A stretch of 64,000 nt of DNA. Source: Pirellulales bacterium. Lineage in GTDB: Bacteria; Planctomycetota; Planctomycetia; Pirellulales; PALSA-1355. How positions within the stretch are numbered: position 1 is the stretch's first letter; each line of letters starts with the position of its first letter. Positions 1-64,000 of this stretch are shown piece by piece. The notes beneath the pieces were generated by a model. The model made no database searches and was not told where the DNA came from. It saw only the letters and a list, made by a program, of their open reading frames with translations. A program made the translations under genes and the position numbers. The DNA is taken from positions 1 to 64,000 of the forward strand of contig JALHMI010000005.1 of the NCBI GenBank assembly GCA_022844125.1. Reading direction: 5' to 3'.

Positions 1-1116
1 CTGAGGGAGCGTGCAGTGGCAGTCGCGGCGCGGATCGTTGCGATAGCCGCAAGGGCAGGGATTGAGCGCCACGAGCAGCATGAAGTCGCACGGGAACGTC
101 GTGCTGGAGAGAGCGCGAGAGATCGTCACGTTGCCGTCTTCCAGCGGTTGCCGGAGCACTTCCAGCGTGCGGCGATTGAACTCGGGCAGTTCGTCGAGAA
201 ACAAAACTCCGTTGTGCGAGAGCGAAATCTCCCCGGGCGTGGGCGTGGAACCTCCGCCGACCAGGCCGGCTTCGCTGATGGTGTGATGCGGCGCGCGGTA
301 CGGACGCGTGGCCAGCAGCGGCTGCCCCGGCTTGAGCAGACCCATCGCGCTATAAATGCGCGTGGTCTCCAATGATTCGCCGGCACAGAGCTCCGGCAGA
401 ATCGTCGGCACGCGCTTGGCAAGCATCGTCTTGCCGGAGCCAGGCGGTCCGAGCATCAGGAGATTATGCGAACCGGCCGCGGCGATCGTCATTGCCCGCT
501 TGGCCATCTCCTGGCCGCGGACGTCGGCGAAGTCGATGTCGTAGCGGGCGTACTCCTCGAACCACTGGTTGAGCCGCGGAGGCGTGGGATCGATGTCGAT
601 CGCGCCGGTAACGAAGGCGACGGCCTGGGCCAGGCTGCTGACGGCGATCACTTCGACGCCTTCGACCACGGCTGCTTCGGCGGCGCTGGCGGTCGGCACG
701 ATCAGCCCGCGAAGCCCCGCTTTGGCTGCCGCGGCCATGGCCATAGAGAGCGCGCCGCGAGTGGGGCGTGTGCTGCCGTCGAGGGCGAGCTCACCGACGA
801 CGGCATACTGCTCGAACAGGTCGGATACGATCTGGCCACTGGCGGCCAGGATGCCCAGCGTGATCGGCAAATCGAACGAGGCGGCCTGCTTGGGAAGTTC
901 GGCCGGGGCCAGGTTGATCACGATCCGATCGCTGGGACGCAGGTAACCGGAGTTGACCAGGGCCCGCTCCACGCGGTGGGTGCTTTCCTTGACGGCGGCT
1001 TCGGGCAGGCCGACGAGGATGGTCTTGGGGAGCGCCGCGGGGGAAACGTCGACCTCGACCTCGACCGGCAGGGCCTCGATTCCCACGAGCGAGAAGGTGT
1101 GGAGCTTGGAAAGCAT
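1..1116 (-). CDS. comM: YifB/ComM family Mg-chelatase-like AAA ATPase (3' end cut by window edge)
   Basis: The frame is open from ATG 1116 to the first base of the window, giving 372 residues of a protein that is usually about 500. The N-terminus ([20 protein letters not shown]) is typical of the family's Lon-substrate-like N-domain. A Walker A motif GPPGSGKT lies near residue 223 and a Walker B motif [10 protein letters not shown] near residue 300. The Cys-rich NPCPCGY segment that follows is characteristic of YifB/ComM. In naturally transformable bacteria ComM is a cytoplasmic hexameric helicase that promotes branch migration of incoming DNA. Its role in planctomycetes is inferred from homology only. 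The ATPase C-terminal part lies outside the window. Confidence 0.93.
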
Positions 1117-1381
1117 CGAAAACGCTGAGAGAAGGCGGCTGCCGAAAGCGACCGAAGACCCCATTCTCTAGGACTGGCAAGCGGTCCGCAAGAAGGGGTT
1201 ACCCGTTTCTGGTGCGAACGGATCTGCCAATCGAAAACCCCCTAAAAAAAGAGTAAAAGCTCTTGCATTCCCCCTTGCGTCGGAGCATGATGGGCATGCG
1301 TTCGGCCGTGGCACAGTAGTGACGGCTGCGCGACGGGCAAACATTCCACACGCTTTCACGTGTCCACTTGGGAGAACGCTA

Positions 1382-2416
1382 ATGAGGTGCATCCGAAATC
1401 TGGCTCTCGCTTTGGCGACAGCCACCCTGTTTACCGCGCCAGCGTGGGCGGCAAACACCTACAACATCACACAAAACCAAAGCCAGCTAAATCTCACCGC
1501 TGGTGGCAGCATTCTCGGTAGCACGCTGACCGTTACCGAGCAACAGGCCAACGCGATCACGCGTTACAACGGCACGCTCGAGGTTGGCTTCAACGGCAGC
1601 CCCGCTCCTGGTGGCGGCATCAATTTTCCCGGCGGTAGCGCCGCCTCGGCGGTCAATCCGACCGGCCTCTTCAACATTCCCCTGCAGTACTCGCCCAACG
1701 TTAACGGCGCAGCCGGCACGGCCGCGGCGAACTACGGTGTGAATATCAACGCACCGATCGGCTTCCAAATCCCCTCGTTCACGGTTCCGATTGGAGGCGG
1801 TGAAATCACCCTGAGCCTTGGGACTCTGCAGTCGTTCAACATGGCGCTGGCAATCCGGGACCTGGACCTCGACGTGACCGGTAACGGGACACCGATTGGT
1901 GCCGGCGGCGTGTTCGACGCCAACGCCACCAGCATCAGCATCGCCACGGGCTTTGCAGACTTGAATGGCGCGCTCGTGTTCGACCAGGCGAACTTTGTCG
2001 ACACCCTGGCCGTGGCGGCGGCCCTAAATCTACTGGCTGGCGCTGTACCCGACCTGGGTCTGACGGTAAGCACGAATCTGTTCAACTCGACCGTTTCGCT
2101 CGGCATTGGCACGCGGATCGACCTGTCCACGCTGGGCGGTGTTTCGTTGCCGAATACGGCCGCAGCAGACGGCAGCGTCAGCTTTGTGAATCTGGCTACC
2201 CCATCGACGTTGATCTTGCCGGTCGAAATCGCGCTTCCCAGCCTGGAAGAACTCGGCCTACCGACGGAGATTCTCGATTTGCAGTTGAGCCTCGCCGGTC
2301 AACTTCGGGCGACGGGCCTGATCACCGAAGTGCCCGAGCCGTCGTCACTGGTGCTGGGCGCGCTGGCCGCCAGCGGCTTGGCTTTGGTCATTCGCCGTCG
2401 TCGACGCTCGGCTTAG
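1382..2416 (+). CDS. PEP-CTERM sorting-domain exported protein
   Basis: The product is 344 residues. The start at ATG 1382 is chosen because a GGGAGAA Shine-Dalgarno lies just upstream and it opens directly onto a signal peptide ending in APAWA (residues 1-24). The body is rich in Asn, Gly, Ala, Thr and Leu and probably all-beta. I recognise no catalytic motif. The C-terminus has the sorting tripartite: VPEP, then a hydrophobic segment, then an Arg-rich tail (RRRRRSA). Family knowledge says such proteins are recognised by an exosortase and delivered to the cell surface or matrix. No exosortase is in this window. A strong terminator follows at 2450. The precise role is unknown. Confidence 0.88.
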   Translation: MRCIRNLALALATATLFTAPAWAANTYNITQNQSQLNLTAGGSILGSTLTVTEQQANAITRYNGTLEVGFNGSPAPGGGINFPGGSAASAVNPTGLFNIPLQYSPNVNGAAGTAAANYGVNINAPIGFQIPSFTVPIGGGEITLSLGTLQSFNMALAIRDLDLDVTGNGTPIGAGGVFDANATSISIATGFADLNGALVFDQANFVDTLAVAAALNLLAGAVPDLGLTVSTNLFNSTVSLGIGTRIDLSTLGGVSLPNTAAADGSVSFVNLATPSTLILPVEIALPSLEELGLPTEILDLQLSLAGQLRATGLITEVPEPSSLVLGALAASGLALVIRRRRRSA

Positions 2417-2449
2417 TTCGCCAAATAGCGGAAAGTATGTCACGAATCG

Positions 2450-2487
2450 AGGCCGCCTCTCGCTTGCCGAGGGGCGGCCTTTCTATT
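2450..2487 (+). terminator. Rho-independent terminator of the PEP-CTERM gene
   Basis: The perfect 8-bp stem AGGCCGCC (2450-2457) pairs with GGCGGCCT (2473-2480) and is followed by a T-rich tract (TTCTATTT). It lies 34 bases after the PEP-CTERM stop codon. Confidence 0.8.
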
Positions 2488-2756
2488 TACTGGGAATGTT
2501 TATGTTCTGGAGATGAGAGTTCTCTGTGGGCAGTGGTGAGCGGAACCGCAAGGCCAGGCCAGGATGTCCGTCGCCAGGCGGAATCTCAAAGAAAGCTGAT
2601 GCCAAAACTCGAACTCGACGCACAGAGATCTGATTGCGGGCCGGTCGCGCTGGGTATCGCGGCAATGGAAGCGGACGACCGATAACCGAGGAGGTCTCCT
2701 CGCTTGCCGGCCGAACCGGCTACGGTGGCGGTAACGCCTCGGGATGAGCGCACGCC

Positions 2757-2820
2757 GAAAACGCTGCCAGGAACCGCGTTCTTGTTTGAAGCAGAAACAA
2801 AGGTTCCTAACAGCGTTTTC
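2757..2820. repeat. Long imperfect inverted repeat between convergent genes
   Basis: Arm GAAAACGCTGCCAGGAACC (2757-2775) matches the reverse complement of 2802-2820 at 17 of 19 positions. An inner stem TTGTTT (2782-2787) / AAACAA (2795-2800) sits inside it. It occupies most of what is otherwise a 440-base gap (2417-2856) with no convincing gene. It lacks a T-run on either strand, so it is not a standard terminator. It could be a bidirectional RNA structure or a small non-autonomous repeat. Confidence 0.6.
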
Positions 2821-2856
2821 CCGTCTCGGGACGTTCGCTCGCGGGCAGCTTGCTGC

Positions 2857-3579
2857 TTAGTTCATCGAGACGCTACGAACCGGGTCGGCCAGAACCTGGG
2901 CCCAGACCGTGGGAGTGACGCGCTCCTTGAGCCAGTCGCGGAGCGTGTTGCAGCCCAGGGCGTGCACGCAGCGGCGCGGGTCGTCCTCGCTGCCACGATA
3001 GCCCCAGTGCACGGCCACCAGCTTGCCATTGGCGATCATCGGGCCGCCGCTGTCGCCGGGAATTGTCACCTGGCGCTCCTGAACGCCTTGCGCGGCGATC
3101 AGCGACAACGGTACATCGCCTTCCATCGGAATCGGCGGGGAAATGGCAGCCAAAAACGCGCGGAACCGCTTGGGGCCGTAGCCCCAGATTTCGACCACCT
3201 CGCCCACGTTCGGGGCCTGGTCGGCAATCGGAACCGGTTGGATGCCCTTGGGGGCGTAAATCCAGAGGGCCGCGACATCGAGTTTCTTGTCGATCGCCAG
3301 GATCCGGGCACCCGAGTTCTGGCCATCGCGGAAATCGACCGTAATCGGGCCAACTTCATCTTCGAACAGGTGGGCGGCAGTCAGAACCAATCCGGCGTCG
3401 CCGTCGATCGCGGTCAACGTTCCGCTGCCATTGATCGTCGGGCCCGGTTGCTTGTAACCACTGATCCAATTCTTGATACGGCAGGCGGCGAGGCGGGTTC
3501 CGTGTTGTTGATACGAGACGGGTTCGGCGGTGGGACTGGCGAGCATGGCGCCAGCCAACAAGAGGACATAGAGCTGCAC
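2857..3579 (-). CDS. Small secreted trypsin-like serine protease
   Basis: The product is 240 residues. The ribosome site decides the start: GGAGGG lies seven bases before GTG 3579. A TTG 15 bases further upstream in frame would put that site inside the gene. A short hydrophobic signal peptide (VQLYVLLLAGAMLAS) is followed by a chymotrypsin-fold domain with an apparently complete triad: His70 in LTAAH, Asp101 in KKLDVA and Ser177 in PGDSGGP. It probably acts outside the cytoplasm. The natural substrate cannot be read from sequence. It is convergent with the PEP-CTERM gene and appears monocistronic. Confidence 0.85.
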   Translation of the reverse strand: MQLYVLLLAGAMLASPTAEPVSYQQHGTRLAACRIKNWISGYKQPGPTINGSGTLTAIDGDAGLVLTAAHLFEDEVGPITVDFRDGQNSGARILAIDKKLDVAALWIYAPKGIQPVPIADQAPNVGEVVEIWGYGPKRFRAFLAAISPPIPMEGDVPLSLIAAQGVQERQVTIPGDSGGPMIANGKLVAVHWGYRGSEDDPRRCVHALGCNTLRDWLKERVTPTVWAQVLADPVRSVSMN

Positions 3580-3943
3580 TTGGTTTCCCTCCAATGACTC
3601 GGTCGCTTCGTGATGCCCCCGGGACTGGCAAAAGCCTGGGTCGGGCCTTGCCCTCCGTCACCGCGGTATGCGGTGGACAGCCACCTCCCGTCATCCGCTG
3701 ACCGGGGCTGTCAGGCGAGTTCCAGAATAATTGGTGAAACGAGTGATTGAAAGGGTCATGCAGCGATTTACGAGGATTAGATTTCAAAATGCTGGGTAAT
3801 TCGCAACCACCAATGCGCCAACGATTACGGAAGCGTCAGGTTTTCGCGATTGCGCAGGGACTCGAGATCGCAGCCCCGTCGAGGCGCATCTCAGGCGCAA
3901 TTCACGAATCAGTTGACTGGGCAATGCGGGAAGAAAGGACGGC
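3580..3943. other. Intergenic region without a convincing gene
   Basis: The 364 bases between the protease start and the end of the gamma-glutamyltranspeptidase gene hold no ORF with a plausible start, composition or recognisable product. The protease promoter should lie here, but I cannot place it with confidence. Confidence 0.4.
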
Positions 3944-5686
3944 TCAGTAACCGGCCGCGCAGCCGTCTTTCCGGGCTTCGGTCGCCCCGAACAGGGTGCC
4001 GCGCTCCCAGTCGATGAGGATGCCCTGATAGCCGCCGAATCCGCCTCCGCGGCCCCGTTCGACCTGGTGCCCACGCTTGCGGAGCGCGGCCACGACGTCT
4101 CCCGGTACCTGCGGTTCGACCACCACCGTGCCGCCGTTGCTTTCTGCCGGATCGCCCGTGGGCGAAGCGCTCCCCTGGTGCAGGATTCGAGCGGCATCGC
4201 CAGCCAACTGCGGGTTCAGGCCGAAATCGATCATGTTCACGAGCACCTGCACGTGCCCCTGGGCCTGCATGTCGCCACCCATCACGCCAAAGCAGAACCA
4301 GGGCTTATTGTCCTTAGTGACGATGGCCGGAATGATCGTGTGGAACGGCCGCTTATGTGGCTCCAGCCGGTTCAGGTGCGTGTCGTCGAGGGCGAACAGT
4401 TCGCCGCGGTTCTGCATCACGAACCCGACGTCCCCCGGCACGATCCAGGAGCCGAAGCCGGCGAAGTTGCTCTGAATGAACGAGCAGCAATTGCGGTCCT
4501 TGTCGACCACGGTGAGATAAACCGTGTCACTGCGCTCGAGCAGCGGATTTCCTGGCGGCACATCGACGGCAGCGGTCTGCATGTCGAGCCGCTTGGCCCG
4601 CTCCTTGGCATACTGCTTCGACAGCAGCTCCGCGATCGGTAGCTTGCCGAACGACGGATCGGCATACCACTTGGCCCGATCGGCGAAGGCCAGCTTCTTG
4701 GCTTCGACGAACAGGTGATACCACTCGGGACTGCCGAGCCCCATCCCGCGGACGTCGTGCGGCTCGATCAGGTTGAGCATCTGCAGGGCGGCGATTCCCT
4801 GGCCGTTGGGGGGCAGTTCCCAAACGTCGTAGCCGCGGTAGCTGGTCGATACCGGCTCAACCCATTCGGACGTGTGATCGGCCAGGTCCTTGAGCGTCAT
4901 GTATCCGCCGTGGGCCGCGGCGTATTCGGCAATCTGTCTGCCAATCTCGCCGCGATAAAACGCCGCGGGACCGTCCTTGGAAATCGCGCGGTAGCTCGCC
5001 GCCAGGTAGGGATTGCGGAAGATCTCGCCCTCGGCCGGAGCGTGGCCATCAATCAGATACGTTTTGGCCGTGTCGGGATACTGCTTGAGCTTGGGCGAAA
5101 CGTGCTGCCAGAAGCCGGCGATGATCTCGCTGACCGGAAAGCCATTCTCGGCGTAATCGATCGCGGGGGCGAGAATCTCGGCCAGCGGCTTACTGCCGAA
5201 CCGCGCGCGGAGGGTTTCCCAACCGTCGACGCAGCCCGGCACCGACCAGCTCAACACGCCTTCGCCCGGGATGCTCTTGAGCCCCTTCTGCTTGAACACG
5301 TCGCGGTTGAGCGTGTAGGGGCTGCGACCGCTGCCGTTCAGTCCGTAGAGTTTCTGGGTCTTGTTATCCCAATAGATCACGAACACGTCCCCGCCGATGC
5401 CGCAGCTCATCGGCTCGGTCAGCCCCAGCATGGCGTTGGTGGCGATCGCCGCATCGGCCGCATTGCCGCCGGCCTTGAGGATGTCGACACCGACTTCGGC
5501 CGCCAGCGGAATGCTGGTGGCGACGATGCCGTGCTTGGCCACGACGACCGAGCGACTTTGCCGGGGATTGCCGAGGGGACGATCGTAGTAGGCCATTTCA
5601 TCCTCGGCGAAACTGATGGACGCTTGAGCCAACGCGACGCAGACGAGCGTCAGGCAGAAGAAAAGTCGGAAGGTAGGTCGGCGCAT
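3944..5686 (-). CDS. ggt: Gamma-glutamyltranspeptidase
   Basis: The product is 580 residues, the normal length for the family. A signal peptide (residues 1-27, ending SISFA) targets the periplasm, and AGAGGAA lies just upstream of ATG 5686. The family landmarks are present: GGNAADAAIA and GIGGDVF near the N-terminus, and the processing and nucleophile site SDTVYLTVVD, where Thr388 would become the N-terminus of the small subunit after autocleavage. The C-terminal small subunit includes the conserved GVMGGDMQ. These Ntn-hydrolases release or transfer the gamma-glutamyl group of glutathione and related amides. The gene stands alone. A related acylase is possible but less likely given the conserved GG motifs. 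Confidence 0.93.
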   Translation of the reverse strand: MRRPTFRLFFCLTLVCVALAQASISFAEDEMAYYDRPLGNPRQSRSVVVAKHGIVATSIPLAAEVGVDILKAGGNAADAAIATNAMLGLTEPMSCGIGGDVFVIYWDNKTQKLYGLNGSGRSPYTLNRDVFKQKGLKSIPGEGVLSWSVPGCVDGWETLRARFGSKPLAEILAPAIDYAENGFPVSEIIAGFWQHVSPKLKQYPDTAKTYLIDGHAPAEGEIFRNPYLAASYRAISKDGPAAFYRGEIGRQIAEYAAAHGGYMTLKDLADHTSEWVEPVSTSYRGYDVWELPPNGQGIAALQMLNLIEPHDVRGMGLGSPEWYHLFVEAKKLAFADRAKWYADPSFGKLPIAELLSKQYAKERAKRLDMQTAAVDVPPGNPLLERSDTVYLTVVDKDRNCCSFIQSNFAGFGSWIVPGDVGFVMQNRGELFALDDTHLNRLEPHKRPFHTIIPAIVTKDNKPWFCFGVMGGDMQAQGHVQVLVNMIDFGLNPQLAGDAARILHQGSASPTGDPAESNGGTVVVEPQVPGDVVAALRKRGHQVERGRGGGFGGYQGILIDWERGTLFGATEARKDGCAAGY

Positions 5687-5795
5687 GGCGAAGTTCCTCT
5701 GGGAAAGGAAGGCGAAGTGCCGCCATGATAGCCAGGTGCGCGGGGCGTGTCGAATTCTGGGCGACTAGCGGTTAGCCAGTTCACGAGATGCCCCG

Positions 5796-6097
5796 TTATT
5801 GCAGGCCCTGCACCCAAGCGTCCAGAAGGAACACGGTAGCAACCAATACTGCGAAGGGGGCGAGGATTATCGGAATCACCCACCAAAGCAACTTGTACGA
5901 GGAAAGCGGCCGGACTTCGCCGACGACGCGTCGGAAAATGGCTACCGCAATCGCAGCCGCGAAGCCGTAGTAGCAATGGCAAACAGAGCGGATGCCTCCG
6001 AGCTGCCCTCCGTCATTCTTGCTCCCGCGACAGCGACGGGCAAAGTGAAGATCAATGCCAGGAATGTAGAGCAAATTGCAATCACGATTGATTCCAC
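5796..6097 (-). pseudogene. Small membrane protein ORF, apparently split by a frameshift
   Basis: Two overlapping frames each carry half of a membrane protein. From GTG 6097, one frame reads a hydrophobic segment (SIVIAICSTFLALIFTLPV) and continues to a stop at 5942. The next frame begins near 5985 and reads GFAAAIAVAIF, then KLLWWVIPIILAPFAVLVAT, and ends at 5796. Joined by a one-base shift near 5960-5985, they would give a roughly 100-residue protein with three membrane segments. This could be true decay, programmed frameshifting or a sequencing error. If the shift is not real, the intact alternative is a 101-residue ORF from TTG 6101. I recognise no family. Confidence 0.45.
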
Positions 6098-6314
6098 CCA
6101 ACCCCGCCCTAGGCGACGATTAGCTGTGGGCAGCGAATTGTCGTTTGATTCAACTATATGGCCAGGATAGCCGGGGAAGACTTGTGGTGGTTCAAATGAG
6201 TCCGCCGTCTTGAGATAAGCTGCGGCTGCATCAAACGCCAGACTACCAGAAAATCGCAGTTTGCGACGATGCCCCTCAGTATGTTCGGGGAGCCACGTTC
6301 CAACTTGCCGCTCG

Positions 6315-7805
6315 CTATTCCGGCATCACGACATCCTCAAACATCACCTTCCCATCCACGTCGTGGAACCGCGCCGTCAGAGTCGGCTCACCTTCCGGCC
6401 GATCAACCGTCATCGACAGAAAGCCACCCTTCACGCGCAAGAAGCGGTGGATCTCGGGCCGATAGTCCTTGGGATCCCAGCCGCCGGCGTGCGGATCGCT
6501 GCCGGGGCCGCTCGAGTATTCGCGAACCTTCGTCTCAGGGTCGATCGAGAAGAACTGCCAATGCCGGTCGCCGCAGATGGTGAGCATCTTGCGCGAGGCG
6601 ACGAATTCGCGTAGCTCGCGTCCTTCGTGCTCGAAGCCGGCGTTCGCCAGGTTGTCGTTCTTCTGATCGCGATCCGGCCCCACCAGCGGCGTCGGGCTGA
6701 TCAGGATCCGGAACGTCGCATCCGAGGCGTCGACCGTCTCCTTGAACCAGCGCTTCTGCTCGGCGCCCCAGATCGATTTGTCCGGACCATCGGGCATCGT
6801 GTTCGGGCTGCGGAAGTCGCGCCCCTCGACGAGCCAGACTTGCAGGTCCTTGCCCCAGCGGAACGTGCGATACGTCTTGTCGCTCATCGGCACCTGCTCG
6901 CGGAAGATCGCCTGCCCCTGCCGAAAAGTAAAGTCGCCCATGTAGGGCGTCTCCATCGTCGGCCAGCAGTCGTTCACCCAGGTGTCATGATCGTCCTTCA
7001 TGAAGTAGCTGGCGAACTGGCGATGGAACTCGACATTCGTCGGCCAGCTATACATCCGCTGCCAATGCCAGCGGGCGAGGTCGACGTTTTTCGCCAACTG
7101 GTCGTAGTAGATGATGTCGCCCGTGTGCACGAAGAACTGCGGGTCCAGCTTGGCGATGGCGCGATAGACCTTGAAACCCTCGGGCACGTCCTGGTCGTCG
7201 TCGCCGAAGCAGGTGGCGGCCACGAACGTGACTTTCTGCGGGTCACTTGGTTTCGCCGCCGTATGAAACCCTCCGGTCATCGTCTGGCCGGACGTGCCAT
7301 CCACTCCGCGCGTTTCCACGCGCACATCGTACTTCACGCCCGGCTGCAAGCCGCTCAGCGCAAACTTCCGCGTGAAGTCTCCGAGCGGATCGACGGCTTC
7401 CCACGCCGCGCTCTGCCACTCGCTCGCCTCGCGCGGCTTCCACGACACGCGCACCTCGCCGTCGACGCCCGGCGCGCCTTGCTTCAGATCGTCGACCGTC
7501 GCGCCATCGGGATACACGATGCCCTCGAACAACTGCTCGCGGCGCGGCGCCTTGGCGTCGTCCTTCTTGGGCTTCGCGTACTTGATTGTCACCATCGGCC
7601 CGTCGGCCGAATTGCGCTCGGCGTTTTTCGTAAGCCGGGTCCAGACGATCGCCGAGTGATCGGTGACTTCGCCGATTTTGATGCCTGTGGCCAGATGCGG
7701 CCCAGTGTCAAGGGCCGCCGGCGAAGCGAAGATGTCATTGAACGTGAGCAATGCAAGCATGGCCCAGGCCGCCTGCGTACGCTTCGGCATAAAACAGCAC
7801 GTCAT
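6315..7805 (-). CDS. phoD: PhoD-like alkaline phosphatase (metallophosphatase)
   Basis: The product is 496 residues from ATG 7805. That start has a GAGGT ribosome site nearby and opens onto a signal peptide (about residues 6-28), so I prefer it to the longer upstream frame. An N-terminal Fn3-like PhoD_N domain (about residues 30-190) precedes the metallophosphatase core. Core motifs include AATCFGDDDQD, FVHTGDIIYYD, MKDDHDTW and ICGDRHWQFF, which carry the usual Asp/His metal ligands. PhoD enzymes are exported Ca/Fe-dependent phosphodiesterases and monoesterases that free phosphate from organic esters. No Pho-box could be identified by eye. Confidence 0.9.
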   Translation of the reverse strand: MTCCFMPKRTQAAWAMLALLTFNDIFASPAALDTGPHLATGIKIGEVTDHSAIVWTRLTKNAERNSADGPMVTIKYAKPKKDDAKAPRREQLFEGIVYPDGATVDDLKQGAPGVDGEVRVSWKPREASEWQSAAWEAVDPLGDFTRKFALSGLQPGVKYDVRVETRGVDGTSGQTMTGGFHTAAKPSDPQKVTFVAATCFGDDDQDVPEGFKVYRAIAKLDPQFFVHTGDIIYYDQLAKNVDLARWHWQRMYSWPTNVEFHRQFASYFMKDDHDTWVNDCWPTMETPYMGDFTFRQGQAIFREQVPMSDKTYRTFRWGKDLQVWLVEGRDFRSPNTMPDGPDKSIWGAEQKRWFKETVDASDATFRILISPTPLVGPDRDQKNDNLANAGFEHEGRELREFVASRKMLTICGDRHWQFFSIDPETKVREYSSGPGSDPHAGGWDPKDYRPEIHRFLRVKGGFLSMTVDRPEGEPTLTARFHDVDGKVMFEDVVMPE

Positions 7806-7989
7806 TAAAAAGACCTCGGGCGGCGGGAATCGCGGAAGCGACAGGACTGGCTCGATCATGTCAGCTTGGGCCTGCCATTTCAACCAATCCCTTCGGAATA
7901 CTGGTCGCGGACTCGATCGCTTGACGCCGCTTCGTGAAGCATCGAGCCTGTGCAGCTCCGATCCCTCCCCCAGCACTCCTGACATCACC

Positions 7990-8312
7990 GACAACTCCTG
8001 GTACTTCTCCGACTTTTCACTACGCTCGTGGCGTGCCTGGCCATCGAAGCGGCCTGTGGCGCCACGGCCGAGCCGCGCTCAACGATCTAAGTCTCGACCG
8101 AGGGTGATGACAGCGACGGCCGCACCTGGCAGACCGCGTTTCGCACCATTCTAAAGGCACTCGACTGCGTGCCTGAGGACCATGGCGGCTACCGCGTCGT
8201 CGTTCGTCCCGGCACTTATCGTGAGGCCAACCTGCACCCGAAGCACATTGGCGCTGCCGGCGCGTACAATTTGCTTTCGGACGCCGGCTGGTTCTTTCGA
8301 ACAAGGCGGTAG
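7990..8312 (+). pseudogene. Remnant of a secreted right-handed beta-helix / pectate-lyase-like gene
   Basis: One frame reads a signal-peptide-like stretch (LLVLLRLFTTLVACLAIEAA), then AEPRSTI, an in-frame TAA at 8088-8090, then VSTEGDDSDGRTWQTAFRTI and VVVRPGTYREANLHPKH before a stop at 8310. The text after the stop matches the opening of planctomycete secreted parallel beta-helix proteins, where the stop position would be Tyr. There is no ATG at the expected start, and the several hundred residues of helix that should follow are missing. It is therefore a dead 5' fragment in an otherwise empty 543-base gap (7806-8348). Confidence 0.6.
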
Positions 8313-8348
8313 CATCCGACTCGTGCGTTGCCAACAGGCAGCGTCGGC

Positions 8349-8579
8349 TCAGCCGAGTAGTTCCTGCATCAGCAGCGAGGCAATAAGCACGATGGCCGCG
8401 AGCATGAGGGCGATACCCATCCCCATGCACATCCAAAAGGCAACCGGGGTTTCATGACGAGTGACGTTGAACCCAAGAGTTGGCCATTTACTTGTCAAAA
8501 GGGCCCTTCGCACGTGCCAACCAGCAATTAGACCGCAAGCGGTGAAGAACAGCAGCCGCGATAGAAGCAAGTAGTTCAT
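8349..8579 (-). CDS. Small two-helix membrane protein of unknown function
   Basis: The product is about 76 residues from ATG 8579 (MNYLLLSRLLFF). Two hydrophobic stretches are evident: residues about 2-21 and a longer one around FWMCMGMGIALMLAAIVLIA. ATG 8597 and TTG 8624 are alternative starts. None has a strong ribosome site. No family is recognised. The gene lies downstream of, and on the same strand as, the DUF1501/DUF1553 operon, but the roughly 70-base gap does not prove co-transcription. Confidence 0.5.
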   Translation of the reverse strand: MNYLLLSRLLFFTACGLIAGWHVRRALLTSKWPTLGFNVTRHETPVAFWMCMGMGIALMLAAIVLIASLLMQELLG

Positions 8580-8650
8580 GACCTGATCCGATGGCATCCT
8601 ACGGACGACCGGACGGACGAACAACTCAGGGCCCTGTGGTTAGTTGCCTT

Positions 8651-10081
8651 TCACGCGAGCAACTCGGGCACCACCTTCGCGCCCGTGACTTCCGCGTCGG
8701 TGAGGCTCGTCGGCCGACCGTCATGAGGGTAGGCGAGACGGTGGTGATCCAGCCCCAGCGCTGCCAGTAGCGTGGCGTGCAGATCGTGCACGGTGACGAC
8801 TTTCTCCACGGCCTCGTAGCCGAAGTCATCCGTCGCGCCGTGCACGTAGCCGCGCTTGAATCCGCCGCCTGCGAGCCACGTCGAAAAGCCCCGGCGGTTA
8901 TGGTCGCGCCCGTCGGAACCTTGTGAAATCGGCAACCGGCCGAACTCACCCGTCCACATCACAATCGTGTCGTCCAAGAGTCCGCGGCGCTTGAGATCTT
9001 CGACGAGGGCGGCGCTTGGTCGGTCGGTCTTCGCACACAACCCTTTGAGGCTTTCCGCGTTCTTGCTGTGCGTATCCCACGGTTGCGAACTCAGGAACAA
9101 CTGGACAAATCTCACGCCGCGCTCGATCAATCGCCGGGCGATCAGGCACCGCGTGCCATACTCGCGTGTTGCGTCTTCGTTCAGTCCGTACAACTCCTTG
9201 GTCTCGGCCGGCTCGCCGGAGATGTCCAGCACCTCGGGCACGGACGTTTGCATCCGCGCGGCCGTTTCGAAATTCGCCAGCCGGGCGGCCAGCTCGCTGT
9301 TGCCGGGGTGTCGACTCAAATGCGCGCGGTTGAGCTGCTCGAGAAACGCCAGTTGGTTGCGCCGCGCCGCCGGCGACGATCCCTCCGGCGGCTGGAGGTT
9401 CACCACCGGCGATTTCCCGGAACCGAACGGCGTCCCCTGAAAGATCGCGGGGAGCCAGCCGGCCGACCAGTTCCGTGTGCCATCAATCGGCAGTCCGCCG
9501 GGATCACCCAGCACGACATAAGCCGGCAAGTTCTGATTCTCAGAGCCGAGCGCATAGGTGACCCACGAGCCCCAGGTCGGCAGCCCGGCGAAGATCTTGC
9601 CCGAGTGAATCAGCCGCAGGGCCGCTTCATGGTCGACGCTTTCGGTATTCATCGAACGAATGAGCGTGATGTCGTCCGCGATGCGGGCCGTGTACGGCAG
9701 AACTTCGCTAAGCTGCATGCCGCACTGCCCTGCCGGGGCGAACTTGAACGGTGAGCCGAGGACGTTGCCGGCCTGGTTCGTGAAGTGGATCTCGAGTTCG
9801 CCGGACGGGTATGGCTTGCCGTGAAACTTTTCGAGCATCGGCTTGGGATCGAATAGATCCATCTGGCTCGGCCCGCCATGCTGGAACAGGCAGATGACGT
9901 TCTTCGCCTTCGGCGTGAAATGCGTCGCGCCTGGTTGCAGGTCGGTGGTGGCAGCCGAGGCCGATTGCTGATTCGCCAGCAAATGTGCCAGCGCCAGCCC
10001 GCCCAGGCTGCCGGCATAGCGGCCGAGAAAGCTGCGGCGGGTGAGCTCGGTGGTGATCTGGCGGTTGAGTTCGTGAGACAT
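8651..10081 (-). CDS. DUF1501 family exported protein
   Basis: The product is 476 residues from ATG 10081, eight bases after the stop of the upstream DUF1553 gene, with GGAG just upstream. A GTG at 10093 would overlap that gene. The N-terminus has a Tat signal (LTRRSFLGRYAG) followed by a hydrophobic stretch. Family landmarks include FQHGGPSQMDLFDPKP, MWTGEFGRLP and DGRDHN. The fold belongs to the alkaline-phosphatase/sulfatase superfamily. Family knowledge places DUF1501 with DUF1549/DUF1553 partners in planctomycete degradative operons, but no activity is established. The pair here is certainly one operon. Confidence 0.93.
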   Translation of the reverse strand: MSHELNRQITTELTRRSFLGRYAGSLGGLALAHLLANQQSASAATTDLQPGATHFTPKAKNVICLFQHGGPSQMDLFDPKPMLEKFHGKPYPSGELEIHFTNQAGNVLGSPFKFAPAGQCGMQLSEVLPYTARIADDITLIRSMNTESVDHEAALRLIHSGKIFAGLPTWGSWVTYALGSENQNLPAYVVLGDPGGLPIDGTRNWSAGWLPAIFQGTPFGSGKSPVVNLQPPEGSSPAARRNQLAFLEQLNRAHLSRHPGNSELAARLANFETAARMQTSVPEVLDISGEPAETKELYGLNEDATREYGTRCLIARRLIERGVRFVQLFLSSQPWDTHSKNAESLKGLCAKTDRPSAALVEDLKRRGLLDDTIVMWTGEFGRLPISQGSDGRDHNRRGFSTWLAGGGFKRGYVHGATDDFGYEAVEKVVTVHDLHATLLAALGLDHHRLAYPHDGRPTSLTDAEVTGAKVVPELLA

Positions 10082-10089
10082 TACGCCGC

Positions 10090-13000
10090 TCACTCCACGT
10101 AAAGGAAGCCGCTGCTGGCGAGCAGCATCTGGCAGTAGTCGGTCCAGGCAAGTTGGTCGCCCTTCTCGTCGTCGCCATACGTCTCGCGCTGCGTGTCGAG
10201 AAACCCGCTGGCGGCTGCGTGTTCGGCAGGGAGCGGCTCTCGGCCGTAGGCCAACAGGTAGCTGCGATCAATTCTCTTGGCGGGATCCTCGCCGGCCTCG
10301 TTGGCCAGTCGTGCGGCAAAGTGCCGGGACTGTTCGCGCAGGAACGGCGAGTTCAACAAGCTGAGCGATTGGAGTGGAATCGTTGAGATCGGCCGCTGCA
10401 CACAGTTCACCACCAGCGAAGGCGAATCGAATAAGCCCAGCAGGCTCAGCGTTTGCGTGCGCCGCTGCTGCAAATAGAGCGAACGGCGATTCGTTCCGGC
10501 GGCGCCTTCCGTGACGACCGCTTCCCCCAACCCGTCGCGCGAGGTGGGCACATAGGGTCCGCCCATCGATTCATCAAGCTGCCCGGCCGTGGCCAGAATG
10601 GCATCCCGAACCGCCTCGGCATCCAGCCGGCGGACCGTCCACCGCCAAAGCAATCGATTGTCGGGATCGATTTTGCTTGCGCCTGCGTCGTAGGTACTCG
10701 CCTGTCGATAGGCTGCCGAGTTAAGCATCACGCGGTGCATGTGCTTGATACTCCAGCCGCTGCGAACGAACTCCGCCGCCAGGTACTCAAGCAATTCCGG
10801 GTGCGAGGGGGCCGCGCCGCTCACGCCCAGGTTCTCGCATGTTGCTACGATGCCCGCGCCAAAGTGCTGCTGCCACATCCGGTTAACCTGTACACGTGCC
10901 ATCAGCGCAGCGGGACGCGCGTCAGCGTCGGTGACCCAGCGCGCCCAAGCCAGGCGCCGGCCGGTCGTCTCCGCCCCGGACTCAGGCTTCGCGATTTGCC
11001 ATTCGGCGTTCGGATCGCTGAGGGCCGCCAGCGGCGCAGGCTCCACCGTCTCGCCCGGCGAGCTGTGGCTGCCCCGCTCCAGCAGATGAACTTCCGGCGC
11101 ATTGGCCGAGCGATCCGTCATCCAGGCGATGCGGCCCGGCTCAGGTTTTCGCTCACCATCAAGTTGCTTGATCGAGGCCTCGAGTTCCTCGCGCCGCCTG
11201 CTTGTTTCGGCTTGTAGTTGAGCATCGGCAGCCAGGTCGCCCGTCTCACTCTCACGGATCACGACGTTATCGACGATGAACGACCGCCCGCAACAGAGCC
11301 CGAAGCCGAACCCGCCGCTGCCCAGCGCCGCCTGATCGAGCACGGCCGACTTCCGGTCCGGCACGCCATCGTAAAGATGATCGAGCCGGCACTTGCCGTC
11401 GGCGACGCGCGTGATGCGGACGCCGTAATTGTGACCGCCTCGGTAGACGGCCTCGCCCAGTGTGCCATCGTCTTTGTGATCGTTGCCGGGATAGTCCAGG
11501 TACAAACCAACGCCGCCACCCTCGGGTTTGCCTTCGAGCAGGACGTTCCCGGTTTCCCCCTCGCGCGTGTCGTTGTAATCGCGGACGGCCAGAAAGTAGG
11601 CGATCCGCTCGCTGACCTTGCCGTCGCCAACTTTGACGTCCACCAAATCGAACGTGACCTGTATCCAGGCGCCTTCGGCCTGTGGCGTCCAGTTGAATGT
11701 TTGCCTGGTAGACATCACGCGGTCGCCGGGATCACCACTTTCCAGCACGAACAAATTGCCGTCGCGAGCAATCGTTGCCGGCCGGGTTTCCGAATCGAGA
11801 TTAATGGCCGGTTGACCCGCGGGTTGATCATCTCCCGGCGCCGTGTGGCTCCAGGCGTCCGCCAGCGGAGGTCCGCCCGCGGCAAACTCGTCGCGGAACA
11901 GTACCGCTCCGCGCGGCTGATTCTCCTTCGCCCAAGCGGCGAACTCTTCGCGCAGCTTCGCGACTTTGTCGTCGACTTCCGCTTCGTGGGCTTTCCAGGT
12001 TTCAAGCTCGCCTGGGAGCGTGGCCTGCACGACGCGTTCGTTCGGCTTCTTCCAATCCTTGACGTTGAAGGCTGGATAGAACACCGACTGCCACTGGTAG
12101 TAGTCGCGCTGCGAGAGTGGTTCGAACTTATGATCGTGGCATTTCGCGCATTGCACGGTCAGCCCCAGCAGCGATGACGACACAATCTGCAGGCACGAGT
12201 CGAGCGCCGAGTAGCGATCGATCGTCCGTTCGTTGTCGTTGCCGTCGCTTTCGCCGGTGCCGTCTTGGCCATTCCGCAGATAATGCGTCGCCTCCAGCAG
12301 CGAGATCACCTCGCTGGTGGTCGCTTCGCCCGGCTTGAATCCGGCCAGCTCATCGCCGGCAAGCTGCTCAATGACAAACCTGTCGAACGGCTTGTCTGCG
12401 TTGAATGCCCGCACGACGTAGTCGCGATAGCGGTACGCCAACGGCCGATCGCTGTCGGCATTGAAGTAGCCGTTGCTGTCGGCATAGCCCGCGGCATCGA
12501 GCCAGTACTTGCCCCAGCGCTCGCCGTAACGCGGCGAAGACAGGTAGCGATCGACCATCCGCTCATAGGCGTCCGCCGAAGTGTCGTTTTGATACGCCGC
12601 GATCTGTTCGGGAGTCGGCGGCAGACCGGTCAGGTCAAACGCCACGCGGCGAATCAGCGTCGCTCGGTCGGCTTCTGGGCGATAGCCAAGGCCGTTTCGC
12701 TCGAGCTCAGCCAGCACAAAGCGTTCGACGTCGTTCCGCACCCGATGGGCTGCTTGAGCCTGCGGGGCCTGCGGAGCCTTGAGCGGCACGAAAGCCCAGT
12801 GATCGCCCGAGGGGTGCGCGCTCCCTTCAGCCGGCAGGCCCGGGGCGCCGGCCTTGATCCAGGTGGCGAGCAGTTCGCGCTCCTCGGCCTTCAGCGGAGC
12901 GTCGGGCGGCATCTCGTCCGCGGCGACCCGCTGCCAGAGCAGGCTCTCATTCGGTTTTCCCCCCTGCACCGCAGCGCCACTGTCACCCCCGTTGGCCAGC

Positions 13001-13194
13001 CAGGCAGGCGTGCTCAGGTTCAATCCCCCCTCGCTCTTGCCGGGACCGTGACACTTCACGCACTTCAGCCTGACCAGCGGTAGCACATCGTGTACCAGGT
13101 CGGGCGTCTCGGCGACTACCAACGTCGGCAGGACGATCACGTGCATCGCCAATAGCAGCAGCGGCCGGAGCAGATTCGGCGGCGATCTACGCAC
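10090..13194 (-). CDS. Planctomycete cytochrome c / DUF1549 / DUF1553 protein
   Basis: The product is 1034 residues. GTG 13194 is preferred over the upstream ATG because GAGAGG lies seven bases before it and it leads straight into a signal peptide. A PSCyt1 heme domain has CVKCH at residues 45-49. The DUF1549 region follows and contains a second Cys pair in CAKCHDHKFEPLSQ. A central insertion starting near VLFRDEFAAGG looks like a concanavalin-type carbohydrate-recognition domain. The DUF1553 region completes the protein. It is probably periplasmic. Function is unproven but usually tied to polymer degradation. It is the first gene of the operon with the DUF1501 protein. Confidence 0.92.
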   Translation of the reverse strand: MRRSPPNLLRPLLLLAMHVIVLPTLVVAETPDLVHDVLPLVRLKCVKCHGPGKSEGGLNLSTPAWLANGGDSGAAVQGGKPNESLLWQRVAADEMPPDAPLKAEERELLATWIKAGAPGLPAEGSAHPSGDHWAFVPLKAPQAPQAQAAHRVRNDVERFVLAELERNGLGYRPEADRATLIRRVAFDLTGLPPTPEQIAAYQNDTSADAYERMVDRYLSSPRYGERWGKYWLDAAGYADSNGYFNADSDRPLAYRYRDYVVRAFNADKPFDRFVIEQLAGDELAGFKPGEATTSEVISLLEATHYLRNGQDGTGESDGNDNERTIDRYSALDSCLQIVSSSLLGLTVQCAKCHDHKFEPLSQRDYYQWQSVFYPAFNVKDWKKPNERVVQATLPGELETWKAHEAEVDDKVAKLREEFAAWAKENQPRGAVLFRDEFAAGGPPLADAWSHTAPGDDQPAGQPAINLDSETRPATIARDGNLFVLESGDPGDRVMSTRQTFNWTPQAEGAWIQVTFDLVDVKVGDGKVSERIAYFLAVRDYNDTREGETGNVLLEGKPEGGGVGLYLDYPGNDHKDDGTLGEAVYRGGHNYGVRITRVADGKCRLDHLYDGVPDRKSAVLDQAALGSGGFGFGLCCGRSFIVDNVVIRESETGDLAADAQLQAETSRRREELEASIKQLDGERKPEPGRIAWMTDRSANAPEVHLLERGSHSSPGETVEPAPLAALSDPNAEWQIAKPESGAETTGRRLAWARWVTDADARPAALMARVQVNRMWQQHFGAGIVATCENLGVSGAAPSHPELLEYLAAEFVRSGWSIKHMHRVMLNSAAYRQASTYDAGASKIDPDNRLLWRWTVRRLDAEAVRDAILATAGQLDESMGGPYVPTSRDGLGEAVVTEGAAGTNRRSLYLQQRRTQTLSLLGLFDSPSLVVNCVQRPISTIPLQSLSLLNSPFLREQSRHFAARLANEAGEDPAKRIDRSYLLAYGREPLPAEHAAASGFLDTQRETYGDDEKGDQLAWTDYCQMLLASSGFLYVE

Positions 13195-13290
13195 GTGAGA
13201 ACCTCTCGAGGCGAGAGCGCGGCGGGCTGTTCGGGCGGGATGCCCCTCAGTATATCCACGGGGTGGGCATGCGTCAGCCAAAAACGTCCT

Positions 13291-13365
13291 GGGGAGTGTC
13301 CCGATTTTTGCTCACGTCGAGGTTTGCGGCCCATCCAATCGTGCGAGCAAGGTGGGACAGTCCCC
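13291..13365. repeat. Short palindromic element (GGGGAGTGTCCC ... GGGACAGTCCCC)
   Basis: Left arm 13291-13302 matches the reverse complement of 13354-13365 at 11 of 12 positions. The inner TTTTGCTC and GAGCAAGG also complement each other in part. It sits in the 327-base gap (13195-13521) between the divergent DUF1553 and metallopeptidase genes, and the rest of that gap must hold their promoters. Similar GGGACTGTCCC palindromes are familiar as dispersed intergenic repeats in several phyla. Confidence 0.55.
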
Positions 13366-13521
13366 CTCGCGGCGCCCCGCGGGGTTGAGCGCCCGGCCTC
13401 GTAAGGTAAGTTAGGGATGTGCCAGTTGGGAAAATCGTGGCGGAACCACGTTGCGAAGCAATTCCCCAAACGGTCGACGTCCGGTGTGCACGAATCACCT
13501 TTTCTCGCGCGGAACCTCACC

Positions 13522-15222
13522 ATGAACACGATGCTGCGAATCTTGGCCGGTGGACTTGTCTTGGGCGTCGTCAGTCACTCGGCAAGCACGCTGCACGCTG
13601 CCGCGCCGCAAGCCGCCGACGAGCAGGCACAAGCCTTCATCGCCCGCTATCTCGAAGAGATCCGCCCGCTGGAGATCGCGCTCAACCTCACCTGGTGGAA
13701 GGCCAATACCAGCGGCAAAGACGAAGACTTCGCCGCCAAGGTCGAGGCGCAAAATAAATACGACGCGGCGCTCGCCAACAGCGAACGCTTCGCTGAGCTC
13801 AAGAAACTCAAGGAAGCCCGGCTCAGCGATCCGCTCGTCGCCCGCCAGATCGACGTCCTCTACCGGATCTACCTCGAGAAGCAGGTTCCGCCCGAACTGC
13901 TCAATCGGATCACGGCCAAGGCCAACGAGATCGAACAAGCCTTCAACGTCTACCGCGCGAAGCTGAACGGCAAGGAGATTCCCGACAGCGAAGTGCGCAA
14001 GATCCTCAAAGAGTCGAAAGACTCGGCCGAGCGGCAGCAGGTTTGGGAATCGAGCAAGGGGGTCGGCGCCCAGGTCGAAGCCGATCTCCGCCAGCTCGTT
14101 GAGTATCGAAACGAAGCCGCCAAGAAACTTGGCTTCAAAGACTTCCACGCTATGCGGCTGTTTCTCAGCGAGCAGGATCAGGCCCAGGTCCTCGCCCTGT
14201 TCGACCAGCTCGACGAACTGACGCGCGAGCCGTTCCGTCAGGCCAAGGCCGACATCGACGCCAAGCTCTCCAAGTACCTGGGCATTCCGATCGACGAGCT
14301 CTACCCCTGGCACTACCAGGATCCGTTCTTTCAGGAAGCCCCCGCCGTGTCGGACGTGAGCCTCGACAAGGCCTTTGCCAAGGCCGACATCCTGGCCATC
14401 TGCCGCAAGTTCTATTCTGGCATCGGCCTGCCGATCGAAGATGTCATCGAGCGGAGCGATCTCTACGAGCGACCGGGCAAGAGCCCGCACGCCTTCTGCA
14501 CGGACATCGACCGCGAAGGGGACGTCCGCGTGCTGGCGAACATCGTGCCGAATGAATACTGGATGGGCACGATGCTCCATGAGCTCGGCCACTCGGTCTA
14601 CAGCAGCAAGAACATCCCCCAGTCGGTGCCGTACGTGGTGCGCACCGACGCCCACATCCTCTGCACCGAGGGCGTGGCGATGATGTTCGAGCGGTTCAGT
14701 AAGAGCGGCCAGTGGCTCACCGAGATGGGCGTCGCCGTCGAAGATCCCCAAGCCTACAGCGAAGCGGGCGCGATCATGCGCCGCAATCAGCTCCTGATCT
14801 TCTCTCGCTGGTGCCAGGTGATGCTCCGCTTCGAGCAGCAGATGTATGCCGATCCGAGCCAGAACCTGAACGACCTGTGGTGGAACCTCGTCGAGAAGTA
14901 CCAGATGGTCAAGCGGCCCAAGGGGCGCGACCTGCCGGACTACGCAGCGAAGATTCACGTCGTCTCGGCCCCGGCCTACTACCACAATTACATGATGGGG
15001 CAGCTCTTCGCCTGCCAGGTCCACGAGACAATCGCCAAGAACATCTTGAAGTCCAAGGACGTGCCCAACGCGTTCTACACCGACAACAAGGACGTCGGCC
15101 GCTACATGATCGAAAAGGTCTTCACCCCTGGCGCGACGCTGAGCTGGAACGAGCTCACCAAGCACGCCACCGGCGCGGACCTGAATGCCAAGGCCTTCGC
15201 CGCGGAGTTCAAAGCGGAATAG
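13522..15222 (+). CDS. Secreted M2/M3-type zinc metallopeptidase
   Basis: The product is 566 residues. ATG 13522 is chosen over the upstream ATG because GGAA precedes it and it begins the signal peptide (MNTMLRILAGGLVLGVV). The zinc site is His353-Glu-Leu-Gly-His357 in MLHELGHSVYS, with a downstream glutamate in CTEGVAMMFERF as probable third ligand. The helical architecture and the start LEIALNLTWWKANTSGKDED resemble bacterial peptidyl-dipeptidase A-like (M2) proteins more than oligopeptidase F (M3). Enzymes of this kind trim oligopeptides. The gene is divergent from the DUF1553 operon and apparently alone. Confidence 0.85.
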   Translation: MNTMLRILAGGLVLGVVSHSASTLHAAAPQAADEQAQAFIARYLEEIRPLEIALNLTWWKANTSGKDEDFAAKVEAQNKYDAALANSERFAELKKLKEARLSDPLVARQIDVLYRIYLEKQVPPELLNRITAKANEIEQAFNVYRAKLNGKEIPDSEVRKILKESKDSAERQQVWESSKGVGAQVEADLRQLVEYRNEAAKKLGFKDFHAMRLFLSEQDQAQVLALFDQLDELTREPFRQAKADIDAKLSKYLGIPIDELYPWHYQDPFFQEAPAVSDVSLDKAFAKADILAICRKFYSGIGLPIEDVIERSDLYERPGKSPHAFCTDIDREGDVRVLANIVPNEYWMGTMLHELGHSVYSSKNIPQSVPYVVRTDAHILCTEGVAMMFERFSKSGQWLTEMGVAVEDPQAYSEAGAIMRRNQLLIFSRWCQVMLRFEQQMYADPSQNLNDLWWNLVEKYQMVKRPKGRDLPDYAAKIHVVSAPAYYHNYMMGQLFACQVHETIAKNILKSKDVPNAFYTDNKDVGRYMIEKVFTPGATLSWNELTKHATGADLNAKAFAAEFKAE

Positions 15223-15250
15223 GGGTTCTCGCAGTGTGACGAGAACCTGG

Positions 15251-15414
15251 GTGCCACAAGCGGCCGCGTCGCGGCTCAGCGGTGCTCAACCTGAACGCGC
15301 GCCCCGCCGGTCACCCCACGTTGGTCGTGCAGTGCAAGCGGACCGCCTATCTTACAAAGTAAGACTCTCGTCGAAGGGCTCACAGGTGAGCCGCGACGCG
15401 GCCACCTGTGGCAC
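15251..15414. repeat. BIME-like element, CACAGGTG family (copy 1)
   Basis: The terminal inverted arms are 15251-15284 and 15381-15414, matching at about 30 of 34 positions. The right arm is itself a hairpin: CACAGGTG-a-GCCGC-gac-GCGGC-c-ACCTGTG. The outer foot is GTGCCAC/GTGGCAC. The left arm has lost part of its inner complement. The element fills most of the gap between the metallopeptidase and the propeller protein. Confidence 0.7.
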
Positions 15415-15514
15415 TCGGCGACCACTCTTCAAGCGAAAATTAGTTGTCGAGCGCCGTTCGGCGGGACACAATTGGTGTTCACCGCCCAATACCTACCTAT
15501 CCGCGCACGTCGAC

Positions 15515-18145
15515 ATGCGACTTCTCGTCCTGCTTGCTGTCGTTCTTCTGGCTGCTTCGGCAGTTCGCGGTGAGGAACCTTCACCACCACCGGCGAAGTC
15601 GCGCATTCCCAGGACCACTTCGCGTCTCATCGGCTCGCCCGAACCTCCGCTCCCGTACACCGCCCTAAAGCAGTTCCCGAAGCTCGAACTCGTCTCGCCG
15701 ATGTATGTGATGCCCGAGCCGGGCAGCCACCACCTGCTCGTCATCACGCAGAACGCCGGCGACAAGCCGGCCCGGATTGTCCGCTTCGAAAACTCGGCCG
15801 ACGTCGCGACCAGCGAGGTTTACTTTGAAGTCGCAAATCGCCTCGTTTACTCGATCATCTTCGATCCCGACTTCGCGACGAACCGCCAGGTCTATCTCTT
15901 CAGTAACGGCCCCACCAGCGAGCCCGAACGTAAGGACCGCGTTGCGCGGTTCAAAGTCACCGAGACCGATCCGCCCAAGATCGATCCCGCCAGCGAAGAA
16001 CTCATCCTCGAGTGGCGCTCGATGGGGCACGACGGCGGCGACATGGCGTTCGGCCTCGATGGGATGCTCTATCTCACCACCGGCGACGGCACCAGCGACA
16101 GCGATGGCTGGAACAGCGGGCAGACGCTCAACGATCTGCTCGGCTCCGTCCTGCGGATCGATGTTCACAAGCCAGATGGCGACAAGCCTTACTCCATTCC
16201 GCCAGACAACCCTTTCCTGGAAACGCCCGGCGCGCTCCCCGAGATCTGGGCTTATGGCCTCCGCAACCCTTGGCGGATGAGCATCGACCCGAAGCAAGGC
16301 CACGTCTGGGTTGGCAACAACGGCCAGGATCTGTGGGAGACCGCGCACCTGGTCAAGCGTGGCGACAACCTTGGCTGGAGCGTCTACGAAGGGAGCCATC
16401 CTTTTTACGCCGAGCGGCAGCGCGGCCCGACGCCGATCGTCCCGCCCACGATCGAGCATTCACACGCCGAGTTTCGCTCACTCACCGGCGGCGTGGTGTA
16501 CTACGGCGATAAGCTGCCCGACCTCAACGGCGCGTACATTTATGGCGACTACTCCAGCGGCCGCCTCTGGGCCATGAAGCACGACGGCCGGCAGCCGATC
16601 TGGCATCGCGAACTGGCCGACACCAGCCTGATGATCGCCGGCTTCGCGGTCGACCAGCACGGCGAGTTGCTCGTCGTCGATCACGGCGGCGGCATCTATC
16701 GCCTGGCGCCGGCCAAGATCGAAGCGAACCGTCCGCCGTTCCCCACACGGCTCAGCGAGACCGGCCTGTTCACCGAAACCGCCCAGCACGAAGTCGCGCC
16801 CGGCGTGATCCGCTACGAAGTCAATGCCCCCGGCTGGCACGACGGCGCAGCCATCGAGCGATTCATGGCGATTCCCGGCGAGGCGAAAGCCACCTACCAC
16901 GCCAACCGCAGTTGGGAGTTCCCCGACGGCACGGCCCTCGTGCAGACGCTGACGCTGAATTCGCAGCGGATCGAAACGCGCGTCCTGCTGCGCCAGCAAG
17001 GCGAGTGGGCCGGCTACACGTATCGCTGGACCGACGACCAGCAAGACGCCGAATTGGTCAGTCGCGAGGGTGCGGAGGCCACCTTCAAGGTGATTGGCGA
17101 AAGCGACGTGCCGCACGAGCAAGTGTGGAAGTTTCCCGGCCGCACCGAGTGTCTCACCTGCCACAGTCGCGCGGCAAACTTCGTCCTAGGCATTTCCGGC
17201 ATGCAACTGAATCGCCCACTCGCCGATGGGGCCAATCAGTTAACCTCGCTCGCCGCAATGGGCCTGTTCACGGCCGCGTTACCGGCCGAAGAGCCACCGA
17301 AACTCGTCGATCCACTCAACACGTCGGCCGATCTCGAAGCCCGAGCGCGGAGCTACCTGCACGTAAACTGCTCGACCTGCCACATCGCGGCGGGTGGCGG
17401 TAACGCCCGCATGGAATTGGGTCTGTCGACGGAGCGAGACAAGATGCAACTCGTCGAAGCCCGGCCCCAGCACCAGACGTTCGGCATCGCCAACGCAATG
17501 CTGGTGGCCCCCGGCGAACCGGACCGTTCGGTCCTCGTGCAGCGACTTGCCCGACGCGGCCACGGCCAAATGCCGCCGCTGGTGCTGCACCAGGCCGATA
17601 AGCGAGCCGTTGCCCTGATGCGCGAGTGGATTGCCAGTCTCAAGCCTTCGCGCCCGTTTGTGCGTGAATGGCAGATGAACGACCTCACAGAATCCCTCGC
17701 CACGATCGATGCCGGGCGCTCTCTCGACGCCGGCGAAAAGACCTTCCGCGCGATTGGCTGCGCCCAGTGTCACAAGATCGGCTCCGGCGACGAAGGGGGC
17801 AGCGTGGGCCCGAACCTGTCGGATGTCGGCAAGCGTCTCAAGCCGCAGGAACTTTTGGAATCGATCGTCTCCCCGTCGGCCCAGGTTCCCGACGCTTACG
17901 CCACCTGGCTCGTGCAGACCGGCGACGGCCAGATCCATCAGGGGCAGATCGAACACGAGAACGCCGACACGCTCACCCTTCGCGCCGCATCCGCCGTCGA
18001 TCCGCCTACCGTGGTCCCCATCGCCGAGGTCGAAGCTCGCCGCAAGTCACCCACCTCGAACATGCCGGCCGGCACGATCAACGTGCTCGAGCGCGACGAG
18101 ATCCTCGATCTTCTGGCGTACCTGCTCCAGCAGCGCGGAAATTGA
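15515..18145 (+). CDS. PQQ-type beta-propeller dehydrogenase-like protein with cytochrome c domains
   Basis: The product is 876 residues. ATG 15515 opens a signal peptide (MRLLVLLAVVLLAASAVRG). Residues about 40-400 are a soluble quinoprotein glucose/sorbosone dehydrogenase-type propeller (GHDGGDMAFGLDG, YGLRNPWRMSID). A middle module recalls the HNE_0200-type family (TIGR03806). Three heme-type CxxCH motifs follow: CLTCH near 545, CSTCH near 619 and CAQCH near 748. The last belongs to the planctomycete heme-binding module (TIGR02603-like). It is probably a periplasmic sugar or alcohol oxidase feeding electrons to its own heme domain. Substrate and cofactor are inferred. Confidence 0.85.
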   Translation: MRLLVLLAVVLLAASAVRGEEPSPPPAKSRIPRTTSRLIGSPEPPLPYTALKQFPKLELVSPMYVMPEPGSHHLLVITQNAGDKPARIVRFENSADVATSEVYFEVANRLVYSIIFDPDFATNRQVYLFSNGPTSEPERKDRVARFKVTETDPPKIDPASEELILEWRSMGHDGGDMAFGLDGMLYLTTGDGTSDSDGWNSGQTLNDLLGSVLRIDVHKPDGDKPYSIPPDNPFLETPGALPEIWAYGLRNPWRMSIDPKQGHVWVGNNGQDLWETAHLVKRGDNLGWSVYEGSHPFYAERQRGPTPIVPPTIEHSHAEFRSLTGGVVYYGDKLPDLNGAYIYGDYSSGRLWAMKHDGRQPIWHRELADTSLMIAGFAVDQHGELLVVDHGGGIYRLAPAKIEANRPPFPTRLSETGLFTETAQHEVAPGVIRYEVNAPGWHDGAAIERFMAIPGEAKATYHANRSWEFPDGTALVQTLTLNSQRIETRVLLRQQGEWAGYTYRWTDDQQDAELVSREGAEATFKVIGESDVPHEQVWKFPGRTECLTCHSRAANFVLGISGMQLNRPLADGANQLTSLAAMGLFTAALPAEEPPKLVDPLNTSADLEARARSYLHVNCSTCHIAAGGGNARMELGLSTERDKMQLVEARPQHQTFGIANAMLVAPGEPDRSVLVQRLARRGHGQMPPLVLHQADKRAVALMREWIASLKPSRPFVREWQMNDLTESLATIDAGRSLDAGEKTFRAIGCAQCHKIGSGDEGGSVGPNLSDVGKRLKPQELLESIVSPSAQVPDAYATWLVQTGDGQIHQGQIEHENADTLTLRAASAVDPPTVVPIAEVEARRKSPTSNMPAGTINVLERDEILDLLAYLLQQRGN

Positions 18146-18164
18146 TTGAAAGTCGAAGAGATCG

Positions 18165-18322
18165 GGTGGCACTTGGTGGCACTGACAACTCGCTTGTCAG
18201 TCTGCCTTCGGCACAAGAGGAATCATGTGACGCGTAACGAGAGGTTCACGGGTTACTCTTGTGATCGCCCGGCCTGAACTCTCCTATGCTGCGCACACCG
18301 ACAACAAGTTGTCGCTGCCACC
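18165..18322 (+). repeat. BIME-like element, GACAAC family (copy 1)
   Basis: GGTGGC foot copies precede the left hairpin ACTGACAA-ctcgc-TTGTCAGT (18181-18201). The right hairpin CGACAAC-aa-GTTGTCG (18299-18314) is followed by CTGCCACC. The interior shares blocks (GAGGAATCA, CCTGAACTCTC) with copies at 24286 and 30211. It lies between the propeller protein and the CocE-type hydrolase. Confidence 0.75.
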
Positions 18323-18429
18323 CCGCCCTGCCACTTTTCCCACCAGATTGACCCGCACGCCCAGCCAGCCGATAATCGCGCGAGCTGCTTCTCGTTGCCT
18401 TCTCACTTCCTTGGCGGAGGATTCCCGCA

Positions 18430-20091
18430 ATGGCCATCGCTCGCTTGCGAGTCACAAGCTTCGTCGTCCTGACGCTTCTGTCGCTTCTGTGGTCCGCAGC
18501 GGCGCTCGCTTCCCACCAGGAAGTGATGATCCCCATGCGCGACGGCGTGAAGCTGGCCACGAACATCTTCCTGCCCGAGGGCGAAGGCCCCTTCCCCGTG
18601 GTCCTCTCGCGCACACCGTACAACAAAGGCCCCGCCGAGAAGCGTGAGCAAGCGGAGAAGCAGTACACCGAGCGCGGTTATGCGCGCGTGGTGCAGGATT
18701 GCCGCGGCCGCTTCGCCAGCGAGGGTGAGTACCGCGCGTTCATCGACGATATGAACGACGGCTACGACACGCTCGAGTGGATCTCGAAGCAACCCTGGTG
18801 CACGGGCAAGATCGGTATGGTCGGCGGCTCGGCCCTGGGCATCACCGCCAATCACGCCGCCATGAGCGGCCATCCGGCGCTCAAATGTAACATCGTGATC
18901 GTGGGGCACGGCAGCTCGTACCATAACTCGGGCTATCCCGGCGGCGTGTTCCTGCTGAACCTGAACGAAGAGTGGCTCCGCAAGCAGGGCGTCCCGCCGG
19001 CCGACGTGCCGCGGCCCATCCATCGGGTCTACGACGACTCGTTCCGCAAACTGGACATCGCCCACTATTACGACAAGATCACGGTGCCCACGATCAACAT
19101 CGGCGGCTGGTACGACATCTTCAGCCAGGGGAACATCGACTGCTTCGAGGGGCTCGAATATCGCGGCGCCGAAGGCGCTCGCGGAAACCAGATGCTCGTG
19201 ATGGGCGCCTTCGGCCATGGACTGCTGCGCGGCGACCTGAAGTATCCGAAAGACTCAGGTCCGGGCAACCTGGACGTCCAGTTCCGCTGGTTCGACCGCT
19301 GGCTGAAGGGGGATGCGAACGGTGTCGAAACCGAGCCGGCCGTCCGCTACTACCTGATGGGCGATACGTTCGATGAGCAGGCCCCCGGCAACGAATGGCG
19401 CACGGCCGATGCCTGGCCGCCCCAGAGCGAATTGACCTCCTACTACCTTCACTCTGGCGGCAAGCTCTCGACGGATAAGCCTGCCGAGAATGCCAGCGCC
19501 GCCGAGGCGTCGGACACATTCACCTACGACCCCAAGAACCCCGTGCCGACCGTCGGCGGCAACAACCTGATGTTGCCGCTCGGCCCGATGGATCAGCGTG
19601 AAGTGAGCAGCCGGCCCGACGTGCTAAAATACGAAACGGCCCCGCTCGAACATCCGGTCGAAGTCGTCGGCCGGATCGCGACCGAGTTGTTCGTCAGCAC
19701 TGACGCCGATGACACCGACTTCGTGGTGAAGCTAATCGACGTCTACCCCAACGGCTACGAAGCCCTCGTGCTCGATCAACCCATGCGGCTTCGCTTTCGC
19801 GACGGCTTCAACCGGATGGTGAAAGCCAAGCCAGGTGAAGTCTACCCGATCAAGGTCGACCTGTGGTCCACCGCACTCGTGTTCAACAAGGGACATAAGA
19901 TCGCGATTCACGTCAGCAGCAGCAACGCCCCTCGCTTCGAGCCGCACTCGAACACGTGGGAACCGGTGAAGAGCATCGATCAAGCCGTCTCCGCGCAAAA
20001 CACCGTGCATCACACGGCCGCCCAACCGTCGAGATTGGTGCTCCCCGTGACGAAAGTCTACTCGGGCGAACAGGCGGCCGCGTCGAACTGA
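18430..20091 (+). CDS. CocE/NonD family hydrolase (X-Pro dipeptidyl-peptidase S15-like)
   Basis: The product is 553 residues with a signal peptide (residues 1-27). The alpha/beta-hydrolase core begins IPMRDGVKLATNIFLP. The nucleophile is Ser134 in MVGGSALG, with the acid in GGWYDIFSQGN and the histidine in GAFGHGLL. The C-terminal third is the jelly-roll domain typical of CocE/S15 enzymes. Such enzymes cleave acyl esters or Xaa-Pro peptides. A peptidase or glutaryl-acylase role cannot be separated by sequence. The stop codon overlaps the next gene's ATG (TGATG), so the two are translationally coupled. Confidence 0.9.
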   Translation: MAIARLRVTSFVVLTLLSLLWSAAALASHQEVMIPMRDGVKLATNIFLPEGEGPFPVVLSRTPYNKGPAEKREQAEKQYTERGYARVVQDCRGRFASEGEYRAFIDDMNDGYDTLEWISKQPWCTGKIGMVGGSALGITANHAAMSGHPALKCNIVIVGHGSSYHNSGYPGGVFLLNLNEEWLRKQGVPPADVPRPIHRVYDDSFRKLDIAHYYDKITVPTINIGGWYDIFSQGNIDCFEGLEYRGAEGARGNQMLVMGAFGHGLLRGDLKYPKDSGPGNLDVQFRWFDRWLKGDANGVETEPAVRYYLMGDTFDEQAPGNEWRTADAWPPQSELTSYYLHSGGKLSTDKPAENASAAEASDTFTYDPKNPVPTVGGNNLMLPLGPMDQREVSSRPDVLKYETAPLEHPVEVVGRIATELFVSTDADDTDFVVKLIDVYPNGYEALVLDQPMRLRFRDGFNRMVKAKPGEVYPIKVDLWSTALVFNKGHKIAIHVSSSNAPRFEPHSNTWEPVKSIDQAVSAQNTVHHTAAQPSRLVLPVTKVYSGEQAAASN

Positions 20092-20870
20092 TGTGTACGC
20101 TTACGATCATCTCGACAGGCGAAGCCGATTCGCGCGGCGTGCGCATCGTATGCAATCGCGATGAGTCGCGCCTGCGGCCCGCTGCTAAGCCGCCCGAGCT
20201 GCGCACGTGTGATAAGCGTCAAGCCCTGATGCCGGTCGATCCGCTTTCCGACGGCACCTGGATTGGCGTCAGCGATGCGGGCGTGGCCGCCGTGCTGATG
20301 AACGTCTACATCGCACAGACCGAAAAAGAGATCGAGATCCTCCCAAGAACTCGGCCGCTCATCAGCCGGGGCACGATCATTCCGCACGTCCTGGCCGCCA
20401 GCGACCTGGCCGATGCAATCGAACGATTCAAAACCCTCAACCCGCGCGACTTCGAGCCCTTCCGCCTGATCCTGGTCGATCGCACGCACTGGCTGGAGAT
20501 CGTCTGGGCGGCCGAGCAGCTTTCGATCGATCCGGTCAAACCGCTGGACGAACCGCTGTTCTTCACCTCCTCCGGCCTGGGCGACGACATCGTCGCCAGG
20601 CCCCGGCGGCAGCTTTTCGACGAGATGTTTCAACCCAGTTCCGTACTTCCCGCCGCCGATCTCACCGCCGCGCAAGATGCCTTCCACCGACACTTCTGGC
20701 CCCGGCGAGAGTTCGCCAGCGTCTGGATGACGCGGCCCGAGGCGCGCACTCAGAGCATCACGTGGTGCGAACTGACAGTGAATGAAGTGACCATGCGCTA
20801 CGCCGCCCGCGATTGGGGCGATCGGCTGGAGGTGGGCGAGCCACTCAGACTTCCGATTCAAACCGGCTGA
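20091..20870 (+). CDS. NRDE family (TANGO2-like) protein
   Basis: The product is 259 residues from ATG 20091, which overlaps the hydrolase stop by one base. The protein starts MCTLTII with Cys2, and the defining NRDE motif is at residues 22-25 (VCNRDESR). GTWIGVSDAGVAAVLMNV follows, as in the family. The fold is Ntn-hydrolase-like with Cys2 as candidate nucleophile. In eukaryotes TANGO2 is linked to heme and lipid handling. The bacterial function is unknown. No signal peptide is visible, so it should be cytoplasmic, unlike its coupled partner. Confidence 0.88.
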   Translation: MCTLTIISTGEADSRGVRIVCNRDESRLRPAAKPPELRTCDKRQALMPVDPLSDGTWIGVSDAGVAAVLMNVYIAQTEKEIEILPRTRPLISRGTIIPHVLAASDLADAIERFKTLNPRDFEPFRLILVDRTHWLEIVWAAEQLSIDPVKPLDEPLFFTSSGLGDDIVARPRRQLFDEMFQPSSVLPAADLTAAQDAFHRHFWPRREFASVWMTRPEARTQSITWCELTVNEVTMRYAARDWGDRLEVGEPLRLPIQTG

Positions 20871-20896
20871 TCCGTTAACTTTCTATTGTCAGGCTG

Positions 20897-20960
20897 ATGG
20901 GTGGCACAGGTGATGGGTGGCACAGGTGATGGGTGGCACAGGTGATGGGTGGCACAGGTG
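20897..20960 (+). repeat. Four perfect tandem copies of a 16-bp unit
   Basis: ATGGGTGGCACAGGTG repeats exactly at 20897, 20913, 20929 and 20945. The last copy merges into the left tip of the adjacent palindromic element, whose foot is GGTGGCACAGGTG. This looks like local amplification of the element's tip. Confidence 0.92.
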
Positions 20961-21120
20961 GCCGCGCCAGCGGCGCACCTGTGCAAGGGTTGATGGTGAA
21001 CTCAATTGCAGAAGGATGCCGTCGGCCCTCCTCTATTTCGGCCAATAGGCAGTGTGGGCTCAGCACTGTGAGCAATTTAGCCGAGCACAGGTGAGCCGCT
21101 GGCGCGGCCACCTGTGCCAC
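20948..21120. repeat. BIME-like element, CACAGGTG family (copy 2)
   Basis: Left arm 20948-20984 and right arm 21085-21120 are inverted copies with about two mismatches in 36. Each arm folds on itself: CACAGGTG-GCCGC...GCGGC-CACCTGTG. About 100 bases of unrelated DNA lie between them. With the tandem units it accounts for most of the 342-base gap (20871-21212). Confidence 0.8.
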
Positions 21121-21212
21121 ACAGTAAAGTCGTCGCTGCCAACTCATTGAATGCACCGTTGTCTCTCCCCTCCCCTTGCATGCTTCCTGGCCACGGGCGA
21201 TAAGTATCCAGC

Positions 21213-22814
21213 ATGTCGCACACGTCCGATTACGTCATCGCCATCGACCTGGGAAGTAGCGGGCCCAAGGTCTCGCTCGTCAGCGATCAGGGGCAGCCTG
21301 TCGCCAGCACGAGTCGCCGGATTGCCACCATCAACACGCCTGATGGCGGCGGCGAGCAGGATCCCGAAGATTGGTGGCGCAGCGTGCGCGATTGCGTCCG
21401 CGAGCTGGTGGCCAGCGCCGGCATCCCCCGCGAGCGGATCGTGGCGATTAGCTGCGCCACGCAGTGGTCTGTCACCGTGCCGGTCGATCGCAACGGCCGG
21501 CACCTGATGAACGCGATCCACTGGAGCGATTCGCGCGGCGGACCGTACTCGCGGGCCATCACCGACGGCTGGATCAAAGTGGCCGGTTATGGACTTACCC
21601 GTATGCTCCGCTGGGTGAAGATCACTGGCGGCGTGCCGGCGCATTCGGGCGCCGACGCCCTTTCGCACATGCTGTACATCAAGCATGCCCGGCCGGATGT
21701 CTACCGCGAGACGGCCGCGCTGCTCGAACCGATGGACTACATCAACCTGCGGCTCACCGGGCGCACCGCGGCCACCTATGCCACGGTCTTTCCCTACCTA
21801 CTCACCGACAATCGCGACAGCTCGCATATCGCTTACGACGACGGTCTGATTCGCTGGGCGGGTCTCGATCGCAGTAAGCTGCCGGACCTGGTTCCGCAAG
21901 GGACCGTGCTCGGCACGATCCTGCCCGCGATCGCTGCCGACTGGGATCTTGCTCCCGGCACGCAGGTCATCGCCGGGACGCCCGACAGCCAGGCCGCGGC
22001 GCTCGGCTCGGGCGCGGTGCGCGACTACGAGGGGCACATCTGCCTGGGCACCACGGCCTGGCTAAGCTGCCACGTGCCGTTCAAGCGGACGAATATTTTG
22101 AACTACCTGGCCACGATGCCTTCGGCCTTGCTGGGGCGCAACATGGTCATGGCCGAGCAAGGCGCTGCCGGCAAATGCTTGCAGACGTTCGTCGAACGCT
22201 GGCTGTGCGCGCAGGACGAACTCAGTGATGCGGGCTCGCCGGCCGATGTTTACGAACGGATTGAACGACTCGTGTCGCGCGTGCCGGCTGGCAGCGATGG
22301 GCTGTTGTTCTTACCCTGGCTCAACGGCGCCGGCCCGCCGAGCGGCGAAAGCGAAATCCGCGGCGGCTTCCTGAATCAATCGCTCAGCACCGGCCGGGCC
22401 GAAGCCGCCCGGGCGGTCATGGAAGGAGTCGCCATGAACCTCGGCTGGCTGCGTGTCGCCGTCGAGCGGTTTATTCGGCGGCCGTTCGACGGTTTGAACT
22501 TTATTGGCGGTGGTGCGCGCAGCGATACCTGGTCGCAGATCATGGCGGATGTCGTGAATTGCCCGATTCGCCGGATGGCCGAGCCCGAGATGGCGATTTC
22601 ACGCGGCGCGGCGATGGTGGCCTGGCGTGCGCTGGGGCGCACGAGCGGCGACGACCTGGGCCAGCTTGCGCGTGTGGAGCGAGTTTTTCACCCCGACCCG
22701 GCCAATGCCCGCGTGTACCAAGCTCTATTCGCCGAGTGGCTCAGTAGTTATAAAGCCAACAGAGGCATGTTCCGCCGGCTCAACCGCCGCCAGACCGCAC
22801 GCTCTTCTCGATAG
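21213..22814 (+). CDS. FGGY family carbohydrate kinase (xylulokinase-like)
   Basis: The product is 533 residues, near the family norm of about 500. The N-terminal phosphate-1 loop is YVIAIDLGSSGPKVSLVSD. The substrate-side SCATQWSVTVPVDRNG and HWSDSRGG and the C-terminal ATPase signature around FIGGGARSDTWSQIMADV are all conserved. It phosphorylates a sugar or polyol with ATP in the cytoplasm. The substrate is not predictable by eye. It is followed after 23 bases by a PLP-dependent lyase-like gene on the same strand, so the two probably form an operon acting on one pathway. Confidence 0.88.
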   Translation: MSHTSDYVIAIDLGSSGPKVSLVSDQGQPVASTSRRIATINTPDGGGEQDPEDWWRSVRDCVRELVASAGIPRERIVAISCATQWSVTVPVDRNGRHLMNAIHWSDSRGGPYSRAITDGWIKVAGYGLTRMLRWVKITGGVPAHSGADALSHMLYIKHARPDVYRETAALLEPMDYINLRLTGRTAATYATVFPYLLTDNRDSSHIAYDDGLIRWAGLDRSKLPDLVPQGTVLGTILPAIAADWDLAPGTQVIAGTPDSQAAALGSGAVRDYEGHICLGTTAWLSCHVPFKRTNILNYLATMPSALLGRNMVMAEQGAAGKCLQTFVERWLCAQDELSDAGSPADVYERIERLVSRVPAGSDGLLFLPWLNGAGPPSGESEIRGGFLNQSLSTGRAEAARAVMEGVAMNLGWLRVAVERFIRRPFDGLNFIGGGARSDTWSQIMADVVNCPIRRMAEPEMAISRGAAMVAWRALGRTSGDDLGQLARVERVFHPDPANARVYQALFAEWLSSYKANRGMFRRLNRRQTARSSR

Positions 22815-22837
22815 CTCTTCATTCCGGGAGACTTCCT

Positions 22838-24262
22838 GTGTCCGCTGATTCTGAGATGGACGTCCTGGGTTCGCTCGACGCGATGATGCATCCCTATCGC
22901 GAGAAGTATCAAACCTTCTCCGAGATTCCGCAGCAGGGAGTGCCCCGCGACCAGGTCCTCAAGCAGATGGAAGAACTCCAGCAGACCGAACGCGACCGCT
23001 GGAAAGAGGGCTTCGCTTCGGGCTCGGTCTACAATGGCGACGACGAGCACATCGCCTTCGTCAATAAGGTCTACAACCTGCAGTCGCAGGTCAATCAGTT
23101 GCACACCGATCTCTGGCCGAGCGCCGCGAAGTTCGAAGCCGAGATCGTGGCCATGACCGCCAACATGCTCGGCGCCGAAAAGGCTGGCGCACCGGTCGGC
23201 ACCGAGAACGGCATCTGCGGCTCGGTCACCAGCGGCGGGTCGGAAAGCATCCTGCTGGCGATGAAGACGCATCGCGACTACTTCCGCGAGAAGCGGGGTA
23301 TCACGGCGCCGGAAATGGTCGCGCCGATCTCCGCCCACGCGGCGTTCCACAAAGCGGCCCAGTATTTCAACATCAAGATCAACGTCACGCCGCTCGATGA
23401 GAACTTCCGCGCCAATGTGGCCGCGATGCGGGCAGCGATTACCCCGAATACGATCGCGCTCGTGGCCTCGGCCGTGAACTTCCCCTACGGCACAATCGAC
23501 CCGATCGACGAGATCGGCGCCCTGGCTGAAGAGCACAAGATCAACCTGCACGTCGACGGCTGCCTCGGCGGCTACCTGCTTCCCTGGGCTGAAAAGCTCG
23601 GCGCTCCCGTCCCGCCGTTCGACTTCCGCGTGCCGGGCGTCAGCTCGATGTCCTGCGACACGCACAAATACGGCTACGCCCCCAAGGGCACCTCGGTCGT
23701 GCTCTACCGCGGCCAGGAGCTGCGCCAGCATCAGTACTTCACGCTCGCCGATTGGCCGGGCGGTTTGTACTACTCGCCGACCTTCTCGGGCAGCCGCCCC
23801 GGCGGACTGAGCGCCGCCTGCTGGGCCTCGCTCGTTTCCGTGGGCGAAACCGGCTACCTGAAGGCGACGGGTTCGATCCTCGACGCCGTCAAGAAGATGC
23901 ACGAAGGCCTCCTCACGATCCCGGGCCTAAAGATTCTCGGCCAGCCGATCGGTCCGTTCGCGTTCGGCTCGGACGAGGTGAACATCTACCAGGTGATGGA
24001 TCAACTCTCAGCCCGCGGTTGGGCGCTGACTGGGCTGCTCAACCCGGCGGCGATTCACGTCAGCCCGACGCTCCGCTGGGCGCAGCCGGGCGTGGCCGAA
24101 CGTTTCGTCGCGCACGTCCGCGAAAGCGTCGAGTACGTTCGCGAGAATCCCGACCTCGAAGGCGGCATGGCTCCGATCTACGGCATGGCCGCGGCAATTC
24201 CCGACCGCAGCTTCGTCCACGAGATGTTGCGCCAGGTAATGGACGTGTACTACCGGCTGTAG
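22838..24262 (+). CDS. PLP-dependent decarboxylase/lyase, sphingosine-1-phosphate lyase-like
   Basis: The product is 474 residues. It starts at GTG 22838 with GGGAG eight bases upstream. It is a fold-type I PLP enzyme: SVTSGGSESILLA binds cofactor phosphate, Asp240 in NLHVDGCLGGY contacts the pyridine nitrogen, and Lys277 in CDTHKYGYAPKG is the Schiff-base lysine. The motif order matches group II decarboxylases and most closely the sphingosine-phosphate/dihydrosphingosine-phosphate lyase branch. Unlike eukaryotic lyases it has no N-terminal membrane anchor. Coupling to a sugar kinase suggests cleavage of a phosphorylated amino-polyol or similar compound, but this is inference. Confidence 0.85.
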   Translation: MSADSEMDVLGSLDAMMHPYREKYQTFSEIPQQGVPRDQVLKQMEELQQTERDRWKEGFASGSVYNGDDEHIAFVNKVYNLQSQVNQLHTDLWPSAAKFEAEIVAMTANMLGAEKAGAPVGTENGICGSVTSGGSESILLAMKTHRDYFREKRGITAPEMVAPISAHAAFHKAAQYFNIKINVTPLDENFRANVAAMRAAITPNTIALVASAVNFPYGTIDPIDEIGALAEEHKINLHVDGCLGGYLLPWAEKLGAPVPPFDFRVPGVSSMSCDTHKYGYAPKGTSVVLYRGQELRQHQYFTLADWPGGLYYSPTFSGSRPGGLSAACWASLVSVGETGYLKATGSILDAVKKMHEGLLTIPGLKILGQPIGPFAFGSDEVNIYQVMDQLSARGWALTGLLNPAAIHVSPTLRWAQPGVAERFVAHVRESVEYVRENPDLEGGMAPIYGMAAAIPDRSFVHEMLRQVMDVYYRL

Positions 24263-24285
24263 AGAACCTGCCAAGCAGAAAGAGT

Positions 24286-24440
24286 CTTGGGTAGCCCTGA
24301 CAACTCGCTTGTCAGGGTGCCTCCGGCACCGGAGGGATCAGGTAGCACGCTACCCAAGAATGCGGCCGCCAACTTGCGCGACGCGAGTCTTGAACCCTCT
24401 TGTTGCAAGCAACACCGACAACAGAGTTGTCGCTGCCCCC
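24286..24440 (+). repeat. BIME-like element, GACAAC family (copy 2)
   Basis: The left hairpin is CCTGACAA-ctcgc-TTGTCAGG (24296-24316) and the right hairpin CGACAAC-aga-GTTGTCG (24416-24432), followed by CTGCCCCC. An extra inverted pair CTTGGGTAGC (24286-24295) / GCTACCCAAG (24349-24358) and a small CCTCCGG-ca-CCGGAGG stem lie inside. It shares ACCGGAGGGATCAGG and TGAACCCTCTTG with the copy at 30211. Confidence 0.75.
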
Positions 24441-24460
24441 CGGCCCGCACGAAAGACAAC

Positions 24461-25795
24461 CTACACCAGCTCCGCCACCGGGTCGTGCTCCACCAGATAT
24501 TGCGGGCGGCCGGTCGCGTCCTGAATCGTGGTGGATGACGTGTCGATGCCCAGGTTGTGGTAGAGCGTCGCCACGACTTCCTGGACGTATACCGGGCGGC
24601 TGTTGGCGTAAGCCCCCAACCGATCCGTCGTGCCGATGGCCTGGCCGGTTTTCATGCCGCCGCCTGCCAAGATTGCACAGCTCACTTGCGGCCAGTGGTC
24701 GCGGCCGGCTTCCTTGTTGATCCTCGGCGTGCGGCCGAACTCGCCCCAGGCGATCACCGTCACGTCGTCCAGCATTCCGCGGGCTTCGAGGTCTTCGACC
24801 AAGGCGCTAAAGCCCTGATCGAGCTTGCCGCCGTGATCGCGCACGAGGTCGAAGTTCGCGCCGTGGCTGTCCCAGCGGCCATAGGTCGTGGTCACGCAGC
24901 GCACGCCGGCTTCGACCAGTCGCCGCGCCATCAGCAGGTGCTCGTTGTCGGTGTTTGCGCCGTCATAGGTATAGTTGAACGGCTTGCCCGTGCCGTACCG
25001 CTCGCGAATCTTGGGGTCTTCCTTGCTCAGGTCGAGCGCTTCGAGCAGCTTGCTCGAAGTGAGTACGTCGAACGCCCGGTCGGTAAACGAATCGAACGCG
25101 TCCGTCCGTCCCTTCTCATCAACGATCCGCCGGAAGCCGTCGAAGCTGGCCCGCAGGGCTTTGCGATCTTCGAGCCGCTCAAACGTAATATCGTTCAGCC
25201 GCATGTTCGCCATCCCGGGCCCATCGGGCAGGAACGGCACATACGAAGGGCCGAGGTAGCCGGGCGTGCCGGGATCTTTCCAGACGCCCAGGTTTGCCAG
25301 ACCCACGAACGGTGGGACCGAGCGATCGACCGGGCCGCGTAGTTTCGAGATTGCCGAGCCGAGGCAGGGCCGGCCGCCGAGCGTTTGCAGGCTTTCGCGC
25401 GTCCAGCCGGTGTTGCACTGGTACGGTTCGTGGCGATCGACCGCGCCGACCACCGAGCGGATCACGGCGCAGCGGTCCATGATGCTGGCGATTCGCGGGA
25501 AACACTCGCCAATCTGAATGCCGGCGACATTGGTCGGAATCGGCTTGAACTCGCCGCGAATCTCCGAGGGGGCCTCGGTTTTGATCTCCCACATATCCTG
25601 ATGCGGAGGTCCGCCGCCCAGGAAGATATGAATCACGGCTTTGTGGCTGCTGCTGCCGCTGGCGGCCTCCGCCCGCAGGATGTCGGCCAGATTGAGCGAC
25701 GCAGCGCCAAGTCCAAGGGCGCCGATCTTCAAGAATCCGCGCCGCGACAGGCGATCGCAGAACCCGTTTTGCTTGCGGCCAAGTAGCGTCAGCAT
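24461..25795 (-). CDS. DUF1501 family Tat-exported protein
   Basis: The product is 444 residues from ATG 25795, which has AAGGGG about ten bases upstream. The twin-arginine signal is LSRRGFLKIGALGLG. Conserved blocks are IHIFLGGGPPHQDMWEIK, GEFGRTPRINKEAGRDHWP and GGGMKTGQAIG. Those blocks assign DUF1501 with confidence, although the biochemical role is unknown. Unlike the copy at 8651 it has no DUF1549/DUF1553 partner. Its nearest neighbour is a divergent DUF1501 gene of the same length. Confidence 0.93.
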   Translation of the reverse strand: MLTLLGRKQNGFCDRLSRRGFLKIGALGLGAASLNLADILRAEAASGSSSHKAVIHIFLGGGPPHQDMWEIKTEAPSEIRGEFKPIPTNVAGIQIGECFPRIASIMDRCAVIRSVVGAVDRHEPYQCNTGWTRESLQTLGGRPCLGSAISKLRGPVDRSVPPFVGLANLGVWKDPGTPGYLGPSYVPFLPDGPGMANMRLNDITFERLEDRKALRASFDGFRRIVDEKGRTDAFDSFTDRAFDVLTSSKLLEALDLSKEDPKIRERYGTGKPFNYTYDGANTDNEHLLMARRLVEAGVRCVTTTYGRWDSHGANFDLVRDHGGKLDQGFSALVEDLEARGMLDDVTVIAWGEFGRTPRINKEAGRDHWPQVSCAILAGGGMKTGQAIGTTDRLGAYANSRPVYVQEVVATLYHNLGIDTSSTTIQDATGRPQYLVEHDPVAELV

Positions 25796-26070
25796 TCCAT
25801 ATCCCCTTGGGACTCGTAGGAACATCGCATCAATGCTCCTTGATGTTAACCCTTTGGCTCGCCGTTCGTCAATCAGCCGAGTCGGACCAGCGAACAGTTT
25901 TTGCACCGACCACTTCGTGCGTAACGCGAATGCTGAAAACCATTTGCACTTCTCCGCCGGCAGCTTTCACGCAGCCCGTTCTTGCGCTACAATGCAGGCC
26001 ACCGTTTCGGAAATGGTTCCTGGAACCGTTTTTGAGACCGACTCTTTGTTCAGCGTGGAGGACGGACCAC

Positions 26071-27408
26071 GTGCTGCCGATCTACGAGCGCCAGTATCAG
26101 GATGGTCGCATCTCGCGCCGGGTGTTATTGCAGGCCGGCGGCCTCGCCCTCGGCGGACTCACGCTCTCGGACCTGCTGCGCGAGCGCTCGCACGCTGCCC
26201 TGACGTCTCAACCCAAGCGCGATCCAGCGCAGCGCGAAACTGCCGTCATCCAGGTCTTCATGGGAGGCGGTCCCAGCCACATCGATCTCTACGACCTGAA
26301 ACCGAACGCCCCGGCCGAGATCCGCGGAGAGTTCCGCCCCATCAGCACCCGGCTTCCGGGCGTGCAGCTCGGCGAACTCATGCCACAACTCGCCGGAGTG
26401 ATGGATCGCGTCGCGCTCGTCAGGTCCGTCGCACACGGAAACGCCAGCCACCTGCCCGCCTCGCACTGGATGATGACGGGCTACGAACCGCCTCCGGCCA
26501 CGACCGGAAACATCAACCCCGCCTGTGGCGCGAACGTCGCCCGTGCGCGCGGACCGAACGCCCCCGGCATGCCGGCCTATGTGAGCATACCGCGCCGGCA
26601 GCTCCTGGGCGGCCCGGCCTACCACGGCGTCGCCTATAACCCGTTCACAACCGACAGCGATCCAGTCGAGAAAAACTTCGCGGTTCGCAACCTGCAGTTG
26701 CCCGCCGGCCTCGATGGCAGCCGACTACACGATCGCCAGACGCTGCTGGCTTCGTTCGATCGGATGCGGGCCGATCTCGACAATCGCGGCGACCTGGCCG
26801 GCACCGACCGCTTTGCCCGACAAGCGATGGAGATCATCACCAGCCCCAAGGCACAAGCCGCCTTCGACATCGCCCGCGAGGACGACGCCACACGCGAGCT
26901 GTACGGTCGCACCTCGGCGGGGCAGCGCTGCCTGCTCGCGCGCCGGCTGGTCGAAGCCGGCGTCACCTTCGTCACCGTGCTCTCGGGCGGCGAATGGGAT
27001 ACGCACACCAGCAACTTCGAGATCCTCCGGCGCGACGTCCCGCCGATCGATCGGGCGATCTCCGGGCTCGTCACCGATCTGTACCAGCGCGGTCTCGATC
27101 GGCAGGTGCTGGTGCTCGTCTACGGCGAGTTCGGCCGCACGCCAAAGATCAATCCGCAAGCCGGCCGCGATCACTGGCCCGGCGCGTTCTCGGTGCTCTT
27201 CTCCGGCGGAGGCATGCGCGTGGGCCAGGTGATCGGCGCGACGGACTCGCACGCCGCTTTCCCCACCAGCGATCCATTCACACCGGGCGACGTGCTTTCG
27301 ACGATGTACAACTTCCTCGGCATCAACCCGGCCCGCGAGTTCCGCGACCGCGCCGGTCGCCCGCTGCGCATCCTGCCCGAAGGCAAGCCGATCGCGGCTC
27401 TGGCATAG
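26071..27408 (+). CDS. DUF1501 family Tat-exported protein (divergent twin)
   Basis: The product is 445 residues. GTG 26071 is chosen because GGAGGAC sits upstream and the start leads directly to a Tat motif (ISRRVLLQAGGLALGG). The earlier in-frame ATG would add a non-conserved 88-residue extension. Family blocks present are VFMGGGPSHIDLYDLKP, YGEFGRTPKINPQAGRDHWP and GGGMRVGQVIGATD. It is divergent from the preceding DUF1501 gene across a 275-base promoter region (25796-26070). Confidence 0.92.
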   Translation: MLPIYERQYQDGRISRRVLLQAGGLALGGLTLSDLLRERSHAALTSQPKRDPAQRETAVIQVFMGGGPSHIDLYDLKPNAPAEIRGEFRPISTRLPGVQLGELMPQLAGVMDRVALVRSVAHGNASHLPASHWMMTGYEPPPATTGNINPACGANVARARGPNAPGMPAYVSIPRRQLLGGPAYHGVAYNPFTTDSDPVEKNFAVRNLQLPAGLDGSRLHDRQTLLASFDRMRADLDNRGDLAGTDRFARQAMEIITSPKAQAAFDIAREDDATRELYGRTSAGQRCLLARRLVEAGVTFVTVLSGGEWDTHTSNFEILRRDVPPIDRAISGLVTDLYQRGLDRQVLVLVYGEFGRTPKINPQAGRDHWPGAFSVLFSGGGMRVGQVIGATDSHAAFPTSDPFTPGDVLSTMYNFLGINPAREFRDRAGRPLRILPEGKPIAALA

Positions 27409-27632
27409 CGCCCCGAGGGTGCGTTTGCTATCGTTCCCGCCGCCAGCCTTTGCTAGCATCCAGCGCTGCCAGAATTGTTAAAGGCCACCCTGCGGCACTG
27501 CTGATTATTGAAAGGAAACGCAATTCTTATCGTCGTTCGACGTTCGATTTCCGAAGCCGACCGCGCGGGTGACTCAGCCACGCGGAACGCTCTCGTCTGG
27601 ATCACCACCCACGAACCTAGAACCTGACTCCG

Positions 27633-28358
27633 ATGCGCCTAGCTCCCTTTGCTGAATCAGCGACGATTCAGTTACGCCGTAATTGGAAGCGTCACGCCCT
27701 GTTCACGGACTGGCTGCGGGATGACCTGGCAGATGCGCTCTGGCAAGAGCCCGAGCGGCTCCTGGCCGGGGCCACGGTGCTCCAACATCGCGGCGTGCGA
27801 CGCACCGTGCGGATCAACTGGGCAGGAAGCCCGTTTGTGCTCAAACACTTCGTCGAACCGACCTGGCGGCACGGACTGAAGCAGCTCGTGATGCGCTCGC
27901 GGGCCCGCAAGACCTGGAACATCATGCACTTGCTGGCCGATTCGGGCGTGCTGACTCCGCGGCCCGTCGCCTGTGTCGAGAACACCCGCGGACCGTTTCA
28001 GCTCGACTCTTATCTGCTTTATCCGTATGTTCCCGGCGAAACCATCCGGCAGCACCTCTCGGCGCACCCAGACCCGCTGTTGACGGCGACCGCGCTCCAG
28101 CGGCAGTTGGTTGCCTTGTGGGATCGTCTGAAAGCGCTGCAAGTGAGCCTGGCCGATGCCAATCCCGGCAACTTCATCGTGAGCAGCGATCATCAACTGT
28201 GGGTGATCGATCTGGACAAGGCGCGAAAGCATCGTAGCGCACTGTGGGGCGAGAAGCGCCGGCGAAGCACGTGGCAGCGGCTCACGACCAAGCTGGCTCA
28301 GGCGGCGCAGACCGGTGTCACGCTGCCCAGTCATACTCGGCTTCGGCACGCGGCTTAG
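27633..28358 (+). CDS. Lipopolysaccharide core / Kdo kinase-like protein (WaaP family)
   Basis: The product is 241 residues. The kinase-like fold shows a VLKHF lysine motif near residue 72, a catalytic-loop equivalent SLADANPGNFIV (Asp and Asn conserved) and the metal-binding VIDLDKAR in place of DFG. This pattern matches WaaP/InaA/Kdo kinases, which phosphorylate heptose or Kdo in the lipid A core at the cytoplasmic face of the inner membrane. No other core-biosynthesis genes are adjacent. An aminoglycoside-phosphotransferase-like role is a weaker alternative. Confidence 0.8.
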   Translation: MRLAPFAESATIQLRRNWKRHALFTDWLRDDLADALWQEPERLLAGATVLQHRGVRRTVRINWAGSPFVLKHFVEPTWRHGLKQLVMRSRARKTWNIMHLLADSGVLTPRPVACVENTRGPFQLDSYLLYPYVPGETIRQHLSAHPDPLLTATALQRQLVALWDRLKALQVSLADANPGNFIVSSDHQLWVIDLDKARKHRSALWGEKRRRSTWQRLTTKLAQAAQTGVTLPSHTRLRHAA

Positions 28359-28580
28359 CCCGCCGGGTCGAGTGACGTCGCGCACCGGCAAGTCAGCGCG
28401 ATGCTCGAACGGCTCCGGCAGAACAAAGCCCGCGGCTGGTAACCAGCGACAAAATGGGCAAAAACTTCCCGCCTGCCGCTCCGTGACCGCGGGCATGCTT
28501 GCATCGCCGGGGGCAATCGCGTATTTAACTAGGCTTTCGCAGCCGCTTGTCCAACCGGACCTGGAGCCCCCGCCGTTCAC

Positions 28581-29816
28581 ATGGTCCACCACGTCGAGGA
28601 CGCACCTCCTGCTGCCGCGCGGGCCAACTTCGTGCATCGCGGCGCGGCCCACCTGATCAGCACCTGGCGCGACGCCCGGCTGAATCGCAACGAGATCGCC
28701 GGCTCGCTGGGCGACCTCGGCACCTTTCTGCCCCTGCTCGTCGGCATGGCCGCGCAGAACGGGCTCAACTTCGCCTCGGCGCTGTTCTTCGCCGGCCTGT
28801 TCAACATCATTACCGGCTTGACGTTCTCCATTCCCATGGCCGTTCAGCCGATGAAGGCCATCGCCGCAGTCGCCCTCACCGAAGGCTTGACCACGCCCCA
28901 GATCCTGGCCGCCGGCGCCACCGTCAGCGCCGTGATCCTCGCGCTCGGCCTCACCGGACTGATCGAATGGCTCAACCGGGTCATTCCCCGCAGCGTCGTC
29001 CGCGGCCTTCAGTTAGCGCTCGGATTGTCGCTGCTCATGAAAGGCATGCAAATGGTCGCGGGCACTGGCCAGTGGTTCGCGCCCGATGGCTACCTGACCG
29101 GAATTGTCGCGGCCGTACTGGTCCTGATGCTGTTCTTTTCCACGCGCGTTCCGGCGGCCCTGGTCCTATTCGGGCTGGGAATCACTATTGCTTGCTGGAC
29201 TCAGCCGGAGATCGCCTCGCGGTTGGGAATCGGCTTTACGCTACCCGGCTGGACGCCGCCGGCCTGGGCCGATTTCGTCAGCTCGTTCAGCCGCGCGGCG
29301 CTGCCGCAAATTCCACTCACCACGCTCAACTCCGTGATCGCGGTTTGCGCGCTCTCGGTCGACTTGTTTCCCCGCCGCCCCGCCACTCCCACCAAGGTGG
29401 CCGTCTCCGTGGGACTGATGAATCTCGTGGGCTGCTGGTTTGGCGCCATGCCCATGTGCCACGGCGCCGGCGGCCTGGCCGGGCAATATCGTTTCGGTGC
29501 GCGCACCAACGGCTCGATCTTGTTTCTGGGGGGCGTGAAGTTGCTGCTGGCCGTGCTGCTGGGCGCCTCGCTGATGGCCGTCTGCCAGGCCTTTCCGGCC
29601 AGCGTGCTGGGCGTCATGCTGGCCTTTGCCGGCATGGAACTGGCACTCGTGTTTCGCGATCAGACGTCGCGGACCGACGCCTTCGCCATGCTCTTGACCA
29701 CGGCCGCCTGCATGGCCCTCGAAAACATCGCCCTGGGCTTCCTGCTCGGGCTGGCCATGGCCTGGTGCCTGCGGCTGGGTTGGTTCCGCGTCGAGGAGTC
29801 CGAACCGCGCCCGTGA
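28581..29816 (+). CDS. MOT1-like sulfate/molybdate transporter
   Basis: The product is 411 residues and polytopic, with about ten or more hydrophobic segments. Two signatures of the MOT1 branch related to SulP carriers are visible: GSLGDLGTFLPLLVGMA near residue 45 and SIPMAVQPMKAIAAVAL near 90. A symmetric second half contains MPMCHGAGGLAGQYRFGART. Unlike classical SulP proteins it has no STAS domain. It probably imports molybdate or sulfate across the inner membrane. No molybdenum-cofactor gene or Mo riboswitch is apparent nearby. Confidence 0.88.
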   Translation: MVHHVEDAPPAAARANFVHRGAAHLISTWRDARLNRNEIAGSLGDLGTFLPLLVGMAAQNGLNFASALFFAGLFNIITGLTFSIPMAVQPMKAIAAVALTEGLTTPQILAAGATVSAVILALGLTGLIEWLNRVIPRSVVRGLQLALGLSLLMKGMQMVAGTGQWFAPDGYLTGIVAAVLVLMLFFSTRVPAALVLFGLGITIACWTQPEIASRLGIGFTLPGWTPPAWADFVSSFSRAALPQIPLTTLNSVIAVCALSVDLFPRRPATPTKVAVSVGLMNLVGCWFGAMPMCHGAGGLAGQYRFGARTNGSILFLGGVKLLLAVLLGASLMAVCQAFPASVLGVMLAFAGMELALVFRDQTSRTDAFAMLLTTAACMALENIALGFLLGLAMAWCLRLGWFRVEESEPRP

Positions 29817-30007
29817 GTGCGCGCAAAGCGATTCGTTGACCGGCGGGATTCGATTCCAGTCAACTCGCGTAGGCGCGGAAACTGACGGCCAGGACTCTAA
29901 ATAACAACTAACCAAAGCGCCGGTGAACGCCTCGAAAACCGTTTACACCGCCCCCCCACATGCCTCCTCTGCTGGGCTAATGGGTAAATAAGTTGACACC
30001 CCCGCGC

Positions 30008-30178
30008 GGGTGCCACTGCTGGCTTGCCCAGCAGTGTCTGCTCCCAGATGCCCGCTTGCACGTTCAGAAACGAGCAGAGTCTCGTTCGGTTTCAGTTGTG
30101 AGCTTTCGTCGTCTTGGCAAGCCAAGGTGCAAGGTGAAATCCTGATGGAGCACTGCTGGGCGAGCCAGCAGTGGCCCC
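30008..30178. repeat. BIME-like element, CACTGCTGG family
   Basis: The left hairpin is CACTGCTGG...CCAGCAGTG (30014-30036) and the right hairpin CACTGCTGG-gcgag-CCAGCAGTG (30151-30173). The two form an inverted pair with feet GGTGCCAC and GTGGCCCC. Inside are further stems: CTTGCAC (30055) with GTGCAAG (30127), and AACGAG-cagagt-CTCGTT. With the next element it fills the 606-base gap 29817-30422, where I see no gene. Confidence 0.75.
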
Positions 30179-30210
30179 CTACGCCGTTAACCCTTTTCGC
30201 GGGTTCATTG

Positions 30211-30365
30211 GGTAGCAGCGACAACTTGTTGTCGGTGTGCGCAGCACCGGAGGGTTCAGGGGGACCGTATTGAAAGGGAAACTTCATTTCGAGAAACGCT
30301 TGGCCTGAACCCTCTTGGGCCAGGGCCCACTGACAAACGAGTTGTCAGTGCCACCAAGTGCCACC
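30211..30365 (-). repeat. BIME-like element, GACAAC family (copy 3, inverted)
   Basis: Reading the minus strand gives the same order as the copies at 18165 and 24286: GGTGGCACTTGGTGGCACTG foot, hairpin ACTGACAA...TTGTCAGT (30329-30349), an interior with CTGAACCCTC, then hairpin CGACAAC-tt-GTTGTCG (30219-30234) and a CTGCTACCC foot. It is only about 30 bases from the CACTGCTGG element. Confidence 0.78.
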
Positions 30366-30422
30366 CCTGTTTTCGCTGGACCTGGGGTTAACGGCGTAGA
30401 AGTGGCACCTGGCGTTAGCCAT

Positions 30423-33400
30423 TCACTGGTTGCCGACGCTATCCATCAACAACGCCTGGACTTTTGCGAAGTCGATCGGCTTGACCAGGTGTTGGTCGAA
30501 GCCCGCATCGGAGCTCGCTCGGCGGTCATTCTCCTGTCCCCAGCCGGTGACTGCGATCATCAGCGGTTCACGACCGGCCAATTCGCGGCGGATCGCCCGG
30601 CACGCGTCGTAGCCATTCATTTTGGGCATCCCGATATCCAGCAGGACGATGTCCGGCTGATACTCCCTCGCCAGCTCGACGGCTTGCAAACCGTCGTGGG
30701 CCGTCTTGGTTTCGTACCCGCTGAATTGCAAGAGCATCGCCAGGCTTTGGGCAGCGTCAACATTGTCGTCTGCGATCAAGATCCTGCGAAATCCTCCCTG
30801 AATCTCCGCCTTGGCGTTCGCCAGTTCCACGGCGGGGGGCCCGGGCGCTTCGACAAGAACGCCGACAGCTGAGGGGTTGGCCTGCTGGGGTGACCACGCG
30901 GGCAGCCTCAGGGTGAATTCGCTGCCCTTGTCCGCGCCTTGACTGGTAGCCGTGATACTCCCGTGGTGCAAATCGACGAGCTTGCGCACCAGGTTCAGGC
31001 CGATTCCCAGTCCGCCGCCGGTGTGCTCCAGCGGACGTTGGAGCTGGCCGAATAGCTCAAAAATGTCTTGTAGTTTGTCCGGGGGGATACCGATTCCGGT
31101 GTCGCGCACACGCACCACCGCATCCGCCTCCTCACGTCGCACAGTAACACTCACCTCACCCCCGGTTGGTGTATATCGGCAGGCGTTGGTGAGCAGATTG
31201 CCGACAATTTGCGTGACGCGCGCATCGTCGGCCTCAATCTCCAGGGGTTCGTCGGGGAGGTCCACGCGCAGGGTCTGTTTCTTTTCGCGGCGCGCCGTTT
31301 CAATTACCTCCAGTGCGTGGCGCACACAGGTGCGCAGGTCGATCCGCTGATATTCCAAATGGATCTTGCCCTGGGTGATCCGCGAAAGATCCAGCAAGTC
31401 GTCGACCAGGCGCACCAGGTGTAGCATCTGGCGATGAATGGTCGCGCGGGCCTCGACCGCGAGCGGGTCGGGGCTGCCGATGTGGTCCAGCAGGATGACC
31501 GAATTCATAATCGGCGCAAGCGGATTGCGCAGCTCGTGAGCAAGCGTAGCGAGGAACTCATCCTTCTTCCGATCCTCCTCACGCAACCGCTGCGCAGCTT
31601 GCTGCTGTTCGCTGATGTCACTAATCGTTCCGACCAAGTACCGCGGCACGCCACCGCTGCGTTCGATCGTGGCGTGATCTTCGACGGTTCGCCAGGAGCC
31701 GTCGGCATGGCGGACGCGATACCGGACAACATAGGAAGTGCAGCCCGGGTTTTGCAGACAATCCTGCAGATATTCGCGGTGCCGGGGCAGGTCTTCCGGA
31801 TGTATTCGGGCGTGCCACCATTCACTGGACAAACCGTCCTGGGCGTCTTCGCCGACGATGTGGTGTAACCCGTAAACCTCAGCCATGGCGGCTGATTCCA
31901 GGCTGACCTCGTAGATCAGCAACCGCCCTGCGTTCGCGGCGCGACGGAACCGAGCTTCGCTCTCAGCTTGGGCCTTCTCCGCGAGCTTGCGGTCGGTAAT
32001 GTCCGGGCTGCTGCCAACGTAACCGACGAAATCGCCATCCGGGGAGAAGCGCGGCACTGCGTACGACGCGAGCCAGCGCCACGTCCCGTCGCCCGCGCGC
32101 ACGCGGGTTTCAGAGTGAAAGGGAGCGCGCTCGCGAATGGCTGCTAGATATTGGGCGACATATGCCTCTTCGTCGTCGGGATGGAGCAGCACCCGCCATG
32201 TTCCCGGCGGACGAACCTGCGCCGCGGTGATCCCGAAGAAATCGCAGTATGCCCGGTTGACCAGTTCGATCTCGCCGCGCGCGTCGGTAACCCAGATCAT
32301 GACCGGCGTGCTATCGGCCATCGTGCGGAATCGCAGCTCGCTTTCAGCTATCGCCTGTTCGGCGAGCTTCCGCGCGGAGATATCGGTAATCGTGCCAATC
32401 ACGCCTCTGAGTTCGCCCGCGTCGTCGAGTTCGGCCCGGCCACGATTCGCGACCCAGGCGATGCGACCGTCGGGCCGAACGACGCGGAACTCGCACTCGT
32501 ACAGCTCATCTCGCTCCACCGCACTCCGCACGCGCGCTTCCACCCGATCCCGGTCGTCAAGATGCACTAACCGAAAAAAGGCCTCACCGGTCCCCTCGAA
32601 GGCCCCCTCCGCCAGACCGTGAATGCGGTAGCATTCCGGTGACCAGGTAACGGCGTCCGTGTTCAGGTCCCACGTCCAGAGGCCGGTGTCGGAAGCCTCA
32701 AGCGCCAAGCGGAGCCGGCGTTCGCCGTCGCGCTGCGCCCGTTCAGCACGCTTGCGGTGGGTGATGTCTTCCGTGAAGATAATGATGCCGCCCACCGACC
32801 CGTCTGCCGCAAGCCAAGGTCGTACCTCCCAGAGCAGCCATAGCTCCGATCCGTCCGAGCCCCGGAAACTTTCCTCCTCCGCCCGTTCAATCGTGCCGCC
32901 GAGGGCACGTCGATGCACTTGCTTCCAGCGCTCACCGATCTGGGGAAAATGGTCGTAATGGCAGTGCCCGACTAAGTCGTTGGGCAAGTTGTAATCTTGC
33001 ACCCAGCGGCGGCTGGCCGCCAGGTACCGCATTTCGCGGTCGAGCATCGCAATGGCTGCCGGCGCATGTTCGACGAACAAACGCAGTGTCCGCTCGCTTT
33101 GCTCGAGTTTCGCGGTTCTCTGGGCGACTCTTAGCTCCAGTTGACGATTGCTGGCACGCAACGCCTCCATCGCCCGCTCTCGCTGGCTCGAAAGCGATCC
33201 GACGAAGAGCGCGCATGCTGCCGAGACGGCAAGGAAAGTTTGCAGCCGCACGATTCGGTCATGCATCAGCGATGGGCCGGTGGGGGCATCGCCAATCCGC
33301 TCCGCCCCGTATCCCGCGAGCATTAGTGTCACGACTGCGAGTGCTACCGCGGCGCCTTGCAATTGAAACCTCGCTGCTGCCCAGAGGAGTAGCGGCAGGA

Positions 33401-34046
33401 CAACATAAATGCTTGGCAGAAGTCCCAGCAGCGCGAATTCGGTCACGGCAAGGAGCGCGAACAGCAGCACCCAGGCCTCGTTGAATCGCCGGGCGGGAAT
33501 GTGCTTACGGTTACCCCACCCACGCACCACGAAAATTGTCAGCGGCGCGGAGATTAGCAGTCCTGATCCGTCTCCTAGCCATACCAGACCGAAAGCATCA
33601 AAAAATCGGTGCTTCCCAATCAAGGCGTCCGTGGTCGCGATCACCGCCGCGCCTACGAGTGGCGCCACGCCGGCGCACAACAAGACAAACCACCCGGCTT
33701 CCTCCAGGGTTTCCAGCCGAAACGGCCGGGGAGCGAACCGCCTGACCAAGAGCGCGCCCGTCAGCGCCTCCAGCGCATTTGCGCTAAAGTAAACCAGCGC
33801 CAGCGAGATCGGGTTGTGAAACCAGAGCGCATTGCACACGAGTTCAGACGCGCACGCCACTGCCACCCACCAGGGCCAGGTTGGGAGCGGCGCGAGCAAC
33901 AGAGCTGCCAGAAAAATCCCCGCCGGGGGCCAGAAGATGATCGACACCCCGGGGACCAGCGCAAGCCCGTGACCAAGCCCGCCGGTAAGCACGTAAGCCA
34001 TCGCGAACAGCGCCAGGGCAGCGACGTTGGGAGGCATCATTCGCAT
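30423..34046 (-). CDS. MASE1/multi-PAS hybrid sensor histidine kinase
   Basis: The product is about 1207 residues from ATG 34046. Two more ATGs follow within ten bases, and the upstream extension is not conserved-looking. The N-terminal 290 residues are a multi-pass MASE1 sensor (TGGLGHGLALVPGVSIIFWP). Four PAS domains follow, roughly residues 320-860, the third carrying PGTWRVLLHPDD. HisKA has its phospho-His in TLAHELRNPLAP. HATPase_c has NLLTNACRYTPTGG and DTGIGIP. A receiver domain ends the protein (ILIADDN, IVLLDIGMPKMNGYDACRAI). It is a membrane-bound phosphorelay kinase. No output regulator is encoded beside it, so the partner must lie elsewhere. Confidence 0.93.
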   Translation of the reverse strand: MRMMPPNVAALALFAMAYVLTGGLGHGLALVPGVSIIFWPPAGIFLAALLLAPLPTWPWWVAVACASELVCNALWFHNPISLALVYFSANALEALTGALLVRRFAPRPFRLETLEEAGWFVLLCAGVAPLVGAAVIATTDALIGKHRFFDAFGLVWLGDGSGLLISAPLTIFVVRGWGNRKHIPARRFNEAWVLLFALLAVTEFALLGLLPSIYVVLPLLLWAAARFQLQGAAVALAVVTLMLAGYGAERIGDAPTGPSLMHDRIVRLQTFLAVSAACALFVGSLSSQRERAMEALRASNRQLELRVAQRTAKLEQSERTLRLFVEHAPAAIAMLDREMRYLAASRRWVQDYNLPNDLVGHCHYDHFPQIGERWKQVHRRALGGTIERAEEESFRGSDGSELWLLWEVRPWLAADGSVGGIIIFTEDITHRKRAERAQRDGERRLRLALEASDTGLWTWDLNTDAVTWSPECYRIHGLAEGAFEGTGEAFFRLVHLDDRDRVEARVRSAVERDELYECEFRVVRPDGRIAWVANRGRAELDDAGELRGVIGTITDISARKLAEQAIAESELRFRTMADSTPVMIWVTDARGEIELVNRAYCDFFGITAAQVRPPGTWRVLLHPDDEEAYVAQYLAAIRERAPFHSETRVRAGDGTWRWLASYAVPRFSPDGDFVGYVGSSPDITDRKLAEKAQAESEARFRRAANAGRLLIYEVSLESAAMAEVYGLHHIVGEDAQDGLSSEWWHARIHPEDLPRHREYLQDCLQNPGCTSYVVRYRVRHADGSWRTVEDHATIERSGGVPRYLVGTISDISEQQQAAQRLREEDRKKDEFLATLAHELRNPLAPIMNSVILLDHIGSPDPLAVEARATIHRQMLHLVRLVDDLLDLSRITQGKIHLEYQRIDLRTCVRHALEVIETARREKKQTLRVDLPDEPLEIEADDARVTQIVGNLLTNACRYTPTGGEVSVTVRREEADAVVRVRDTGIGIPPDKLQDIFELFGQLQRPLEHTGGGLGIGLNLVRKLVDLHHGSITATSQGADKGSEFTLRLPAWSPQQANPSAVGVLVEAPGPPAVELANAKAEIQGGFRRILIADDNVDAAQSLAMLLQFSGYETKTAHDGLQAVELAREYQPDIVLLDIGMPKMNGYDACRAIRRELAGREPLMIAVTGWGQENDRRASSDAGFDQHLVKPIDFAKVQALLMDSVGNQ

Positions 34047-34410
34047 CGCGGATCGATCGAAGAAAGTCGTCTGCTCGAACTCGAATCGCTTCCCGTGGTG
34101 CAACCAGGTGTGGTCGTCGGAAGCCGAACAGCATGTAGTGGTGCGTGGTCGTGCTTCCCTTGCGAACGACCACAAATTTCCAGCCCGAAGCACTCCATCG
34201 CCGCTTGACCCCCCGATATGCTGGGCGATTATAGCAAATTTCACGCGCGCCAGCACCCGGCGTCCGAAGTCGAACAGCCGGCCGGAAACCTACTTGAAAT
34301 CAGGCCAGACCTTTCAGTAGGCTGCATTGGCCTGGCGGAGCAGCCCACGAATCGCCATCGCCGCTCTGAAGAGCTCCTCCGGCTCCTTACGCCGAGGGCG
34401 TGCAACAAGT
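34047..34410. other. Upstream region of the histidine kinase, no gene seen
   Basis: A frame extends upstream of the kinase start but its composition is not protein-like. The short plus-strand ORFs here have no recognisable motif. The kinase promoter should lie in this stretch. Confidence 0.35.
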
Positions 34411-34600
34411 CAGCCCAGGGCATCGCCCTTGGGAGAATGATCCTCCTCGAATTCGCGTTGCCCTGTAGGGGCAGAACTTCTCCTGGCGTCCGAACAAGTT
34501 TCGCCCTGACGGGCGAAGAGGCGCACGTCGTCCGCCACTTACCCTGGGCGGTGCCGGCGGTGCCCAGGGCTGGCATGTTGCCGGCCTGCGGCCGAAGGGA
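34411..34600. repeat. Cluster of closely spaced GC-rich hairpins
   Basis: At least four stems are packed into 190 bases: CCCAGGGC-atc-GCCCTTGGG (34414-34433), CCCT-gt-AGGG near 34461, TCGCCC-tgac-GGGCGA (34501-34516) and CCCTGGGC...GCCCAGGG (34542-34569). CGGC-ctgc-GGCCG follows near 34582. Plus-strand ORFs across it have low-complexity composition. It resembles palindrome-rich dispersed repeats of planctomycete genomes, not a gene. Confidence 0.5.
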
Positions 34601-34699
34601 GATCGCAACACGATCGTTTCAGAATGCGAACGACTCTAGACTAATCGCTACCGATGGCACCGAGAAAACAGCCATGAGAAAAATTCACACCCCAAAACG

Positions 34700-35051
34700 C
34701 TACTTGCCCGCGCGTGTGGCGACTTGTCGTTGCAACTCGTTACGAATCACTGCGATCGAAGGCGCACCAGCCACACCGCCCAACTGTCCACCCATCCTTG
34801 AAATGTGGCCAGCATTTCCAGTAAGGTACGCTGAGACCGAAATGTTTTCGCACTCAGGCAGAATCGCAGCCCGCTGGAGATTGCTGGCAAACTGGAGAAA
34901 CCGCGCAGCCTGATCGCCACCCGATTAGGCCAACATCGACGACGTCGGGCATGAAGTGTGGCATCGAAACATCATTTTCACGAGTTTTCAAATCCACACA
35001 CCCAGAAAATACGACGGCTAGAAACAGCCAGCAGAAGTTTTTGGTGCCCAA
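34700..35051 (-). pseudogene. Small lipoprotein gene interrupted by a frameshift
   Basis: From TTG 35051 the frame reads a lipoprotein signal (NFCWLFLAVVFSGC) and continues to DVVDVGLIG. At about 34925 the sensible text moves to another frame: SGGDQAARFLQFASNLQRAA, SVSAYLTGNAGHISRMGG and RNELQRQVATRAGK, ending at TAG 34700. Removing one A from CCTAATCGG would join the halves into a lipoprotein of about 115 residues. No family is recognised. It may be a true pseudogene or a base-calling error. The original frame closes at 34854. Confidence 0.5.
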
Positions 35052-35149
35052 TGTTCAGCACACAGGAAGAGTCGCCCTTTCCTGAAAACTGAACACGCGC
35101 ACCCACGATCTTTGAAAATTCGAACCCGCCTTAGCGGCCCGACGCTTTG

Positions 35150-36904
35150 TCACCGCACCGAGCGCAGCAGCCGGCCGAACTTCTGCTGGCCGAACTCGGG
35201 CACGAACTGGGCGTTCTCCATCGCCAGGCGGCCGCCGACGAAGACGTTTCGCACGACGCCGTCGGAACGTTTGACCATTCGCATCGCGCCGTGCAGCCGT
35301 TCGTCATAATGCTCGATCGGCTCGCTCAGTCCGTTTTTGAGTTTCACGGGGTCGACGACGATCAGGTCGGCGATCTTCCCTTCGCGGATGGTGCCGGTGT
35401 CGAGGCCCAGCCATTCGGCCGACATCCCGGTCAGCTTGTGGATCGCCTTTTCCAACGGCATGATGCCGGGGTTCAGCAGCACCTGCTGCAGCATCTGCAG
35501 GCCGCCGTCCTGGAACGCCATGTTGCGATTGTGGGCGCCCGAGTCGTTGAAGCCCGGCAGCGAGCTGTCGTGGGCGAAAATGAACTGCCGCTCGGCCGGC
35601 CGATCGTTAGTGACCACGGTCTTCCAGCGAATGGCCGAATCGTGCTGGGCGATCAGGTCCATGAAGTAGTCGAGCGGCTCGGCGCCGGCGACCTTCGCCA
35701 GTTCGGCGAACGACTGGCCCTGCTGCCCCGGGATTGGCGAGCTGACGATCCACATGTCGTCCAGGTTTCGGTGGAAGACGCGCGTCGCGGTCGATTCCCA
35801 CTGTCTGCGGAAGTCGCGGCGAAAGGCCGGATCGGCGAACATCGCCTTCCGCTCGTCGCTCGTGGCGCTGATCGCGTTGACGCCCGTCGAAAACTCCTCG
35901 AACAGCGGCGTGTGCACGCCGTCGCAGTAGTTCAGGAACGGCTCGGCCAGAGCCTGCCAGCGGATGTTCGCGTTGCAGAACTTGTTCAGCACGCGACCCA
36001 GCGTGGTGGCGATCTTGTAGATCTTGCGGTCGGTCTTGACGTCCATGGCGGCCACGATCGTCGTCCGCAGCGGCTTGCGGCCGACGCCCGTGCTCATCAT
36101 GCCCAGGATCGCGACGGTGCTCTTGGTGAGCGCGTTGGGCGTGGCTTGCAGCACGCGATCGGCCGCCCGCACGACGCTGGCCAACTTGCGGTACTCGCTC
36201 GGCGCGGCATGTTGCGAAGGGACCGAGATGCCGCGGAACGGTTCGCCGTCGAGCCTGTGCCAGGGAAGCATGTCGATCGAGAGGCCCGTGTAACCTTCGT
36301 CGAGCGCCTCGTCGACGATCTTCTGCATCTGGCGGATTTCCTCAGGCTCGGCCTTGCTCTTGGTGAGCGAGCGTTCCATGCCCATCACGTGGGCCCGGAT
36401 GTTCGAGTGGCCGATGAGCGTGGCGACGTTGGGCCCCATCGGCCGCGTTTCGAGATGCTGGTAGTACTCGCGGACGTTGCTCCAGGGGAGCTTATCGCCC
36501 TCGCCGAACCAACGGGCCAGCACGTCGCGCGGGAGGCTTTCGACTCGGCAGAACAGGTCGAGCAGGTCTTTCTTGGTGCCCAAGGCAGCGGAGAGCGAGC
36601 AGTTGCCCATCACGCACGTAGTGACGCCGTGGCGGACCGACTCTTCGAGCCCGGGCATGGCCTCGATCTCGGCGTCGTAGTGGGTGTGGATGTCGAGCAT
36701 GCCGGGCATCACCCAGCAGCCCTGGGCATCGACTTCGCGAATGCCCTTCTGCGGCAGCTTGGGACCGATGGCCTGGACGCGGCCGGCCTGGATGGCGACG
36801 TCGGCCGATTTGGCCGGCGAACCGAGGCCATCGAACACCTGGCCGTTACGAATGACGACGTCGACGTGCTGAGCCTGTGCGTCAGCTTGCCCTGGTGCGG
36901 ACAT
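35150..36904 (-). CDS. N-acyl-D-amino-acid deacylase family amidohydrolase
   Basis: The product is 584 residues. ATG 36904 has GAGGGG about eleven bases upstream. The longer frame would add 78 unlikely residues. The metallo-dependent hydrolase fold has its metal-binding motif HTHYD (His73, His75, Asp77), GHSNIRAHVMG, the late Asp in FNDSGAHNRN and a C-terminal ADLIVVDP with the composite beta domain. No signal peptide is obvious, so it is probably cytoplasmic. Family members hydrolyse N-acyl-D-amino acids and related amides. Substrate specificity is inferred. It is divergent from the Mpo1-like gene. Confidence 0.88.
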   Translation of the reverse strand: MSAPGQADAQAQHVDVVIRNGQVFDGLGSPAKSADVAIQAGRVQAIGPKLPQKGIREVDAQGCWVMPGMLDIHTHYDAEIEAMPGLEESVRHGVTTCVMGNCSLSAALGTKKDLLDLFCRVESLPRDVLARWFGEGDKLPWSNVREYYQHLETRPMGPNVATLIGHSNIRAHVMGMERSLTKSKAEPEEIRQMQKIVDEALDEGYTGLSIDMLPWHRLDGEPFRGISVPSQHAAPSEYRKLASVVRAADRVLQATPNALTKSTVAILGMMSTGVGRKPLRTTIVAAMDVKTDRKIYKIATTLGRVLNKFCNANIRWQALAEPFLNYCDGVHTPLFEEFSTGVNAISATSDERKAMFADPAFRRDFRRQWESTATRVFHRNLDDMWIVSSPIPGQQGQSFAELAKVAGAEPLDYFMDLIAQHDSAIRWKTVVTNDRPAERQFIFAHDSSLPGFNDSGAHNRNMAFQDGGLQMLQQVLLNPGIMPLEKAIHKLTGMSAEWLGLDTGTIREGKIADLIVVDPVKLKNGLSEPIEHYDERLHGAMRMVKRSDGVVRNVFVGGRLAMENAQFVPEFGQQKFGRLLRSVR

Positions 36905-37140
36905 CGCTTGGAACCCCTCGTGGAAACGCGTGAATTGGAGCAGAACCGCCGAGCAGCCCTGGGGGGAGTTGATGGCCGCCGTGAACCTTTGTTTTACACT
37001 GCCGGACGGGAAAACCCAACCGGGGGCGGCGGCAGTGTGTTCGATAATGGTCGGGTGAAAGCCTGCGAGATATGCTACTTTTGACGAGGGCTGTGACTCG
37101 CCTGCACAGCGAAAGTGCAAGCCATTCGGAGCGTTCAACC

Positions 37141-37473
37141 ATGAGCGAAAAACGGATCGAAACCTGGGACGAGTTCTGGCCGTTCTACGTCCGCGAACAT
37201 TCGTCGCCGGCCTGCCGGGCGCTGCACTTCATCGGGAGTTCGCTCTCACTGGTCGTCCTGGCCGCGGGCATTTTCGTGAACCCGTGGCTGCTGCTGGCCG
37301 CGCCGATCGTGGGCTACGGCTTCGCCTGGATCGGTCACTTTTTCATCGAGAAGAATAAACCGGCCAGCTTCAAGTATCCGCTGTGGTCATTTCTGGCCGA
37401 TTGGAAGATGTGGGCGATGATGCTCACTGGGCGGATGGGCGGTGAAGTGCGTAAAGCGCAGGGTGGGTCATAG
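37141..37473 (+). CDS. DUF962 / Mpo1-like membrane protein
   Basis: The product is 110 residues from ATG 37141. The start ETWDEFWPFYVREHSSPACR followed by LHFIGS is the DUF962 signature. Two hydrophobic segments follow (LSLVVLAAGIFV and WLLLAAPIVGYGFAWIGHFF), then FIEKNKPASFKYPLWSF. Yeast Mpo1 is an iron-dependent dioxygenase of 2-hydroxy fatty acids, and conserved histidines such as those in LHFIG and IGHFF are the candidate ligands. Bacterial function is not established. An inverted MFS remnant lies immediately downstream. Confidence 0.87.
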   Translation: MSEKRIETWDEFWPFYVREHSSPACRALHFIGSSLSLVVLAAGIFVNPWLLLAAPIVGYGFAWIGHFFIEKNKPASFKYPLWSFLADWKMWAMMLTGRMGGEVRKAQGGS

Positions 37474-37499
37474 GAACGAGCGACCGAGGGTAAGCGATG

Positions 37500-37728
37500 C
37501 TGAATCTTGTCGGCCTCGCAATTCAGTTCGACGCCGAGCCCCGGCCGCTTGGAAAGCAGGCTCACCGCGGCGGTCAACGCGACAAGCAGCGCCGAGCCGA
37601 ACCAGACCATGCCAAGTGCCAACTTGAGTCCGCGGCGATCGATCAGCCAGCCGCAGGGGATCATCGCCAGCGTGCAGGCCAACTAGGCTAAGCGGACAAT
37701 CGCTGCGAACTTCCAGCCGCCGGAGATG
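37500..37728 (-). pseudogene. Remnant of an MFS transporter
   Basis: The minus strand reads GISGGWKFAAIVRLA, an in-frame TAG, then LACTLAMIPCGWLIDRRGLK and LALGMVWFGSALLVALTAAV before the sequence loses sense. GWLIDRRGLK is the loop 2-3 motif A of major-facilitator transporters, flanked by two membrane helices. The other ten helices are absent and an internal stop is present, so this is a fragment of a dead gene. Confidence 0.65.
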
Positions 37729-39561
37729 CCTCTCGTGAAACGGTCTTGCCTCATCCTCGTGCTGTGTTTTGCCTTCACTCAGCTCTGGGAATGCCGCACC
37801 CTTGCCGCGGAGCCCGACACACAGGCCAACATCCGCGAGCTCAAGCTCCGCGACTGGCAACCGCAGCCGATGCTGGTTTCTAAGAAAACCCAGCTTGAAA
37901 GGCCCAAGTATGCGGCAATCGACGTGCACAATCATCTCGGCGGAGGAAAGCAGACGCTCACGCCCGATTGCGTGGCGGGATATCTCGAGGAAATGAATGC
38001 CGCGGGCGTGCGGACGGTCGTGAACCTCGACGGCGGCTGGGGCGAGCGATTGAAGGAGACTGTGGCCGCGCTCGACGAAGCGCATCCCGGTCGGTTTCTC
38101 ACATTCGCGCTCGTCGACTTCGCCGGGATTGATGTCGACGACTGGAGCGAGCGCGAAGCCAAGCGGCTCGAAGAGAGCTTTGCTGCCGGCGCCAAGGGAC
38201 TCAAGTTCCACAAGAGCCTGGGGCTCACCGTCCGTTACAGGGACGGCCGGCTGATGAAAGTCGACGATCCGAAGCTCGCGCCGATCTGGCGAGTCTGCGC
38301 GAATCACAGGAAGCCGGTGATGATTCATGTGGCCGATCCCGCGGCGTTCTTCACGCCGCTCGACACCAAGAATGAACGCTGGCATGAGCTCAATGAACAT
38401 CCGAACTGGCTGTTCTTCGGCGAGCAGTTTCCGCAGCGACAGGAGATTCTGGCTCAACTTGAACGCGTCGTGGCGGCGAATCCCGATACGACGTTCATCG
38501 GCGCTCACTGCGGGAACAACGCGGAGGATCTGCAAGAGGTGGCGCGCTGGCTGGATGCCTACCCAAACTTCTACGTGGATATTGACGCCCGCATTTCGGA
38601 GCTCGGCCGTCAGCCGTACACAGCGCGGAAGTTCCTCATCAAGTATCAGGACCGCGTGATGTTCGGCACCGACACCACGCCGCGGCGGAACGCGTTCCGG
38701 ATCTACTATCGCTTTCTGGAGACGGACGATGAGTACTTCGATTGCTCGGAAAGCCATCATCTGCAAGGGTTCTGGATGATTTACGGGGTGCACCTGCCGG
38801 ACGAGGTGCTCGAGAAGATTTACTACAAGAACGCCGAGCGGGTACTGTTCGCTCCCGCCGAGGCACCGGCCGCGACGAAAACTAGCTTGAAGGAAGTAGC
38901 GCCCAAGCCGCCCACGTTGCGCGTTCCGCGAGTCGACGACTTCAAGGTCAGCGGTGATGGCAGCAACGCCGCTTGGGGAAAGGCCGAGTGGACCCCGCTC
39001 CACAGACGACCGGCGGCAAGCGATCTGCTGGCCTACGACGCGAAGTTTAAGATGCTGTCTTCGAAGACGGGCGTTTATGTCTTGTTCTCCGGCAGCGACG
39101 CCCGGCTGACGGCGACGATGAAGGCAGACTTTCTCGACCTGTGGAACGAGGATGTGTACGAGTTCTTCTTCTGGACCGACGAACGGCTGCCGATCTACTT
39201 CGAGTACGAGATTTCACCCTTGGGTTACGAACTGCCGATTATCATTCCGAATGTCGACGGCAAGTTCCTGGGCTGGCGCCCGTGGCATTACGAAGGGGAT
39301 CGCAAGATTCAGAAAGCAACGGCAATCGTGGGCGGCGAAAAGGAATCGGGCGCGAAGGCAACCGGTTGGACTGCTGAGATCTTCGTGCCATATTCGCTAC
39401 TGGTGCCGCTGGGCAACGTGCCGCCGAAATCCGGCACGCGCTGGCGGGCTAACTTCTACCGCGTCGACTACGACGAATCGCGCGACACCGCCTGGGATTG
39501 GGCTCGCGTCGGTCCCAGCTTCCACGAGTACCAGAAGTTCGGGACGCTGGTATTCGAATAG
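37726..39561 (+). CDS. Secreted amidohydrolase-type TIM barrel fused to a CBM9-like domain
   Basis: The product is 611 residues with a signal peptide (about residues 1-27). The first domain (about 60-375) is an amidohydrolase_2-type barrel: metal motif DVHNHLGGG, KGLKFHKSLG, MIHVADP, FIGAHCGNN and FGTDTTP. The second domain (about 400-611) starts RVPRVDDFKVSGDGSNAAWG, characteristic of CBM9-like domains of secreted bacterial hydrolases. The fusion suggests a periplasmic or surface enzyme that holds on to a carbohydrate while hydrolysing an attached group. Substrate is unknown. Confidence 0.85.
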   Translation: MPLVKRSCLILVLCFAFTQLWECRTLAAEPDTQANIRELKLRDWQPQPMLVSKKTQLERPKYAAIDVHNHLGGGKQTLTPDCVAGYLEEMNAAGVRTVVNLDGGWGERLKETVAALDEAHPGRFLTFALVDFAGIDVDDWSEREAKRLEESFAAGAKGLKFHKSLGLTVRYRDGRLMKVDDPKLAPIWRVCANHRKPVMIHVADPAAFFTPLDTKNERWHELNEHPNWLFFGEQFPQRQEILAQLERVVAANPDTTFIGAHCGNNAEDLQEVARWLDAYPNFYVDIDARISELGRQPYTARKFLIKYQDRVMFGTDTTPRRNAFRIYYRFLETDDEYFDCSESHHLQGFWMIYGVHLPDEVLEKIYYKNAERVLFAPAEAPAATKTSLKEVAPKPPTLRVPRVDDFKVSGDGSNAAWGKAEWTPLHRRPAASDLLAYDAKFKMLSSKTGVYVLFSGSDARLTATMKADFLDLWNEDVYEFFFWTDERLPIYFEYEISPLGYELPIIIPNVDGKFLGWRPWHYEGDRKIQKATAIVGGEKESGAKATGWTAEIFVPYSLLVPLGNVPPKSGTRWRANFYRVDYDESRDTAWDWARVGPSFHEYQKFGTLVFE

Positions 39562-39575
39562 GCGTGCCGAAGACG

Positions 39576-40370
39576 CTACGCGCACTTGGGATCGAATCCG
39601 ATGCGCGCGAGAAGCCTATCGGTGAAGCTGAGCAATTGCGGCTCCTCCCAGATGGCGGGGAGCTTGACCCGGCCTCGCACCAGTCGACGATGCAATCGTC
39701 GATTGAAACCGCCATGCACTCGGATGATCCGCTGGAGCTCTTCGCCGGGGTTCACGCCCAGCCGGGCAAGTGACTGGTAGTTCTCGCCGCGAAACAGCTT
39801 GCCGGTGTGCTCCACCCCAACGGCGTCGATGATGGCCAGTTCGCGATTGTCAAAATGCCGGGGCCACAACAGGTCGAGTCCCCAGCCGGAGCGGCTTTCC
39901 TTAAACGTCGGCTGCAGGCGGAACAAGGCCTCACGCGAAAATGCGGGGCACATCACCTCGACAAATGGCGTGTAGCGGAGCACGACGCCCGGCCGCGGCC
40001 GGAGGAATTGGTAAGTGATTTCGCCGGCGGCGATCGCCGGTTGCGCGAGTTGCAGACGCTGCTCGCGGATGATCGCGAACAGCCGGTTCACCTGCTCCGT
40101 CGTGGCCCGAACGTCGCAGTCGGGGCACCAGATGTATTCGTACTCGTCGACCACTTCGCGAAAGTCCTGCAGCGCGAAGTCCACTAGTTCCCACTTGAAG
40201 CCTTGGCGAGCCGCGTAGTAGTCGGCGTCGCAACGGCCGAAATTCGCATTCGCGCCGTAATGCACCAGCAGCACGTCGAACGTGCGGTTCGGCCGATCCG
40301 CGAGCCAGCTCGCATGCATCGACTCGTCGCCGATAGGAGAAATGACCAGGTTGCGGCGTGGTGCAGTCAT
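39576..40370 (-). CDS. DUF707 family protein (putative glycosyltransferase-like)
   Basis: The product is 264 residues. It begins RRNLVISPIGDESMHASWL and has an acidic DxD-type element in EYIWCPDCDVRATTEQVNRL, as in DUF707. GWGLDLLWPRHF and GVEHTGK also match the family. It starts 19 bases after the end of UDP-galactopyranose mutase on the same strand, so the two are surely co-transcribed. That suggests, as inference, a galactofuranose-using transferase for a surface polysaccharide. No signal peptide is present. Confidence 0.8.
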   Translation of the reverse strand: MTAPRRNLVISPIGDESMHASWLADRPNRTFDVLLVHYGANANFGRCDADYYAARQGFKWELVDFALQDFREVVDEYEYIWCPDCDVRATTEQVNRLFAIIREQRLQLAQPAIAAGEITYQFLRPRPGVVLRYTPFVEVMCPAFSREALFRLQPTFKESRSGWGLDLLWPRHFDNRELAIIDAVGVEHTGKLFRGENYQSLARLGVNPGEELQRIIRVHGGFNRRLHRRLVRGRVKLPAIWEEPQLLSFTDRLLARIGFDPKCA

Positions 40371-40389
40371 AAGAGTGCAATCGAAAGGA

Positions 40390-41532
40390 TCACGCCGCTC
40401 GCAGCAGGCCAGACTGGGTGACGGTGACCAGCGACTCGCCGAACTGCTTGTCGGCCAGCGTCAGGGCCTGGGCCACGACCTGATGCATGTCGTAATACTG
40501 GTAGGTTGCCAGCCGGCCGCCCAGCAGCAAGCCAACTCGCTGGGCTTCCGCCCGGTACTGCTCGTACAGCTCGGCATTGGCCGTATCGCGAATCGGGTAA
40601 TAAGGCACCTTGTCGCGGCCACCGGCGTCGGGATACTCGCGGGTGATCACCGTCTTCGGCGACGACAGGAACTCGAAGTGCTTATGCTCGGTGATCCGGG
40701 TATGCGGCACGCCGGCTTCAGTGTAGTTGACAATCGCCGCGCCTTGGAAGTCGCCGTCGAGCACCTCGTGCTCGAAGCGGAGCGAGCGATACTCGAGTTC
40801 GCCGAAGCGGTAGTCAAAATATTCGTCGATCTTGCCGGTGTAGACAACGTTCTGGGCTGAGCCGTTCAGGCTTTCAGCTTCCTCGAAGTAGTCCACTTCC
40901 AGCTCGACACGAATGAGTTCGTGGTCGAGCATATTCTCGAACATCTGTGTGTAGCCGCCGATCGGAATGCCCTGATACTGGTCGGCGAAATAGCGGTCGT
41001 CATACGTCTGGCGGATCGGAATGCGGCGAATGATCGACGGTGGCAGCTCGGCAGGGTCGCGGCCCCATTGCTTCGTCGTGTATCCGCGTACGAACACCTC
41101 GTACAGCTCTTCGCCAACCTGCGAGAGGATCCAATCGCGCAGGTTCCGCGGCTGCTCGCAAGGGATGCGTGCCTCGGCGAGCCGGGCTTCGGCCTCGGCC
41201 GGCGTGTTGACGCCCCACAACTGCGAGAGCGTCATGAGGTTGATCGGGAACGAGAGCGTCCGACCGCTGTGTCGCACGCGCCCGTGATGCAAGTAGTGAT
41301 TGAATCGGGCGAAGCGGTTGACGAACTGCCACACGCGCTCGTTGTCGGTATGGAAGATGTGCGGCCCGTAGTGATGGACCTCGACGCCGGCCAGCTTCTC
41401 GGAGTAACAGTTGCCGGCGATATGCGATCGTTTGTCGATCACCATCACGCGCCGGCCGGCCTCGGCTGCCCGCCTTGCGAACACCGCTCCGAACATCCCG
41501 CAGCCAACGATCAGATAGTCAAACGCGGCCAT
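40390..41532 (-). CDS. glf: UDP-galactopyranose mutase
   Basis: The product is 380 residues, the usual length. The N-terminal FAD-binding motif is GCGMFGAVFARRAAEAG. HHYGPHIFHTDNERVWQFV, the substrate-loop region GYTTKQWGRDPAELP and YQGIPIGGYTQMFENML are all hallmarks of Glf. The enzyme interconverts UDP-galactopyranose and UDP-galactofuranose using reduced FAD in the cytoplasm and supplies galactofuranose for surface glycans. It is the first gene of a two-gene operon with the DUF707 protein. Confidence 0.96.
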   Translation of the reverse strand: MAAFDYLIVGCGMFGAVFARRAAEAGRRVMVIDKRSHIAGNCYSEKLAGVEVHHYGPHIFHTDNERVWQFVNRFARFNHYLHHGRVRHSGRTLSFPINLMTLSQLWGVNTPAEAEARLAEARIPCEQPRNLRDWILSQVGEELYEVFVRGYTTKQWGRDPAELPPSIIRRIPIRQTYDDRYFADQYQGIPIGGYTQMFENMLDHELIRVELEVDYFEEAESLNGSAQNVVYTGKIDEYFDYRFGELEYRSLRFEHEVLDGDFQGAAIVNYTEAGVPHTRITEHKHFEFLSSPKTVITREYPDAGGRDKVPYYPIRDTANAELYEQYRAEAQRVGLLLGGRLATYQYYDMHQVVAQALTLADKQFGESLVTVTQSGLLRAA

Positions 41533-41703
41533 GCGTCCTTCTCGCTAAAGCTTCCATGCAATCTGCGACTGATGCGAGGTCGGCGGAGCATCATGCCCCG
41601 CGCGTCAGGTTTGACCTCGCGGCTGGCGGCAATTCTAATGACCGGCAGCCTTCACGACCTACAGCAGTTCCACGCCCGGGCGTGCTAGCAGGCGAGATTC
41701 AAG

Positions 41704-42261
41704 ATGGAAAAGGTGCTGATCATCGTCGGCGACGCGACCGAGACCGTCGACACGCTTTATCCGTATTACCGACTGATTGAAGGTGGCTATAAGCCCGTGG
41801 TGGCGGCGCCCGAGAAGCGGCGCTACCAGATGGTGATGCACGAGGTGAAGCCCGGCTGGACGATCACCAAGGAGTGGGAAGGCTACACGATCCAGGCGGA
41901 TGTCGCCTTTGCCGAAATCGACCCGCGCGAGTACCTCGGGATCTTCTTCAGCGGCGGCCGGGCACCGGAGTACATTCGCGAGGACGAAGACTTACTCCGC
42001 ATCACCCGGCACTTCTTCGAGGAGAACAAACCGATCGCCAGCGTCTGCCACGGCGTGGAGATTCCCGCTCGAGCCGGCTGCGTGAAGGGCCGGCGAATGG
42101 CAACGGTGCCCAAGTGCAAGTTCGACCTCGAAATCTGCGGCGGCACGTTCGTCAACGAGCCGTGTGTCATCGATGGCAACTTGGTAAGTGGCCGGACCTA
42201 TCACGACCACGGCCACTACATGGGCCCGTGGATGAAATTGCTGGATCAGGCGCGGAAATAG
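41704..42261 (+). CDS. DJ-1/PfpI family protein
   Basis: The product is 185 residues. The class-I glutamine-amidotransferase-like fold shows the nucleophile elbow ASVCHGVE with Cys115 and His116. KVLIIVGDATETVDTLYPYY opens the protein and YLGIFFSGGRAPEYI carries the acidic residue position. Related proteins act as glyoxalases, chaperone-like deglycases or proteases. The exact activity cannot be inferred. It stands alone between opposing neighbours. Confidence 0.9.
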   Translation: MEKVLIIVGDATETVDTLYPYYRLIEGGYKPVVAAPEKRRYQMVMHEVKPGWTITKEWEGYTIQADVAFAEIDPREYLGIFFSGGRAPEYIREDEDLLRITRHFFEENKPIASVCHGVEIPARAGCVKGRRMATVPKCKFDLEICGGTFVNEPCVIDGNLVSGRTYHDHGHYMGPWMKLLDQARK

Positions 42262-42293
42262 CCTCGACGGCAGGACCGCAGGGCGCGCTGGAC

Positions 42294-44246
42294 TTACTCG
42301 CTCGACGCATCAGACAGTTTAGCCAGGACTGTTTTTACGTCCTTCGCAGGCAGGATCAAACACTCCTCCAGCCCGCTCGGAAGGGGTTGCCCTTTGATAC
42401 TGATCCCGAGGATCTGGCCCGTTCGATCGACAACTGGCCCGCCGCAAGCTGTATTGCGCAATCGCAGGTCCGTCCCGATTAGCGTCCCAGTCAGGTCCTT
42501 GCGGCGCAGGCTCTTACCAACGTTGGAAATCACGCCGATCATTTGCTGCTGATCCGGAACGACGGCGGCGACCAGGCAACCCGGCGACGGCAATGCTCGA
42601 TCCGGCCACTCGGCTACGGGGAGCCCGTCGACATCGACTTTGAGGACGGCCAGATTGTGCTCCGCGAATCGTTTTACCGGCTTGGCAGTGAGCGTCCGGC
42701 CGTCGGCCAGTTCGCAGGTGATATCGCCCGCCGGCATGTCAGCACGCGTCAGCAGCACTCCATCGCTACGAACGATTGTGCCCAGCGCCTGCTGCTTGCC
42801 CTGGATCATGAGCTTGACCACGATCGATGCATGTTTTTGCACAAGCGGTTCAAGGGCGGCCTTTACGTCGGCCAGCGGTTCTGACTTGAGCACGTCCACC
42901 GACCGGCCCGCGGCCAGCTCATCCCACTGGCTGCGAATCAGTTCAATCCGTGCTTGCTGTGCTTGATCGCCGACTCCTCCCAGGTACATGCCGATCAGAC
43001 ACCCTTCGCGGGTAAACACACCGCCGCCCGATGCGCCTTGCGTGTCAGGCGAAAAACCGTCCGCCCAGAACTGACCATGCCAATAGTCCTTTCTCGCCAA
43101 CGTGAACTTCGGACGAATGATCTCCACATCTTGTTGGACCCACGCGGCCCGGCCTGGCTTGGCCACCGGAAAGCCGATTCGAATGCACTCGGTGCCCGGT
43201 TCAGCCGAGGACGAATCCCCAAACTCGACATGCGGCCAAGGTCCCTCGCCGATAATCTTCATGAGCCCCACGTCGCAGATGAGATTTTTGCCAAGTACCA
43301 CGGCGATAGCATCGCGACCGTCTGCAAAGGCCAAGTTCACCGTGTCGCCCGACAGCCAGCGATGATGGCCGCAGGTGGCGACATATCCGTCGGCGGTGAT
43401 TACCGTGCCGCTAACGTTCCCCTTGTCGCCCGGCTTGGTGATGCGCGCGCTGGCCGCGGTGGCTTTTGCGATGATTAACTTCAGCGTTCCTGATGTGTCG
43501 CTCTCGTCGGGCGCCGATCGTGGTGCGGCGTCAGATGCGTCAACCGGTTTGCCACTCAGCCACTCGCGATCAAGATTCTTGCCCGCCAGCAGATCGTCCC
43601 AATGCTTCTCCAAGAGGTCGGCCGGCACATGGATCGGATCGGAGCCCACGGGAGTGTTGCTGTTCCAGCCGATAAGCCGGCCCTCAAAGTCGAAGACATT
43701 GTGCACGCCAGCCAGAAAGCGGTACGAGCTGCTGAACCAGTGAGGATCGCAATTTTGCGTAATCACTCCGAATCGAAGCGAAGGCCGCTGCTCCGCCGAG
43801 TCGAGCTCCGGCATCGAGGGATACCCCAGCCCCAAGCACAGGGCGCCGACAGGCCGTTCACCTGAGATTTCGACGTGCGGCCAGGGGCCCGGTTCAGTGA
43901 TCTTCAGCATCCCAAGGCCGAGCGAGCTGGACCAGCCGAGCGCCTCGCCTTTCAGCCGCCGGCCGTCCGACGTACGCAGCTCAAGCAGTTCGTTCTTTAG
44001 CACGCACGACACGCTGCTGCCCATCGCCACATGCCCCTCGGGCGTGACGATCACGCCACTGCCGAACCACAGGCCGTCATAGCCGAAGCGAACGACGGAA
44101 GGCATCACCCGCGCGGATACCTCCTGCAATCGGGCCTCAAGCGACGCGAGATCTAGTGCGGCATCGGCGGCCCGGGCGCTCGCGGTGCAGACCGCCTGTG
44201 CGAGCACTGCCAGCCAGAGCAACACGGTACGCCGATGGCAAAACAT
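42294..44246 (-). CDS. Secreted protein with three tandem trypsin-like domains
   Basis: The product is 650 residues. A signal peptide ends near ASARA, and GAGGG lies eight bases before ATG 44246. Three HtrA-like beta-barrel repeats are visible at about residues 35-235, 255-440 and 460-640. Only the middle one has a full triad: ATCGHH, ICDVGLMKI and QGASGGGVF. In the first, the histidine and serine positions read MGSS and FDFEGR. In the third they read LLTRAD and TACGGPVV. Domains 1 and 3 are probably binding modules. No PDZ domain is present. It is likely a periplasmic or surface protease. Confidence 0.83.
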   Translation of the reverse strand: MFCHRRTVLLWLAVLAQAVCTASARAADAALDLASLEARLQEVSARVMPSVVRFGYDGLWFGSGVIVTPEGHVAMGSSVSCVLKNELLELRTSDGRRLKGEALGWSSSLGLGMLKITEPGPWPHVEISGERPVGALCLGLGYPSMPELDSAEQRPSLRFGVITQNCDPHWFSSSYRFLAGVHNVFDFEGRLIGWNSNTPVGSDPIHVPADLLEKHWDDLLAGKNLDREWLSGKPVDASDAAPRSAPDESDTSGTLKLIIAKATAASARITKPGDKGNVSGTVITADGYVATCGHHRWLSGDTVNLAFADGRDAIAVVLGKNLICDVGLMKIIGEGPWPHVEFGDSSSAEPGTECIRIGFPVAKPGRAAWVQQDVEIIRPKFTLARKDYWHGQFWADGFSPDTQGASGGGVFTREGCLIGMYLGGVGDQAQQARIELIRSQWDELAAGRSVDVLKSEPLADVKAALEPLVQKHASIVVKLMIQGKQQALGTIVRSDGVLLTRADMPAGDITCELADGRTLTAKPVKRFAEHNLAVLKVDVDGLPVAEWPDRALPSPGCLVAAVVPDQQQMIGVISNVGKSLRRKDLTGTLIGTDLRLRNTACGGPVVDRTGQILGISIKGQPLPSGLEECLILPAKDVKTVLAKLSDASSE

Positions 44247-44292
44247 ATGGAACCCTCAGTAGCATTTGACGCCGCGATCTCTAAGCTTGCCG

Positions 44293-45975
44293 CTACTCCT
44301 TCTTCCCCTTCCCCCACACCGCCCTGCCCGGCTTCGCGCCGGTGTGTTCGCCGTCAGCCAGGACGTGCTGACCGTTGACGAACACGTGCTGGACGCCGGT
44401 GGCGTACTGATGCGGCTGGGCGTAGGTCGCGTGATCCGTGATCGTGGTCGGATCGAACACGACCACGTCGGCGAACTGGCCGGGCTTCAGGAATCCACGA
44501 TCGGTAAGGCCCAGGTTCGTGGCCGGCAGGCCGGTCAGCTTGCGGATCGCTTCTTCCATGGGAATCACCTTCTCGTCGCGGACGTACTTGCCGAGCAGGC
44601 GTGCGAAATTGCCGAACGTGCGCGGGTGCGGCTGCGAAAGCAGGAACGCCCCTTCAGCCGCGGGCGACGAGGCGTCCGAGCCGAAGCTGACCCAGGGGAG
44701 CGCGATGTTCTTCTTCACGTCCTCTTCGTTCATCATGAAGTAGACGGTGTCCACGCGGCTGTCGTCCTCGATCACCAGGTCCATCGCGGTTTCCTCGGGC
44801 GACGTGCCGCGGCGCTTGGCCACTTCGGCCAGCGTCTTGCCGGTCAGGTGTTTGAGCGCCTCGCTCTTGAACCCGACCAGCAGCACGTTCTCCGGCGAGC
44901 CGGCCGCCAGCAACAGGTTCTCCCACTCGTCGGTCGGCGTGCGCATCTCCTGGGCCACGCGTTTGCGAATTTCCGGATCGCGCATCCTCTCGATCCACCG
45001 CCGCAGACCCCCTTCCTGGACCCAGGGGGGCATCGCGCCGTTCAGTCCGGTCGAGCCGGCCGTGTACAGATACATGTCGGCCGTGATGCGGACGCCGTCT
45101 TTGCGGGCCTGCTCGACAAGCTCGATCACGCGATCGCGCTTGGGCCAGTTCTCCTGGCCAGCAGCTTTGAGATGGTAGATCTCGGCCGGCACGCTCGCCT
45201 CGCGAGCGATCTTGATCAGTTCCTCCACCGCTTCGACGAGCTGGTTGCCTTCGCTGCGCATGTGCGAGATGTACATCCCGCCGTACTCGCCAGCGACTTT
45301 GCAGAGCTCGATCAGCTCGTGCGTGTCGGCATAGAACGCCGGCGCGTAGATCAGCGAGGAGCCGATGCCGAGGGCCCCCTCTTCCATCGCCTGCCGCACG
45401 AGGGCGCGCATGTCGTCGAGTTCCTTTGGGGTCGGGCGACGGTCCTGATAGCCCAGCACGTTGATGCGCACGGTTGTGGCGCCCAGGAATGACGCCACGT
45501 TGCACGACACGCCGCGCGTTTCGAGGTGGGTGAGGTACTCGCCAAGCGTGTTCCAGGGGACTTCATACGGGATGTCCCCCTGCCGCTCGAGCATGTCCTG
45601 CTTCATGCGGGCATTGAGCGGCCCCATCGAAACTCCTTCGCCAAAGACCTCCAGCGTCACGCCCTGGCGAATGTCAGCCTGCGACCGGCCGTCGGCCAAG
45701 AGCGACACCGTGGCCCAACTGAGCACGTTGATGAAGCCGGGCGTGACGGCCTTGCCCTTGGCGTCGATCTCCTTATTCGCGGTTGCCTTGCCCAGGTCAC
45801 CGATGACGGCGATCCGGTCTGCCTTAATTGCGACATCGGCCACGACGCCAGGGGCACCGGTGCCGTCATAGACCGTGCCGCCGCGGATGATGATGTCATA
45901 CTTCGCCGGTTCATCGGCCGAGAGCGCGGGGGCGATGGCAGCGAGAACACAGAGGGTGATCAACGAGCGAATCAT
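44293..45975 (-). CDS. D-aminoacylase-family protein lacking the HxHxD metal motif
   Basis: The product is 560 residues. ATG 45975 starts a signal peptide (MIRSLITLCVLAAIAPALSA). The fold is that of N-acyl-D-amino-acid deacylases: IIIRGGTVYDGTG, ADGRSQADIRQGVTLEVFGE, YISHMRSEG, EIYHLKAAG, VSFGSDAS and a C-terminal FADVVVFDP. The normal PGF-I-D-x-H-S-H-x-D is replaced by FINVLSWATV (residues 81-90), so both histidines and the aspartate are absent. A distinct subfamily with FIN-LSWA exists, so this is probably not decay. It may use one metal or another chemistry. The 319-base gap upstream is described separately. Confidence 0.87.
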   Translation of the reverse strand: MIRSLITLCVLAAIAPALSADEPAKYDIIIRGGTVYDGTGAPGVVADVAIKADRIAVIGDLGKATANKEIDAKGKAVTPGFINVLSWATVSLLADGRSQADIRQGVTLEVFGEGVSMGPLNARMKQDMLERQGDIPYEVPWNTLGEYLTHLETRGVSCNVASFLGATTVRINVLGYQDRRPTPKELDDMRALVRQAMEEGALGIGSSLIYAPAFYADTHELIELCKVAGEYGGMYISHMRSEGNQLVEAVEELIKIAREASVPAEIYHLKAAGQENWPKRDRVIELVEQARKDGVRITADMYLYTAGSTGLNGAMPPWVQEGGLRRWIERMRDPEIRKRVAQEMRTPTDEWENLLLAAGSPENVLLVGFKSEALKHLTGKTLAEVAKRRGTSPEETAMDLVIEDDSRVDTVYFMMNEEDVKKNIALPWVSFGSDASSPAAEGAFLLSQPHPRTFGNFARLLGKYVRDEKVIPMEEAIRKLTGLPATNLGLTDRGFLKPGQFADVVVFDPTTITDHATYAQPHQYATGVQHVFVNGQHVLADGEHTGAKPGRAVWGKGKKE

Positions 45976-46294
45976 CGTGACAAGTGCTCCGGCGCGGAAA
46001 GTATTATGCCCCGTCTGGCACGGCCGAGATTGGCCGTCCGCGCCACTATAACACGTGAGCAAAGTCGGAGCGACTTTGCCGAAGCAAGCGAACGCGGGCC
46101 CGGACGCGGACGCTCCCACGCCGGGAGATTAGGCTTACTGCTAGCTCACTACACATTCGACCAGGGCCTCACGCTATGCGTTCGATGCATCAGCGAATCG
46201 TCGCGAGCCCGCATTTCCTGCTGGTCGTGGCGCTGGCCTCGCCGCTCCTCGCCGGTCGATCGCGTTGGGGCGTTGATCCTACCGGGCGCGCGGA
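45976..46294. other. Intergenic region with one small hairpin
   Basis: The perfect palindrome GCAAAGTCG-gag-CGACTTTGC lies at 46059-46079 without a T-run. The rest of the gap between the deacylase-like gene and the end of the sulfatase gene holds no convincing gene. A plus-strand ORF from 46176 has a hydrophobic start but runs antisense into the sulfatase. Confidence 0.45.
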
Positions 46295-47728
46295 TCAGCG
46301 ACTAAGGTTTTTCTTCGCCTTGCGCCTTTGCTCTTTGGCAGCTTTGCGAGCCGGTTTGTTCCCGGCCGCGTCGGAAACGTCCGGAGCATTCTTGGTGGGG
46401 AGAAACTTCGCCAAGTGGGCTTTACGCCCCGCATATTCCGGCCGATTGGCGAGGTTCGTCCACTCGTAAGGGTCGGCCGTTTCGTCGTAGAGCTCTTCGC
46501 TGCCGTCGGCATAGCGAATGTATCGCCAGCCTTCGCTGCGAACGGCGTGGTTGCCTTCGATGTACGTCGTCACGGCAGGCGTTTCCCAGGTCGCCGTGGG
46601 ATCGGCCAGCAGCGCGCGGATGCTTTTGCCGTCCAGATGCGACGGAGTCTGAATTTCGCACAGGTCGCACAGCGTCGGATACACGCTCATGAAGTCGACC
46701 GTCCGCTCGCAGACCTGGTCTGGCTTCGTCACAACCGGCGCTACCCAAATCAGCGGCGCGCGCGTGGCCTCCTCCCAGAGTGCGAACTTCCGCCAGTGCT
46801 CCTTCTCGCCCAGGTGCCAGCCGTGGTCGCCCCAGAGCACGATGATCGTATTGTCGGCGTAACGGCTGGCATCCAGCGCATCGAGCAGCCGGCCGATCAT
46901 CGTGTCACAATAGGTGACTGCCGCGAGATATCCCTGTACGGCTTCTTTCCAGCGGCCGGACTCCAGCATACGACGATGATCGCCGTCCGGCTTAGCCATC
47001 TTGATGCCGGCTTCGGGAATGTCCGCCAGGTCGTTGTCGGTGGTCGGCGGCAGCTCGATGTCCTCGAGCGGATGCATGTCGTAGTACTTGCGCGGCACAT
47101 TCCAGGGCATGTGCGGCTTGTGCAGACCGATCGTCAGCAGGAACGGCTTGTCATGCTGCTTATTGAGTTGCTCGATACCATAGCCGATGATCTTGCCTTC
47201 GCGGAGATCGTCATCTTCACAATCGAGCGGCGCGAAGCGAATGCCGCCGACGCCTTTGTCACCCTTCGGTTCCGGGTTGGTGCCAGAGTCCTTGAGATAG
47301 TCGTCCCACTCCGACTCGCGGCGATAGGCCTCGTGATAGATCTTGCCCGCACCGGCTACGTAATAGCCGGCCCTGCGGAAGGTCGTCGTGAGCGTCAGAT
47401 CAGGGCTGATGTGTGGTCGCCAGTCGTCGTTGTTCTCGTAGACGCCCGTGGTCGAGGGACGCATGCCGCTCATTAGCGCCGCGCGCGAAGGATTGCAAAC
47501 CGGAGCTGCGCAGTAACTTCTCGTGAAACGAACGCCGCGCTTTGCGAGCCGATCGATGTTCGGCGTGATCGTCTGCGGATTGCGGTGCAGGTAGCCGACC
47601 CAGTGGTTCAGGTCGTCGACCGCGATCATCAGGACGTTGGGGCGGGTCGCGTCGGCGGCGAGTGCCCGGGGCCGACCGGCGATCGCGAGGGTCGCGAGGG
47701 CGACGACTCCCAGGATTCGAAAGCGCAT
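46295..47728 (-). CDS. Secreted sulfatase (iduronate-2-sulfatase-like)
   Basis: The product is 477 residues from ATG 47728, which opens a signal peptide (residues 1-25). The type I sulfatase signature VCNPSRAALMSG supplies Cys78, which must be converted to formylglycine. RPNVLMIAVDDLNHWVG provides metal ligands, as do the HKPHMPW block and LWGDHGWHLGEKEHW. The order of blocks matches iduronate-2-sulfatase-like planctomycete enzymes that desulfate algal polysaccharides. The C-terminus is strongly basic (KAAKEQRRKAKKN). No maturase is encoded nearby. Confidence 0.93.
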   Translation of the reverse strand: MRFRILGVVALATLAIAGRPRALAADATRPNVLMIAVDDLNHWVGYLHRNPQTITPNIDRLAKRGVRFTRSYCAAPVCNPSRAALMSGMRPSTTGVYENNDDWRPHISPDLTLTTTFRRAGYYVAGAGKIYHEAYRRESEWDDYLKDSGTNPEPKGDKGVGGIRFAPLDCEDDDLREGKIIGYGIEQLNKQHDKPFLLTIGLHKPHMPWNVPRKYYDMHPLEDIELPPTTDNDLADIPEAGIKMAKPDGDHRRMLESGRWKEAVQGYLAAVTYCDTMIGRLLDALDASRYADNTIIVLWGDHGWHLGEKEHWRKFALWEEATRAPLIWVAPVVTKPDQVCERTVDFMSVYPTLCDLCEIQTPSHLDGKSIRALLADPTATWETPAVTTYIEGNHAVRSEGWRYIRYADGSEELYDETADPYEWTNLANRPEYAGRKAHLAKFLPTKNAPDVSDAAGNKPARKAAKEQRRKAKKNLSR

Positions 47729-47873
47729 GGAATCACTATAGGTGCAGGTTTGATGGCGGCATCGCAACGGCGGGAGTGGATGCCGGTCCATCTTACCAGC
47801 CGCAATCGACGCGTCCACCGGCAGTGACCGCATCTGGACTACTTGAGTCAAGCGATTGAATTGCCGCGACCGC

Positions 47874-48815
47874 TCAGACGTGATCAATTTCGCAGAACCG
47901 ACTGGCGAGTTCCAGCATTTCGGCATCGAGCGGAAGCGAGGCGTCGAGCGACTTGAGCATCGTAATCTCTGTTTTTCGGTCGTGCAGCTCGAAGAACTGC
48001 AGGGCCGAGGGATGATCGGGCAGCCAGCCGCCGAACTGTTCCGCCCCACCCTGCCTGGCAAGTTCAACCGTCGCCGCGTACAAGGCTTCGGCCAACTCGA
48101 GCGATTGATCCCCGAGTGCATAATCGGTGATACGCCACTGCGGGCCCTTCAGGCCGATGCGCACATAGCCCTGCCAGCCCCCTTTGCGATCACTGAGGGC
48201 GTAGAACCGCTCTTCTGGGAAACGTTCGAGCAAGGCCTGCCAATAGGCCTCATCGCGTGCAATGCTGAGCGGCATCGCCCCGTGATACTTCAAATACAAC
48301 CGCGACAGCTCGGGCCACCGCTGGCGGGCGTTCACTTCAACCAGGTGATAAGGTTGCTCCATCGCCGGCGCGACGCCGCGCGGGTCGAGCCAACCTTCGA
48401 GCGACGGGCACAACAGATATCCCAGGCGTTCGTAGTACGTGGGGTCAATATCGCTATAAAGCAGACCGATCTTGGCACCGCGCTGGTGCTCACGCTTTTC
48501 GACCCAGGCCAGCAACTGCGGGGCATATCCTTGCCCGCGGCACTCCTTGACGGTATAGACCGATCCGATCGAACAACCGGGTACTAACTGATCGCGGTAC
48601 TTGAATTGGAGCGGATAGCAGCCGAGCGAAACGACCACTCGCGAGTCGAGTGTTCCGACGTACCAGGTGGCCAGGCGATGCTTGGGCGATGCCAGCCGCG
48701 AGGCGACGTGCTCGTCCAGAGGCAGTCCCTTACTCCAAACATCAAACACATTGCGGTGCGCGGCGGCCAGCTCGTTAGGAGATGCTTCGTGTATGTCGAG
48801 TTGTTGGTCAGTCAT
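47874..48815 (-). CDS. GNAT family N-acetyltransferase with two-domain layout
   Basis: The product is 313 residues. The N-terminal GNAT domain has the acetyl-CoA loop in YTVKECRGQGYAPQLLAWVE (about residues 87-106) and a YYERLGY strand. A second, more diverged GNAT-like half follows from about residue 160. The layout recalls Eis-type tandem acetyltransferases. Substrate is unknown. It ends just upstream of the sulfatase start on the same strand, and the 145-base gap argues against tight coupling. Confidence 0.83.
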   Translation of the reverse strand: MTDQQLDIHEASPNELAAAHRNVFDVWSKGLPLDEHVASRLASPKHRLATWYVGTLDSRVVVSLGCYPLQFKYRDQLVPGCSIGSVYTVKECRGQGYAPQLLAWVEKREHQRGAKIGLLYSDIDPTYYERLGYLLCPSLEGWLDPRGVAPAMEQPYHLVEVNARQRWPELSRLYLKYHGAMPLSIARDEAYWQALLERFPEERFYALSDRKGGWQGYVRIGLKGPQWRITDYALGDQSLELAEALYAATVELARQGGAEQFGGWLPDHPSALQFFELHDRKTEITMLKSLDASLPLDAEMLELASRFCEIDHV

Positions 48816-48839
48816 CGGTCTGGGTTTCTCAGTCCTCGA

Positions 48840-50783
48840 TCACTCGTTGGCCGGCACCGACTCGGCTTCGGCAGCGGCAGGTTCCAGCGACGCGGCCGGC
48901 GCTCCCTGTGCCAGTCCGCTTACCAGGCGAATCACCCGGGCGTGCATGTCGGCCGACCAGAAACCGACAAGGCCCTCCATCTGCTGAGTCAAGTCGCGGC
49001 GTGACTTCACCCGGGCGATTCCGTACATCTGGGCACATGGCGAGGCGTCGACTCCGTTATCCTGCAGGAGCGCGATGCTGCGGCGGGCCTGATCTTCTGA
49101 AAAGGTAAGCCACTCGGCCAGGGTTCGCTCACGCCCGACGCCCACGACATATCCCGAGTCATTCAGCTCGGCATCGAGCGAATAGTATTTGGCTAGCAGG
49201 CCGGCGGCGCGAATGTGTGTATAGAGGCTGGTCGAGAGAAAGGCGTATCCCAATGCGTCGCCGTCACCAAAATAGCGTGATAACTCGGGAAACACGTATT
49301 GCTCGGCGCCACGCAAAATCGCGTAATTTCGATCGCGGAACATCAGTCGCGTGCGCATCTCGCTGCCAGCGACAGAGAGTTGTTGTGCGGCCGGCTCGAC
49401 GACAACCGCGTCGAAAACTGCCAGATTCGCGCTTGATGCGCGCCTGAGGTAGTCGCCCGCTTGCCGCCAGGGTGCATTTTCCGGGATCACCTTGCCCTCG
49501 TAGCCCGCGGCTAGATCGAGATAGTCACCAGCGAGCTTCAGGTCGAGCCAGCCGATAATTTGATTCTCGGCAGCCGTGCCAATCAAGGTCAGGGCCGCTT
49601 CGCTGTCTTCGTCGGGTGCATTGGCGAGCGCCTCCTTGGCCAGTCGCTGCAAGGCAATACCCTCGACGAAAGCGTCGCAGGCGATCAAGTAGACCGAGAG
49701 CTGATCCAGCGAACGCGGCACCTCGTTCTTCATTCGGGACGAGACCCGCTTGACTTCGTCTTCGAGCCATTCGTTGTTGCGTAGCCGCTCCAGTAGGCCG
49801 TCGTATCCGCGAGTGGCGTAGGTATAGCGGCAGCGGCCGGTTTCGAGCGCCAGATAACCGCAAACGGCAGCAAAGATTCGGTCCCAGAGCGCGGCCGTGA
49901 ACTCACCCTCTTCGACCAGCTCGCCGCTGCGCTTGATCGAGTCGACTCCCTGCTGATAGAGATTGATCACCTCTTGGCTGAGCCCTGCGGTGTTCTTCAG
50001 TTCCTTGAAGGACGTGAGGGATTGCTCGTAGCGGTCATACCAGACCGAGAGTTTCTTGCGAATCTCCTTTTGCGCCGCGAGTGTCACTTGCGGCGTGTGG
50101 GCTTCGGGGTCGCGGGGAAGTTCGACATTCGTGAGCAGCTTGTAAGCATGGTAGACGTCAAACACACCGATGACCTTCACGCCGAGTTTGTCGCCATGCT
50201 CGACCAGATCGATTCGCTCCCCGTCAGCGTCTATGTCGAAGCGGACGCTGCCGGGAATCAGCACCAGCGTCATGCCTTTTTCGGCCGCGCCGCTAATTTT
50301 ATGGGCAATTCCACCGACGGGGCCAATCGAACCATCGGGGTTGATCGTGCCTGTCATCGCGGCATCCGCGCGCACCTTGTCGCCGCGCACAGCCGCCAGC
50401 ACCCCACAGGTCATGAGCGCACCAGCGCTAGGACCGTCAATGCGCCCCTCGTACTCAAACGAAACGCGCATCGTGCGCGGATCGAAATCGGTAAGCATCG
50501 CGGCGGTGACCGCCGCCATCCAGCCTGCGCTTCGCCACTGGTCGCCGGTACCCCCCACTTCACTCTCGAAAAACCCGACCCTAGCCGAGCCGTTCGCGTT
50601 ACCGTCTGCCGAAATGGTGACTGGACTGCAGTGGCCGACGGCGCTGCCGTCTGATGCCTTGCCGTAGGTAAGCACGTGCACGACAACCGAGCGTGTACCT
50701 TGAGCAATTGCGAGGTCGCTCGCCTGCCACAATACTGTCAGCATGAACAGGACCGGCGCGGTACCGACAAGTGGCGAACGCAT
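48840..50783 (-). CDS. Exported Lon-type (S16) protease domain protein
   Basis: The product is 647 residues. A signal peptide (residues 1-28, ending AIA) precedes a Lon proteolytic domain at about residues 35-220. The Ser-Lys dyad is visible: Ser119 in IDGPSAGALM and Lys162 in GGIAHKISGAAEKG, with the usual 43-residue spacing. There is no AAA domain. The remaining 400 residues are helical, with no recognised domain, and may be an adaptor or substrate-holding region. An exported Lon catalytic domain without ATPase is uncommon, so the energy source and substrate are open questions. Confidence 0.83.
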   Translation of the reverse strand: MRSPLVGTAPVLFMLTVLWQASDLAIAQGTRSVVVHVLTYGKASDGSAVGHCSPVTISADGNANGSARVGFFESEVGGTGDQWRSAGWMAAVTAAMLTDFDPRTMRVSFEYEGRIDGPSAGALMTCGVLAAVRGDKVRADAAMTGTINPDGSIGPVGGIAHKISGAAEKGMTLVLIPGSVRFDIDADGERIDLVEHGDKLGVKVIGVFDVYHAYKLLTNVELPRDPEAHTPQVTLAAQKEIRKKLSVWYDRYEQSLTSFKELKNTAGLSQEVINLYQQGVDSIKRSGELVEEGEFTAALWDRIFAAVCGYLALETGRCRYTYATRGYDGLLERLRNNEWLEDEVKRVSSRMKNEVPRSLDQLSVYLIACDAFVEGIALQRLAKEALANAPDEDSEAALTLIGTAAENQIIGWLDLKLAGDYLDLAAGYEGKVIPENAPWRQAGDYLRRASSANLAVFDAVVVEPAAQQLSVAGSEMRTRLMFRDRNYAILRGAEQYVFPELSRYFGDGDALGYAFLSTSLYTHIRAAGLLAKYYSLDAELNDSGYVVGVGRERTLAEWLTFSEDQARRSIALLQDNGVDASPCAQMYGIARVKSRRDLTQQMEGLVGFWSADMHARVIRLVSGLAQGAPAASLEPAAAEAESVPANE

Positions 50784-50945
50784 CGTGAAGGCTCCGGGGA
50801 GATGGTCAGGCTATTCGAGTCCGCCAGTAACGTGCTGAGTATTATCTCCGTGGGCGCCTGGCGACTACAAGTATTACCGGCATTTCTTAGACGCGAGGCA
50901 CGAACTTTGCACCTCTCGTTGGACTCAAATACCGCACAATCGCGA

Positions 50946-51587
50946 ATGTCTTTGCGGCAGCTTGACATGACCGCTGTAACATCATCTCCCGCCCAACGAC
51001 AATTCTGTCTTCCGCACGGCTTTGTGGGGCGGCTGGTCGGCTGGTACATGTCGCGCGAGAACCGCCACATGAACCAACTGGCAGTGGAGTGGCTAGACGT
51101 ACAGGAAGCAGATGACGTGCTCGAAATCGGCTTCGGCCCGGGCCACGGCCTGGAATTACTGCTAACGACCACGCCGGCTCGCACGGTCTCGGGGATCGAC
51201 CCGTCAACGGAGATGGCCGAGCAAGCACTCTACCGAAACCGAGTAGCGGCCGAGGCAAGCCGGTTGTGGGTCGTCGTCGGCGCGGTTGAAGCAATGCCAT
51301 TCCCTGACGAGCAGTTCTCGCGCGTCGTCGCGGTCAGCAACTTTCACGTGTGGCGTTCCCGTTCGGCAGGTCTTCAGGAAATCAGGCGCGTTATGCGGAC
51401 GGGCGGAAAGCTAGTGATCTGCCTGCGCCGGGCACTCGACAATCCTTGGCCCTGGTCTAGCCCCGGCCTGTCGCTGGACACCCTGCGCGAAGACCAAGAG
51501 CTGCTTGTATCGCACGGTTTTCAGGATGTTCAGTTCGCCACGCGAAAGCATCGCCGCCGAAGCTGCTGCCTGGTGGCGACATGTTAA
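50946..51587 (+). CDS. Class I SAM-dependent methyltransferase
   Basis: The product is 213 residues from ATG 50946. ATG 50967 is an alternative giving 206. The SAM motif I is DVLEIGFGPGHGLELLL, followed by SGIDPSTEMAEQA (motif II acidic residue) and AMPFPDEQFSRVVAVSNFHVW (motif III-like). It matches the Methyltransf_11 group. The substrate cannot be predicted. It is divergent from the Lon-type gene, and the 162-base spacer holds both promoters. Confidence 0.88.
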   Translation: MSLRQLDMTAVTSSPAQRQFCLPHGFVGRLVGWYMSRENRHMNQLAVEWLDVQEADDVLEIGFGPGHGLELLLTTTPARTVSGIDPSTEMAEQALYRNRVAAEASRLWVVVGAVEAMPFPDEQFSRVVAVSNFHVWRSRSAGLQEIRRVMRTGGKLVICLRRALDNPWPWSSPGLSLDTLREDQELLVSHGFQDVQFATRKHRRRSCCLVATC

Positions 51588-51602
51588 CTCGAGTTCGGCT
51601 GA

Positions 51603-52301
51603 CTAGTCGAGCGTCAGATTGCGAAACTTCACTCGCAGCTTTATCTTTGTCGTCCAGCCGATGCCGGTACGGTCGAGTGAGAGTGTCTCGAGCAGCTTAA
51701 GTTGGGGCAAGATTACGTCGAGTGCATCGGGATCGACGACCGTACCGGTCAGGTCGAGATGCCTGAGCGTGTCGAGCTCACGCACTTTCAGCAGACCGCC
51801 TTCCGTCACGGATGTGTCGATCAGAGCCAACTTCCGCAGCCCGGCGAGCATGCGGCGTTGAGCGACCAGCTGTTCGATCTTTGCGTCGTCGATCTGGGGT
51901 CCCATAAGCGTAATGCCCGTGAGCTTGTCGAGCACGACGGCAAAATCGGGGCCAATGGAGCGGCTGAGCGGATCGGAAGAGTTAACGTCGACGTTGCCGG
52001 CCCAGGATTTGACCTGCTCGATGAGCTTTTCCTGTTCGGCGTACTGCTCGACCCAGCGACTCAGCCAAGCCATCCGGCCCGACTTAAAGCGGGCGTACTC
52101 AGTCGCCTGCTCGAAAGCTTCTTGCAGCCGTTTGAACTCCTCGACGCTGCCTCCCTGGTCGGGATGGGCCGTGCGGGCTTTCACCAGATAGGCTTGCTTG
52201 ACGTCTTCCTCGGTAACTGGCGGGGCGAGCCCCAGAACAGCTAGAAACTCGTGACGCTCGCCATGAAACTCGGTCGAGACTGGCTCGGGAGCATTGGACA
52301 T
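51603..52301 (-). CDS. J-domain protein with C-terminal leucine-rich repeats
   Basis: The product is 232 residues from ATG 52301, with AAGGAAG upstream. A GTG at 52322 is an alternative. The J domain spans about residues 17-70 with HPD at 46-48 (TAHPDQGGS). From about residue 150 there are LRR-like units such as GLRKLALIDTSVTEGGLLKV and TLRHLDLTGTVVDPDALDVI. J domains recruit DnaK/Hsp70. The LRR part probably chooses the client. It follows the barrel and C39 genes on the same strand after 119 bases, so it might share their transcript. Confidence 0.82.
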   Translation of the reverse strand: MSNAPEPVSTEFHGERHEFLAVLGLAPPVTEEDVKQAYLVKARTAHPDQGGSVEEFKRLQEAFEQATEYARFKSGRMAWLSRWVEQYAEQEKLIEQVKSWAGNVDVNSSDPLSRSIGPDFAVVLDKLTGITLMGPQIDDAKIEQLVAQRRMLAGLRKLALIDTSVTEGGLLKVRELDTLRHLDLTGTVVDPDALDVILPQLKLLETLSLDRTGIGWTTKIKLRVKFRNLTLD

Positions 52302-52420
52302 CGGACTCGGCTTCCTTGGCACTGCGGTGGCACGGCGAACGGCTACTCAGCAATCCTAGCCCGCTACGTCCGGAAAAGCACCCCTGTGCTCGCGGTATTT
52401 CCCGGCGTTTCGTCGGGGTG

Positions 52421-53191
52421 TCAGGGGATGAATCGAGGGTATGGCGCCTGCGGTACCATCGTCCAGTTCCGATTCACGGTCTGATCATTCAGCAGGCCGC
52501 GAAACACCTCGGTGAAGCGAATTCCCAGCGGATTCACGTCCTTTACTTTGGCGTTCGGCTTGGCGATCACCAGGATCGCGTTCTCCTGCCATTGGCCGAT
52601 GAACTTGTCGGCCAGCGTGCGGATGTTGCCGCGGATCGGATCGGCCAGGTACACGTAGTAGCCGTCATACCCGCGAAACACGACGAAGTGGTCATGTCCG
52701 TTGACCGTGACGCCGACGATGACCGGCACTTTGGCTTCGATGAGCTCGTGGAATTTGACTTTGCCCATCGACGACTGGTAGCCGGCCATATTCGCCATGT
52801 CGCGCAGATCGGTTAGCGTCAGGCCGTTTTCGATTCGATCGCGAATCTGCTCGTCCGTCAATTTAAGACGTTGGACGAGCACAAGAAACGTATTTTCGTT
52901 AACCTTGTCACCCCAATAGTACCGCGCGACCGTTGCCAGCGCGGCGGCGCCGCAGGAGTAGTCAAGCTGCTGCATCACCACTTGTCGCTCGCGCAGCTCC
53001 TTGTAGCTCCAGACATATTCGCGAACAAGCCGATCCTCCATCCGAATTGGCGCGCGGGTGTATTCATTGAACTGCGCACGGGCGTAAGTCGCGCAGGTGC
53101 AGATCCCGGCCGCAGCAAGGAAGACAGCAGCCAGCACGCGCGACGACGCTCGGCAGGTTCCCGGTAGACTGGTCGCTGGCCGCATGGTCAT
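52421..53191 (-). CDS. C39-like cysteine peptidase (exported, no ABC domain)
   Basis: The product is 256 residues. A signal peptide spans about residues 17-40. The C39 catalytic set is visible: the glutamine region QQLDYSCGAAAL with Cys80, His168 in GHDHFVVFRG and Asp184 in VYLADPIRGN. C39 peptidases remove double-glycine-type leaders from bacteriocins or, as in FapD, act in functional-amyloid export. Here the domain is free-standing, without an ABC transporter, and exported. It begins 42 bases after the outer-membrane barrel gene on the same strand. Two small secreted proteins with a candidate leader lie 3.4-5.5 kb away. Confidence 0.87.
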   Translation of the reverse strand: MTMRPATSLPGTCRASSRVLAAVFLAAAGICTCATYARAQFNEYTRAPIRMEDRLVREYVWSYKELRERQVVMQQLDYSCGAAALATVARYYWGDKVNENTFLVLVQRLKLTDEQIRDRIENGLTLTDLRDMANMAGYQSSMGKVKFHELIEAKVPVIVGVTVNGHDHFVVFRGYDGYYVYLADPIRGNIRTLADKFIGQWQENAILVIAKPNAKVKDVNPLGIRFTEVFRGLLNDQTVNRNWTMVPQAPYPRFIP

Positions 53192-53233
53192 CTCGCTGGA
53201 AATCGGTTCCCGAACGACGTCGAATCGCGATGG

Positions 53234-54550
53234 CTAGTAGAGCGTGACTACAACGCCAACATTCGCCCGCGGCGCGGAGTCGGTCATGCCTATCACACAG
53301 AACGGTTCGATGATCCTGCAGTTCCGCACGATGGTCGCTGCGAATCGCATTGTGAGTGGTTCGAGATTCGAGCCGCGAATCGCTTCATTGTCGACGCTGG
53401 TGTTCGTCAGGTAGAAACCCTGGAACGTGGTGCTCAGCGTCACGCGATCGTTGATCGAGAAGCCAACCCCCAGCATGTAGTTAGCCTGGTCACCTGGCTG
53501 CACTTCCACGTCGTCGAACGAGCGTTCGAACAAGTGCCGGTAACCGCCACCGTAGAACACAATCACGGGGTCATAGCGGTGAATCGCCAGAAGTTGGGCA
53601 TTGTAGGCCCAAAATCCTTGCCCCAAAGCGGAGCCTGGCACCGTGCCGAAGATCGGAGCGTTGAACTGACCCGTGGGGGCTGTCGACCCGATCGTGCCGA
53701 TCACGTCGGGTAGCATGTCGTCGCCGTCGAACAGGTGGATGCTCGCGCCGAAAGTCAGGTCGCCCAACCCCCCGACGTTGAACGTTTCGCTTTGGCCGGC
53801 CCCGACAAACTGGGTATTGGACCAGCCGATCGGAAGCGCGGCGAACAATTGGATATTCTCGGTGAATCCGTAACGCGCGGCCAGCGGCGTGAACAGCAGT
53901 CGCTGTCGGACTTCGCCTTCGTCAACATCGAACGGAATCACGAACGGAAAGTCGTTGGCAAAGTGCGTGTATACAAAGCCTGTATCGAGCTGCCATGCAC
54001 CAGGCTCGAGCAGGACATCGATGTCGCGCAGAAACTGTAAGGCATTGTTCGTGGGCGCCTGACCGTACGTCTGCTGATCGTTCGGCTGACTGCCCGCGGC
54101 GGGCGCTGCGCCTTCGCGCGGTTGCTCCTCCTCACTCGGCGGAGGTTGTGGCTCTTGCAGTTTCGAGAACCGGAATAGCGGTTCCCCCGGAATCGGGTTA
54201 AGCGTCGTGGCGGGACTGCTAGGTGACTGATTGCCAGGAGCGGCGTCTATGTAGTTCACCACCTGGCCAGCAGGCTGGCCAAAGTTGGGCAGCCCGGCCT
54301 GCGACAGGAATGTCGCGCGCTCTCCCGCGGAAGAATCGACTGGCGGCAGTCGGCGGCTCGCAACCGGGAGCGGCGCCGCCTCCGCACCGAGTCCGCTGAC
54401 GACGGCCGGCGAATTGCGGGATTCGGCCGGCTCGTCGCCCTGGGCCAATGGCGGGACGAGCAGACATAGCGCGGCTAGTCCCGCCGCGAGTCTCCGACGC
54501 ACGGTTGGGTTCGGGAAGTTCTTTCCCGAGGCTCCGAGCGATTCGTCCAT
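53234..54550 (-). CDS. Outer-membrane beta-barrel pore protein
   Basis: The product is 438 residues from ATG 54550, preceded by AAAGGTGG. A signal peptide ends near LAQG (residues about 18-38). Residues 40-170 are Pro/Ala/Ser/Glu-rich and probably disordered. Residues 175-438 are alternating amphipathic strands with aromatic girdles (DTGFVYTHFANDFPFVIPF, QLLAIHRYDPVIVFYGGGYR) and end in VVVTLY, a typical barrel C-terminus. The barrel resembles phenol-degradation MetA/FapF-type pores. It is the first gene of the run barrel, C39 peptidase, J-LRR. Confidence 0.8.
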   Translation of the reverse strand: MDESLGASGKNFPNPTVRRRLAAGLAALCLLVPPLAQGDEPAESRNSPAVVSGLGAEAAPLPVASRRLPPVDSSAGERATFLSQAGLPNFGQPAGQVVNYIDAAPGNQSPSSPATTLNPIPGEPLFRFSKLQEPQPPPSEEEQPREGAAPAAGSQPNDQQTYGQAPTNNALQFLRDIDVLLEPGAWQLDTGFVYTHFANDFPFVIPFDVDEGEVRQRLLFTPLAARYGFTENIQLFAALPIGWSNTQFVGAGQSETFNVGGLGDLTFGASIHLFDGDDMLPDVIGTIGSTAPTGQFNAPIFGTVPGSALGQGFWAYNAQLLAIHRYDPVIVFYGGGYRHLFERSFDDVEVQPGDQANYMLGVGFSINDRVTLSTTFQGFYLTNTSVDNEAIRGSNLEPLTMRFAATIVRNCRIIEPFCVIGMTDSAPRANVGVVVTLY

Positions 54551-55216
54551 GGCCCACCTTTGTTGTGCGTCTGCCGTCTACAAATGTCTGCTTCAAAGCC
54601 CGAGGCACGCCTCGGACGTTGCGATTGGGTCGCACTTCGTCCACGCGGCTCGAGTAGTTTTCAGGCGGACGGCCTGACCTGCGAACGCGGCGCAACCGTC
54701 CTATCCCGTTGATCTGGATCGACCGCCATATCCCGTACAATGAGAACAGTCGTCAGGCCCGCTAAAGTTTCGCTGACCTGCGCCTTTTAACAGCTGCTGG
54801 GGGCAAGTCCGCAACTCATTGGGCAGCAGTGCCTTACATCCACTCTTCCGTCGCGATCAGGTCAGACTCGCCGTTTGAGATCACCGCCCAAGCGTGAAAC
54901 TGTAGCGGTTCTATCGATTCTCCCACGTGGTTCAAACCTGCGGGTTGTACGCGTTACTCCGTCAAAGACCGCTCGCATCAATTCGTCCGAAAGTGCGGAC
55001 GATGATACGTGCAACGAAAAGTGCGGTGGCGCCTAGCGACCCGCGCTCTCGGCGAGGCTTGCCGTGGGGCTTGAAAGTCCACTGAACCGTGCCCAACACG
55101 CAGCGACGATCAAGGCGGCAAGCAGGACCAAAAGGCGTTCGTCAACGTACACCACGGTTCGCAATGAACCCAAATGCGGCCACGCTGGTCGCGAGATCCC
55201 AGGAGGGGGTGAGGAG
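54551..55216. other. Divergent promoter region of the two barrel genes
   Basis: The 666 bases between the minus-strand barrel and the plus-strand barrel contain no convincing gene. Small palindromes are visible, such as CGTCC...GGACG near 54985-55000 and CAGGC-ggacg-GCCTG near 54661. Both upstream regions must be here, but I cannot place -35/-10 boxes reliably. Confidence 0.4.
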
Positions 55217-56416
55217 ATGAAGAAGTCACTATCAAAGTTTGGCATGCTGCTCACGGCGATGGGGATTGCCGCCAGCGGACAAGCCTTCGGCGGCGATCAG
55301 ACGGAGCCAGTATTCCGTCCTCCGCTGATCCAACAGGTATCTGCGCAGCAAACGGTGCCGGCAACGAAACCGGCTCCGGAACCGCCGCAGCAAGTCCCCA
55401 CCAGCCGTTGGGAAACGCAGGAGCCGATTCAAACGCCCGAGCAACCCGCGGGTCCCGTGGCTGCCGGTTGTGGGCAGTATGCCGTCGGTGATCTGTGTTG
55501 TGCCCCGGGCTGTCAGTTCATCGTGGGCATTGAAGCCACATTCTTCTGGCCGCAGTTGAGCCGAGAGTTCTTATCGACGACGCTTTCCAACGAACTCGGC
55601 ACTGCGACGTACGTCGACAATGCGGCGCTCGGTTCCGTCGATGGCAACTTGCTCGTAGGTCCGCGCATCACGCTCGGCGTGCAGGGCGAATGTTGGGGCC
55701 TGGTCGGCCGCTATTGGAATTCTGCTACGAACGGCAATAACTTCACACCGGCGATTCCAGACTCGGTGCAAAGTGGCATCCTGCTGTTTGATCAATTCAG
55801 CGTGTACACGGCCGATCTCGAAGTCCAACGCCGCTTCTGCTGGCGCAACTGGGACATGTTCGGATACGGCGGCGTTCGCTACGCGTCGGTGAACAACGAC
55901 CGCAATATGTGGGTCCAGAATACGTTTGGCGACGACATCGTCCAAGGACAGTCGTACTCGGGCCAGCAGTTCAACGGTGCCGGTCTAACCGGCGGCGTGT
56001 TCGGACTACGACCGCTATTCTGCGATGACGGAGCCCTGAAGGCTTACTTCTCGAATCGTTACTCCATCCTGTGGGGTAACGGAGTGGCGAATGTCCAGAC
56101 CCAGGCCCAAGCCGCGACTTTGGGTGGCGGTGACTTCCAGTCGTTAGACGGCGCGATCGCGGGTGGCGACGGCGACCTGTTCATCTTCGAAATCGGCGCC
56201 GGTCTCCAGTGGGAGACGTGCCTGTGCTGTCTGCCAGGTCGTGCCTTCTTCCGCTGCGGCTTCGAATGGCAATACTGGGACTCCAATGCCGGTGTGGCAG
56301 CCAGCTCGTTTAGTGAGGCAGTCTCCGGCGACGCATCGGCTTTCAGTACGGCCGATGCCGGCGAACTCCTGTTCGACCTGGTCGGCTTCACAATCGGCGG
56401 CGGCCTGACCTACTAA
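55217..56416 (+). CDS. Planctomycete outer-membrane beta-barrel protein (BBP7/Lpg1974-like)
   Basis: The product is 399 residues. ATG 55217 is set by the strong GGAGGGGGTGAGGAG site just before it. The signal peptide covers residues 1-25 (ending GQAFG). A Pro/Gln-rich linker leads to a Cys-containing start (CCAPGCQFIVGIEATFFW) and then a long series of amphipathic strands with repeated aromatic residues, ending GFTIGGGLTY. The pattern fits the large barrel families common in planctomycete outer membranes. No transport substrate can be predicted. It is divergent from the minus-strand barrel and is followed by a perfect hairpin. Confidence 0.75.
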   Translation: MKKSLSKFGMLLTAMGIAASGQAFGGDQTEPVFRPPLIQQVSAQQTVPATKPAPEPPQQVPTSRWETQEPIQTPEQPAGPVAAGCGQYAVGDLCCAPGCQFIVGIEATFFWPQLSREFLSTTLSNELGTATYVDNAALGSVDGNLLVGPRITLGVQGECWGLVGRYWNSATNGNNFTPAIPDSVQSGILLFDQFSVYTADLEVQRRFCWRNWDMFGYGGVRYASVNNDRNMWVQNTFGDDIVQGQSYSGQQFNGAGLTGGVFGLRPLFCDDGALKAYFSNRYSILWGNGVANVQTQAQAATLGGGDFQSLDGAIAGGDGDLFIFEIGAGLQWETCLCCLPGRAFFRCGFEWQYWDSNAGVAASSFSEAVSGDASAFSTADAGELLFDLVGFTIGGGLTY

Positions 56417-56449
56417 GGCGGACACAAACGATTGTCATGGGATTAAAAT

Positions 56450-56486
56450 CGGGTCCTGTCCGCCAAGCCTCGGCGGACAGGACCCG
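56450..56486 (+). terminator. Hairpin terminator after the barrel gene
   Basis: A 15-bp perfect stem, CGGGTCCTGTCCGCC (56450-56464) with its complement at 56472-56486 around a 7-base loop, lies 34 bases after the stop. There is only a weak T-tract (TATGGTTT). Confidence 0.65.
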
Positions 56487-56540
56487 TATGGTTTCGGGCG
56501 GGGCAGTCGGCCTTGGCATTCGACTGCCACCAAAGCAAGG

Positions 56541-56571
56541 ACCCTGCTGCCGCGCTTGGCGGCAGCAGGGT
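56541..56571 (-). terminator. Hairpin terminator after small secreted protein A
   Basis: ACCCTGCTGCCGC (56541-56553) pairs perfectly with 56559-56571. On the minus strand it lies 56 bases past the stop of the small-protein gene and is followed by CCTTGCTTT. Confidence 0.65.
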
Positions 56572-56626
56572 TTGCTAGTTTCACATCAACCAACTCTGGA
56601 TCATCTAACCGGAGATGGCGATCAGC

Positions 56627-57037
56627 TTACCACGCCGATGCGCGAGCGCTGCCGCCGGCGTAACCGCCCTTGATGCTGCCCTGGAGGGCCGCACCGGTCG
56701 GATCAATACCGAAGCTGATATGGCCTTTGCCGGCGAAGCTAAAGCTGTTGCCCTGGGCATTCGACGGCTTGCCGAGCCACGAGGCGCCAGCTTGGTAGTT
56801 GTTGTTTGAGGTTTGGCCGTGGTAGCTAGCGCTGCTGCTGCCCCAGACTTTGGCGTTCGTGCCACCGCCATAGCCGCCCATGTAGCCCTTACCTCGAACG
56901 GCAGTGCCTTCGCTGTCCGACATCTGCTGCATGCCGCCCAGGCCCATCGAGGCCAGGGTCGACTTCGAAACCGGCTCAACGGCCGACGCGGTAGCGGCAA
57001 ACAACATTACCGCACAAGCAATTGCAAAGCTCTTCAT
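56627..57037 (-). CDS. Small secreted Gly/Ser/Asn-rich protein A with conserved leader
   Basis: The product is 136 residues. GAGGACC lies seven bases before ATG 57037. The Sec signal peptide is MKSFAIACAVMLFAATASA. A conserved leader-like segment follows, STLASMGLGGMQQMSDSEG then TAVRGKG. The rest is low-complexity Gly/Ser/Asn/Ala with aromatic spacers (AKVWGSSSASYHGQTSNNNY) and a closing block FGIDPTGAALQGSIKGGYAGG. It is paralogous to the protein at 57518, which shares leader and block order. The composition suits a surface polymer, adhesin or bacteriocin-like product. No known family is recognised. Confidence 0.78.
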   Translation of the reverse strand: MKSFAIACAVMLFAATASAVEPVSKSTLASMGLGGMQQMSDSEGTAVRGKGYMGGYGGGTNAKVWGSSSASYHGQTSNNNYQAGASWLGKPSNAQGNSFSFAGKGHISFGIDPTGAALQGSIKGGYAGGSARASAW

Positions 57038-57371
57038 TGAATGGTCCTCATGAAAGTGGAATCATCGTAGCAATTCAGCCCCGGCCACATGCACGGCAAG
57101 CGGATTACGCGCGCACGCTCCGAGGTTAGAAGTCCGAGTCTCAAAGAGCCGTGGCCCTTCAATACCCACCTGACCCGAAGGCCCAAATGGCGTCCCAAGC
57201 GGGAGTGGTTGACGCTGCGCAGCAATCAATCGAGTGACAGACTAGTTATCCTCAAAGTCATTGTCAACAGTTTGACCGCTAGAATCCCCCCAGCTTGCCA
57301 AAACTCTCGAGGAATTCGTCCCCCGTGCCTCCATGGAGCTTCCCCCAAGTCGTTCGCGCGCAAAAAAACAC

Positions 57372-57407
57372 GAGGCCCTGTCGCCATGCGGGGTGCGACA
57401 GGACCTC
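57372..57407 (-). terminator. Rho-independent terminator after small secreted protein B
   Basis: On the minus strand, a 13-bp stem with one mismatch (GAGGTCCTGTCGC / GCGACAGGGCCTC) is followed within three bases by seven T residues (57362-57368). It lies 110 bases past the gene's stop. The rest of the gap 57038-57517 has no gene. Confidence 0.88.
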
Positions 57408-57484
57408 GTTCACAGAAATGAAAGCCTGGATGGCTCGTACCTGGCAGGAGGATCGAAGGAGATCCTTGCTCGGTCATTAACCGC

Positions 57485-57502
57485 GCGGCCACCTGTGGCC
57501 GC
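57485..57502. repeat. Solo palindrome related to the CACAGGTG family
   Basis: GCGGCCAC-ct-GTGGCCGC is perfect and shares the GCGGCCACCTGTG core with the terminal hairpins of the CACAGGTG elements at 15251 and 20948. It lies 15 bases after the stop of small protein B. Confidence 0.55.
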
Positions 57503-57517
57503 TGGAGTTAAGTAGCA

Positions 57518-57922
57518 CTACTTGGCGAACGCGAACGCGCCACCGCCGGCGAAGCCGCCCTTGGAACTGATGCTCAAAGCCGCGCCGGTCGGGTCGACGC
57601 CGAACTGGGCCTGTGCCTTAGCGGCGAAGCTCAGGCTACCGCCCTTGGCGAAGGACGACTTGCCGTGCCAGTTCGAACCTGCTTCATAGTTGTTGCTGGC
57701 CGATTGGCCCTTATAGTTGGCCGAGCTGCCGCCCCAAACGCCGGCAAAGGTACCCTTGCCGCGAACCTTGGCGCCGGCTTCGTCCGACATCTTTTCCATC
57801 CCGCCCAGCCCCATGGCGCTGAGGGTTTGCGATTCGACGGCCGCGGGAGCTTCAGCAGCAGCCACGTTGACGAAAGCGACCGACGCCAGAACGGCGAACG
57901 CACAGATCGAAAGGCACTTCAT
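57518..57922 (-). CDS. Small secreted Gly/Ser/Ala-rich protein B with conserved leader
   Basis: The product is 134 residues from ATG 57922. An AGAGAGAA site and the signal peptide (MKCLSICAFAVLASVAFVNV) set the start, not the longer frame. Its leader QTLSAMGLGGMEKMSDEAG then AKVRGKG matches protein A nearly position for position. The mature part (GVWGGSSANYKGQSASNNYE, FGVDPTGAALSISSKGGFAG) aligns with A along its whole length. It has its own terminator, so it is transcribed separately from A. The C39 peptidase at 52421 is a candidate processing enzyme, as inference. Confidence 0.78.
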   Translation of the reverse strand: MKCLSICAFAVLASVAFVNVAAAEAPAAVESQTLSAMGLGGMEKMSDEAGAKVRGKGTFAGVWGGSSANYKGQSASNNYEAGSNWHGKSSFAKGGSLSFAAKAQAQFGVDPTGAALSISSKGGFAGGGAFAFAK

Positions 57923-58207
57923 GCGAATGTTCTCTCTAAGTGGTTGATCAAGTTGGACAGTTCCGACCTCGGCGCGCACCGCGATCGGAGAACGACAGGC
58001 AGGCAAAATCAAGGAAGAGTCTCGAGAGTCGTGAGGCGGCTGCACCGACTCCATGTGATCGATAAATCTCAGGCTAGTTACCCAACTTGCCCTGTCAACG
58101 TCATGAGCTATCCGCGCAAACAGATTCGCTGCGGTTTACAATGACGCCGACCGAACAATCCTCGCGATCCTCACAACCGCACGTCCGGTGCCCGCAGAAT
58201 CCGCGCA

Positions 58208-59377
58208 ATGTCATCAACCGACGGCCAGTCAAGTTTCGAAATGCCGGTGATGGAGTCGGCCCCGGGACCGATCACCGTGCTCGATGGCCGCGAGTGCCTG
58301 TACTTTGCCGGCACTGGTTACCTGGGCTTGCAAGCGAATCCTGATGTTCTCGCAGCAGCCGTAGCAGGCGCGCAAAGGTATGGGATGCACAGTGCCACCA
58401 CGCGAGCGGGATTCGGCAACTCGCCGCCGGTGCTCGAGGTGGAACGTCGCACGGCAGAATTCCTGGACTGTCGCCAAGCCTGTTATCTCGTCTCAGGATA
58501 CGCAAGCAACTTCGCGCTGGCCGCCGCCGTTCGGGAAGAAATCGACTTGGCGTTCATCGACGAGGCCGCACACGATTGCCTGAGCGAAGCGACGCGATGG
58601 CTTGACCTCGCGCGGCCACCGATCTCCTTCCGGCACCGCGACGCAGGTCATCTCGGGGAGCTTCTCAAAAACTACGGGACGCGTGGTCAGCGTCTGCTGG
58701 TGCTAACCGATGGCGTGTTCGCTGCCAGCGGAAGGCTTGCGCCGCTCGGCGACTATCTGAGTATCCTCAAGCAGTACTCCGGGGCCGCCCTGCTCGTTGA
58801 TGATGCCCACGGCGTGGGAGTGTTGGGCGAGCACGGTCGTGGTAGCCTGGAGCTGACAGGTATCGCGCCGGCGGCAATCAACACAGCCGAGGGCACTCAG
58901 GAACTCCGCCTTCTGCATAGTATCACGCTTAGTAAGGCAATTGGCGGACACGGGGGCGCTGTGGCTGGAAGCCGCGCGTTTCTAGAACGACTGCGCAGCG
59001 CCAGCGGCTGGTTTCGCGGGGCAAGCGCGCCGGCCGCTCCGGTTGCCGCGGCAACTGCCAAGGCTCTGGAACTCGTCCACACCCGGCCGGAGCTCCGTCG
59101 CCGCCTGGCGGAAAACATCACTCACGCGCGGCAGCGGTTGCGCGAACTGGGCCTGGGCATCGAGGATTTGCCATCGGCGATCGTCAGTTTCGAGCTGGCT
59201 TCGGCTGCGGAAATGCAGCGAGTCCAGCGATCACTGCTGTCGGCGGGCATCGCCATCGCGCATACCCGCGACTATGCAGGCGCGGGCCCCGATGGTATGC
59301 TTCGAATCGCCATATTTGCCACGCACACACGCGACATGATCGACCAATTGGCTGCTACGCTTGCACGTGTGTTGTAG
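58208..59377 (+). CDS. Alpha-oxoamine synthase (8-amino-7-oxononanoate synthase-like)
   Basis: The product is 389 residues. It is a fold-type I PLP enzyme: GTGYLGLQANPDV near the start, DDAHGVGVLGEHG with Asp199 and His201 contacting the cofactor, and LSKAIGGHGG with Lys243 as Schiff-base lysine. Members condense an amino acid with an acyl-CoA: BioF makes 8-amino-7-oxononanoate, Kbl handles 2-amino-3-ketobutyrate and serine palmitoyltransferase starts sphingolipids. No other biotin gene is nearby, so BioF is not assured. It is divergent from small protein B. Confidence 0.85.
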   Translation: MSSTDGQSSFEMPVMESAPGPITVLDGRECLYFAGTGYLGLQANPDVLAAAVAGAQRYGMHSATTRAGFGNSPPVLEVERRTAEFLDCRQACYLVSGYASNFALAAAVREEIDLAFIDEAAHDCLSEATRWLDLARPPISFRHRDAGHLGELLKNYGTRGQRLLVLTDGVFAASGRLAPLGDYLSILKQYSGAALLVDDAHGVGVLGEHGRGSLELTGIAPAAINTAEGTQELRLLHSITLSKAIGGHGGAVAGSRAFLERLRSASGWFRGASAPAAPVAAATAKALELVHTRPELRRRLAENITHARQRLRELGLGIEDLPSAIVSFELASAAEMQRVQRSLLSAGIAIAHTRDYAGAGPDGMLRIAIFATHTRDMIDQLAATLARVL

Positions 59378-59463
59378 GTGCTTTGCTATAGATACTGCCC
59401 CGACGGATGATCGATTCTGGAAGTGCATGGCGGGGCGTCCCCGGCCCGTGTGAGTCGCTCAAC

Positions 59464-61176
59464 ATGATTCGTGCCCGCCTATCGCCACTTCGCTTGGCAT
59501 GCTCTCTACTGCTGATCGTGCTGTCCTGCGGCGCTGCCCGAGCAGATGACCGGGTCGACTTTCAACCGCTCAAAGATTCGTTCGCTGAGTCCGTCGAGGC
59601 GGAACTTGCCGATGGCATCACGCCCGGCTTCTCGGTGGCCTGGATCGTCGACGGCGAAGTCGTGCATTCCGCGGGTTACGGACTGGCTGATTGGGACGCC
59701 AAAAAGCCCGCCACTGCCGAGACGATCTACCGTGCAGGTTCGATCTCGAAGCTGTTTAATGCAATTGCCGTGATGCAGCAGGTCGAACAGGGCAAACTCG
59801 ATCTCGACGCACCGATTCAGAAGGCGCTACCGGACTTTTCGATCGTCAATCCGTTTGCCGACACAACGCCGATTACGCTGCGGCAGTTGCTCTCACATCG
59901 CTCAGGCATGGTTCGCGAAGCTCCTGTGGGCGGATATCTCGATCCGTCGCAGCCATCGATCAAAGACACGCTGGCTAGTGTTTCCGGCGCCGTGCTCGTC
60001 AATCCGCCGAATCAGGCGATGCGCTATTCGAACGTCGGCCCAACGATTGCCGGCGAAGCGGTCGTGAAGGCCAGCGGGATTGAGTATCCCGAGTATCAAA
60101 AGAAGTATCTTCTCGAACCCTTGGGGATGAAGCATTCGACGTGGGTGATGAACGACGAATTACGTCCGCAACTCGCTAAGGGCAAGATGCGAATTGCCCG
60201 CAAAGGCGGCGAATACAGATATGACGTCGCGCCGGAGTTTGAACTGGGGACAATTCCAGCCGGAAACCTCTACACAACCGCGCACGATCTCGCAAAGTTC
60301 GCAGTTTTCATACTGGGCAGCGACGCATCGGCCGAACTCACACCGCCGCTGGTGCATCCCGCCACGTTCGAAATGATGTGTTATCCGCAACTCATCGACG
60401 ACATTACGGGATTTGGACTGGGCTTTTACGTCGGTGAGTTTCGTGGCCGCAAGACGCTTCAGCACGGAGGCGCAGTCTACGGTTTCAGTACGGTGATCAT
60501 CGCCGTCCCTGAGGAGCGAATCGCCGTGCTGGTGCTGTCCAATGCGGATATTGCTTCAGCGCCTGTACGCCGCCTGGCCGATGCCTCGCTGAACATGCTC
60601 TTTGAGAAGTTGCGCGGCGAAGCTCCTCCGGAAGCTACCGTGTTCGTGGAACTCGAAAGCGAGCAGCTTGCCAAGTTCGCAGGCGAGTACGAATCCGAGA
60701 GCTACTGGGCGAGCCTCGAGGTCAAGGGCGACAAACTCGTCGGTACACTATCCGGACAGCCCCTGTCGTTCCGTGCTACGGGTCCGCTGAAGCTCATGGC
60801 GCGCGGCCGCATGATGAATGACGCTCCGTTCGAGTTCGAGGCCGCAGCGGACGGCTCGATCAAGGGTTTTACGGCAGCGGGCCAGGAGTTCAGACGCGTG
60901 GGCGAGTTCTCGCCGGAGACGCCCGCCGCATGGATCGAACTTGTTGGCGTATACGGTCCTGAGTTCATCCCGCTGGTCGTCTCGGTACGTAACGGTCATT
61001 TGTACGGCGCGATTGAGAACGAGTACGAGTATCGCTTGAAGCCAATCGATCGCGTGACGTTCGCTTTGCCGCCGGGTATGTACACCGACGAGCAGCTGGT
61101 GTTTCAGATCGACGCGGCCGGCAAGGCAATCGGCGCGATCATGGCGAATCAGTATCTCTCGCGCCGCGCCGACTGA
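59464..61176 (+). CDS. Exported class C beta-lactamase-type serine hydrolase
   Basis: The product is 570 residues. ATG 59464 starts the signal peptide (residues 1-27). Catalytic motifs of the beta-lactamase/DD-peptidase family are present: Ser93-Ile-Ser-Lys96 in AGSISKLFN, Tyr188-Ser-Asn190 in MRYSNVG and the KTG equivalent LQHGGAVYG. The C-terminal 190 residues form an extra beta-rich domain. Such proteins include D-aminopeptidases, esterases and penicillin-binding-like enzymes, and resistance is not implied. A DUF819 membrane protein follows 29 bases later, so they may be co-expressed. Confidence 0.88.
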   Translation: MIRARLSPLRLACSLLLIVLSCGAARADDRVDFQPLKDSFAESVEAELADGITPGFSVAWIVDGEVVHSAGYGLADWDAKKPATAETIYRAGSISKLFNAIAVMQQVEQGKLDLDAPIQKALPDFSIVNPFADTTPITLRQLLSHRSGMVREAPVGGYLDPSQPSIKDTLASVSGAVLVNPPNQAMRYSNVGPTIAGEAVVKASGIEYPEYQKKYLLEPLGMKHSTWVMNDELRPQLAKGKMRIARKGGEYRYDVAPEFELGTIPAGNLYTTAHDLAKFAVFILGSDASAELTPPLVHPATFEMMCYPQLIDDITGFGLGFYVGEFRGRKTLQHGGAVYGFSTVIIAVPEERIAVLVLSNADIASAPVRRLADASLNMLFEKLRGEAPPEATVFVELESEQLAKFAGEYESESYWASLEVKGDKLVGTLSGQPLSFRATGPLKLMARGRMMNDAPFEFEAAADGSIKGFTAAGQEFRRVGEFSPETPAAWIELVGVYGPEFIPLVVSVRNGHLYGAIENEYEYRLKPIDRVTFALPPGMYTDEQLVFQIDAAGKAIGAIMANQYLSRRAD

Positions 61177-61205
61177 TACGGACGCTCCAACACGCTGCGC
61201 ATCAC

Positions 61206-62414
61206 ATGCCGACGCTCATTCAGCCTGATCAAACCTGGCTCTTGTGGGCGGTTATTCTGGGCGGCGTGGCACTGAGCGTTTGGCTCGAGCAGACCTACCG
61301 TTGGGCGGCCAGGCTCAGCGGACCGGTCGTGGCTCTTTGTATTGCCATGTTGCTTGCCAACTTAAGGATCATGCCGCCGGGCTCGCCAGTCTACGAGGTC
61401 GTGTCCGATCAGCTGGTGCCGCTGGCGCTTCCGCTTTTGCTCTTCCGGGCCGACGTGTTTTACATCGCGCGGACGACGGGCTGGTTGTTCGTGGCGTTTC
61501 ACGTGTCCGCGATTGGTACCGTCGTCGGAGCAATCACGGCCACGCTTACTTTGCGCGCATCGGTGCCGGACGCGGCACAGGTGGCAGGCATCATGACTGG
61601 CAGCTACATCGGCGGCAGCGTCAATTTCTCGGCGCTGGCTGCTTCGTATCACGTCACAGGCGATGTTACCGGTCCGCTCCTGGTGGCCGATAATTTTATT
61701 ATGGCCGGGATGTTCATCACCCTGCTGCTACTCTGCAACAGCAAGTGGGTTCGCTCGCGATATCCGCATCCAGACTCGGTTGATGCAGTCGACAGCCGCG
61801 TGCTCGCCGCCCAGCATTGGGGACGCAAGGGAATTTCGCTGCTGGATATCGCAGGCTCACTGGCGGTCGCCGTCGCGGCCGTGGCCGTGGCCGAATCGAC
61901 GGCCGGTCTCCTCGAACAGCAGTTCGCGAGTGCTGATGGGGGCCCATCGATTTTTGCCAAGTTACTCAGCAACAGCTACGTTCACATCACGTTCTGGTCG
62001 ACGCTGATCGCGACAGTTGCGAGCCGGGCGCTTGGCAAGCTGAATGGCGCCGAAGAGATGGGTGGGTACCTGCTGTATGTGTATTTGTTTTCCATCGGAC
62101 TTCCCGCCGATCTATACACGGTGTTTACCAAGGTACCGATGATGTTCGTCTTTTGTCTAATCATGGCACTGGCCAATCTGGCGGTGACTTTTGCCGCAGG
62201 CAAACTCCTGCGAATGAATCTGGAACATCTTGCCTTGTCCGTAAATGCCACGCTTGGTGGCCCTCCCAGCGCCGCCGCCATGGCAATTTCGATGGGCTGG
62301 TCGAAACTCGTGCTCCCGGCACTGCTGGTCGGCATCTGGGGCTACGCGATCGGCACCGCGGTGGGCCTCTTCGTCGGCGAGCTGCTCAGAGCCTGGCTCG
62401 GAAGCACTGCGTAA
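61206..62414 (+). CDS. DUF819 family integral membrane protein
   Basis: The product is 402 residues with about ten hydrophobic segments. QVAGIMTGSYIGGSVNFSAL, GPLLVADNFIMAGMFITLLL and NATLGGPPSAAAMAISMGW are conserved DUF819 blocks. The family is thought to be transporter-like. In other bacteria it often sits beside dipeptide epimerases or peptidases, which fits its position here after the class C hydrolase. The transported substrate is unproven. Confidence 0.88.
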   Translation: MPTLIQPDQTWLLWAVILGGVALSVWLEQTYRWAARLSGPVVALCIAMLLANLRIMPPGSPVYEVVSDQLVPLALPLLLFRADVFYIARTTGWLFVAFHVSAIGTVVGAITATLTLRASVPDAAQVAGIMTGSYIGGSVNFSALAASYHVTGDVTGPLLVADNFIMAGMFITLLLLCNSKWVRSRYPHPDSVDAVDSRVLAAQHWGRKGISLLDIAGSLAVAVAAVAVAESTAGLLEQQFASADGGPSIFAKLLSNSYVHITFWSTLIATVASRALGKLNGAEEMGGYLLYVYLFSIGLPADLYTVFTKVPMMFVFCLIMALANLAVTFAAGKLLRMNLEHLALSVNATLGGPPSAAAMAISMGWSKLVLPALLVGIWGYAIGTAVGLFVGELLRAWLGSTA

Positions 62415-62433
62415 CCGCGCCATGGCAGCGCAA

Positions 62434-62462
62434 AAAAATGCCCGGGAAATTGCTCTCCCGGG
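62434..62462 (-). terminator. Rho-independent terminator of the Gfo/Idh oxidoreductase gene
   Basis: On the minus strand the stem CCCGGGA-gagcaatt-TCCCGGG (62441-62462) is followed by CA and seven T residues. It sits in the 84-base gap between convergent genes. Confidence 0.85.
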
Positions 62463-62498
62463 ACTTATTGAGCATTCGCTGATTTCGGCCGCGCACGA

Positions 62499-63884
62499 TT
62501 ATGCAAACTCGCGGTCGGTCGTAATACCCGGCTGAGGAATCGGATACTTGCCTTCCCCATTGGCCTGGATCGGCGCCGGTCCATCGAGAACGAGTTGATC
62601 CACGGCCGGAGCGAACTCGTGATCCGAGTTTAAAATCTCGTCGTAGGTGATCTCGCGACCCGTGTGAGCAGCCATCCGGCCCATCGATGTGACCAGGCTG
62701 GCCTGCGTGCCGCGAACCGCTTCGTTGTAAGGCTGATCCTCGCGGATCGCCTTGAACAAATCGACCCATTCGAGCTCGTAGGGACTCGGCTCCGGATCGG
62801 AGTAGGCCCAGGCGATGTCACCGCCGCGGCGGACGATGTTCTGATCGCGATAGATCTTGCACTTCGCCGGAGCGTGACCGGGACCCGAAATGTGGGCTGA
62901 GCCCTTCGTGCCATGGGCGTAGCTGGCAAAGTCCTGCTTGGCGCCAGCCATCGTCCGGCCGTCGAACCAGAGTTTGCTGCCGTCGTCAAACGTGTACTCG
63001 ACGGCGTACACGTCAAAGTTCTGATCGATGTTGTCGCCGCGGTAGTGCCGGCCGCCCAGGGCTTGGGCCTTCACCGGCCAGGCGTTCTTCATCCAACAGC
63101 ATTCGTCGATGTTGTGGATATAGAAATCGCTGTAACAGCCGCCGCTAAGCCACATGAAGCTATGAAAGTTGTTCACCTGCCACATCAACTCATTCTCGTC
63201 CGCTGGTTTCGGCTTGGTGAACGCCGAACCCACGGGCGGGTGCATGCGGTAAGCTCGGAGCATCGTGATTTGGCCAATCTCGCCGTCCTGTATCCGATTG
63301 AAGAGCTCCTTGCGGGCGACGCAGTGTCGGCACATCAGACCGACGCCCACCTTGAGGTTCTTCTTGTCGGCTTCTTCGGCCAACGCGAACATCTTCCGCG
63401 AGGTGGGACCGTCAACCGTAACGGGCTTTTCCATGAAGACGTTGATGCCCTTCTCGATGGCATACTTGAAATGCACCCAGCGAAAGGCCGGCGGGGTGGC
63501 GAAGATCGCAACGTCCCCCGGCTTGAGGCAGTCCATCGCTTTCTGATAGGCGTCGAAACCGACAAACTTGCGATCGTTCGAAACGTCGACCTTCTCGCTA
63601 TGCCGCTGAGCTAAGGCGTTGTAGGCCTTATCGACGTGGTCTTGGAACACATCCGCCATGGCGACGAGCTTAACCGGTCCGCCGCCGTCGACTGTGAGGG
63701 CGTTGTCGGCAGCTCCACCGCCGCGGCCGCCGCAACCGATGAGCGCCATTTGAATCGTGTTGTCTTCCCCGGCGTGCACGTTCGGCACGACCAGCGAAGA
63801 GATCGTGGCCGTGGCCGCGGCAGCGCGGCCAGTATTCTTCAGAAACTCGCGGCGCGAAGAGCCGGCGGAAAAACGTTCGCTCAT
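62499..63884 (-). CDS. Tat-exported Gfo/Idh/MocA family oxidoreductase
   Basis: The product is 461 residues. The Tat signal is SSRREFLKNTGRAAAATATI. The Rossmann NAD(P)-binding start is MALIGCGGRGGGAADNAL, and the family's catalytic EKP motif occurs in NVFMEKPVTVDG. The C-terminal half is the substrate domain with YTFDDGSKLWFDGR. Many planctomycete homologues are periplasmic, carry cofactor through Tat and act on sugars or inositols. The specific substrate is not readable. The remaining bases to 64000 are its upstream region. Confidence 0.92.
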   Translation of the reverse strand: MSERFSAGSSRREFLKNTGRAAAATATISSLVVPNVHAGEDNTIQMALIGCGGRGGGAADNALTVDGGGPVKLVAMADVFQDHVDKAYNALAQRHSEKVDVSNDRKFVGFDAYQKAMDCLKPGDVAIFATPPAFRWVHFKYAIEKGINVFMEKPVTVDGPTSRKMFALAEEADKKNLKVGVGLMCRHCVARKELFNRIQDGEIGQITMLRAYRMHPPVGSAFTKPKPADENELMWQVNNFHSFMWLSGGCYSDFYIHNIDECCWMKNAWPVKAQALGGRHYRGDNIDQNFDVYAVEYTFDDGSKLWFDGRTMAGAKQDFASYAHGTKGSAHISGPGHAPAKCKIYRDQNIVRRGGDIAWAYSDPEPSPYELEWVDLFKAIREDQPYNEAVRGTQASLVTSMGRMAAHTGREITYDEILNSDHEFAPAVDQLVLDGPAPIQANGEGKYPIPQPGITTDREFA

Positions 63885-64000
63885 GGGGAGATCGCTCCTG
63901 AAACGAAACGAGGCGGGGTTATTAGTTGGCGAGACAATTCAGTCTAATCGACCGCCCCGGGCGGAGCCAGTACCCGCGGGACTCGGAATGTCGCGGCGTA

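Follow-up and report, generated by a model that had tools for sequence, protein, structure and literature searches.

The nearest precedent for the locus described here is the nap island of Neisseria (NapP, NapF and NapABC), where an orphan C39 peptidase and a FapF homologue are found together with small proteins that carry GG-type leaders. In the Fap system of Pseudomonas, with the gene order fapABCDEF, a Sec-exported C39 peptidase (FapD) and a FapF-type pore accompany low-complexity secreted subunits. FapD acts in the periplasm and the secretion of FapC needs its active-site cysteine; papers of 2017-2018 reported that what periplasmic peptidases of the FapD type cleave had yet to be determined (PMC5557850, PMC6173800). 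The putative Fil pilus of Acinetobacter also has a C39 gene (FilB) followed by a FilC/FapF-type barrel.

In a survey of 2025, FapC repeats were a requirement for fap clusters (PMC12392863), a criterion by which systems like the present one would be missed. In a literature search we found no paper describing the module in planctomycetes.

The locus and its peptidase-barrel pair

We studied a window of 64,000 nucleotides from a Pirellulales bacterium (contig JALHMI010000005.1, positions 1 to 64,000). The open reading frames of the window were all confirmed at the coordinates used in the original prediction, which had proposed a protease, pore and subunit export system here. The features of the locus are:

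51603..52322, minus strand: J-domain protein with a weak LRR-like C-terminus (Pfam DnaJ 9e-7), flanking and probably outside the module
52421..53191, minus strand: C39 cysteine peptidase, FilB/FapD-like, predicted to be Sec-exported and periplasmic (Pfam Peptidase_C39 3e-17)
53234..54550, minus strand: barrel 1, a FapF-like outer-membrane barrel and candidate export pore (NCBIfam and PDB FapF matches)
55064..56416 (likely start 55217), plus strand: barrel 2, a second outer-membrane barrel, distantly Legionella MOMP-like (AlphaFold, Foldseek)
56627..57037, minus strand: S2, a small secreted substrate candidate with Sec signal peptide, leader and a Gly/Ser/Ala-rich mature part of ~87 aa (55% identity to S1; leader profile E 6e-17)
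56879..56986, minus strand: S2 leader, TLASMGLGGMQQMSDSEGTAVRG, followed by KG; probable cut at or one residue after VRG (profile match, column statistics)
57518..57922, minus strand: S1, a small secreted substrate candidate with Sec signal peptide, leader and a Gly/Ser/Ala-rich mature part of ~79 aa (relatives, leader profile)
57746..57856, minus strand: S1 leader, TLSAMGLGGMEKMSDEAGAKVRG, followed by KG; probable cleavage site (profile match)

The C39 protein (256 aa, of which the mature part covers about residues 41-256) consists of the C39 domain only, without ABC transporter domains, and is the orphan exported peptidase that had been predicted. By its sequence it is a Sec-exported relative of FilB and FapD: NCBIfam FilB matches at 1.5e-26 (93 bits, curated cut-off 475) and FapD at 6e-23 (81 bits, cut-off 330). 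Homology to FapD, which the original prediction had left undemonstrated, is a distant one, below the curated level. The protein aligns with the double-glycine protease domains 6mpz and 4ry2, and its Gln/Cys/His/Asp active site (Q74, C80, H168 and D184) is invariant in 28/28 relatives.

Barrel 1 is a true relative of FapF. Its sole PDB sequence matches are the solved structures of FapF (5O65, 5O67 and 5O68, E about 3e-9), and NCBIfam FapF matches at 9.5e-11 (41 bits, curated cut-off 700). The comparison of this gene with FapF and Phenol_MetA_deg, proposed earlier, finds both (Pfam Phenol_MetA_deg 1e-5), FapF below its curated level. The match to FilC is weak (0.015, 14.6 bits against a cut-off of 630). 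The protein has a Pro-rich N-terminal extension, a PTG motif and a C-terminal IGMTD-AP-like motif. Its gene is separated from the C39 gene by exactly 42 bp, and in 40/41 related loci it lies directly 5' of the C39 gene on the same strand.

Barrel 2 was rightly seen as part of the neighbourhood. For its start, the GTG at 55064 was rejected in favor of the likelier ATG at 55217. It is a confident beta-barrel by AlphaFold (pLDDT >90 across most of the barrel), and the top Foldseek match is porin I (9nh1, 8e-10). A Pfam search of barrel 2 itself gave no match, and PF05150 matches 6/25 of its relatives (best 1e-4). The closest relatives are located in C39 loci and form a locus-specific subfamily, and barrel 2 is a member of the locus. 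The wider family is found in 88/197 genomes, and we therefore rejected barrel 2 as exclusive to the module; only the closest subfamily is locus-specific.

Relatives of the J-domain/LRR gene and of a BioF-like neighbour adjoin the locus only in a sister genus (G053), and both genes were discarded as parts of the module. That the former might be incidental had been anticipated.

The module is not a classical Fap operon. Only the C39 gene and the FapF-like barrel correspond to the fapABCDEF order; their neighbours are barrel 2 and the leader proteins, and FapA/B/C/E-like genes were not found. The FapC profile gave no match in five genomes, nor in the control genomes, and NCBIfam gave no FapC match for S1 and S2. 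Further, the FapD and FapF scores are far below the curated cut-offs, the substrates carry a double-glycine-like leader that is absent from Fap proteins, and the MOMP-like barrel is additional. The locus resembles Fil in that, of the NCBIfam models, FilB fits the C39 gene best; unlike in Fil, the scores lie below the FilB and FilC cut-offs and FilA-, FilE- and FilF-type proteins are not recognised.

Small secreted proteins, their leader and its distribution

Two small, low-complexity secreted proteins with a common leader-like segment had been predicted, and this is what S1 and S2 are: they are 55% identical and both contain the leader. Relatives of S1 are found in 22 Pirellulales genomes at the sequence level and in 24 by the leader profile. 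Pfam and NCBIfam searches of S1 and S2 found nothing, and the low complexity of the mature parts of the S proteins precludes any inference of homology. In the AlphaFold model of S1 (pLDDT 66, moderate) leader helices at 31-36 and 47-54 are followed by four long strands; Foldseek gave nothing significant and no PDB match for this model.

The leader lies downstream of the signal peptide and has the consensus L..MGL..M..MSDxxGxxVRG. R-2, G-1 and G-18 are invariant (45/45), L-22 and L-17 are found in 44/45 and S-10 and D-9 in 41/45. Conservation is higher in the leader (0.65) than in the signal peptide (0.39) or the mature part (0.47). The spacing is that of the double-glycine leaders of class II bacteriocins (-12/-7/-4, Gly at -2/-1), with one glycine conserved. 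Position -7 is mostly Gly or Ala and the second glycine is usually replaced. VRG tends to be followed by K, T, M or L rather than by a small residue, and the putative cut site is not canonical GG. The leader is very probably the target that the C39 peptidase would cut.

In a survey of 197 Pirellulales genomes the same 24 carry the C39 gene, barrel 1 and the small-protein leader, normally clustered in a single locus. Bythopirellula polymerisocia Pla144 and Blastopirellula marina DSM 3645 are cultured relatives that possess the module. The leader profile found no leader in any genome outside these 24 carriers. The co-occurrence has a Fisher p = 2e-31, a value not corrected for phylogeny and inflated by relatedness; carriers and non-carriers are intermixed within families. 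The link between the pair and the small proteins, which would have been chance had either been seen without the other, thus stands. Leader proteins are in some genomes also found away from the C39 locus. In the window, S1 and S2 do not share an operon with C39 and barrel 1, since barrel 2, encoded on the opposite strand, separates the two pairs.

Proposed secretion route and its alternatives

We consider it likely that the locus encodes a dedicated two-step secretion module, a reading built on the genes present and their homologies, on the intact active site of the peptidase, on the conserved leader and on the strict co-occurrence. Cleavage, the export route, the role of barrel 2 and the polymer nature of the product are what we infer from these. 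Guided by their signal peptides, S1 and S2 would cross the inner membrane by Sec. As both the C39 peptidase and its substrates have Sec signals, processing would take place in the periplasm. There the peptidase would recognise the helical leader by the same hydrophobic positions that serve in double-glycine leaders, with the cut at the glycine of VRG or immediately behind it. Once freed, the Gly/Ser/Ala-rich, beta-forming chain would leave through the FapF-like, trimeric-type pore, and barrel 2 would probably aid surface display or anchoring. PCAT exporters of class II bacteriocins and microcins share the peptidase fold, catalytic residues and leader spacing; unlike in these, the ABC transporter is absent and peptidase and substrates have Sec signals.

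The original proposal of a protease, pore and subunit system holds, and so does the fixed link to the small proteins; for the putative polymerisation of the subunits at the surface, the one direct hint is a leader-bearing protein with curli-like repeats in a single relative. A surface fibre or coat is the likeliest product, at a little under an even chance for the polymer step alone. The module is also a molecular candidate for some of the fibrous material that has been described on planctomycete surfaces.

Alternatively, the module could export bacteriocin- or autolysis-like peptides instead of structural subunits, as the nap island does. Its architecture and leader logic equal those of the island (PMC11798529), and mature S1 and S2 are below 10 kDa and cationic, with a pI of about 9.8. 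However, Naps have 16-36 residues, are cationic and predicted alpha-helical and act in autolysis, whereas the S proteins are Gly/Ser/Ala-rich chains of ~80 aa with predicted beta structure. Although S1 and S2 are cationic, the median charge of the S family is -0.3, close to neutral. Immunity-like genes are not conserved, and one substrate has curli-like repeats. The locus also differs from the island in VRG(K)G for GG, in its clear Sec signal peptides and in its second barrel. We regard a peptide effector as unlikely. Somewhat less probable still is that the target of the peptidase is barrel 1 (for gating) or a different protein, and that the leader stays uncut as a chaperone or pore-targeting signal. 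For Pseudomonas FapD, either FapE or the linker of FapF has been discussed as the site of cleavage (PMC5557850), and in all phyla that were examined no genes pair more tightly than C39 and barrel 1; yet the leader has double-glycine spacing, ends at an invariant glycine and exactly tracks the presence of C39. Finally, S1 and S2 look like recent paralogues, at a distance of 3.4-4.7 kb from the C39 gene, as if the genes were unrelated neighbours and the resemblance of the small proteins a local duplication. Their conserved linkage and their exact co-occurrence, which extends across several families in the 197 genomes, rule this out almost entirely.

Leaders in other phyla

Proteins with a Sec signal and a leader adjoin FapD/FilB-like peptidases in several other phyla. 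Among 97 small signal-peptide proteins near such genes, 11 have a leader of the same spacing against 0.09 expected; the pattern was composed after examples had been seen, so this enrichment is partly post hoc (controls were shuffles and distant proteins). Two of these leaders match Bacteriocin_IIc double-glycine leaders weakly. With the same-spacing pattern no convincing leader was found in classical Paraburkholderia Fap operons.

A Sec signal with a double-glycine-type leader may be the general targeting signal of a widespread pathway, from periplasmic C39 peptidases of FapD/FilB/NapP type to FapF-type pores, of which the Pirellulales variant (VRG leader and dedicated barrel 2) would build a surface polymer. 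We hold this view tentatively, our doubts slightly outweighing our confidence. A candidate substrate and recognition tag of FapD-type peptidases can be read from the genome, conserved over a bacterial order and with counterparts in other phyla, which brings the question of the FapD-type substrate within reach of a test on a single purified protease and a single peptide.

The Pfam model Curlin_rpt found nothing in the genome of the window, in four relatives or on the leader protein L088:8730-9338. This protein, from one relative only, contains three minimal curli repeats (X6QXGX2NX10; 9/20000 shuffles), as in CsgA/CsgB of curli, where unlike here the pore is not of FapF type. Its sequence has a 23-residue period (z = 11).

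Genes of the locus and their relation to the Fap machinery

All genes named in the original prediction, which had proposed a protease, pore and subunit export system for this region, are found in the window.

51603-52322, minus strand: J-domain protein (J-LRR gene)
52421-53191, minus strand: C39 peptidase
53234-54550, minus strand: barrel 1, a FapF-like outer-membrane barrel, 42 bp from the C39 peptidase gene
55064-56416, plus strand: barrel 2, a second outer-membrane barrel, likely starting at the ATG at 55217
56627-57037, minus strand: small secreted protein S2
57518-57922, minus strand: small secreted protein S1

A purine-rich GGAGG stretch precedes the ATG at 55217 of barrel 2, and S1 and S2 are 55% identical. 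Near these genes, 48840-50783 (minus strand) encodes a Lon-type (S16) protease domain without a recognised ATPase domain (Lon_C 2e-12, and a SepM-like match); this protein has an apparent signal peptide.

The C39 protein starts with a signal-like segment ending ...YARA-QF and matches Peptidase_C39 at 3e-17; a domain search found no ABC transporter domain in it. Q74, C80, H168 and D184 are invariant in 28/28 relatives. Its PDB matches, 6mpz (3e-6) and 4ry2 (7e-5), are double-glycine protease domains of peptidase-containing ABC exporters; a PCAT exporter was rejected as an identity for the system. Among NCBIfam models the protein matches FilB (1.5e-26) and FapD (6e-23), both well under the curated cut-offs, and barrel 1 matches FapF (9.5e-11). 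The only PDB sequences that barrel 1 matches are FapF structures, at about 3e-9, and the match takes in the PTG region as well as the IGMTD-AP segment at the C-terminus. Since the peptidase matches FilB and FapD and barrel 1 matches FapF, homology to the Fap machinery, which was beyond the reach of the original prediction, is established, though only as distant homology. Judged by the curated scores, the system is neither Fap nor Fil.

Barrel 2 is modelled by AlphaFold as a confident beta-barrel, and its closest structural match is Legionella porin I (9nh1, 8e-10). Weak Legionella_OMP matches in 6/25 relatives agree with this likeness. The wider family is present in 88 of 197 Pirellulales genomes, while the closest subfamily is located in the C39 loci.

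Co-occurrence and gene order in Pirellulales

Close relatives of the C39 peptidase (E below 1e-28) occur in 24 of the 197 Pirellulales genomes sampled. Barrel 1 is found at high score in these same genomes; one further match is weak. The leader profile of the small proteins also hits these 24 genomes and none of the remaining 173; as it was made from the carriers, the absence in the other 173 is the informative part. The co-occurrence has a Fisher p of 2e-31 when genomes are counted as independent despite their kinship. Families contain both carriers and non-carriers: the family to which the window belongs includes two genomes with everything and two with nothing.

The order is kept in the fetched regions, with barrel 1 immediately before C39 and with barrel 2 and at least one leader protein within a few kb. 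In a second collection, 40 of 41 loci have barrel 1 immediately upstream of C39, on the same strand. Loci without barrel 2 or without a leader protein mostly lie at contig ends; in L161, L162, L163, L179 and L182 barrel 2 is present and no leader protein was detected within the locus DNA examined. The complete set also occurs in one genome from another order of the class (G559, locus L225). Carriers with a species name include Bythopirellula polymerisocia Pla144 and Blastopirellula marina DSM 3645. The J-LRR gene and a BioF-like gene were rejected as parts of the module; they adjoin the locus in the sister genus only.

Gene number varies between loci. Genome G180 (loci L085 and L227) has one C39 gene with eight leader-bearing secreted proteins in its vicinity, spread over about 30 kb, and in a Pirellulaceae MAG a divergent C39/barrel pair is preceded by four tandem leader proteins (L187:2258-4567). 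In genome G009 (L083:8273-10055) one FapF-like barrel is followed by two tandem C39 peptidase genes.

A conserved leader and its counterparts in other phyla

Between the signal peptide and the mature part, relatives of S1 and S2 share a leader ending in VRG. End-aligned, 45 proteins give the consensus L-x2-[ML]-G-L-x2-[ML]-x2-[MV]-S-D-x2-[GA]-x2-[VI]-R-G. Three residues never vary, namely the terminal R and G and the G at -18; L-22 and L-17 occur in 44/45, S-10 and D-9 in 41/45. The leader is more conserved (0.65) than the signal peptide (0.39) or the mature part (0.47). At moderate confidence (pLDDT 66), AlphaFold models the leader as two helices and the mature part after it as four long strands. 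In its spacing of hydrophobic positions and its final glycine the leader resembles double-glycine leaders, with V-R-G-x replacing V-x-G-G. Because the residue following VRG varies (K, T, M, L), there are two possible cut sites: cleavage could fall after VRG or one residue further on.

The comparison across phyla used loci of FapD/FilB-like C39 genes and FapF-like barrels from Proteobacteria, Nitrospirota, Omnitrophota, Verrucomicrobiota and others. The barrel is present in 35 of these 39 loci and barrel 2 in none. Leaders of like spacing can be read in small signal-peptide proteins near the C39 genes, for example MTETQLAAVEGG in three tandem Methylocaldum genes, LTDDQLDTVAGG in Nitrospirales and MTSDELAQVRGEG in Parahaliea. 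A strict pattern, set after examples had been viewed, so that its enrichment is partly post hoc, matches 11 of the 97 small proteins nearby, where shuffles lead one to expect 0.09 (maximum 2 of 500); all three matches among distant proteins trace to a single locus of this kind. A second tally gives 14/182 near and 0/26 far. Two of these leaders weakly match Bacteriocin_IIc, a double-glycine leader model (E 0.007 and 0.015). A related short segment, MDDAALSAATGQDG, possibly a short leader, follows the signal peptide of an Acinetobacter FilA-like secreted protein (L229:4652-5521) adjoining FilB/FilC, and another, ITDYELATMRGG, is found in a Polymorphobacter plasmid locus. The pattern was not seen in the classical Fap operons of Paraburkholderia, in agreement with the statement that Fap proteins lack canonical C39 sequences (PMC5557850).

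The FapF-like barrel ORF of Parahaliea maris (L197:8572-9846) matches excisionase/MAD1 helix-turn-helix models in its N-terminal part; either the start is odd or this is possibly a genuine N-terminal domain. In a Verrucomicrobia MAG (L203:5768-7787), the opening motifs of three secreted proteins beside C39/barrel resemble M-x-D-x-E-M-D and may be a further version of the leader.

FapD/FapF pairs were reported from five further phyla in 2018 (PMC6173800). Relative to the literature found, what is new is a planctomycete form that has a VRG leader and a second barrel, together with the strict genome-wide coupling of the parts. Also new is our proposal that, across several phyla, a Sec signal plus a double-glycine-type leader marks the proteins on which such peptidases act.

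Mode of action and nature of the product

The most likely mode of action is Sec export, leader removal by C39, export through the FapF-like pore and surface assembly. Sec would export all components, the C39 peptidase would remove the leader in the periplasm, and the mature Gly/Ser/Ala-rich chain would leave via the pore and be assembled at the surface; barrel 2 might serve there as an anchor or a second gate. Published work on FapD covers its action in the periplasm and its dependence on the active-site cysteine, but not its substrate (PMC5557850, PMC6173800).

The plan of an orphan C39, a FapF-type pore and leader-bearing small proteins is also that of the Neisseria nap island (PMC11798529), and the main rival to a polymer is an effector peptide system of that type. 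Mature S1 and S2 would suit it, being small and cationic (pI about 9.8); the family as a whole, however, is not cationic (median charge -0.3). We favour a polymer, since the mature chains are low-complexity and beta-predicted and the leader protein of one relative has curli repeats. This protein (L088:8730-9338, the same as L167:9073-9681) adjoins the C39/FapF-like pair of a Pirellulaceae MAG, G129. Pfam Curlin_rpt does not reach it. It carries three copies of the minimal curli repeat consensus X6QXGX2NX10 (PMC3521004), a number reached by 9 of 20000 shuffles, and has five 23-aa curli-like repeats with a 23-residue period at z = 11.

Follow-up and report, generated by a model that had tools for sequence, protein, structure and literature searches.

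A leader behind the signal peptides of Pirellulales secreted proteins as a probable recognition tag for a FapD-type C39 peptidase

In the Pseudomonas Fap system, a periplasmic C39 peptidase, FapD, adjoins the outer-membrane barrel FapF, and the amyloid operon also encodes the Sec-exported protein FapE. The target of FapD is unsettled in print; FapE is suspected, with no motif named. PMC5557850 states that the Fap proteins lack a canonical C39 sequence and that a different sequence may be recognized by FapD, that FapE alone among them shows complete N-terminal processing, and that Cys38 of FapD is needed for FapC secretion, which is abolished by C38A. According to a 2025 review, the N terminus of FapE, as well as FapF, is "thought to" be processed by FapD (PMC12822426), and PMC6173800 reports FapD-FapF pairs in five further phyla, which may include planctomycetes. 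Searching the literature, mostly without subscription papers and preprints, we found nothing tying FapD/FapF to planctomycetes and no leader named in FapE or in planctomycetes. A second relative is the FilB/FilC "putative pilus system" of Acinetobacter, so named in NCBIfam, and FilA of this Fil system has a leader. In curli (CsgA/CsgG), Sec-exported low-complexity subunits leave through an outer-membrane pore; we know of no C39 peptidase in that system. The planctomycete system described here probably works like Fap, whose peptidase and barrel are homologs of its own; what is new, within the literature searched, is the leader itself, in planctomycetes and in FapE.

The window, a 64,000-nucleotide stretch of a Pirellulales bacterium (contig JALHMI010000005.1), encodes two secreted leader proteins on the minus strand, P0001 (positions 56627 to 57037, 136 aa) and P0002 (57518 to 57922, 134 aa), each identified from its open reading frame, its translation, and its paralogy with the other; the start of P0002 is taken as the ATG at 57922, and the open frame extends further upstream. 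They are 48% identical over 130 columns (BLASTP, E=3e-33; 55% in a genome search) and are the sole two significant matches in the 6.44-Mb genome in a protein search. The first-pass annotation had described them as paralogs with a common leader, and this was borne out, as were the Sec-type signal peptide on each, by reading of the sequence, and the common C-terminal end FG(I/V)DPTGAAL...KGG(Y/F)AGG. The leader follows the signal peptide and reads TLxxMGLGGMxxMSDxxGxxVRGKG. Its 28 residues lie at 56885 to 56968 (minus strand) in P0001 (SKSTLASMGLGGMQQMSDSEGTAVRGKG; leader-profile match, E=5.9e-14) and at 57752 to 57835 (minus strand) in P0002 (ESQTLSAMGLGGMEKMSDEAGAKVRGKG; E=3.0e-13), where the match itself spans 57752 to 57832, model columns 2 to 28, and column 1 was supplied by one added codon. 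Neither protein has a significant match in Pfam or NCBIfam. The FapE model (NF058559, NCBIfam) matches neither at E<=1 and nothing in the window's genome at E<=10; the control genomes were likewise silent, so the genome-wide negative is weak evidence.

The strand of the leader genes also encodes a peptidase and a barrel. P0003 (52421 to 53191, minus strand, 256 aa) is a secreted, FapD/FilB-like C39 peptidase and the proposed reader of the leader. It matches Pfam Peptidase_C39 (3.2e-17), and its best NCBIfam match is FilB (1.5e-26), at 93.4 bits far under the cut-off of 475; the match to FapD (NF058616, 6e-23) is likewise below cut-off, at 81.3 bits against 330. Gln74, Cys80, His168, and Asp184 are invariant in 33/33 homologs, and the AlphaFold model (mean pLDDT, 85) matches the double-glycine peptidase domains of PCAT1, ComA, and LahT in a search of solved structures. 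P0003 thus shares with FapD the C39 fold, the Cys-His-Asp residues, and secretion, its signal peptide being recognized by eye, and no ABC transporter domain was found on it with Pfam or NCBIfam. The gene immediately upstream encodes P0004 (53234 to 54550, minus strand, 438 aa), a FapF-like outer-membrane barrel and the proposed export pore. Sequence likeness is again below cut-off, at 41.1 bits against 700 for FapF (NF058560, 9.5e-11) and, more weakly, 14.6 bits against 630 for FilC (0.015). In the structure search, the top 18 matches of the AlphaFold model are all Pseudomonas FapF crystal chains. From about residue 181 the block means of model confidence are mostly >90, with a few loops at 74 to 90. 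FapF is a trimer that has a coiled coil in the periplasm and a plug helix; the N-terminal region of the P0004 monomer model is mostly at pLDDT <50, with a short helix at residues 170 to 176 ahead of the barrel. Together with the FapF fold, a PTG motif, given as a FapF feature in PMC6173800, is kept in at least 90% of 31 barrel-family members. The leader genes, on the same strand, start 2.1 kb from the barrel gene, and the C39/barrel pair lies 2 to 5 kb from them. A leader placed behind a signal peptide makes sense here because the C39 peptidase is itself secreted and encoded beside the leader genes.

The leader forms 28 columns in an ungapped alignment of 36 proteins. Planctomycete C39 loci encode 70 distinct proteins that carry it, and clustering of their bodies gives 17 groups at E<1e-3 and 25 at E<1e-6. 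Because it is ungapped in the 36 proteins and recurs in 70 proteins with such diverse bodies, the leader is more than chance similarity, and it reads as a modular tag on many unrelated bodies. The first-pass annotation had called the bodies Gly/Ser/Asn-rich, which is roughly right: the 70 bodies are rich in G (15.7%), S (12.8%), A (11.9%), and T (8.4%), with N at 5.0% and Cys at 0.2%, and their median length from the +1 residue is 84.5 residues. Ten further leader proteins gave nothing significant in Pfam. One leader protein (locus L059, 8619 to 9335, plus strand) shows, by eye, curlin-like repeats with QGG..N every 20-odd residues, with no Pfam match. Many bodies (those of L043, L048, L050, L051, and L065 among others) share a C-terminal motif of the approximate form VYAGGFSxAxxF, which, at the end opposite the leader, may be a signal for export or assembly.

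A likeness to double-glycine leaders had been proposed from the window alone, and the larger set supports it with amendments. The hydrophobic positions of the double-glycine register are kept at -12 (M/V/I/L in 67/70) and -4 (V/I in 70/70), and Gly at -2 is invariant (70/70), as is Gly at -19 (70/70), while Arg stands at -3 in 69/70 and Gly at +1 in 49/70. The amendments concern -7, where all 70 proteins have G/A/S in place of Leu or Met, and -1, where none has Gly, 6 have Ala, and 3 have Ser, so that the GG, GA, or GS ending is largely missing. The leader therefore keeps the double-glycine register but departs from it at -7 and -1. Together with the C39 fold, this register is what the system shares with double-glycine leaders and the PCAT/ComA/LahT peptidases; unlike in those systems, the leader stands behind a Sec signal peptide and the C39 protein is secreted and stand-alone. 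The register could also mean that P0001 and P0002 are precursors of bacteriocin-like or other peptides from which the leader is removed on export, and relatives from Methylocaldum and Methyloversatilis with a canonical GG do weakly match bacteriocin-leader models (E 0.013 to 0.16, below cut-offs). Several features speak against such precursors: the Sec signal peptides; the locus, in which a C39 peptidase secreted as a protein of its own and a FapF barrel take the place of a peptidase-ABC transporter; and G/S/A/T-rich bodies of the length given above. Nor was a modification enzyme found among the window genes tested with Pfam and NCBIfam, which makes this origin very improbable.

In a set of 36 Pirellulales C39 loci (the window, L012, and L043 to L076), a FapF homolog is present in 33, in 31 of them within 100 bp of the C39 gene or overlapping it, and 29 have a leader protein (E<1e-3) inside the retrieved stretch. 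Among the other seven, four belong to genomes with leaders elsewhere (G205, G145, G066, and G293), two have weak candidates (L074 and L075), and one has none (L044, from G213). Another 36 loci, forming a named set that overlaps the first, gave 34 with FapF, 27 with a leader, and 25 with a homolog of the gene at 55064 to 56416.

The first-pass annotation had set the correlation of leader and C39 peptidase as a check on its idea of a double-glycine-type recognition signal behind a signal peptide, and the outcome is strongly positive, in support of that idea. C39 (E<=1e-10) is present in 32/296 genomes of the order. With a profile whose source proteins are encoded next to C39 genes, and in genomes that are related and so not independent, the leader (E<=1e-4) occurs in 30 of the 32 C39-positive genomes versus 0 of the 264 C39-negative ones (Fisher p 4e-39); by genus, the counts are 17/19 versus 0/102 (p 8e-19). 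Among the four genomes of the window's own family, C39 and leader proteins occur together in two and are both missing from the other two. The two C39-positive genomes without the leader at this threshold are G213, with a completeness of 66%, and G219, where a weak leader candidate, LSATEANEIRGTGG, is found in the divergent locus L074. At E<=0.1, 21 more genomes match, none with C39; the matches in the two inspected, G281 and G289, were rejected as leucine-rich repeats, and those in the remaining 19 have E 0.01 to 0.1. At the level of the phylum, five of 392 genomes have the leader (E<=1e-3), and the same five have C39 at E<=1.5e-68; two further C39 matches, both weak (E 5e-17 and 9e-16; frames of 745 and 764 aa), come from genomes in which no leader was matched. 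The one of the five that lies outside the order, G658 from another order of the class, encodes C39, a FapF homolog, and a leader behind a signal peptide, all within 3.5 kb. The number of paralogs per genome, also raised by the first-pass annotation, is two in the window's genome, and leader matches reach eight in others.

This joint distribution bears on whether the leader might be the conserved N terminus of a single family of folded domains, with C39 nearby only as an inherited neighborhood. P0001 and P0002 are indeed alike over their whole length, and the related genome G001 shows extensive synteny with the window; yet leader genes of G001 also lie on two further contigs, the 70 bodies are spread over 17 to 25 clusters, leader and C39 are jointly absent from 264 genomes, and a profile from other phyla locates the predicted site in these proteins (see below). 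We regard a single folded family as a highly unlikely explanation.

Related leaders are found in other phyla. In a scan of species genomes for C39 loci, a FapF homolog is present in 41/44 loci outside Planctomycetota among the best 80 of 573 matches, and leaders behind signal peptides stand near the C39/FapF pair in Proteobacteria, Nitrospirota, and Acidobacteria: three in Methylocaldum (MTETQLAAVEGG) and others in Methyloversatilis (MSEEQLAAVEGG), Nitrospirales (LTDDQLDTVAGG), Nitrospirae (LTDPEMAEIRGG), and Acidobacteria (LSVEEMQSISGQ). A divergent Pirellulaceae locus encodes four leaders behind signal peptides. The motif occurs in 16 of 343 signal-peptide-like ORFs, picked by a simple home-made rule, from 30 dereplicated loci, a count that left out 14 near-duplicate Paraburkholderia/Helicobacter/Burkholderia loci and L153 (Pirellulaceae); 2000 permuted motifs gave a mean of 0.90 and a maximum of 6. 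About 12 of the 16 look convincing. We regard one match (L157, 5141 to 6448) as false, the product being a membrane protein, and three (L157, 718 to 1512; L161, 595 to 1389; L155, 3765 to 4061) as doubtful. In the Marinobacter proteins L157 718 to 1512 and L161 595 to 1389, a hydrophobic stretch is followed by the motif LSDxDxAxxSGQ; in the former, this signal-like stretch comes after a c-di-GMP-binding MshE-type domain, and the latter reads alike.

The Nitrospirae leader protein matches the FapE model (E 3.2e-4), and FapE itself has a leader. In the Pseudomonas Fap system it stands directly behind the signal peptide (LKDQELAQLRGK), as it does in other proteobacterial FapE proteins (LKDAEMADLRGR, LSDPQLAQMRGR, LTDEEMGDMRGR), with a weaker form in Paraburkholderia (VGDDVLAQQTGK). 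By pattern, the FapE leader is found in 14 of 17 loci (L197 to L213), and L197, the locus of the Nitrospirae protein, is a fifteenth; no leader was assigned in L199, where a stop breaks the open frame, or in L203, where the pattern has no match. Four of the FapE proteins (L207 to L210) score above the FapE cut-off. The resulting motif and site, L-x-D-x-E-L-x-x-[LMI]-R-G-[KR], fit the remark on another FapD recognition sequence in PMC5557850. The statement in the first-pass annotation that no named family has this layout was therefore not quite right, since FapE is laid out alike.

For a hold-out comparison, we derived a position matrix from other phyla only; its 27 rows are 18 FapE leaders and 9 others, and they include the two doubtful Marinobacter 12-mers. 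Its best window coincides with the predicted site in 43/45 Pirellulales proteins; with FapE leaders alone the count is 34/45, and with the 9 others alone it is 37/45. On both window proteins the matrix chose the predicted site, and 0/200 shuffles were as good for each. The planctomycete system is like Fap in its periplasmic C39 peptidase adjoining a FapF-fold barrel and in a Sec-exported protein whose leader, directly behind the signal peptide, ends in R-G-[KR]. It is unlike Fap in that the window's peptidase and barrel fall below the FapD/FapF cut-offs and its leader proteins do not match FapE, in that -7 is G/A/S in Pirellulales whereas it is L/M in 18/18 FapE leaders, in the extra conserved MGL block, and in the up to eight leader matches per genome. 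The likeness to the Fil system consists of the P0003-FilB and P0004-FilC matches, both far under their cut-offs, and the likeness to curli lies by analogy in the Sec export of low-complexity subunits through an outer-membrane pore.

Taken as a whole, the observed layout and linkage, the co-occurrence, the register, the invariant catalytic residues, and the predicted folds make it probable that the leader is a recognition and cleavage tag for a periplasmic FapD-type C39 peptidase, which would feed small cargo proteins to a FapF-type pore. P0001 and P0002 would then be small cargo of a Fap-related secretion pathway. The Sec signal peptide, read from the sequence, would carry them into the periplasm. 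Its removal would expose the 28-residue leader, which the hydrophobic groove of the co-encoded C39 peptidase would bind as a helix and cut at the VRG-x(-G) end or immediately after it; co-occurrence, register, and family point to this step. The cut in VRG-x may fall after x or after the following Gly. Homology and linkage suggest that the freed G/S/A/T-rich protein would then leave through the FapF-like barrel to the cell surface or matrix, where it may serve as fiber subunits. That C39 binds and cuts the leader has, on these sequence data, odds of about three to one in our view, and export by the FapF-like barrel is likely; that the product forms fibers or matrix, based on composition and analogy, has about an even chance.

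Several points count against this reading. The canonical C39 pocket would not favor leaders without Leu at -7 and Gly at -1, P0003 and P0004 lie far below the FapD/FapF cut-offs, and a leader is missing from 2/32 C39-positive genomes at E<=1e-4 and from the retrieved stretch of 7/36 loci. A leader end lacking the small -1 residue preferred in canonical cleavage, along with the binding without cutting that the Fap papers attribute to some C39-like domains, would also suit a docking or targeting tag that is read without cutting by C39, acting as a chaperone, or by the FapF-like pore, and that stays on the secreted protein. Such a tag is unlikely, since all 33 C39 homologs keep the catalytic Q, C, H, and D and, as PMC5557850 reports, FapD C38A abolishes secretion.

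FapE of the Pseudomonas Fap system probably follows the same scheme of a leader that is recognized and cut. More broadly, and with odds only a little better than even, FapD/FapF pairs may be a route of outer-membrane export that is general across phyla, with a periplasmic C39 peptidase reading a transferable leader once Sec export has exposed it; FapE would be the one-cargo case, and Pirellulales would have up to eight distinct small surface cargos per genome and a retuned leader (G/A at -7 and an R-G-x end). The leader thereby suggests the recognition target of a poorly understood FapD-type peptidase, and the planctomycete comparison leads to a concrete FapE motif and site, testable by one- or two-residue changes. 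If the reading is true, it provides a tag for finding cargo proteins by sequence across many phyla and a candidate surface-fiber or matrix system for planctomycetes.

Other features surround the cluster. The gene at 55064 to 56416 (plus strand), convergent with the leader genes, encodes a secreted protein, probably an outer-membrane barrel, with no Pfam or NCBIfam family. Homolog counts make it a frequent partner: it has homologs in 25/36 Pirellulales C39 loci and, among 127 genomes, in 14/14 C39-positive and 7 C39-negative ones. It is possibly a fourth part of the system. A hairpin search placed a 17-pair hairpin, a probable terminator, between the convergent genes (56450 to 56486), and a second strong hairpin there (56541 to 56571) is probably also a terminator. 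Three neighbors, encoding DnaJ-LRR (51603 to 52322), aminotransferase-like (58208 to 59377), and DUF819-like (61206 to 62414) proteins, keep their gene order around the cluster in one related genome but were rejected as parts of the system, being near-absent elsewhere: at E<=1e-5 they are found in the window and one related locus, the aminotransferase-like protein also in L183. In one Pirellulales locus (L054), two C39 genes form a tandem pair, at 8785 to 9531 and 9653 to 10375.
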